A model generated the notes under the pieces. That model saw only the letters and a program-made list of their open reading frames with translations. It made no database searches and was not told where the DNA came from. From IMG/VR virus record IMGVR_UViG_3300019768_000021, positions 1-24,279 of that record: a stretch of DNA of 24,279 bases; one strand, 5' to 3'. Made by a program: the position numbers and the translations under genes. Numbering within the stretch: position 1 is the stretch's first letter; each line of letters begins with the position of its first letter. This stretch comes from a virus. Below are positions 1 through 24,279 of the stretch, piece by piece.

Positions 1-282
1 ACTTACTTTTAAACCTACATTTAACATATAGTTTTGAGTTCGTGGTTATCAAGCATAACAGATATTGCCACATTTTCGGTTTTAAAAGCATTTCAAATAA
101 CTTATTGCCTAAACTATAATTTGCTTTGAGTTGGTAAGGTCAAAACGACACCAGGCAATGTATGTTAATCAAAAAATCCTCTAATCTACTTGAGCCTCTC
201 ACACTCGTTCAATTAAAGGATTATAATGTAAATTGTTAATGTAGTGAGAGTACATTTGAATTACAAAGATAGTGAAAATTAT
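1..282. other. Left-end non-coding stretch with dyads and a possible leftward promoter
   Basis: I see no convincing gene here. On the minus strand there is a Bacteroidota-type promoter candidate: TATCTTTG as complement of 264-271, with TTG as complement of 294-296, spacing 22. A leftward transcript would start near 257 and at once contain a pair of complementary arms (CTCTCAC at 196-202 and GTGAGAG at 244-250), then a second pair (ATTGCCT at 104-110 and AGGCAAT at 153-159), and a small hairpin GTTAT/ATAAC at 45-59. This could be a leader or small RNA belonging to something left of the window. A minus-strand frame from 91 to the window edge is open for 30 codons but has no other support. Confidence 0.35.
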
Positions 283-507
283 TTAATTACTGTCAAGTTT
301 TTTAAAAACCTTTTTCATTAAGTCGGTTTGAAATTCAATTGAATATCCATTTTTAACACCCTGTTCTAAATCTCTACCTAATTTTTCGTAATTAATATTT
401 AATTCTTTAAGTACTTCTGACTCTATCTCGTAATAATCTTCTTCACTCATCCAAGACTCTTTAAAAATATCTTTAAATATCTCTTTAGCTTTATTTGTAT
501 AGTTCAT
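283..507 (-). CDS. Hypothetical 74-residue helical protein of the leftward operon
   Basis: I do not recognise this protein. It is small, charged (rich in Lys and Glu) and looks almost wholly alpha-helical, with a short amphipathic N-terminal helix (NKAKEIFKDIFKES) and a second helical stretch ending in MKKVFKKLDSN. It has no signal peptide, membrane segment or metal-binding cysteines. The start at 507 is preceded by the A/T-rich leader typical of this operon, and a 9-bp hairpin (526-553) lies 19 bases upstream of the ATG. It is the leftmost gene visible and is separated from the next gene by about 320 non-coding bases, so it may have its own regulation. A cytoplasmic early or accessory phage function is likely from position only. 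Confidence 0.7.
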   Translation of the reverse strand: MNYTNKAKEIFKDIFKESWMSEEDYYEIESEVLKELNINYEKLGRDLEQGVKNGYSIEFQTDLMKKVFKKLDSN

Positions 508-525
508 AATATTTATTTTTTAGTT

Positions 526-553
526 GCCTATTGTCAATCACTCAACAATAGGC
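526..553 (-). promoter_or_regulatory. 9-bp hairpin in the leader of the 74-residue gene
   Basis: GCCTATTGT (526-534) is perfectly complementary to ACAATAGGC (545-553), with a 10-base loop. In the leftward direction it sits in the 5' leader of the gene starting at 507. It lacks a following T tract on the minus strand, so an RNA-level control element is more likely than a leftward terminator. Read on the plus strand it is followed by a T-rich run, but no gene is seen upstream there. Confidence 0.4.
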
Positions 554-600
554 TAGTTTTTAGTTTTCAGCCCTTTTAAACTAGGTTTTGCTTTTCAGCC
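553..600. repeat. Imperfect tandem 20-base repeat
   Basis: The 20 bases at 553-572 and at 581-600 both begin CTAG and end TTTTCAGCC, differing at three internal positions. They are 28 bases apart. CTAGTTT (553-559) is also complementary to AAACTAG (578-584), so the block can fold. It lies in the leader of the gene at 283-507. Confidence 0.5.
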
Positions 601-825
601 TACCCATAGAGCATAATGTTTTTTATCGTGTATTTTGGCTCACGTTTGCCAACCAATAATCTGTGACGCTTGAACGAGGATTACCTGAACGCTATCTAAT
701 TAAATGGATTTTCAGAAATTTCAATGAACGGTTGTAAGTTTAATTGTAAAATTAGTTATTTATTTAGTTATTAACAACTATTATCTAATTGTTAGTTTCT
801 ATAACTTATTGATAACTAATAAGTT

Positions 826-1113
826 TTATCTATTTACCATTTTAGATCGTTGTAACTTTGTTTTTTTTATGTAGTAATCATCATTATTGAAATACTTTTC
901 GCTTCCTAGTAAATTAAAAAGGGTTGCGTATTTTATTTCCTTATTATTTATGATGATTTTTTCCTTTGCCATTTCTCGAATACTTCCATATATTGCACCA
1001 GAATTGGCTTCACCTTTAATTAGTTTTCTCTTATCAACAAAGATAAAATACTCTTCTTTTTGCATTGTTTTCCCCTCTTTCATTTTTTGTAATTCCTTTC
1101 TTGAGTCTGTCAT
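826..1113 (-). CDS. Hypothetical 95-residue protein of the leftward operon
   Basis: I do not recognise a family. The ATG at 1113 overlaps the TGA of the gene to its right (ATGA), which suggests coupled translation. An alternative start is the internal Met17 (MQKEEYFIFVDKR), after which the sequence looks like a compact alpha/beta domain with the stretch NSGAIYGSIREMAKEK, then a very basic tail (KKTKLQRSKMVNR) that could contact nucleic acid. It has no cysteine motif, signal peptide or membrane segment. The gene is followed by a weak A/T dyad at 803-825 and then by a non-coding gap. The role is unknown; a cytoplasmic phage accessory function is inferred from its place in the operon. Confidence 0.7.
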   Translation of the reverse strand: MTDSRKELQKMKEGKTMQKEEYFIFVDKRKLIKGEANSGAIYGSIREMAKEKIIINNKEIKYATLFNLLGSEKYFNNDDYYIKKTKLQRSKMVNR

Positions 1114-1649
1114 AATAAAATGTTATTTATAATTGCGTTTGTTAGTTTTTTATACTCCTTTTCGGTTATATGTAGTTTTTCGCTATCCTCATTAACTATT
1201 GTTATGTTGTATATCCAAATGTTAGAGTTTAATTTTTCGTGCTCTATTGGGTTATCTTTGTCAAATCCTCCAGACTCTTTGTGCTTTTCCTCAACTTTTA
1301 AATCTAAAGTAACTAAAAAGTTTTTTATCTCAAGCTCTAAACAGTCGTTTTTGTAACTGCCTACATTTACATTATCTATTAAATCCCAGCTATCAAATTC
1401 TATTTCAATCTCAGGAATGTTTTTTATAACGCCTTTTAGCTGTTTTTTACGCTGCTTTTCGGCTTCATATAGTTCGACTATCTCACTATATTTTAGTTCT
1501 TTTTCGGTTGCATCTACAACGTATAATGTTTTTTTGCCCATCTTTAAAGTGTAAAATTTCGTGCCATCCGTGCAATTTGCATTACGTTTACAAAGTTCTT
1601 TAATTTCTTTGTGCGCTTCTTTGTAATTATAAAAGGTTATTTTTTGCAT
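1110..1649 (-). CDS. Hypothetical 179-residue protein of the leftward operon
   Basis: I do not recognise this protein. The N-terminal half mixes short strands and helices and contains a Lys/Glu-rich helix around residues 55-75 (YEAEKQRKKQLKG). The C-terminal half (about 80-155) looks rich in beta strands and ends in a helix (ITEKEYKKLTNAIINNILL). There is no transmembrane segment or obvious catalytic motif. It starts five bases after the stop of the gene at 1655-2026 and overlaps the next gene by four bases, so it is firmly inside the operon. Its length makes it the largest protein of the leftward set. The function cannot be inferred from what is visible. Confidence 0.75.
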   Translation of the reverse strand: MQKITFYNYKEAHKEIKELCKRNANCTDGTKFYTLKMGKKTLYVVDATEKELKYSEIVELYEAEKQRKKQLKGVIKNIPEIEIEFDSWDLIDNVNVGSYKNDCLELEIKNFLVTLDLKVEEKHKESGGFDKDNPIEHEKLNSNIWIYNITIVNEDSEKLHITEKEYKKLTNAIINNILL

Positions 1650-1654
1650 AACTA

Positions 1655-2026
1655 TTAATTTAAATTTTTTAACACTTTATTTAAGTTTGATTTTTCGGAT
1701 AACCATATTAAATTGTCAATCCTTTCATCTAATTCATTTAAAACAAAATTAACATCTGTATTGTGTATATTCAATTTAAACGAATGAGTATTAAAATTAT
1801 CACAACCATTTAAAACAACCTTTTTAAATATGTCTAAGTTAAATTTAGAAGAATCTAAAAACCTCATAAACAAACTACAAAATTTAATTCTTGGTGAATA
1901 TTCAATATTTACATAAACTTCGCCCATAAAAGAATCAAATTTAAATGAGGTGTTATTTTTCTCTTTTTTACAATTGTGTTTTTTACAAATTGCATTAACC
2001 TTTTTATCAAATTCTTTTTTAGTCAT
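1655..2026 (-). CDS. Hypothetical 123-residue protein of the leftward operon
   Basis: No family is recognised. The N-terminus is strongly basic (MTKKEFDKKVNAICKKHNCKKEK) with two Cys residues at positions 14 and 19, followed by alternating hydrophobic stretches (EVYVNIEYS, IKFCSLFMRFLD) and an acidic/amphipathic C-terminal helix (ELDERIDNLIWLSEK). It is cytoplasmic by appearance. The ATG at 2026 comes four bases after the stop of a 40-residue gene to its right, and its own stop is five bases before the next start, so spacing supports one transcript. The basic N-terminus would suit nucleic-acid contact, but this is only an impression. Confidence 0.72.
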   Translation of the reverse strand: MTKKEFDKKVNAICKKHNCKKEKNNTSFKFDSFMGEVYVNIEYSPRIKFCSLFMRFLDSSKFNLDIFKKVVLNGCDNFNTHSFKLNIHNTDVNFVLNELDERIDNLIWLSEKSNLNKVLKNLN

Positions 2027-2030
2027 ATTT

Positions 2031-2153
2031 TTACTTTTTTGTTTGTTGGTTTTTTGCCCAACTGTTAATATAATAACTATTAAATTTATTTGCTTTTCGC
2101 TCTATATCCTGGAGCTTGTTATAAATTAATATTAGTTTATCCTTTTTAAGCAC
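2031..2153 (-). CDS. Short 40-residue basic protein with a GTG start
   Basis: This short frame begins with GTG (complement of 2151-2153) and is easily overlooked. It encodes a basic, helical peptide beginning MLKKDKLILIYNKLQ and ending in a Lys/Gln-rich tail. The frame is open only from the overlap with the gene to its right: the GTG lies eight bases inside the end of the gene at 2146-2292, and the stop is four bases before the ATG at 2026. That tight fit and the protein-like amphipathic pattern (hydrophobic residues every three to four positions) are the main support. Without it a 119-base hole would remain in an otherwise packed operon. No function can be assigned. Confidence 0.5.
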   Translation of the reverse strand: MLKKDKLILIYNKLQDIERKANKFNSYYINSWAKNQQTKK

Positions 2154-2292
2154 AATTTAAAGAATTAATTTCATGTTTCAACATAATGTATTTATACTTT
2201 TTTTCGGCTTTGTAGTTACCGTGTAACTCTTTTAAAATGTCAAATATCCTATTGTCAACATTCTTTTTAACTCGTTTTATGCGTGGTTTCAT
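2146..2292 (-). CDS. Short 48-residue basic protein
   Basis: The frame starts with ATG at 2292, ten bases after the stop of the gene at 2303-2503, and ends overlapping the GTG-start gene by eight bases. The product is strongly basic at the N-terminus (MKPRIKRVKKNVDNRIFDIL) and then helical with a single Cys near the end. The basic, Arg/Lys-rich start would suit binding to DNA, RNA or an acidic partner protein, but no known domain is visible. Position and spacing support it as a real member of the leftward operon. I know of no named family for it. Confidence 0.55.
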   Translation of the reverse strand: MKPRIKRVKKNVDNRIFDILKELHGNYKAEKKYKYIMLKHEINSLNCA

Positions 2293-2302
2293 AATTAGGC
2301 GT

Positions 2303-2503
2303 TTAAGATTCTAATTCATCAATTATATAAGAGTCTGTTAAATCTAAAACTTTTTTAGCTGTTTCAAATTCTTTTTGATCAAATGCACTAACAAATAAAT
2401 CAAAACCAGTGTTAATATTATCTTTGTCAATTTCTAATTCATGAGCCATTAAAAAAGTGGCTTTAAATCTTGTTTCTAATGCGTTAATGTCTGTTTTGTT
2501 CAT
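2303..2503 (-). CDS. Hypothetical 66-residue acidic helical protein
   Basis: The product is acidic and predicted all-helical: a first amphipathic helix (INALETRFKATFLMAHELEI), a turn (DKDNINTG) and two further helices (DLFVSAFDQKEFETAKKVL and SYIIDELES). It has no cysteines, membrane segment or catalytic motif. Small acidic helical phage proteins sometimes bind and inhibit host enzymes, but there is nothing here that names a target. The ATG at 2503 has an A-rich leader (AAACTAAGAACT) and the next gene begins ten bases after the stop. Its neighbours are equally small and basic, which makes the acidic charge stand out. Function unknown. Confidence 0.65.
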   Translation of the reverse strand: MNKTDINALETRFKATFLMAHELEIDKDNINTGFDLFVSAFDQKEFETAKKVLDLTDSYIIDELES

Positions 2504-2524
2504 AGTTCTTAGTTTAAAAGGTTT

Positions 2525-2674
2525 TTATAATTTCTCTAACGATTTGCTCAAAGCTATTTTAATACACATTAATTTTAAATTAATAGAATGATTGAAGTTA
2601 TTTAAATCAATTTTAGAGTAAAAAATACTTCTTAAATGTTTATTTGTCTTTATTTCTTTGTTTAAATCAATCAT
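2525..2674 (-). CDS. Short 49-residue protein of the leftward operon
   Basis: This ATG frame fills most of the gap between the 66-residue gene and the membrane-peptide gene to the right. It begins MIDLNKEIKTNKHLRS and continues with hydrophobic residues at regular spacing (NFNHSINLKLMCIKIALSKSL), which suggests two helices or a helix and strand. It is net basic, with one Cys, and has no clear membrane segment. The start lies five bases after the stop of the gene at 2680-2793, and the next gene starts about 21 bases beyond its own stop. The spacing agrees with the operon pattern; the length leaves some risk that it is chance. Confidence 0.45.
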   Translation of the reverse strand: MIDLNKEIKTNKHLRSIFYSKIDLNNFNHSINLKLMCIKIALSKSLEKL

Positions 2675-2679
2675 TATAA

Positions 2680-2793
2680 TTAAATTAAGTTAACAAATAC
2701 CAGCCCAATAATAAGGATAAACACAATAGTAAATCCTATATTAGTTATTAACGTGGCATTTTTATCTGTGAATAGGTTTTCAATTAGTTTCAT
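2680..2793 (-). CDS. Single-span membrane peptide, 37 residues
   Basis: The ATG at 2793 is four bases after the stop of the gene at 2798-2986. The peptide has a short polar N-terminus (MKLIENLFTDKNATL) and then one long hydrophobic segment (residues about 16-37, with GFTIVFILIIGLVFVNL) running to the C-terminus. This is the layout of an N-in or N-out single-span inner-membrane peptide, without a signal-peptidase site. Small membrane peptides of phages include holin-like proteins and host-interfering or superinfection-related peptides; nothing here decides between these. A second single-span peptide is encoded at the start of the same operon (3647-3772). Confidence 0.55.
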   Translation of the reverse strand: MKLIENLFTDKNATLITNIGFTIVFILIIGLVFVNLI

Positions 2794-2797
2794 AATA

Positions 2798-2986
2798 TTA
2801 TATTAAATTATCGTTTGAAATCCATTTACCGTGCAACTTTCTGGCTACGACTACAGCATTATATCCTACTCGTTTACTTACTACATTATGCTTGTTTATT
2901 GTAGCGTAATTTTTAGCACCTTGAAGCGTTTTAGATGTATCTATGTGACAGCCTTTAAAATCTAATATTCCGTACATTGTAATCAT
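2798..2986 (-). CDS. Hypothetical 62-residue protein
   Basis: The protein begins MITMYGILDF; the second Met (position 4) is an equally good start. It contains the stretch GCHIDTSKTLQGAKNYAT, followed by a basic section and a short strand pattern (YNAVVVARKLHGKW). From memory, similar short proteins with a His-Ile-Asp-Thr-Ser stretch occur in flavobacterial phages and prophages, but I cannot name a family or verify this. It is basic, cytoplasmic, and has no membrane segment. The gene is followed after four bases by a membrane-peptide gene. It is separated from the gene to its right by about 200 bases that hold at most one tiny frame. Function unknown. Confidence 0.68.
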   Translation of the reverse strand: MITMYGILDFKGCHIDTSKTLQGAKNYATINKHNVVSKRVGYNAVVVARKLHGKWISNDNLI

Positions 2987-2996
2987 AATAATATAT

Positions 2997-3077
2997 TTAA
3001 GTTATTTTGTTTTTTAGTTCCTTTGTATCTTTTCGAAAGTAGCATCGTAAAACAGCGTACAAAGGATTCAACTTCAT
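2997..3077 (-). CDS. Possible 26-residue peptide
   Basis: A short ATG frame (MKLNPLYAVLRCYFRKDTKEL...) ends ten bases before the start of the next gene at 2986, matching the spacing used elsewhere in this operon. It is basic, with a single Cys. At this length chance is a fair explanation, and there is no further support. The rest of the gap (3078-3189) has no start-bearing frame and no clear promoter. Confidence 0.22.
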   Translation of the reverse strand: MKLNPLYAVLRCYFRKDTKELKNKIT

Positions 3078-3189
3078 TTGTTAACTTCAAGTTATGTAAT
3101 AAGTCTATTATCTACAGTTTGCAATTAACGTTCAAAACAGTTTAAACACATATTCAGGTGCTCTTACTAATTCAAACCAAAGAATTAAT

Positions 3190-3582
3190 TTAAAAAGCTT
3201 TTAATTCTGTTTCAAACTCTTCTTGCAATTCTTCATCTAAAATACAATCCCAATTATCAGAAATAGTACTAAATTCATTTAACAACTCTTCGCCTAATAT
3301 GTAAACTAACATATTTACTACTTTTTCACTACTTGAAAAGTCCGTATTAACCTCTCCGAAGTTATCTTGTTCATACTCTCTAATCTTTTCAATAGCTGCA
3401 AAGATACCGTAATTAGCTTTTAACCACTCTTCAGCTTGATGATAACCAATAATATAACAATCAGTGTTAAATAATTCGTGATGCAAATCAGATACGTGTT
3501 GATCTAATAAACGACCATCTATTAAAGCGTCTAGTATATGGTTTACTAATTCTTGTTTTGTTGTTGTAGTTAATGTCTTCAT
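3190..3582 (-). CDS. Hypothetical 130-residue acidic protein
   Basis: The product is strongly acidic, especially in its last third (DNWDCILDEELQEEFETEL), and mostly helical. It contains a recognisable central stretch, CYIIGYHQAEEWLKANYG, followed by IEKIREYEQDNFGEV. From memory, proteins with this pattern are common in flavobacterial genomes and their phages and are listed only as a domain of unknown function; I could not check this. The strongly negative charge raises the thought of a DNA-mimic protein such as an anti-restriction factor, but the protein shows no ArdA or Ocr signature that I can see. The start at 3582 has an A/T-rich leader of about 64 bases after the upstream membrane-peptide gene. 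Confidence 0.75.
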   Translation of the reverse strand: MKTLTTTTKQELVNHILDALIDGRLLDQHVSDLHHELFNTDCYIIGYHQAEEWLKANYGIFAAIEKIREYEQDNFGEVNTDFSSSEKVVNMLVYILGEELLNEFSTISDNWDCILDEELQEEFETELKAF

Positions 3583-3646
3583 AATATATATTTTAAAGAT
3601 TTGTTTTGTTTTTAAGATTAGTTAAATTTTGCCCAATGATAAATAA

Positions 3647-3772
3647 TTAATTCATATAAGGAGAAGGAGAAACAACACCATGTATTAAAGCAGCAATACA
3701 AAGTACTACTAATATAGTTAATACAATTAATCTAGGTTTGTTACTTAGTGCTAATGTGATAAAATTTATCAT
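3647..3772 (-). CDS. Single-span membrane peptide, 41 residues, first gene of the leftward operon
   Basis: The ATG at 3772 is the first start after the leftward promoter at 3810-3840, about 30 bases into the transcript. The peptide has a short polar N-terminus with basic residues (NKPRL, residues 11-15), then a hydrophobic span (LIVLTILVVLCIAALIHGVV, about 15-34) and a short tail with two Ser-Pro pairs (SPSPYMN). Positive charges before the span favour the N-terminus inside the cell. As the first gene it should be among the earliest and most abundantly translated. No family is recognised; a role at the inner membrane is inferred from the hydrophobic span alone. Confidence 0.6.
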   Translation of the reverse strand: MINFITLALSNKPRLIVLTILVVLCIAALIHGVVSPSPYMN

Positions 3773-3809
3773 AATATAAAGTTTAAATTGTTTGTCTTAT
3801 TTCTATATT

Positions 3810-3840
3810 CAAATATACATACATATATTAATATATACAA
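3810..3840 (-). promoter_or_regulatory. Leftward promoter of the small-gene operon
   Basis: On the minus strand TATATTTG (complement of 3810-3817) matches the Bacteroidota -7 element TAnnTTTG exactly. TTG (complement of 3838-3840) lies 20 bases upstream, within the normal range for the -33 element. Transcription would begin near 3803, about 30 bases before the first ATG. This is the best promoter for the leftward genes. Confidence 0.65.
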
Positions 3841-3882
3841 CAATAATGTAATATATTTTAATAAATAACGTAATTAGATAAG

Positions 3883-3914
3883 ATAGTATTATAACTATGA
3901 TAAGATAATACTAT
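3883..3914. repeat. Perfect 10-bp inverted repeat (candidate operator)
   Basis: ATAGTATTAT (3883-3892) and its exact reverse complement (3905-3914) are separated by 12 bases, giving a centre-to-centre distance of 22 bases, two helical turns, as for a dimeric DNA-binding protein. The core ATAGTATT recurs downstream of the small terminase gene. Confidence 0.55.
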
Positions 3915-3977
3915 AATGTATGCAAATCAGCCCAATAAGGATAAGAAAACACTATAACACATACAAAGAACAGTACA

Positions 3978-4009
3978 TTTGCTTATCAATAAAATATATA
4001 CTAACTTGC
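3978..4009 (+). promoter_or_regulatory. Candidate rightward promoter of the small terminase gene
   Basis: TTTG at 3978-3981 and TAACTTGC at 4002-4009 are 20 bases apart and partly match the Bacteroidota promoter. The TTTG is itself the end of TACATTTG (3974-3981), a perfect -7 element that has no TTG at a suitable distance upstream. Either reading starts transcription 40-75 bases before the ATG at 4062. Only one promoter is likely to be real. Confidence 0.35.
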
Positions 4010-4061
4010 ATAACTATAAAGAATAACGATAAGCAGCTCAATAGATAAAAAATCATAAGCA

Positions 4062-4589
4062 ATGAATAATAAAAAGAAAACAAAAAAAGATAGTATAAAC
4101 TTTAACAAGATAGGACCTCCTTTTAAATACGAACCTAAAGAACTTGCCCAAAAAATAAAAGAATATTATAAAGAAATAGACGAAAACCCAATAGAAAAAC
4201 GAAAGGTTGAAACAAGCAACAAAGATACGAAGGAAACAATAGAGTATATAAAGAGACCTTACTTGCTTGAAGGCTTATGTAACTACCTAGATATAACTCT
4301 AAAAACGTTTAAAAGTTGGGAAAACAACGAGCAATTACTTCCACTCGTCACACGCGCGAGACAAACAATATACGATAATAAGCTAGAGGGTGCGACTGCT
4401 GGGGTGTTTAATGCCAACATTGTAGCGTTAGACTTAGGCATGGCAAGAAAAGAAGAGCAACAACAATCGGGGTTGCTTATTCCTATCAACGGCAAGGAGG
4501 CAAAGGCTATCCTGCAAAGTTTAAGCAACGAATATGGAACATTGCCAGAGGTTAAAACGATTGACATTGAAGCTGAAGATGTTGAATAG
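4062..4589 (+). CDS. terS: Terminase small subunit
   Basis: The small terminase recognises phage DNA at its packaging site and hands it to the large subunit. This 175-residue protein has a basic N-terminus (NNKKKTKKDS), a P-P-F-K-Y segment with a helix (residues about 20-40), then a helix-turn-helix-like stretch (PYLLEGLCNYLDITLKTFKSWE, about 66-87) resembling the DNA-binding part of the gp3-type small terminases, in which a 'pick the program of a first-helix, then a W/Y-E' pattern is usual. A second conserved stretch follows (ARQTIYDNKLEGATAGVFNANIV in two parts, about 97-122). The C-terminus is acidic (EAEDVE) and may touch the large subunit. Length fits the family. It is unusually far (about 1.7 kb) from the large-subunit gene. 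Confidence 0.85.
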   Translation: MNNKKKTKKDSINFNKIGPPFKYEPKELAQKIKEYYKEIDENPIEKRKVETSNKDTKETIEYIKRPYLLEGLCNYLDITLKTFKSWENNEQLLPLVTRARQTIYDNKLEGATAGVFNANIVALDLGMARKEEQQQSGLLIPINGKEAKAILQSLSNEYGTLPEVKTIDIEAEDVE

Positions 4590-5038
4590 GGGTAATATAG
4601 TATTAGTATGTGCTAATCTGCACACGGTGGAGACAAAATATATCGCTGAAATAGTCTAATAATGGTATTATATTAACTTAAACGATACAATTTAAGTATA
4701 TATAGTATTAATGTGGTTCGGTCTGGAGTCCTAAAACGTTTAGCCGATACGATCAAAGATGTAAAGGTTGTGCAAATCTAAGCCAAATAATAAAGCAATC
4801 TAAATAATATACAAATCAATATTACATCATAGATAAAATAGTATTGTTGTTCCGTATCTTAACTCTGAATGAGTCAATGTATAATTAGTGAAGCCCCATT
4901 TTGAATATATAAAAGACTATTATTAAACACCCCTAACCCCCACGAGGCGAAACACCATGCCCTTTCCCTACCATCAAAATTTTTTACCAAAAATATGAAA
5001 TTAAACTTTTTCTTGTTGTGGCGGTGTCAAATAACGTG
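4590..5038. other. Repeat-rich non-coding stretch after the small terminase gene
   Basis: No gene is supported in these 449 bases. They contain three copies of ATAGTATT (4597-4604, 4702-4709, 4838-4845), a hairpin TGTGC/GCACA (4609-4624), a 7-bp dyad ACTTAAA/TTTAAGT (4676-4697), and a bulged hairpin made of TCGG (4718-4721), CTAAA/TTTAG (4731-4743) and CCGA (4744-4747). From about 4928 the sequence turns C-rich and then, past about 5014, G+T-rich. Being next to the small terminase gene, it is the natural place for a packaging (pac or cos) site. Confidence 0.45.
4597..4845. repeat. Dispersed ATAGTATT motif
   Basis: Exact copies begin at 4597, 4702 and 4838 on the plus strand. The first two extend to ATAGTATTA. 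The same core forms the inverted repeat at 3883-3914 in front of the gene. Near copies occur at 4663 (ATGGTATTAT) and 5749. The spacing is irregular, so this is not a tandem array; a protein-binding site is more likely. Confidence 0.45.
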
Positions 5039-5158
5039 ATGTGGCTGATTTTGGTGTGTTTTACGGTTGTTTCGTGTATTTGGCGGTGTGTTTGTATGGT
5101 TTGGTGGTGCGAAACGTTGAGAATGGCTGAAAAATGTCGCCGATTGCTTTCGCAATGA
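5039..5158 (+). CDS. Possible 39-residue Cys/Trp-rich peptide in a G+T-rich island
   Basis: The ATG at 5039 (or GTG at 5036) opens a frame whose TGA overlaps the ATG of the next gene (ATGA at 5155-5158), the usual sign of coupled translation. The product begins MWLILVCFTVVSCIW, a hydrophobic span, and continues with many Cys and Trp residues and a basic tail. However, T- and G-rich DNA gives exactly such Cys/Trp/Val-rich translations by chance, and the same frame stays open upstream to about 4942 with no good start. I lean slightly towards a chance frame in a non-coding packaging or control site. Confidence 0.35.
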   Translation: MWLILVCFTVVSCIWRCVCMVWWCETLRMAEKCRRLLSQ

Positions 5159-5427
5159 ATAAAATACTGAGGTTGTGGCGAGAAAGTCAGGTTAATATTT
5201 TGTTGGTATTGGTATTATGGTTATATTTGATGTCTATGACCTACAAGCGTAAAGGAAAGGTAAATACATTTCCTTTAGATAGAGAGATTGAGTTAGTGGT
5301 TACTAAGGGAGATAAATGTTTTAAGAAGGTGATGACGTATGATAAAGCTTTGCGTTGGGCGAAATTACCTGGTTATCGTTACCAATATTGTGAGGTTGGT
5401 TTTTGTTCATTAAAAGAAAATATATAG
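5155..5427 (+). CDS. Small membrane-anchored protein, 90 residues
   Basis: I choose the ATG at 5155 because it overlaps the preceding stop; an in-frame ATG at 5134 would add seven residues. The N-terminus (MNKILRLWRESQ) carries positive charges and is followed by one hydrophobic span (VNILLVLVLWLYLMSM, residues about 13-28). A basic stretch (TYKRKGKV) and a soluble domain with three Cys come after it (KCFKKVMTYDKALRWAKLPG, CEVGFCS). This suits an inner-membrane protein with one anchor. Phage proteins of this shape include holins and spanin subunits, but no family was recognised and lysis genes are not usually found between the terminase genes. The following gene begins two bases after its stop. 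Confidence 0.6.
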   Translation: MNKILRLWRESQVNILLVLVLWLYLMSMTYKRKGKVNTFPLDREIELVVTKGDKCFKKVMTYDKALRWAKLPGYRYQYCEVGFCSLKENI

Positions 5428-5429
5428 AT

Positions 5430-5603
5430 ATGACACCGAAAGAGCAAGCAGAGAGCTTAGTTAAAAAACATAAATCGAAAGCTAACGCTTTAATTGACGT
5501 AAATAGCACCTTATGGGTTTTAAGCAATCTTAGGGCGACCACTGAGATATTAAAGCAGTATCGTTTTTGGTTTGAGGTTAAGATAGAATTAGAGAAATTA
5601 TAA
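5430..5603 (+). CDS. Conserved small phage protein, 57 residues
   Basis: The likely start is the ATG at 5430, two bases after the previous stop; an upstream in-frame ATG at 5403 overlaps that gene and adds nine residues. The product begins MTPKEQAESLVKKHKS, has a central ALIDVNSTLWVL, and ends WFEVKIELEKL. From memory, small proteins that start MTPKEKA..LV.K, contain an A-L-I-x-V-D/N stretch and end in W-x-E-V-K-x-E-L-x-K-L are widespread in phages and prophages of Bacteroidota, always without known function. It is helical and cytoplasmic. A promoter and terminator pair follows within 110 bases, so the first rightward transcript probably ends here. Confidence 0.7.
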   Translation: MTPKEQAESLVKKHKSKANALIDVNSTLWVLSNLRATTEILKQYRFWFEVKIELEKL

Positions 5604-5609
5604 ATAATG

Positions 5610-5639
5610 TTGCAGTTTAAATATATTTTTGTATATTCG
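5610..5639 (+). promoter_or_regulatory. Candidate promoter just upstream of a terminator
   Basis: TTG at 5610-5612 and TATATTCG at 5632-5639 are separated by 19 bases and match the Bacteroidota promoter with one change (TTCG for TTTG). A perfect TATTTTTG at 5624-5631 lies inside but is too close to this TTG. Transcription would begin near 5645, and a terminator hairpin lies only about 40 bases on. Confidence 0.4.
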
Positions 5640-5682
5640 TAGTGTTAAATTTTGGTTTAATTTTTTCATTTAGTTTATTTTG

Positions 5683-5710
5683 CCCTAGTTTTTTAATAGC
5701 TAGGGTTTTT
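5683..5710 (+). terminator. Intrinsic terminator between the small genes
   Basis: CCCTAG (5683-5688) pairs with CTAGGG (5700-5705), with an 11-base loop, and is followed by TTTTT (5706-5710) and further T-rich sequence. It would end the transcript that carries the small terminase gene and the genes to 5603. Confidence 0.65.
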
Positions 5711-5753
5711 GCTTGTTTGGTTTTTTTTTGTATATTTACTTTAAATTAGTATT

Positions 5754-5927
5754 ATGGATGATTTAGATATTATTATAGAATCTTTTGAGCAGAATGACGA
5801 TGATGGTGTTTGTATGTTTCGCGGTTCGAGTTTGATTATTAATGGTGAAAAGGTTGATAGCAATGGGGATCATATTAAAGCTATATTAGAATATTTAGGA
5901 TATAACGCAACAGTTTATTATAATTAG
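5754..5927 (+). CDS. Hypothetical 57-residue acidic protein
   Basis: The ATG at 5754 starts a frame that ends in TAG directly abutting the next ATG. The product is acidic at the N-terminus (MDDLDIIIESFEQNDDDG), with a probable strand region (VCMFRGSSLIINGEKV) and a C-terminal helix (HIKAILEYLGYNATVYYN). It has no membrane segment or metal site. No family was recognised. It heads a set of three tiny genes leading into the large terminase gene. A T-rich stretch with a weak -7-like element (about 5731-5744) precedes it and may be its promoter, but the match is poor. Confidence 0.6.
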   Translation: MDDLDIIIESFEQNDDDGVCMFRGSSLIINGEKVDSNGDHIKAILEYLGYNATVYYN

Positions 5928-6107
5928 ATGGATTCACAAGAAAAGTTAGATTGTAAAATATTAGAACGTCAAAAATTGATACAGTCTAATATTAAGAATA
6001 ATACTTTTAGTTTTGAAACGGATGGTAGTTTTAAGATTAGGTTAGAATTATTAGACAAGGAAATTGGGCAATTGCAAGATAAAATATTAAAAGAAATTTA
6101 TGAGTAG
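5928..6107 (+). CDS. Hypothetical 59-residue helical protein
   Basis: The ATG immediately follows the previous TAG, and the end overlaps the next gene by eight bases. The product is charged and predicted to form two helices (KLDCKILERQKLIQSNIK and KIRLELLDKEIGQLQDKIL) joined by a short link containing FSFETDGS. The heptad-like pattern of the second helix suggests a coiled coil. It carries a single Cys. No family was recognised; its constant position beside the large terminase gene would suit a packaging or early head role, but that is inference. Confidence 0.6.
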   Translation: MDSQEKLDCKILERQKLIQSNIKNNTFSFETDGSFKIRLELLDKEIGQLQDKILKEIYE

Positions 6108-6267
6108 TTTTAAAACAAGAAAAAGTTTAGATATTAAAATACGTGCTAATGCACTTAAAAATGGAGATGAATTTGCAAAGAAAACATTCATTGCATTAAG
6201 AAAAGATGATACTTGTTGGAGAAGGTTTTTAAGATTCTTTAGAATAATTCCACCTCAAAAAATATAA
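6100..6267 (+). CDS. Hypothetical 55-residue basic protein
   Basis: The ATG at 6100 lies inside the end of the previous gene (eight-base overlap), and its TAA shares one base with the start of the large terminase (TAATG), so translation is probably coupled. The product is strongly basic (MSSFKTRKSLDIKIRANALK and a tail RRFLRFFRIIPPQKI), with one Cys-Trp pair. A basic protein beside the packaging motor gene could bind DNA, but there is no recognisable fold. The short length leaves modest doubt. Confidence 0.58.
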   Translation: MSSFKTRKSLDIKIRANALKNGDEFAKKTFIALRKDDTCWRRFLRFFRIIPPQKI

Positions 6268-7694
6268 TGGCTGGATTAACTGAGCAAGAAAAGAATAGGT
6301 TAAGAGTTATAAAACATAGGGCTGAAAATAGTTTTATGTTTTTTTGTATGTATTTATTTAAGGAAAACAACAATATAAAGTTTTTACCATATAAGCATTT
6401 ATTATTAATTTCAGAGAAGCTTGAAGCTATTGCTAGAGGCGATTTGAAACGCTTAATAATTAATATTTTTCCTCGTAGTGGTAAAACAGAGATGGCTGTA
6501 AAGTTATTTATAGCTTGGGGATTGGCACTTAACCAACGTTCAAAGTTTATTCATTTATCATATTCTGGTGATTTAGCAATTGACAATTCTGCTATGGCTA
6601 AAGAATACATAAATTCGGAGGCTTTTCAAAAGATTTGGAAAATGGATTTGCGTATTGATTCAAAAGCGAAACAAAAATGGTTTAATAAACAAGGTGGTGG
6701 ATGTTATGCAACTTCTACTAATGGTCAGATTACAGGTTTTGGTGCTGGAGATACAGTAGCAAGACAAACAAAAGACTTCAAAGGTTTTAGTGGTGCTATT
6801 ATTATTGATGACCCTAATAAACCAAGTGATACTTTTTCTGACACAGAGCGTAATAAGGTAAATATGCGTTACAATAACACAGTTCGCTCAAGGATAAATA
6901 ATCCACGAGAAACACCTATCATCGTCATTCAACAAAGATTACACGAAGATGATTTAAGTGGATTTTTATTGAATGGTGGTAGTGGTGAGGATTGGGAGCA
7001 TTTAAACTTACCTGCATTGGATGAAAACAACGTACCTCTTTGCCCTGAGAAATTTACTTTTGAAGAGTTGGACAGTTTAAGACAAGCAGATCCATACACT
7101 TTTAATGGTCAATATATGCAAAGCCCTACCCCTGGAGATGGTGGAATGTGGATGAGGCATTGGTTTAAAAGTAAATTATTAGCTGAAATTCCAAGAATAG
7201 ATAGTTGGCAACTATACATAGATGGAGCTTACACTAAGAATACTGCAAACGACCCAACAGGTTTAATGATATGTGCTAAGAGTGATGAAAATCTATATGT
7301 TTTGTCTGCTGTTTCTAAGTATATGGAAATGCCAGAGTTGCTTAAATATATTCCTCAATATATAAACAGTTTAGGTGTATATGTTGATAGCGTTCTAATA
7401 GAGCCTAAAGCAAGTGGTTTATCTATGGCTCAACTTTTAAGAAATCAAACAAACTACAATGTAATTGAACTTAGGGGTAAAATTTTAAGGGAGAGTAAAA
7501 TTGAAAGAGCTAGTAAAGCATCTACATATATAGAAAGTGGAAAGGTTTTCTTAATTCAAGGAATTTGGAACGAACCATTTTTAGAACAAATATCTAAGTT
7601 CCCATTGGCTAAACACGACGAATACGTAGATTTACTTTCTTATGCTATTGATAGAGATTTATTCAAGCGAAGTGTAGCTAAAATAATTTGGTAA
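6267..7694 (+). CDS. terL: Terminase large subunit
   Basis: This is the DNA-packaging motor: an ATPase that drives DNA through the portal, joined to an RNase H-like nuclease that cuts the concatemer. The 475 residues show both parts. Walker A is FPRSGKTE (68-75), Walker B with the catalytic acidic residue region is GAIIIDDP (176-183), and the coupling segment is IVIQQRLHEDD (219-229). The nuclease half has candidate metal-binding acids in YIDGAY (Asp319), LIEPKASG (Glu379) and AKHDEYVDLLSYA (Asp455), in the expected order. The length is normal for the family. It follows three tiny genes with translational overlap and is followed by a 73-base gap before the portal gene. Confidence 0.96.
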   Translation: MAGLTEQEKNRLRVIKHRAENSFMFFCMYLFKENNNIKFLPYKHLLLISEKLEAIARGDLKRLIINIFPRSGKTEMAVKLFIAWGLALNQRSKFIHLSYSGDLAIDNSAMAKEYINSEAFQKIWKMDLRIDSKAKQKWFNKQGGGCYATSTNGQITGFGAGDTVARQTKDFKGFSGAIIIDDPNKPSDTFSDTERNKVNMRYNNTVRSRINNPRETPIIVIQQRLHEDDLSGFLLNGGSGEDWEHLNLPALDENNVPLCPEKFTFEELDSLRQADPYTFNGQYMQSPTPGDGGMWMRHWFKSKLLAEIPRIDSWQLYIDGAYTKNTANDPTGLMICAKSDENLYVLSAVSKYMEMPELLKYIPQYINSLGVYVDSVLIEPKASGLSMAQLLRNQTNYNVIELRGKILRESKIERASKASTYIESGKVFLIQGIWNEPFLEQISKFPLAKHDEYVDLLSYAIDRDLFKRSVAKIIW

Positions 7695-7739
7695 TTAATT
7701 AAATTTATCATACATTATAGGAATATAGATTTTTTTTAT

Positions 7740-7747
7740 TAACTTTG
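7740..7747 (+). promoter_or_regulatory. Possible -7 element before the portal gene
   Basis: TAACTTTG is a perfect match to the Bacteroidota -7 element and lies 20 bases before the ATG at 7768. No TTG is found at the usual distance upstream, so this is only a candidate; a secondary promoter for portal and scaffold would be reasonable. Confidence 0.25.
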
Positions 7748-7767
7748 TAATTAAATTACTTCATAAA

Positions 7768-9408
7768 ATGACTTTTACTGACGAACAAGCGATTGAATTA
7801 ATAAAAGAAAAACAACATCTAAGTCCTGAGATAACTAAATTAAGGAATGATTCAAAAGAATTATATGCTTTGATTGAGGGTGATATGTTTAAAGAAGAGT
7901 TAATTTCTAAGATTGAGCATATTGAGGGTGAGAAAAAAGCTAAAGCACGTAAAAAGTATTCAAGAGATGTTCAAGATTTCTTTGAGAGGTTATTTCAACC
8001 TATTGATAATATTTCTTATGCAACTGGAGGTAATAAAGTTTATGATATTGAAAACGAAGAGGTAAAAAGATTATTTTTAAAGCAGATTGATAATATAAAA
8101 GACAGTAATACATTACAACATTGGGTTATGAATGTTGGAATTAAGCTTAGACACGTTGATCCTAATGGATTAATGTTTATGGAATATAGAACTAGCCCTA
8201 AAACTGAAATTTACCCAACATATAAAAGTATAAATGATATTAGGTGTTACGAAAGGAGAGGTCAATTATTAGAATGGCTACTTTTTGAGCCTTCTATGAT
8301 TGATGAGAAGGAACATTTTAGATTTGTTGATGATTCTGCTGATAGAACATTTAAAAAAGAGGGGGAAACATTTATTTTAGTAGAATCAATGTCTTTTGAG
8401 CATCCTTTTGATGAAGTTCCTGCAATTATAAACTCAAATTTAGTAAAAGTAGGTAAGGATTATAGAATTTCTGATATTACACCGATTTTAGGACTGTCAA
8501 AGGAGTATGCTCGTGACCAATCAATTAAAACTATCTATAAATTCTTACAAGGTTTCCCTATTCATTGGAGATATGTTACAGAATGTGATGATTGTAAAGG
8601 TACTGGAAAAGGGAGTAAAGGAGAATGTAATAAATGTGATGGTAGAGGATTCTTGCAAAAATCTGATGTTACAGATATAGTTACTTTACCAATTCCAACA
8701 CAAGATACACCTGTAATTCCAGAGATTGCTGGTAATATAACTCCAAATTTAGACACATGGACTCAATACAATGATGAATTGAATACATTTGAGAAAGTTG
8801 CATTTAGAACTTTTTGGGGTACTTTGCAAGGATTAGAAGAATCTATTGGAGGTCGTAAAACAACTACTGAAGTTATATTCAATAAGCAACCTATTGAGAA
8901 TAGGCTTAATAAGTATGCTGATTATGCAGAATTTGTAGAATGGAAAATGTCTAATTGGATTTTAGACTTTTATGATAGAAATGAAAAAACAGAAAACAAG
9001 GTAGTTATAAAATATGGTAGAAATTATGTAATTGAACCTAGTGACACTATTTTAGCTCGTTATGAAGAGGCAAAAGGTAAACAAGAGAACGATGTAGTTT
9101 TAGACGAGTTATTCAAACAATATCTACAAGCAACTTACAGGACTAACCCAATCGAGTTAGAAATAAATATTAAGAAATCAGAAATTGAGCCATATTTACA
9201 CCAAGTATTAAAAGATGTATTTGATATTTTTGGTCAAGAAGAGGCGCAAAGAAAAGTATTATTTGGTAAATGGTGGAATACATTAATGATGTCTGATTAT
9301 TTAAAGGATAAAGAAACATTAGAGAATGAATTTAATACGTGGTTTAATAAGAACAAGAAAGTTGTTATTGAGCCTAAAGAAAAATCGGCTGATGGTCAGC
9401 TAAGTTAA
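7768..9408 (+). CDS. Portal protein with inserted four-cysteine motif
   Basis: The portal forms the dodecameric ring at one head vertex, through which DNA enters and leaves and to which the terminase and connector dock. The call rests on position (directly after the large terminase, before scaffold and capsid), on length (546 residues, normal for portals) and on a helical, acidic composition with a C-terminal charged tail. Residues 273-294 hold two CxxCxGxG units (CDDCKGTG at 273-280 and CNKCDGRG at 287-294), the pattern of the DnaJ cysteine-rich region, which would bind one zinc ion. They sit mid-protein, followed by a Pro/Thr-rich segment (about 303-330) and a helix-rich region with IGGRKTTTEV, which may belong to the tunnel-loop area. 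No sequence family could be checked. Confidence 0.82.
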   Translation: MTFTDEQAIELIKEKQHLSPEITKLRNDSKELYALIEGDMFKEELISKIEHIEGEKKAKARKKYSRDVQDFFERLFQPIDNISYATGGNKVYDIENEEVKRLFLKQIDNIKDSNTLQHWVMNVGIKLRHVDPNGLMFMEYRTSPKTEIYPTYKSINDIRCYERRGQLLEWLLFEPSMIDEKEHFRFVDDSADRTFKKEGETFILVESMSFEHPFDEVPAIINSNLVKVGKDYRISDITPILGLSKEYARDQSIKTIYKFLQGFPIHWRYVTECDDCKGTGKGSKGECNKCDGRGFLQKSDVTDIVTLPIPTQDTPVIPEIAGNITPNLDTWTQYNDELNTFEKVAFRTFWGTLQGLEESIGGRKTTTEVIFNKQPIENRLNKYADYAEFVEWKMSNWILDFYDRNEKTENKVVIKYGRNYVIEPSDTILARYEEAKGKQENDVVLDELFKQYLQATYRTNPIELEINIKKSEIEPYLHQVLKDVFDIFGQEEAQRKVLFGKWWNTLMMSDYLKDKETLENEFNTWFNKNKKVVIEPKEKSADGQLS

Positions 9409-9423
9409 TTTAAAACAATTATT

Positions 9424-9837
9424 ATGAGTACAACAATGGTAGTGTGTAACATCTACGAGTTATTAAAAAGAGGTAAGGAATTTACCAAAGAAGGAAAAGT
9501 GTTAAAAAGGTCTAATTCAGTTATAACAAGGGATTGGGCTGACGAAAAAAACAATGATTGGAAAAATTCTGGTCTATGGTTTGAAATAGATGATGAAAAG
9601 ACATCGGAATATTACAAAAAAGGTGAGTTAAAACGTCAAATGCGTAAAGAGGCAGAAGATAAAAAGAATAAACTTACTGAAATGGCAAGTAATATGCTTG
9701 ACAATGCAAGTAAAGTTATTGAATTAGATGAAGATGTTGATGAATTAATTAGATTGAAAGCTGAATATAAAGAGCAGTTCGGTAAAAAACCATTTCATAA
9801 ATGGGGTATTGATGAATTAACCGAAAAACTTAAATAA
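9424..9837 (+). CDS. Small head-module protein, 137 residues
   Basis: It lies between the portal and scaffold genes, with gaps of 15 bases before and one base after. The N-terminal part has mixed strands (VVCNIYELL, SGLWFEIDDE), and the rest is a long charged helix (EYYKKGELKRQMRKEAEDKK and on). The C-terminus (ELIRLKAEYKEQFGKKPFHK and WGIDELTEKLK) resembles the small helix-loop-helix (SAP/HeH/Rho-N-like) ends seen in various phage structural proteins, in which G-K-K-P-F/x-x-W-x-x-x-x-L is typical. Such a domain could bind nucleic acid or a protein partner. A head-assembly or minor structural role follows from position only. Confidence 0.6.
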   Translation: MSTTMVVCNIYELLKRGKEFTKEGKVLKRSNSVITRDWADEKNNDWKNSGLWFEIDDEKTSEYYKKGELKRQMRKEAEDKKNKLTEMASNMLDNASKVIELDEDVDELIRLKAEYKEQFGKKPFHKWGIDELTEKLK

Positions 9838-9838
9838 G

Positions 9839-10636
9839 ATGGCTTTAGAAAACATACAAGAAATAGAAAAAGCATTAGGTTTAGAAGAAGGTAAATTTAA
9901 TGAGATAATTACGAGTGAAGAAAATCATTCAATAGATATTAGTGGTTTATATATATCAAAAAAATCTGACCACGATGCTTTAACAGAAAACCTTAAAAAA
10001 ACATATCGTCAAGAAGGTGTTGAGGTAGCTGTTAAAACTGCAAGAAATGAATTAGGATTAGAATTTGAAGGTAAGAAAACTCTTAAACCATTATTAGAGG
10101 CTTATGCCAAAAAGATTGAAAATGATGCTAAGATTGAGCCTAATGAAAAATACGATACATTAAAAGTAGATTTTGAAAAAAGAGGAAATTTAATTACCGA
10201 ATGGGAAGAAAAGTATAACGACCTACAATCTAACTTTAAACAAAAAGAAAGCCAAAGAACTATTGACAACACCTTGTTAAAAGAAATACCAGGTAACACA
10301 TCAATTCCAAAAGATGATATATTAGCTATTCTTAAATCTAAATATGATTTTAACGTTGGAGAAGATGGTTTTGAAATCATAAAAGATGGTCAAGTTCAAA
10401 AAAACGATGCTAACATGAACTTACTTACTGCAAAGGAGTTTATGACTACATTTATAAATCCATATCTTAAAAAAGTTGATGGTGGTGCTGGTGGTGATGA
10501 CTCTAAAAGTGGAGGTAAAGAATCATCACTAGACGTTTTTAATAAACGTATGGAAGAAAAAAGTGTCAATATAGGTAGTGAGGCATATAATAATGAAATG
10601 TCTAAAGCTATTAAAGATGGAACATTGAAATTTTAA
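9839..10636 (+). CDS. Probable scaffold protein
   Basis: A scaffold guides capsid subunits into a shell of correct size and leaves before or during packaging. This 265-residue protein sits immediately before the capsid gene and has the usual character of scaffolds: no cysteines, very high charge, long helical and coiled-coil stretches (about 40-145, including LKVDFEKRGNLITEWEEKYN), and a flexible Gly/Asp/Ser linker (about 214-228, GGAGGDDSKSGG) before a short C-terminal helical segment, which in scaffolds often binds the capsid. No protease catalytic motif is visible, and no separate prohead protease gene is present nearby. A terminator follows directly, separating it from the capsid gene. 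Confidence 0.7.
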   Translation: MALENIQEIEKALGLEEGKFNEIITSEENHSIDISGLYISKKSDHDALTENLKKTYRQEGVEVAVKTARNELGLEFEGKKTLKPLLEAYAKKIENDAKIEPNEKYDTLKVDFEKRGNLITEWEEKYNDLQSNFKQKESQRTIDNTLLKEIPGNTSIPKDDILAILKSKYDFNVGEDGFEIIKDGQVQKNDANMNLLTAKEFMTTFINPYLKKVDGGAGGDDSKSGGKESSLDVFNKRMEEKSVNIGSEAYNNEMSKAIKDGTLKF

Positions 10637-10660
10637 GTTTGTTTTTCATATATATTTTGA

Positions 10661-10685
10661 CCCTACTAGAAATAGTGGGGTTTTT
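10661..10685 (+). terminator. Intrinsic terminator after the scaffold gene
   Basis: CCCTACTA (10661-10668) and TAGTGGGG (10673-10680) form an 8-bp stem (one G-U pair) closed by a GAAA tetraloop, followed by TTTTTCTTTT. It lies 25 bases after the scaffold stop, so transcripts from the terminase and portal genes should largely end before the capsid gene. Confidence 0.8.
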
Positions 10686-10728
10686 CTTTTGTAATTAACA
10701 AATGTTTTGTATAGTTGTTTAACTACGT

Positions 10729-10755
10729 GTAAAATTTCGTTTTAATGAATTTTAC
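10729..10755. repeat. Inverted repeat between scaffold and capsid genes
   Basis: GTAAAATT (10729-10736) and AATTTTAC (10748-10755) are perfectly complementary, extendable by two more pairs (one G-U) to 10727 and 10757, with an 11-base loop. It lies 45 bases upstream of the capsid promoter's -33 element and could be a protein-binding site; no T tract follows on either strand. Confidence 0.45.
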
Positions 10756-10799
10756 GCAATATTATTAAAATCTATTACTTATTATTTCTCAATAGAGTA

Positions 10800-10829
10800 T
10801 TGTTATATCAATAATTATTTGTAACTTTG
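10800..10829 (+). promoter_or_regulatory. Strong late promoter of the capsid and tail genes
   Basis: TTG (10800-10802) and TAACTTTG (10822-10829), spaced by 19 bases, are the best match to the Bacteroidota promoter consensus in the window. Transcription should begin near 10836, giving a leader of about 100 bases before the capsid ATG. No strong terminator is seen between the capsid gene and the hairpin at 14476, so the promoter could serve the whole tail module. Confidence 0.75.
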
Positions 10830-10855
10830 TTTGGATATCTTATCTAGACAAACAC

Positions 10856-10892
10856 GCATTGTGCTAAATGCAAGGTCAAAGGCTGGTAAGCC
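10856..10892 (+). promoter_or_regulatory. Two hairpins in the capsid mRNA leader
   Basis: GCATT (10856-10860) pairs with AATGC (10867-10871), and GGCT (10881-10884) pairs with AGCC (10889-10892) around a 4-base loop. Together they form a compact structured 5' leader that may stabilise the most abundant phage mRNA or control its translation. The distance to the ATG is 42 bases, so they do not hide the start itself. Confidence 0.4.
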
Positions 10893-10934
10893 ATAAGTAT
10901 TTTTAAATAAAGTTTAATTTTAAATCATATACAA

Positions 10935-11966
10935 ATGGCAAATAGAACAACAGCCAATTTAGTAAAAGCACAAGCTAAATTATTAGGTGCTTTTCAAGCT
11001 CAAGAGCTACGTTTCAGGAATCCTGTTACATATTTAGCTTTTAAATTATCTGGAGCAATTATGTTCCCAAATTACGATATGTTACGAACTAGAGAAGATC
11101 GTACAGTCGAAACGAATTACAAACTAAGAGCAAATCGCTCATTAGGTACAGGTGGTAGAATCCACAATCATACAGGTGTGAAAGCTGATACTGGAACGCT
11201 TACTCCTTCTTGGACTACTTATGGAGATAAGTTTAACATGTCTTTAAAACAATCAGATACTTCTTTATACAATGCAGAAGAGCAAATGGCTCACGAAGTA
11301 CAAGAAGTTGTATCTAACTTTGCAGAAGGATTAGAAACTGTCGCTACTAATTACATTTTTAATAACCGTTCACAAGTTAATATTGCAACAGCAGAAGGTG
11401 CTTTTGATGGTGTTGATTTCGCTTGGGAAATTACAGAGTCTACTCACGGAGATAGAGCAATTCAAATTACAAAATCTGTAATGCACGCTAATAAGTATAG
11501 TGGAACTAACTTAGCTGTTTTCTGTGATACTATTTCTTTTAATAAGTTTGAAAAAGATGCTGCTCAAGGTGCTCAAAATGCAACCAACTTATCTTTCCAA
11601 TTTAATGGAGTTACATTTATCCATTCTGTTGAATTAGGTGCTTTAGGTGCTGGTTTAGTCAGTGCTTATAGTAAAGGTTTTTGGATTGTAGCAGAAATGG
11701 GAACATTTGGTGTTTTACCTTGGATTCCTGTTCAAAACCGTAGAGGTGTTTCAACTAAAGAGAATGATTACGCTACTTTAATGAATCCTATTGATGGATT
11801 TAGTTACGCAGTTCACTCTTATGAAACAAGGGCTGATGATAGTGCTAATAATGGTTATACGCAAGATGTTGTAACCCAATTTGAAATTAGTATTGACCAA
11901 GCATTCGAGGATGCTCCACTGTCAACAGCAAACGAAACAGTATTCCAAGCATTTGCATTAGTATAG
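10935..11966 (+). CDS. Major capsid protein
   Basis: This protein builds the icosahedral head shell. The call rests on its place after the scaffold, its own strong promoter and structured leader, its length of 343 residues, and its composition: no cysteine-rich or coiled-coil sections, one Cys, and many Asn, Ala and Gly residues typical of HK97-fold shell proteins. The N-terminal arm region (about 1-75) is followed by a predicted long helix (EEQMAHEVQEVVSNFAEGLE, about 116-135) that fits the spine helix, and a later alpha/beta region with GTFGVLPWIPVQ. I see no sign of a cleaved N-terminal delta domain, which agrees with the separate scaffold gene and the absence of a protease gene. The next ATG follows the stop directly. 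Confidence 0.87.
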   Translation: MANRTTANLVKAQAKLLGAFQAQELRFRNPVTYLAFKLSGAIMFPNYDMLRTREDRTVETNYKLRANRSLGTGGRIHNHTGVKADTGTLTPSWTTYGDKFNMSLKQSDTSLYNAEEQMAHEVQEVVSNFAEGLETVATNYIFNNRSQVNIATAEGAFDGVDFAWEITESTHGDRAIQITKSVMHANKYSGTNLAVFCDTISFNKFEKDAAQGAQNATNLSFQFNGVTFIHSVELGALGAGLVSAYSKGFWIVAEMGTFGVLPWIPVQNRRGVSTKENDYATLMNPIDGFSYAVHSYETRADDSANNGYTQDVVTQFEISIDQAFEDAPLSTANETVFQAFALV

Positions 11967-13037
11967 ATGTTTCAAGTAGATAAAATATCAACAAAACTTT
12001 ATGGTTTAGTCGGGTTAAGAGATTCTTTTAACCCTGACTACGCTATATTAGATACAGATAACAAAACAAGTCGAAGTGGCTATTATGTGACTGACAATGC
12101 TTATGTAAAGCTAGAATACATAAAAGATTCACAAGATTACAAAGATATTTCTGATTTAGAATTTAATGAATACTTAAAAAGATTACAACAATCTAGTATC
12201 GTTAATATTTGTCATAGAGTATTTAATCGTTTTGATTATTTGGATAGAAATCTACTTTACATAAATGCACACAATAAAGTAAATCAAGAAACTTTAGTTG
12301 ATGGTTTTGTAGGTTATAAAATAGAAGTTTCACAAGATAGGAATATTGCATTTGAGATTAAGCGTGTGTTGTTAGACTTCGATACGTTGGGCGACTTTAA
12401 GTTAATGCTCTTTAATACATCAAAGCAACAACCTGTATTTGAACAAGATATTACAATAACTGCAAAAACACAAGAAGCAGTTTTAGATTGGAAAGTTGAC
12501 AACTCTGATATTACATATAAAGGAGATTATTATTTAGGATATATTAAAACTGGAATAACACCAATACCATTTAAAAGAGATTACAATAATGCTGATGTAA
12601 TGACTGATATTTCTCATTTAAGAATTGAGAAAATTCAAGTAAAAGACCATTTAACAGAAACATTATTTGATTTAACTATTGAGGATGGTTTAAGCGAAAA
12701 TATTGGGATAAATCCAGATATTACAGTTTATGAAGATTATACAGATTTAATTATTCAAAATGAGATGCTTTTTGCAAGGGCTATTGAGTTAGATTTTTCA
12801 ATATCTATTATTAGGGAGCAATTAAACTCATTGAGAACTAATCAAAATCAGAGAGATGCTGAAAAGCAATCTACGAAAATGTTAGCCGAAATTGAAGGTA
12901 CTGATGGTGATACTCCTATAAAATTAACAGGTTTGCGTTCTTTATTGATTGGAGAAATTAATCAAATTTCAAAAGAAATTCATAAGATTAAAACAGGTTA
13001 CTTTAACGATAGTATAAGAGTTAATACTTTAACATAA
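11967..13037 (+). CDS. Head-tail connector or minor head protein, 356 residues
   Basis: The gene abuts the capsid stop and overlaps the next start by one base. The N-terminal third has the stretch LVGLRDSFNPDYAILDTDN, then SRSGYYVTDNAYVKLEYI; from memory, this arrangement recurs in proteins located just after the capsid gene in Bacteroidota siphophages, without known function. The middle (about 110-230) looks rich in beta strands, as in a jelly-roll or Ig-like domain, and the C-terminal third is helical (INQISKEIHKIKTGYF). Position favours an adaptor or connector between portal and tail, or a head decoration protein. No cysteine motif or enzyme signature was seen. Confidence 0.6.
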   Translation: MFQVDKISTKLYGLVGLRDSFNPDYAILDTDNKTSRSGYYVTDNAYVKLEYIKDSQDYKDISDLEFNEYLKRLQQSSIVNICHRVFNRFDYLDRNLLYINAHNKVNQETLVDGFVGYKIEVSQDRNIAFEIKRVLLDFDTLGDFKLMLFNTSKQQPVFEQDITITAKTQEAVLDWKVDNSDITYKGDYYLGYIKTGITPIPFKRDYNNADVMTDISHLRIEKIQVKDHLTETLFDLTIEDGLSENIGINPDITVYEDYTDLIIQNEMLFARAIELDFSISIIREQLNSLRTNQNQRDAEKQSTKMLAEIEGTDGDTPIKLTGLRSLLIGEINQISKEIHKIKTGYFNDSIRVNTLT

Positions 13038-13546
13038 TGTTGTATTTAAAAACAGACCCAGTAGGAATAGATAAAAAAATACAGAGGATTCAAGAATATT
13101 TGTATAATAAACTAACTTCATCTTGGTCTGGTAATATTGAAGGATATGGTAGGGCTTATATTGATGATGAAAACGGAAGTATTAGACCATTAGTGTTTAA
13201 AGGAAATATAGACTACGATGAGGTTTTAACAGATGATAGAATTGGTGGTAGCCATTTCTTTTTTGTAGAAAATGTAGAATCTGAATTACTATCTAATTCT
13301 TGCTTATCAACTACTGATATTGATTTAATTTTAATAGTTGACGATTTAAGGAAAATTAGAGAAGATGTATCGCATTACGCTGATGAAGAAATTAAAGAAG
13401 ATATTAAGCAATATTTAAATGGATTTTGCAGAATTAAATCAGCAGTAAAAGGAAAAGATGCTTTAGATGGATTTGATATAAGCCAACTAAAATTCTTATA
13501 TCCATATTTCGTATTAAAAATAACAGCAACAATTAATAATTATTAA
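13037..13546 (+). CDS. Head-completion or tail-terminator-like protein, 169 residues
   Basis: This gene lies between a putative connector and the tail tube, where siphophages normally encode the head-closure and tail-terminator proteins. The N-terminal helix (DPVGIDKKIQRIQEYLYNKL), a central alpha/beta section (DIDLILIVDDLRKIREDVS) and the acidic helix (YADEEIKEDIKQYLNGF) fit the size and rough shape of those small ring-forming proteins. No diagnostic motif is visible, so the exact role (stopper, terminator or completion protein) is inference. It overlaps the preceding gene by one base and is 11 bases before the tail tube ATG, behind an A-rich leader. Confidence 0.5.
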   Translation: MLYLKTDPVGIDKKIQRIQEYLYNKLTSSWSGNIEGYGRAYIDDENGSIRPLVFKGNIDYDEVLTDDRIGGSHFFFVENVESELLSNSCLSTTDIDLILIVDDLRKIREDVSHYADEEIKEDIKQYLNGFCRIKSAVKGKDALDGFDISQLKFLYPYFVLKITATINNY

Positions 13547-13557
13547 AAACATAAAAA

Positions 13558-14439
13558 ATGAGTAATTACAGTGAATTATGTGTTGAGGACTCTAACTTGT
13601 TAGGAACAGGTGTAGGAAATTGTCCTAAACTATTAGGACCAGATGTAATGTTTATCTTATCAGAAGATACACTTACAGGGACAGCAGCAGAATTAAAAAC
13701 AAAAGCATTTTGGGATGCTAAAATTAAATCAAAAGAAGCCTTTATATTCCCATTAGTAAGAGAGGTTGAACCACAAAATGTTGAAGCTACATATTTTGAA
13801 GCTGGAGATGGTTCATCTTATTTAATTAAAGATGAAGTACGAAAAACAATGTATCAATTTATTGAGAATATTGTTACGCATAGTGGTATGAAGTCATACG
13901 CTAATAGAGGTTGGAATATTTGGTATTACACAGAGCAAGGGTATTTAAGATGTCATACAAAAGGAGTAGATTCTTATGAGGGGCTTAAAGCATCTCGTTT
14001 CTATGTAAACGCACAGACAACACAAACTTTTACTGATGCATTACATACACCTGTTATAATTGAGCAAGCTGATGTTAATGATTGGGATATGGAGTATGGT
14101 GTTATTCAACCTGATTTCGATATGAAGGATTTAGAAGGTGTTTTCCAAGCTGATGTAGTTGAGGTTTCTTCTACTCAAGTTACAGGTACATTAACTGTAA
14201 ACATTAAAGTATCTGTTAAAGGAACTAATACACCTTTAGCTGGATTATTGCCAGCCGACTTTAATTTGATTGATGAAAGTGGCGCAACGGTTACTGTTGA
14301 TACTGCTGTAGAGTCTCCAAGTGGAACTTATGCTATTGTGGCAACTGATGATGCAACTACAGGTACTATTGGGTTAAAAGATGTTGTTACTATTGGAACT
14401 GACAATTATCAATCTGTATTAATACCATTTGCGGTATAA
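13558..14439 (+). CDS. Major tail tube protein with C-terminal Ig-like domain
   Basis: The tail tube protein stacks in rings to form the siphovirus tail. It is called from its position before the tape measure and from its size (293 residues, with a body of about 200). The body includes a Trp/Tyr-rich region (NRGWNIWYYTEQGYLR, about 116-131). Residues about 200-293 look like an added Ig-like or invasin-type domain: alternating hydrophobic residues and a high content of Thr, Val and Gly (GTLTVNIKVSVKGTNTPLAG, then LIDESGATVTVD), the kind of decoration often fused to siphophage tube proteins. The leader is A-rich (AAAAACATAAAAA), typical of strong starts in this phylum. The stop overlaps the next start by one base. 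Confidence 0.78.
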   Translation: MSNYSELCVEDSNLLGTGVGNCPKLLGPDVMFILSEDTLTGTAAELKTKAFWDAKIKSKEAFIFPLVREVEPQNVEATYFEAGDGSSYLIKDEVRKTMYQFIENIVTHSGMKSYANRGWNIWYYTEQGYLRCHTKGVDSYEGLKASRFYVNAQTTQTFTDALHTPVIIEQADVNDWDMEYGVIQPDFDMKDLEGVFQADVVEVSSTQVTGTLTVNIKVSVKGTNTPLAGLLPADFNLIDESGATVTVDTAVESPSGTYAIVATDDATTGTIGLKDVVTIGTDNYQSVLIPFAV

Positions 14440-14636
14440 TGGAGTTTACGATAGGTAAAGCAAAACTAAGGTTTAATAAGGACTTCAAACCGAAGTCCTT
14501 ATCTTTGTTTTTGCAAGCTTACTCAAGATTCGGGAGTGAAGATGAGTTAACAAAGATTTACGACAAGTTAAATGGCGACACTATTAGAGCAAATAAAAAA
14601 CCTAGAAAAGCTAAGCGAAAAAGCGATAACAAGTGA
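14439..14636 (+). CDS. Small tail assembly protein candidate, 65 residues
   Basis: The ATG overlaps the tail tube stop (TAATGG). The product starts MEFTIGKAKLRFNKDF and has a helical centre (SLFLQAYSRFGSEDELTKIY) and a strongly basic tail (NKKPRKAKRKSDNK). Its size and its place between tube and tape measure match the first part of the tail assembly chaperone genes (lambda G-like). Two peculiarities apply: the first 60 bases contain a strong hairpin followed by a T-rich stretch (14476-14512), and the last 65 bases overlap the next gene in another frame. A real protein is likely but not certain. Confidence 0.5.
   Translation: MEFTIGKAKLRFNKDFKPKSLSLFLQAYSRFGSEDELTKIYDKLNGDTIRANKKPRKAKRKSDNK
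14476..14512 (+). terminator. Strong hairpin with T-rich tail inside the gene after the tail tube
   Basis: An 11-bp perfect stem, ATAAGGACTTC (14476-14486) with its exact complement (14492-14502), is closed by a 5-base loop and followed by CTTTGTTTTT. This is the form of an intrinsic terminator. It lies 37 bases past the tail tube stop, inside the coding frame of the 65-residue protein. A partial terminator here would give more tube than tape measure mRNA. Confidence 0.6.
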
Positions 14637-15042
14637 GTTGTTTAAAGCTTTAAAGGATGCTGAAAAGCTAATTATTGACTTAAATAAAAGTCAATTAAAA
14701 AATAATGAAGACAGGAGTGGTATTTTATTCTCTAATTACGCTTATTCAACAGAAAACCATTGGCGACACGTAGATAGACCTAAAACGCAAGAACTTTTTG
14801 ATTATAAAGTTGTAGAAAATAAATATAACTTTGAATGGAGTGGAGATTTTTTTGAAGGTTTAAATTTATCCATTAGCGGTGATGAAGCCATTATTGATTC
14901 AACTGGAATGAGTGGAGAAAAAGAAGGTTTTATTAGAGCTAGTGAGGCTATGGGGTTAAAAGTTGATAATCTTAAAGTAGTAATAAAAACAAGATTACTA
15001 CCACATTTACATAAATTCGCAAGAACAACTTTAAATATATGA
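14572..15042 (+). CDS. Tail-module protein of unknown function, 156 residues
   Basis: The ATG at 14572 lies inside the 65-residue gene, and the end overlaps the next start by four bases (ATGA). The N-terminal part is helical (LLEQIKNLEKLSEKAITSEL), and the rest alternates strands and turns with FEWSGDFFEGLNLSISGD, then STGMSGEKEGFIRASEAMGL. From memory, small proteins with a G-x-F-F-x-G stretch and a T-G-M-S-G-E-K stretch occur at this place in siphophages of Bacteroidota. This is the region where head-tail joining and tail-assembly proteins are encoded, so a tail or neck role is likely. It could also be the downstream part of a frameshifted chaperone pair. Confidence 0.55.
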   Translation: MATLLEQIKNLEKLSEKAITSELFKALKDAEKLIIDLNKSQLKNNEDRSGILFSNYAYSTENHWRHVDRPKTQELFDYKVVENKYNFEWSGDFFEGLNLSISGDEAIIDSTGMSGEKEGFIRASEAMGLKVDNLKVVIKTRLLPHLHKFARTTLNI

Positions 15043-15644
15043 TTCATACGATTGAAACATTACCAATAGTTACATTTGTTAAGATTGCTGAAACTAATGA
15101 AGTTAAGCGATTATTAAAATATTACCCAAATAATAAACATCTAAGTAGGTTTGTAGTTTGGGCTTTTAAATTAGAGGATAAGTGGAGAAAAATTTGTGAA
15201 GAATATAATAAACACGAAGATAACAAGAAAAATAAAAAAATTCAAAGCTTAAAAGTTAAATTAAGTAAGCAACAAGGAAAGTATTACGCAATTATAGCCG
15301 CTTTAGAAGTTCTTAAATATGGAAGTAATGATAAGATGCTTGAAATACTTAAACGTTATGGATATGTAATTAAAGGTGAGTATTGGAGAGGATTAGAAAC
15401 CATATATAAACAAGTATCTAATTTAAAAAATAAAATTGAAGGAATTAGGGATGAGATAAAAAAATATTCAGAAGTTGATGACGTAAAAGATGTAAGTATT
15501 TACAAAATTCTATCAAGACTAATGATAGGTTTAGAGATCTCATTCAAAACAAATGAATTGACAACAATAGAATATATCTTTTTTAGAAAGGAATTACAAG
15601 AGAAAATTAAAACCAATAATAAACTAATAAATAAAACAAAATAG
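15039..15644 (+). CDS. Helical tail assembly protein candidate, 201 residues
   Basis: This gene directly precedes the tape measure gene (two-base gap) and overlaps the one before it by four bases. The product is basic and almost wholly helical, with a Lys-rich central helix (NKKIQSLKVKLSKQQGKYYA), a long coiled-coil-like helix (YKQVSNLKNKIEGIRDEIKK) and a basic C-terminus (INKTK). Helical proteins encoded just before the tape measure usually act as chaperones that coat it before tube assembly; this is inference from position, since no sequence signature was recognised. There is no membrane segment or signal peptide. Confidence 0.5.
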   Translation: MIHTIETLPIVTFVKIAETNEVKRLLKYYPNNKHLSRFVVWAFKLEDKWRKICEEYNKHEDNKKNKKIQSLKVKLSKQQGKYYAIIAALEVLKYGSNDKMLEILKRYGYVIKGEYWRGLETIYKQVSNLKNKIEGIRDEIKKYSEVDDVKDVSIYKILSRLMIGLEISFKTNELTTIEYIFFRKELQEKIKTNNKLINKTK

Positions 15645-15646
15645 AT

Positions 15647-18322
15647 ATGGCTGATGGTAAAATTAGAAAGGATGACTTAGTTGAAAAAGGTGCTCCTTCT
15701 GTATATAAAGATTTAGAAAGTCAAGCCGTAAAATCTATTGAGGCTATAACCGTTGCATTAGATGGTTTAGCTAAAAAACAATCTGAATTAGGTGTTTCAA
15801 CTAAAGATATAATAAATTTAGAGAAGCAACAAGCTAATGAACTTAAAAAACTTGAAGCTGAAGTACGAAAATTAGAACAAGCTAAAAAAGCAAGAGAAGC
15901 ACAAGTAAATAAAGAGTCAGCATTAAATGAAAGGTTAAAAAAGCAAAGGCTACAAGAACAAAAAGATACAGTTAGGAGTGAGCAACTTCTAAATAAATTA
16001 GCAAAAGCAAATCAAAATAATGCTAATGCTTATACTAGGTTAAACGCTGAATTAAAGAAAGTGGAAACGCAGTATAAAAACCTATCAGCTAAACAAGCTC
16101 AAGGAATAGCTTTGAGTGTAAAAGAACAAGGTCAACTTAAAGCACTAACAACTAAGTTAGCTATGTTGAGTGGTGCTTATAAAAAAGTTGATGCTGATAT
16201 GCTTAGGACAACTGGTGGTGTTAGGAGAGCAAGTAGTAGTTTTGATAGTTTGGGTTTTTCAGTTGCTCAAATTACTCGTGAATCCCCAGCGTTTATAAAC
16301 TCAATGAATACTGGGTTTATGGCTATATCAAATAATATCCCAATTTTTGTAGATGAAATTAATAAATTAAAAAGAGCAAATGCTGAATTAATTGCACAAG
16401 GAAAACCACAAGTTAGTGTCCTTAAAAAAATTGGTGCTGCATTTTTCAGTTGGCAATCGTTAATTTCTGTTGGTATTGTTTTGTTGACAATTTTCGGTCC
16501 TAAATTAATTAAAATGGCACAAGCTGCTATTAATGGAGCTAAAGGATTAGATGTATTGGCAGATGCTCAGGAAGATATAAATAAAGCAATGGGTGATTCA
16601 ATAGGTAAATTTACAGCTTTAATTTCTGTCGTTAAAGATAGCACTAAATCAGAAGAGGATAGACTTAAAGCGATGCAAGAATTAAATGATGAATATCCTG
16701 GTTTTAATGCTAAAATATTAGATGAAAAAGATAATATAGATCTTGTTAATTCAGCAATTGATAACTATATAATAAAACTAGGGCAAAAAGCAAAAGCTCA
16801 AGCAGCATTAGGTTTGTTGCAAGAGAAATTTACAGAACAAATAAAGATAGAGGAGAATGCAAGAAAAGAAATATTTGAAATAACAGGTGAGGAGAATACA
16901 AGTATTGAAAGGCAAAAAGAAATATATGACGAATTAGTAAAATCTACAAGTAAACTAAGTAGAAATAGAGCTAAAGGTGGTGCTCAAGCATTAAAAGCAA
17001 CTAAAGTAAATTCTATTTTAGAAGATCAAGCTGAAATACAAGATGAAATAAATCAATTATTAGATATATATGTTAAAAATGTTGATTTTAGTGATGTTAA
17101 ATTAAAAGAGAGTTCTAAAAAGAAAAAGAAAAACAATAAAGAGGAAACTAAATTCTTATTTGGGTCAATTGGATATTTAAATGATTTAATAGATTTATAT
17201 GAAAAATTAAATAAATCAACAACAGACCCTAAAAATAGAGAGTTTTTACAAGGGCAAATAAAACAATTAAATGATTTAAAAGATGCTTTAAATGGTATAA
17301 GTAAAGATGTTCCAGAATTAGCAATAGATAAATTTATACCACCAGCAGATTCTTTTAATTTAGACGAATTTAGTAATGAGATAGCTAGACAATTAGATTT
17401 ATCTGAAGATTTTGTTAGCAAGGCTATAAAAGGTTATTTGGATAGTGGTATAAATGATTTTAAACTATTTTATAAGGAACTTGAAAAATTAGCTAAGAAA
17501 AATGCAGAAATTAGAAATGAGATAGAAAAGCAATCTTTTGATTTAGTTGAAGAGTTAACAAATTCAATATTTGAAATAAGAATTAATAGGATAGATGCTC
17601 AAATTGAAAAAAGCAATGAGTTTTACGATAATGAAATAGTCAAAGCTGGAGAGGATGAATCAAAGAAAAAAGCACTAGAAGAGGAAAAAGCGATTAGAGA
17701 AAGAAGATTGCAAAAAGAGAAGGAGAAGCAAGAGAAAAAAGCTTTTTTATTTAAACAAGCGTTCCAATTAGCTGAAATAGTTATGGATACCGCAAAAGCA
17801 GTAGCTGCAATAAAATTACAAGCATCTATTTTAGCTGCAAACCCAGTAACAGCTCCATTAGCATCTTTGGCATTGTCACAAATACCATTAGCAATACAAA
17901 GTGGTGCTTTAGCTGGTTCAATTGTATTAGCTCAATCAATACCAGCATTTAAAGAAGGTGGAACAATGGGTTACGATGGTAAAGCATTAATTAATGATGG
18001 TGGAAATAGAGAATTTGTAGAAAGAAATGGTCAAATATTTGCTACTCCAATTAAAAATGCAGTTGTAGATTTACAAAAAGGAGATGTTATTCATAAAGAT
18101 ATGAATGCTTTAATGAATGCATCTATAATGACATCTTTAGCAAATGACAATAAAAATTTAGATAGTAATAAATTAAAACTTATCTTTGATAATAATTACG
18201 CAGGATTAGAAAAAACTATTAAAAATGGATTTAATAATGCTAACGTAAATACAAATGTTAATTTAAAAGGTTTTGATTATGTTCATCAAGCATATAAAGA
18301 ATCACAATCAAGATGGTCTTAA
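15647..18322 (+). CDS. Tail tape measure protein
   Basis: The tape measure sets tail length and leads DNA ejection. The 891 residues show the usual plan. There is a long Lys/Glu/Gln-rich coiled coil (about 55-180), then a conserved stretch (FSVAQITRESPAFINSMNTG and FMAISNNIPIFVDEINK, about 204-240), which I recall from tape measures of Bacteroidota phages. A hydrophobic segment follows (about 262-290, GAAFFSWQSLISVGIVLLTI), then a second charged helical region with a Lys-rich run (about 488-496). A second hydrophobic, Ala-rich region (about 705-768) precedes a C-terminal domain with KALINDGGNREFVERNG and KGDVIHKDMNALMN. At about 1.5 angstrom per residue, a tail near 130 nm is expected. No lysozyme or peptidase domain was seen. 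Confidence 0.9.
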   Translation: MADGKIRKDDLVEKGAPSVYKDLESQAVKSIEAITVALDGLAKKQSELGVSTKDIINLEKQQANELKKLEAEVRKLEQAKKAREAQVNKESALNERLKKQRLQEQKDTVRSEQLLNKLAKANQNNANAYTRLNAELKKVETQYKNLSAKQAQGIALSVKEQGQLKALTTKLAMLSGAYKKVDADMLRTTGGVRRASSSFDSLGFSVAQITRESPAFINSMNTGFMAISNNIPIFVDEINKLKRANAELIAQGKPQVSVLKKIGAAFFSWQSLISVGIVLLTIFGPKLIKMAQAAINGAKGLDVLADAQEDINKAMGDSIGKFTALISVVKDSTKSEEDRLKAMQELNDEYPGFNAKILDEKDNIDLVNSAIDNYIIKLGQKAKAQAALGLLQEKFTEQIKIEENARKEIFEITGEENTSIERQKEIYDELVKSTSKLSRNRAKGGAQALKATKVNSILEDQAEIQDEINQLLDIYVKNVDFSDVKLKESSKKKKKNNKEETKFLFGSIGYLNDLIDLYEKLNKSTTDPKNREFLQGQIKQLNDLKDALNGISKDVPELAIDKFIPPADSFNLDEFSNEIARQLDLSEDFVSKAIKGYLDSGINDFKLFYKELEKLAKKNAEIRNEIEKQSFDLVEELTNSIFEIRINRIDAQIEKSNEFYDNEIVKAGEDESKKKALEEEKAIRERRLQKEKEKQEKKAFLFKQAFQLAEIVMDTAKAVAAIKLQASILAANPVTAPLASLALSQIPLAIQSGALAGSIVLAQSIPAFKEGGTMGYDGKALINDGGNREFVERNGQIFATPIKNAVVDLQKGDVIHKDMNALMNASIMTSLANDNKNLDSNKLKLIFDNNYAGLEKTIKNGFNNANVNTNVNLKGFDYVHQAYKESQSRWS

Positions 18323-20542
18323 ATGAGTGAAATATCAAGTGCATATAGTAATTATGTTAGATTTAGACTAACAGCAGTTAATGTAGATTCTTTTATATTA
18401 GATAGTGAACCTATTGGATGGAAAGAAGATGATTTAGAACTTGACAGACATAAAGATTATCATGGTATTTTTACTAATTTCACAAATAATTTAGAGTTTA
18501 TAAACGAAGCTAAAGATTATATAGATACAGCTTATAAAGTTGGTGGTATAAATGCAGATTTAACATTAACAAAGGATGTTTTAGTTGATAATGGTGATGA
18601 TGTTATTTTTAAGACAAGATATACTGCTAAAGCTGATTTTAATACAATGGTTAAAACAGCAACAAAATTAACTATAAAATTTACTTCAAATAATTTAACA
18701 GAATTAATAAAATCTCACGAATCAGATGAATTTGAAATAGAGACTACTAAATCTATAGATGATGATGTTTTAGATGAAATAGTTTTAGATAAAACAGAAA
18801 TAAAAGGAAGGAGCTTAAATGTTATAGGGGAAAGTGTTTTTGACACTGAAAATACAAGTAGTGAAATTGTATCAACACATAATTTAACACCAATAACAAA
18901 ATTAATATCTGATACTCAAACAAGGCATAGTTCGGTTATAACTTCTGAATTTGGAGATGCTACTAATCCTACAATATCTGCTGGTAACTTATTTTTTGAT
19001 AGATCAACAAACCCAGGAGAGTTAGATATAAATATAGATGTAAACTATAGTTTAAATTTTAGCATATCAAATGCAGCTCGTTTTTTAACTGTAAAAATAC
19101 TATTACTTGATTGGAACGGTAGTAGTTATGATACAGTAGAAGAAGAGGTTATTATTTTTGATGATTGGGCAGAACCTTTCGCTTCAAATTCATATAATGT
19201 TAGTGGTACTTATAATAAAATACTAACTAAAACTCAAGGGTTACTTTTCGAGTTTAGGATTGGTGGCTCTTATGATGGTTTAAAATTCGATGACAACATT
19301 AAATCAAATATAAAAATATCTGAAGTTGAATTTTTTGAATCATCGCCAAATTTAGATTGTATTTTTTCTCATGACTTATCAAGTCGTTTAATGTATATTA
19401 TTACAGGTAGAAAAGATGCGTATTATTCTAAATATTTTGGTAGAAAGGAATTAGGTTATACTGAAGATGGTGAAGGCGGTTTGATAGCTTTAATGAGTGG
19501 ATATTGGATTAGAGCGTTTGATAGGTCATCTGAGAAATATAAATCGCTTAAAATATCATTAAAAGACCAAATAGAATCTAATAGAACAGTATTTAACACA
19601 GGAATTGGTGTTGAAACTGTAAACAATAAGGAAAGGTTAAGAGAAGAGGATTTAAAATATTTTTATCAGAATGAAGCAGTTGTTAAATTACCGAACCAAA
19701 TAAAAAATGAAAAAAGAACAGTAGATACAGATTTGTTTTTTAGTGGTATGACTTTTGGATATGATAAGGTTTTTGATTATGAAAATGAAATAGGTTTAGA
19801 TGAGCCAAATACAAGAACAGAGTATGTAACTCCTATTCGTAAATCTACTAAAAAATACAAAAGATTATCTAAGGTTAGGGCTGATGAATACCCTGCTGAA
19901 TTAGCTCGTAGAAAACCACAAAAAACATTTCCGTTAGAGGATACTAAATATGATGATAATAATTGGTTTAAAGATTTAAAAAGAACTGATTTTTTAGGAT
20001 ATGAAGAAAAAGAAAGTGTTACAAATCCGACTTTACCAACAAATAGACTAAAAGAACAAGCAAGTGGTATTAATTCCCCTGAAACTTTTAGAAGTTCATT
20101 TTTCACTCCTTTAAGAATGTTAATGCGACATGCATGGGTATTTAGAAGTGGAATGGAAGTTTATTTAGATAAAAAAATTAAGTATATAAGTAAAGATAAA
20201 AATAGCACTTTACAAACTCACGCAACTGACGATTGGAATAAAGCTTTAGATAAGCCTTATATTGAAAACGAAGATATAACAGTTAGAGATTTGGAACGTT
20301 CAAGGTTTTTGCCTGAGATAGTCGAGTTTGAACATCCTGTTGATGATGAATTAATGGAGTGGATTAACGGTACAACTACTATGATTATTAACGGTAGCGA
20401 AGAAGAAGTGCCAAATATATATTTTAAGTTTGAATATACAAATGAAAATGGTATATTAGAGCGTGGATATTTGCTTAACTTAAAACCGAATAAAGAAGGT
20501 AAATGGAAAATGCAATTAAGTAACGAAAACCTTATAACGTAA
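18323..20542 (+). CDS. Distal tail / baseplate-hub-like protein, 739 residues
   Basis: The ATG follows the tape measure stop without a gap. Siphophages encode the distal tail and tail-associated (hub) proteins here. The N-terminal 90 residues (SNYVRFRLTAVNVDSFILD, then EPIGWKEDDLELDRHKDYHG) resemble, from memory, the start of large proteins after the tape measure in Bacteroidota phages. The centre (about 210-330) looks rich in beta strands (GELDINIDVNYSLNFSISN), and about 430-610 is charged with many Lys/Asp/Glu residues. I see no lysozyme, peptidase or glycosidase motif. A structural hub that connects the tube to the receptor-binding parts is the most sensible reading; the precise role is not established. 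The end overlaps the next start by one base. Confidence 0.62.
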   Translation: MSEISSAYSNYVRFRLTAVNVDSFILDSEPIGWKEDDLELDRHKDYHGIFTNFTNNLEFINEAKDYIDTAYKVGGINADLTLTKDVLVDNGDDVIFKTRYTAKADFNTMVKTATKLTIKFTSNNLTELIKSHESDEFEIETTKSIDDDVLDEIVLDKTEIKGRSLNVIGESVFDTENTSSEIVSTHNLTPITKLISDTQTRHSSVITSEFGDATNPTISAGNLFFDRSTNPGELDINIDVNYSLNFSISNAARFLTVKILLLDWNGSSYDTVEEEVIIFDDWAEPFASNSYNVSGTYNKILTKTQGLLFEFRIGGSYDGLKFDDNIKSNIKISEVEFFESSPNLDCIFSHDLSSRLMYIITGRKDAYYSKYFGRKELGYTEDGEGGLIALMSGYWIRAFDRSSEKYKSLKISLKDQIESNRTVFNTGIGVETVNNKERLREEDLKYFYQNEAVVKLPNQIKNEKRTVDTDLFFSGMTFGYDKVFDYENEIGLDEPNTRTEYVTPIRKSTKKYKRLSKVRADEYPAELARRKPQKTFPLEDTKYDDNNWFKDLKRTDFLGYEEKESVTNPTLPTNRLKEQASGINSPETFRSSFFTPLRMLMRHAWVFRSGMEVYLDKKIKYISKDKNSTLQTHATDDWNKALDKPYIENEDITVRDLERSRFLPEIVEFEHPVDDELMEWINGTTTMIINGSEEEVPNIYFKFEYTNENGILERGYLLNLKPNKEGKWKMQLSNENLIT

Positions 20543-22545
20543 TGGCTAACAGTAAAATAACAATAACTTTCGGAGCTGACGCTGATGTTGCAGATTGGCT
20601 ATCTTTTAAATATAGATTGATAGGTGATACTGTTGAAACGACATTATTGGAAACATTTGTGCTTAATAGGGTCCAAAATTATCAAATCACAGCACCACCA
20701 GTTATAAGTTTGGATGGTACTGATTCTGCGACAAGATATGTAGATGCTTTTAATATTGATTACAATGGTTTTAGTGCTTTTACAGTAAGTAGAGTCGCAA
20801 ACGAAGTTACAATACAATTTACCAGTGATTTGTATGAGTTTTTAGATTTCCAAACTAATTTTCCTTCTATAACTTCTATTATTGAAAATTTTACACCATC
20901 TACATTTAGTTTAGTTTCTGCAATTACCTCTGCAAGTGTAACTGATGTTTGTGGAAAATATCAATTAGATGTAACTGCAACTGAACCTATAAAATCACTA
21001 ATAATAAATGGTCAAACAGTAACCGTAGATACTCCAAATGTTTTAAAGACTATTGGGCTTACTAGAGCAGTACCTTTCACTATATCAATGGTTGATGTAA
21101 GTGATTTAGTTGTTTATGTCGGAGATTTCCTTTTCGGATTATTAGATTCTGGAAATATTGTAGTTAATGCTGTTAATTCTTTAATTGGTGCAACTGTAAC
21201 TGTTAATATTACAAATGTAGATAATTTAGTTTTAGAATATTCTTTAGATAATGTAAATTGGCAAGATTCTAATATTTTTACAGGTCAAGGTTTAGGAACT
21301 AAGTTTTTATATGTAAGAGATCAATTTGGATGTGTTAAAAGTAAAGAATATACTGTAACAGAGTTAGGAAGTAGAGAACCTTTTTTTAGAATATCTAAAG
21401 CTAACTCAATAAACTTCTCAAAGAAAGAGGTTTGGGATGGATGCACAATATTTAAGAATGACGAAAACACATTAGATTGCCAAGGGTTATCTGAAAAATT
21501 ATATAGAACTGATAATTTATTCCAAACTTGCGACACAACAATTATACAGTTTAAAAGTAACTACGAAACTAATTCAGCAGTTTTAAGGGATTCTGATGGT
21601 AATGATACAGTTCTATCGGTTGTTAAAAAATCACTAAACTTAAATAGATTTCAAAGTTTAGATGCTAAATATTACAAATATAGAGATGGAAAGCTAGGTG
21701 TTTACTTTGAAAGTGGAAATAAGTATGATGAATTTGGTTCTATTATAGGAACATACACATTAAATGGTAATTTGCCAGAGTTTGCTATAATAGGTCAATT
21801 TATAACAATTAATACTTTAGGAACTTTCCAAATAAAAGATATTTTAACAGATGATTCAATTAATAAAAGAATTATAGTTGTTGATTACTCTTATAATGGA
21901 TTAGTTACAGATACTAAAGTTCAATCTATATATGATATTTTAGATTATGAGGTTTATGAATTTGGTATTGATTGGAGTTTATTCACTATTGGTAAATACA
22001 ATGTAGTAATAACAGCTACAGACTCAATAAACGGTATTGAAATACATAATAGTGAAAGAATAAGTTTAGCCACAGAGCATAAGAATACCTTAGCTATAAG
22101 TTATTCAAACAACAATAATAGGGATATATTTTATAAATATGGAATAGTTAATTTTATAAGAGTTCCTTATATTAGATTTGTTCCAAAACAACAAGATGAC
22201 AACGAGATAAGCATTACAGACGATAACTCTGTTGTAGTTGAATCCTCAGTATATGAGAAAAATGAAATAAAATTTGATGTTATATCCAACTCATTAATGA
22301 GAAAATTAGTCGTAGCTTTATCATGTGAAAATCTTTTTGTAAATGGAGTTGGGTATGTTAAAGATGGGAATATAGATACTGAAAACATAGATAATACAAA
22401 TTTACATGAAGTTACAGCAACTCTAATTAAAACAAATATTAGTTACACTAACTTTAAACAAGGGCAAACAGGAATTGATAGTGGTTCAGCAACATTTGAA
22501 GCACCACAAATAATAACAACAGGTACAAACTTTATAAAAGCATAG
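20542..22545 (+). CDS. Tail tip protein with SprB-like repeat, 667 residues
   Basis: This large beta-rich protein lies between the hub-like protein and the fibre, so it is probably exposed at the tail tip. Residues about 130-195 look like an Ig-like domain (TDVCGKYQLDVTATEPIKSL). Residues about 218-274 match the pattern of the SprB repeat known from flavobacterial surface adhesins: LEYSLDNVNWQDSNIFTG, then GTKFLYVRDQFGCVKSKEYT, that is Y-S-hD-n-W, an N/S-x-F-x-G turn and a V-x-D-x-x-G-C end. The rest (about 280-667) has mixed strands with KYYKYRDGKLGVYFESGNK. No enzyme motif was recognised. It overlaps the previous gene by one base and ends one base before the fibre ATG. Confidence 0.6.
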   Translation: MANSKITITFGADADVADWLSFKYRLIGDTVETTLLETFVLNRVQNYQITAPPVISLDGTDSATRYVDAFNIDYNGFSAFTVSRVANEVTIQFTSDLYEFLDFQTNFPSITSIIENFTPSTFSLVSAITSASVTDVCGKYQLDVTATEPIKSLIINGQTVTVDTPNVLKTIGLTRAVPFTISMVDVSDLVVYVGDFLFGLLDSGNIVVNAVNSLIGATVTVNITNVDNLVLEYSLDNVNWQDSNIFTGQGLGTKFLYVRDQFGCVKSKEYTVTELGSREPFFRISKANSINFSKKEVWDGCTIFKNDENTLDCQGLSEKLYRTDNLFQTCDTTIIQFKSNYETNSAVLRDSDGNDTVLSVVKKSLNLNRFQSLDAKYYKYRDGKLGVYFESGNKYDEFGSIIGTYTLNGNLPEFAIIGQFITINTLGTFQIKDILTDDSINKRIIVVDYSYNGLVTDTKVQSIYDILDYEVYEFGIDWSLFTIGKYNVVITATDSINGIEIHNSERISLATEHKNTLAISYSNNNNRDIFYKYGIVNFIRVPYIRFVPKQQDDNEISITDDNSVVVESSVYEKNEIKFDVISNSLMRKLVVALSCENLFVNGVGYVKDGNIDTENIDNTNLHEVTATLIKTNISYTNFKQGQTGIDSGSATFEAPQIITTGTNFIKA

Positions 22546-22546
22546 T

Positions 22547-24279
22547 ATGGGAGCGACACCACAAGAATCACAACAAATAATAGATAACACGGCTGCTATA
22601 AAGGCAATACAAGATGGAGCAAAGAAAGTTAGCCAATTACCTACGTTAACATCTTTAGTTAACTCACAAGATAAAATACCTTTAGAGAGGGCTGACACAG
22701 GTCAAACTGTTTATACAACAATTGAACAATTGAAAGATGGTGGAGTCAGTTCTAACACAGTTAAGCACCCTATAACATTGTCATTTTCTTCTGATAAGAT
22801 AGAAAAAGGAGCACTTAGAAATATGTTTGGTGGACTAGATAAGGTTGTCGATGCTGATACACTTAGTAATGGTAATGATATTGTGGCTAGTGGAGGTAGA
22901 AGCAAGCTAATGTTTGTTGTTAATGCTGGTACTGATGTTGTTGGTGATTTAAAAATAACAGGTACTAAAGTTGATAGAGACACAGGTGTTTCAACTCCTG
23001 GATTTGAAGAAATTATAAGTATAGATTCTTTAAGTATTGACAATTCAACTACTGATACTTTTGGTAATATAGTACATGACTTTTCAAATTGCTATACATC
23101 TACTGAATGGTTTACAAACGGTTTTACAATTTCAACTACAGATTTAGATATTAGCGACATTGACATATATAATGTTGCTTTTAATCAATTTGGAGATATG
23201 GAAGAGGTAACTATAGACGCTTTAGATTTAACAGCTATAACAACTAATGCAAATGCTGAAATATCAGGTCATGCCTATACGGTTAGAGTGGCTAATGGTA
23301 AAACAACCATAGAGACATTTGCGAACATGGAGTTACCTGCAATTGATTTTAATGATGGATTCTATAGGTTCAGAAATGCTGTAAATGAAACTGTAGATAC
23401 AAGAACAGATGGTGTTTTTGTTGATATAAACTTTATGCCTTTTATTCAATCATATTTTGAGAATATGTCATTTATTTTATGGGCACATGAAAACGAAACT
23501 ATAAATATAACTGTTGATGGTAGCTTAGGTTTAGATAATATTACTTACGGTGAAAACTTAACAAATGGAACTTTAGTTTATTTAAATACTGATGGTAAGT
23601 ACTATAAAGCTGATAATACAAGTGAATCAACAAGTACAACAGAATTAAGGTTAATTATTGAGGATGGTTTAGCTGACGAAGAAAAACTAGCACTAGCAAA
23701 AGGGCAATACACAACTACAAGTTTAACTGCTGGTTTAGAATATGTTGGGGTAAACGGAACAATCACTAATTCTCGCCCAACATTAGCAACTGAAACAGTT
23801 AGAATAGTGTCTACAGCTATAGATGCTACAACAAGATATTTTGATGCTTCTAAAACATGGATAAATGGTACTGCTAGTAAAATAAACGGAGTTACAATAG
23901 CTGGTGCTGGAACAGAGTTTTTAGATAATGTATTTAAAATACTTAATTCAGCAGACCAAACAAGAAAATTAGAGTTTGATTTAAGCCAAATATCAAGTGG
24001 AACTACGAGAACGGCTACCCTACAAGATAAAAATGGTGTTATTGCATTTTTAGATGACATTATACAAGCAGCAGTTGAAGAAGCTCCGATTGACGGAAAA
24101 CAATATGCTAGAAAAGATGCTGGATGGGTAGAGGTCGAAGCAGGAGCCACAAACCCTACACGTGTAGATATGGGTATTTCTAATGATATAGATTGGGCTA
24201 AACCTAACGGTATATTTTTAAAAACATTAACAGAAAATACCACTTTTACAGATAGTAACCTACCTAATGGATTAAATAT
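22547..24279 (+). CDS. Tail fibre / receptor-binding protein, 3' end outside the window
   Basis: The frame is open from the ATG at 22547 to the last base (577 full codons). The N-terminus has a helical stretch (QQIIDNTAAIKAIQDGAKK) and a segment KVSQLPTLTSLVNSQDKIPL, typical of the tail-attached end of fibre proteins in Bacteroidota phages. The middle is beta-rich and full of Thr, Asn, Asp and Gly (VNETVDTRTDGVFVDINF), as in a beta-helix or triple beta-spiral shaft. Near residues 475-505 lies ISSGTTRTATLQDKNGVIAF, a short module I know from phage fibres of this phylum; about 518-531 has KQYARKDAGWVEVE, and 539-575 has LTENTTFTDSNLPNG. No chaperone or enzyme domain appears before the window ends. 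Confidence 0.82.
   Translation, partial: MGATPQESQQIIDNTAAIKAIQDGAKKVSQLPTLTSLVNSQDKIPLERADTGQTVYTTIEQLKDGGVSSNTVKHPITLSFSSDKIEKGALRNMFGGLDKVVDADTLSNGNDIVASGGRSKLMFVVNAGTDVVGDLKITGTKVDRDTGVSTPGFEEIISIDSLSIDNSTTDTFGNIVHDFSNCYTSTEWFTNGFTISTTDLDISDIDIYNVAFNQFGDMEEVTIDALDLTAITTNANAEISGHAYTVRVANGKTTIETFANMELPAIDFNDGFYRFRNAVNETVDTRTDGVFVDINFMPFIQSYFENMSFILWAHENETINITVDGSLGLDNITYGENLTNGTLVYLNTDGKYYKADNTSESTSTTELRLIIEDGLADEEKLALAKGQYTTTSLTAGLEYVGVNGTITNSRPTLATETVRIVSTAIDATTRYFDASKTWINGTASKINGVTIAGAGTEFLDNVFKILNSADQTRKLEFDLSQISSGTTRTATLQDKNGVIAFLDDIIQAAVEEAPIDGKQYARKDAGWVEVEAGATNPTRVDMGISNDIDWAKPNGIFLKTLTENTTFTDSNLPNGLN

Follow-up and report, generated by a model that had tools for sequence, protein, structure and literature searches.

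A leftward row of very small genes beside the packaging genes of a phage raises the questions of whether frames of 37 to 49 residues are genes at all, how the row that holds them is put together, and what it may do for the phage. The window, i.e. the whole stretch of DNA analysed, is a whole IMG/VR virus record of 24,279 bases from an AT-rich tailed phage, in which the structural genes run rightward after the terminases and the row occupies the minus strand throughout, from 3772 to the left end of the window. No close DNA relative was found among 50,697 phage records. The comparison set consists of four sequences, namely the window and the IMG/VR contigs L083, L097 and L090, of which L083 and L097 share a metagenome of origin. 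L083 was reached by a search with the large terminase (93% identical to that of the window), L090 by a profile of the 48-aa protein and L097 by a DNA pattern taken from the intergenic region; profile searches of viral contigs with the 41-aa and 48-aa proteins led to nothing beyond these three. Also, no related TerL was confirmed in bacterial genomes, so that only promoter type, start context and composition bear on the host, which is presumed to belong to the Bacteroidota. The features are listed below, where slots A, B, C and D denote the junctions after the 41-aa gene, between the 37- and 48-aa genes, between the 48- and 40-aa genes and after the 40-aa gene, respectively.

283-1649, minus strand: 179-, 95- and 74-aa orphans, remainder of the leftward operon
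1655-2026, minus strand: 123-aa orphan, slot D cassette
2031-2153, minus strand: 40-aa basic protein, backbone gene, its GTG start in overlap with the 48-aa stop (GTGCTTAA)
2146-2292, minus strand: 48-aa basic protein, backbone gene, present in L083, L097 and L090
2303-2503, minus strand: 66-aa acidic protein, slot B cassette, supported by codon score; in L083 and L097 the slot is occupied by an 82-aa gene
2525-2674, minus strand: 49-aa frame, candidate slot B cassette of unproven coding status
2680-2793, minus strand: 37-aa single-span membrane peptide, backbone gene, present in L083 and L097
2798-2986, minus strand: 62-aa small alpha/beta protein (predicted), common to the window and L083, PHROG 7744
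2987-3189, minus strand: non-coding spacer with a tRNA-3'-half-like or hairpin element, stem TCCTTTGTA/TACAAAGGA
3190-3582, minus strand: 130-aa acidic protein, all-helical in the predicted model, slot A cassette, PHROG 10208/12228
3647-3772, minus strand: 41-aa single-span membrane peptide, backbone gene, present in L083, L097 and L090
3810-3817, minus strand: TATATTTG, -7 promoter element of Bacteroidota type that heads the operon, matching TAHHTTTG
4062-4589: small terminase (PF16677)
6267-7694: large terminase (PF17289)

Layout, start context and promoter of the gene row

The five short frames of the initial annotation (40, 48, 49, 37 and 41 aa) are all found where it placed them, in one minus-strand row, and the single GTG start noted among them is that of the 40-aa gene. 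The tight spacing ascribed to the row holds for 2031-2986, where we found one overlap of 8 bases (2146-2153) and gaps of 4, 5, 10 and 21 bases, but not above 2986, where the gaps widen to 203 bases (between the 62- and 130-aa genes) and 64 bases (between the 130- and 41-aa genes). Upstream of the row, a near-identical pair of 17-base repeats lies at 3893 and 3915. Between 2031 and 3772 the minus strand holds 9 ORFs of at least 35 aa with 88% coverage, where dinucleotide shuffles give 1.71 ORFs and 13%; none of the 500 shuffles reached this density, and the plus strand is at the shuffle level. This argues against the explanation that the short frames are chance ORFs in AT-rich DNA, a composition in which long ORFs are in any case rarer, not commoner.

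An A at position -3 is present in 11 of the 12 starts of the row (10 of 11 ATG starts against 21 of the 51 other minus-strand ATGs, p 0.003), which is the start context reported in Flavobacterium johnsoniae (PMC6847099). The primary-sigma -7 consensus of Bacteroidota given in the same source is TAHHTTTG, and the element at 3817-3810 fits it. It may be noted that this motif alone is weak, with 39 copies across the window, and the promoter call therefore leans on conservation: of the 90 bases that precede the start of the 41-aa gene, 87 are the same in L083, while identity is lower within the genes (41 aa, 100 of 126; 62 aa, 145 of 189; large terminase, 1189 of 1428 aligned columns). The -7 element is at the same position in L083 and L090 and precedes a 52-aa gene in L097, while a search for the exact promoter sequence among viral contigs returned only the contig of L083. 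A sigma-70 scan of the window gave 36 sites for 35.7 expected, which is the chance level. One early message would be transcribed from the Bacteroidota-type promoter at 3817, translation would proceed with A at -3 in place of Shine-Dalgarno sites, and that of the 40-aa gene would be coupled to the 48-aa stop.

Selection on the tiny frames

Taking the window as reference, Ka/Ks was calculated for each frame against its copies in the other contigs. The values are 0.42 (L083), 0.39 (L097) and 0.69 (L090, weak) for the 41-aa gene, 0.22 (L083) and 0.23 (L097) for the 37-aa gene, 0.04 (L083), 0.08 (L097) and 0.10 (L090) for the 48-aa gene, 0.34 (L083) and 0.19 (L097) for the 40-aa gene, and 0.17 for the 62-aa gene (L083 only). 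In a neutral simulation with an equal number of changes, the observed amino acid identity was reached in 0-0.8% of runs for these pairs with L083 and L097, and for the 48-aa gene also with L090; the exception is the 40-aa gene against L083, with 6.6% of runs. Insertions and deletions in the 37- and 48-aa genes are whole codons. Stops or frameshifts in related phages, named at the outset as what would overturn the frames, were looked for and none was seen in the 41-, 37-, 48- and 40-aa frames, nor in the 62-aa gene. Comparison with the relatives thus shows these four tiny frames to be selected as proteins.

Codon usage was also scored, with the usage learnt from the structural genes and each frame compared to 1000 shuffles. 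The score favours the 66-aa frame (0 shuffles) and the 41-aa frame (5 shuffles), and for the 179-, 95- and 74-aa orphans the counts are 0, 33 and 0, respectively. It lends no support to the 49-aa (96), 37-aa (394), 40-aa (456) and 48-aa (150) frames, and since codon usage gives none, the support for the 37-, 40- and 48-aa frames is the synonymous bias. That the codon usage of these four frames does not clearly stand apart from shuffles is the point in favour of chance ORFs; against it, the synonymous bias in relatives joins the ORF density, and the chance explanation is largely refuted for the 41-, 37-, 48- and 40-aa frames, the 49-aa frame being excepted. For the short frames taken together we regard it as extremely unlikely. 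The 49-aa frame has an A at -3, yet no relative of it was found and it is missing from the same junction in L083 and L097, so the claim that the short frames are real genes is supported for four of them and stays unproven for this one. For the 66-aa gene, no relative was found in viral contigs or phages. The regular hydrophobic patterns reported earlier are confined to the 41-aa (hydrophobic window 2.95) and 37-aa (2.86) proteins, each with one clear membrane span, and do not extend to the other frames.

Backbone genes and exchanged cassettes

The order promoter, 41-, 37-, 48- and 40-aa gene is kept as a backbone, of which L090 shows only the 41- and 48-aa genes ahead of the contig end region, and L097 carries its extra 52-aa gene ahead of the 41-aa gene. 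Between these genes the content differs from contig to contig. Slot A holds the 130-aa gene in the window, a 184-aa gene in L083, genes of 63 and 159 aa in L097 and none in L090; behind the tRNA-like spacer lies the 62-aa gene in the window and L083, and a 56-aa gene in L097, while in L090 the 48-aa gene follows at once. Slot B is filled by the 49- and 66-aa frames in the window and by a single 82-aa gene in L083 and L097, with the common leader TTTAAACTnAGAACTATG. In slot C, a 74-aa gene is present in L083 and nothing in the window and L097. The 40-aa gene accordingly starts with a GTG overlapping the 48-aa stop in the window and L097 and with an ATG in L083, where the 74-aa gene intervenes. 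Slot D holds the 123-aa gene in the window, a 51-aa gene in L097 and genes of 57 and 51 aa in L083, and the leader AACCAACAAACAAAAAAG is retained. Comparison of the four contigs thus shows that the tiny backbone genes keep their order and that single-gene cassettes between them are inserted, removed or replaced at gene boundaries, with the same short leaders reused.

The element in the spacer is conserved in L097, shortened in L083 and reduced to its 3' part in L090, and the hairpin in the window has a z of -3.84. With introns allowed, Aragorn reads the L097 copy as a tRNA-Gln interrupted by 100 nt (score 132) and gives only weak forms in the window and L083; there is no Rfam tRNA match, and a tRNA is not claimed. 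The 3' element is absent from bacterial genomes in an exact pattern search. Nor is a short peptide claimed for the spacer, because the window and L097 differ by a single-base shift in its middle.

The row is divergent from the small terminase in the window, L083 and L097, and in L090 the two are on opposite strands with further genes between them. The large terminases of the window and L083, of L097 and of L090 show no mutual match, and the small terminase of L097 does not match those of the other contigs. The operon thus travels with different packaging genes. Such a structure may also be explained by selfish or neutral ORFan turnover, i.e. a region prone to recombination in which small genes of little function come and go, as the insertions at AT-rich repeated leaders such as that of slot D and the 49-aa frame without a clear coding signal would allow; the purifying selection on the backbone (Ka/Ks 0.04-0.42 for the window against L083 and L097) speaks against it, and we judge it very unlikely. 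The region had also been put forward as the likeliest place in the window for an undescribed system, but the row resembles independently exchanged single genes and not one system.

Exchangeable rows of ORFans are already known in phages from the ORFanage of S-PM2 and the gene shuffling of T4-type phages (PMC4503421). As described there, T4-like phages have ORFanage or hyperplastic regions (cyanophage S-PM2, PeSL-mediated shuffling) in which small genes without homologues come and go as cassettes next to conserved genes of the phage, which is what we see here. In those phages, which are of another type, each PeSL cassette has an early promoter and a stem-loop, whereas here the cassettes are bounded by short leaders rich in AT and by a single tRNA-like spacer. 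On the minus strand between 2031 and 3647 no TAHHTTTG was found except at 3406, inside the 130-aa gene; with no promoter per cassette and with short leaders as boundaries, the cassettes here are not of the PeSL kind. The operon is therefore a phage ORFan cassette operon, a kind already known. No published description of this operon was found in a literature search that was only in small part aimed at phages of such hosts.

The 130- and 62-aa families and the role of the operon

Searches of the genes of the row against Pfam, NCBIfam and PADLOC gave nothing convincing. The label of orphan is nevertheless wrong for two of the larger genes, as the 130-aa (PHROG 10208/12228) and 62-aa (PHROG 7744) proteins belong to phage families, both of unknown function. 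Relatives of the 130-aa protein were found in 95 stretches of viral contigs (80 kept) and in 87 phage records, mainly of Enterococcus and Lactococcus; for the 62-aa protein, 76 phage records were found (E up to 1). The homologues of the 130-aa protein in Lactococcus phage 949 and Saphexavirus and those of the 62-aa protein in Redjac/Chi-like phages lie among other small hypothetical genes, as here, but these arrays belong to other hosts and phage types and have no common backbone genes in the stretches compared. TerL was recognised in 16 of the 76 loci of the 130-aa family, in 10 of them upstream and divergent, a weak observation as the loci are short and partly redundant; the count of TerS (24) may include false matches and was not used.

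The 130-aa protein has a net charge of -20, and an alignment of 41 members (out of 59 distinct sequences located, the window protein included) has all 41 acidic, from -7 to -23 with a median of -16. The family also has 12 invariant residues, more than a pure charge mimic would need, which argues against such a mimic. Its predicted model is confident and all-helical (pLDDT 92, pTM 0.83). For the 62-aa protein, modelled from 3 sequences, two of the five AF2 models are good (86.5 and 84.5, the others 64, 57 and 54), and the best has the order beta-beta-alpha-beta-beta-beta with pLDDT 86.5 and pTM 0.70. Neither model has a Foldseek match in the PDB at E 0.001; in BFVD the 130-aa model has three at E 0.001, none of known function. 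With VIA-align, the best scores of both models are in the chance range, below the level that the tool treats as meaningful and common among unrelated folds: the 130-aa model, among 202 Foldseek candidates, is closest to T7 Ocr (8zek_B, Z 4.5, 93 of 116 residues, rmsd 3.9; second-best 3.1), and the 62-aa model, among 997 candidates, to AcrF9 (6vqv_A, Z 5.2, 55 of 68 residues, rmsd 2.6, 20% identity; second-best 3.1).

Sequence rules out both names as family names. Pfam ocr (PF08684) is absent among the best 25 of the 28 families listed for the 41 members and no family is found for the window protein, while the T7 Ocr control (net charge -28) matches it at 1.3e-64; profile comparison of the family with Ocr relatives by hhalign gave a probability of 0.2-0.3%. 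For the 62-aa protein, the AcrF9 chain was not found in sequence searches with profiles of 3 and 5 sequences at E up to 10. Also, for relatives of the 159-aa slot A protein of L097, which carry the label 'Restriction alleviation protein lar', Pfam finds no such domain, and the label was set aside. AcrIF9, a blocker of the type I-F Csy complex, is described as 68 residues long, with one helix and a sheet of five strands (PMC7264359; PMC7714069). The 62-aa model is like it in size and in having one helix on a five-stranded sheet, but unlike it in having no sequence match, a low Z and, the host being only presumed, no known type I-F target. That the top PDB matches of both models are phage counter-defence proteins was noticed after the fact and without a control, and is suggestive at most.

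The promoter type, its place at the start of a divergent row and the mosaic exchange together fit an early accessory operon. We consider it somewhat probable that the operon is accessory, probably early, and serves host take-over or counter-defence; counter-defence proper carries less weight than this broader interaction with the host and is suggestive only. The take-over or anti-defence role proposed initially is consistent with the mosaic exchange, the acidic 130-aa family and the fold resemblances to Ocr and AcrIF9, but it finds no sequence homology. Less certainly, the cassettes may serve both purposes, the acidic 130-aa protein might inhibit a DNA-binding host defence much as a DNA mimic does, the 62-aa protein might be a small binder, and the two membrane peptides might act at the inner membrane. 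The replacements of the 130-aa gene in slot A are not all acidic (net charges of +1 and -1 in L097 and -26 in L083), which tells against the preferred explanation, as do the Ka/Ks of the 41-aa gene against L090, the lack of a convincing PADLOC match and the common metagenome of L083 and L097.

An accessory cluster for replication or lysis timing, with no role in counter-defence, would account for the basic 48- and 40-aa proteins (pI 9.9 and 10.0) as binders of nucleic acid and for the two single-span membrane peptides as regulators of lysis or blocks to superinfection, and no defence or anti-defence family was matched. Fast exchange of single genes is less expected of core replication or lysis genes, however, and no gene matches a replication or lysis family; this explanation seems to us unlikely. 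More doubtful, and in our view distinctly unlikely, is the far-reaching form of the counter-defence reading, namely a portable locus of Bacteroidota phages with a frame of four proteins (two of them membrane peptides), anti-defence genes swapped at fixed slots beside the packaging genes, an Ocr-like DNA mimic whose family spans phages of many hosts, a protein of the AcrIF9 fold and a tRNA-3'-half-like element marking the main slot.

Under the preferred reading of an accessory operon for host interaction, the early region of T7 with gene 0.3 is a known counterpart. Its product Ocr, an inhibitor of type I restriction or BREX, is likewise small, acidic and helical and is encoded close to the start of a row of small genes, and the fold resemblance is weak. 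The 130-aa family differs from Ocr in that it has no sequence or profile homology to it and is widely conserved in sequence, and its function here is only predicted. In T7, the end of the genome with gene 0.3 is the first to enter the cell. If the packaging site of the present phage falls within 3772-4062, the operon would lie near a genome end and could be first into the cell.

What is new here is the resolved order of backbone and slots and, from comparison of relatives, the sign of selection in four of the tiny genes. Annotations mostly omit phage genes of this size; here four of five are shown to be under selection, and backbone genes can be told apart from exchanged ones. If the slot genes are counter-defence proteins, more of them could be collected by reading the DNA that the conserved edges enclose. 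The 130-aa family, also present in phages of Enterococcus and Lactococcus, could in that case be tested in common laboratory strains.

Conserved spacer with a tRNA-like element

A non-coding spacer is conserved between the window and three contigs carrying the same operon (L097, L083 and L090), at the following places:

Window 2987-3189, minus strand
L097 1026-1215
L083 1428-1558
L090 3711-3757

Within it lies a hairpin resembling a tRNA T-arm, CAAAGTTCGANTCTTTG, of which the window copy is not intact; the acceptor-like stem (TCCTTTG/CAAAGGA) is retained in the window despite the diverged middle. Only the 3′ half of the spacer is present in L090, immediately after the 41-aa gene.

Features outside the gene row

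Two further features were found in the window:

3877-3916, in the stretch separating the operon promoter from the small terminase: two near-identical repeats, TATAGTATTATCTTATC and TATAATACTATCTTATC
7768-9408: putative portal protein, with a DnaJ-like CXXCXGXG zinc-finger stretch at residues 269-294

One of the two repeats is retained in L083, and they are possible binding sites for the terminase or a regulator. The portal stretch matches PF00684 with an E value of 1.1e-4, which is weaker than the curated cut-off. In the marine phage loci L002-L081, which hold relatives of the 130-aa acidic protein, a gamma-glutamyl cyclotransferase lies near this family in 14 of 76 loci and an amidoligase in 12 of 76, both names being assigned via PHROGs from one example of each.

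Direct repeats and possible exchange

L097 has a run of nine tRNA genes (9133-10351) within its packaging-structural region. Its positions 1-218 and 4948-5341 are 99.5% and 95.7% identical to L083, most other matching stretches being less similar. Phages in the same sample may have exchanged DNA recently, or the pattern may come from the assembly.

The repeat ATTGGGCAAA recurs at gene-row boundaries:

Window 3637, minus strand
L083 2162 and 1499, minus strand
L090 3418 and 3711, plus strand

It borders slot A, the exchange position after the 41-aa gene, at both ends in L083; in L090 the slot is empty and a single copy marks its place, the pattern expected if a segment had been excised between direct repeats.
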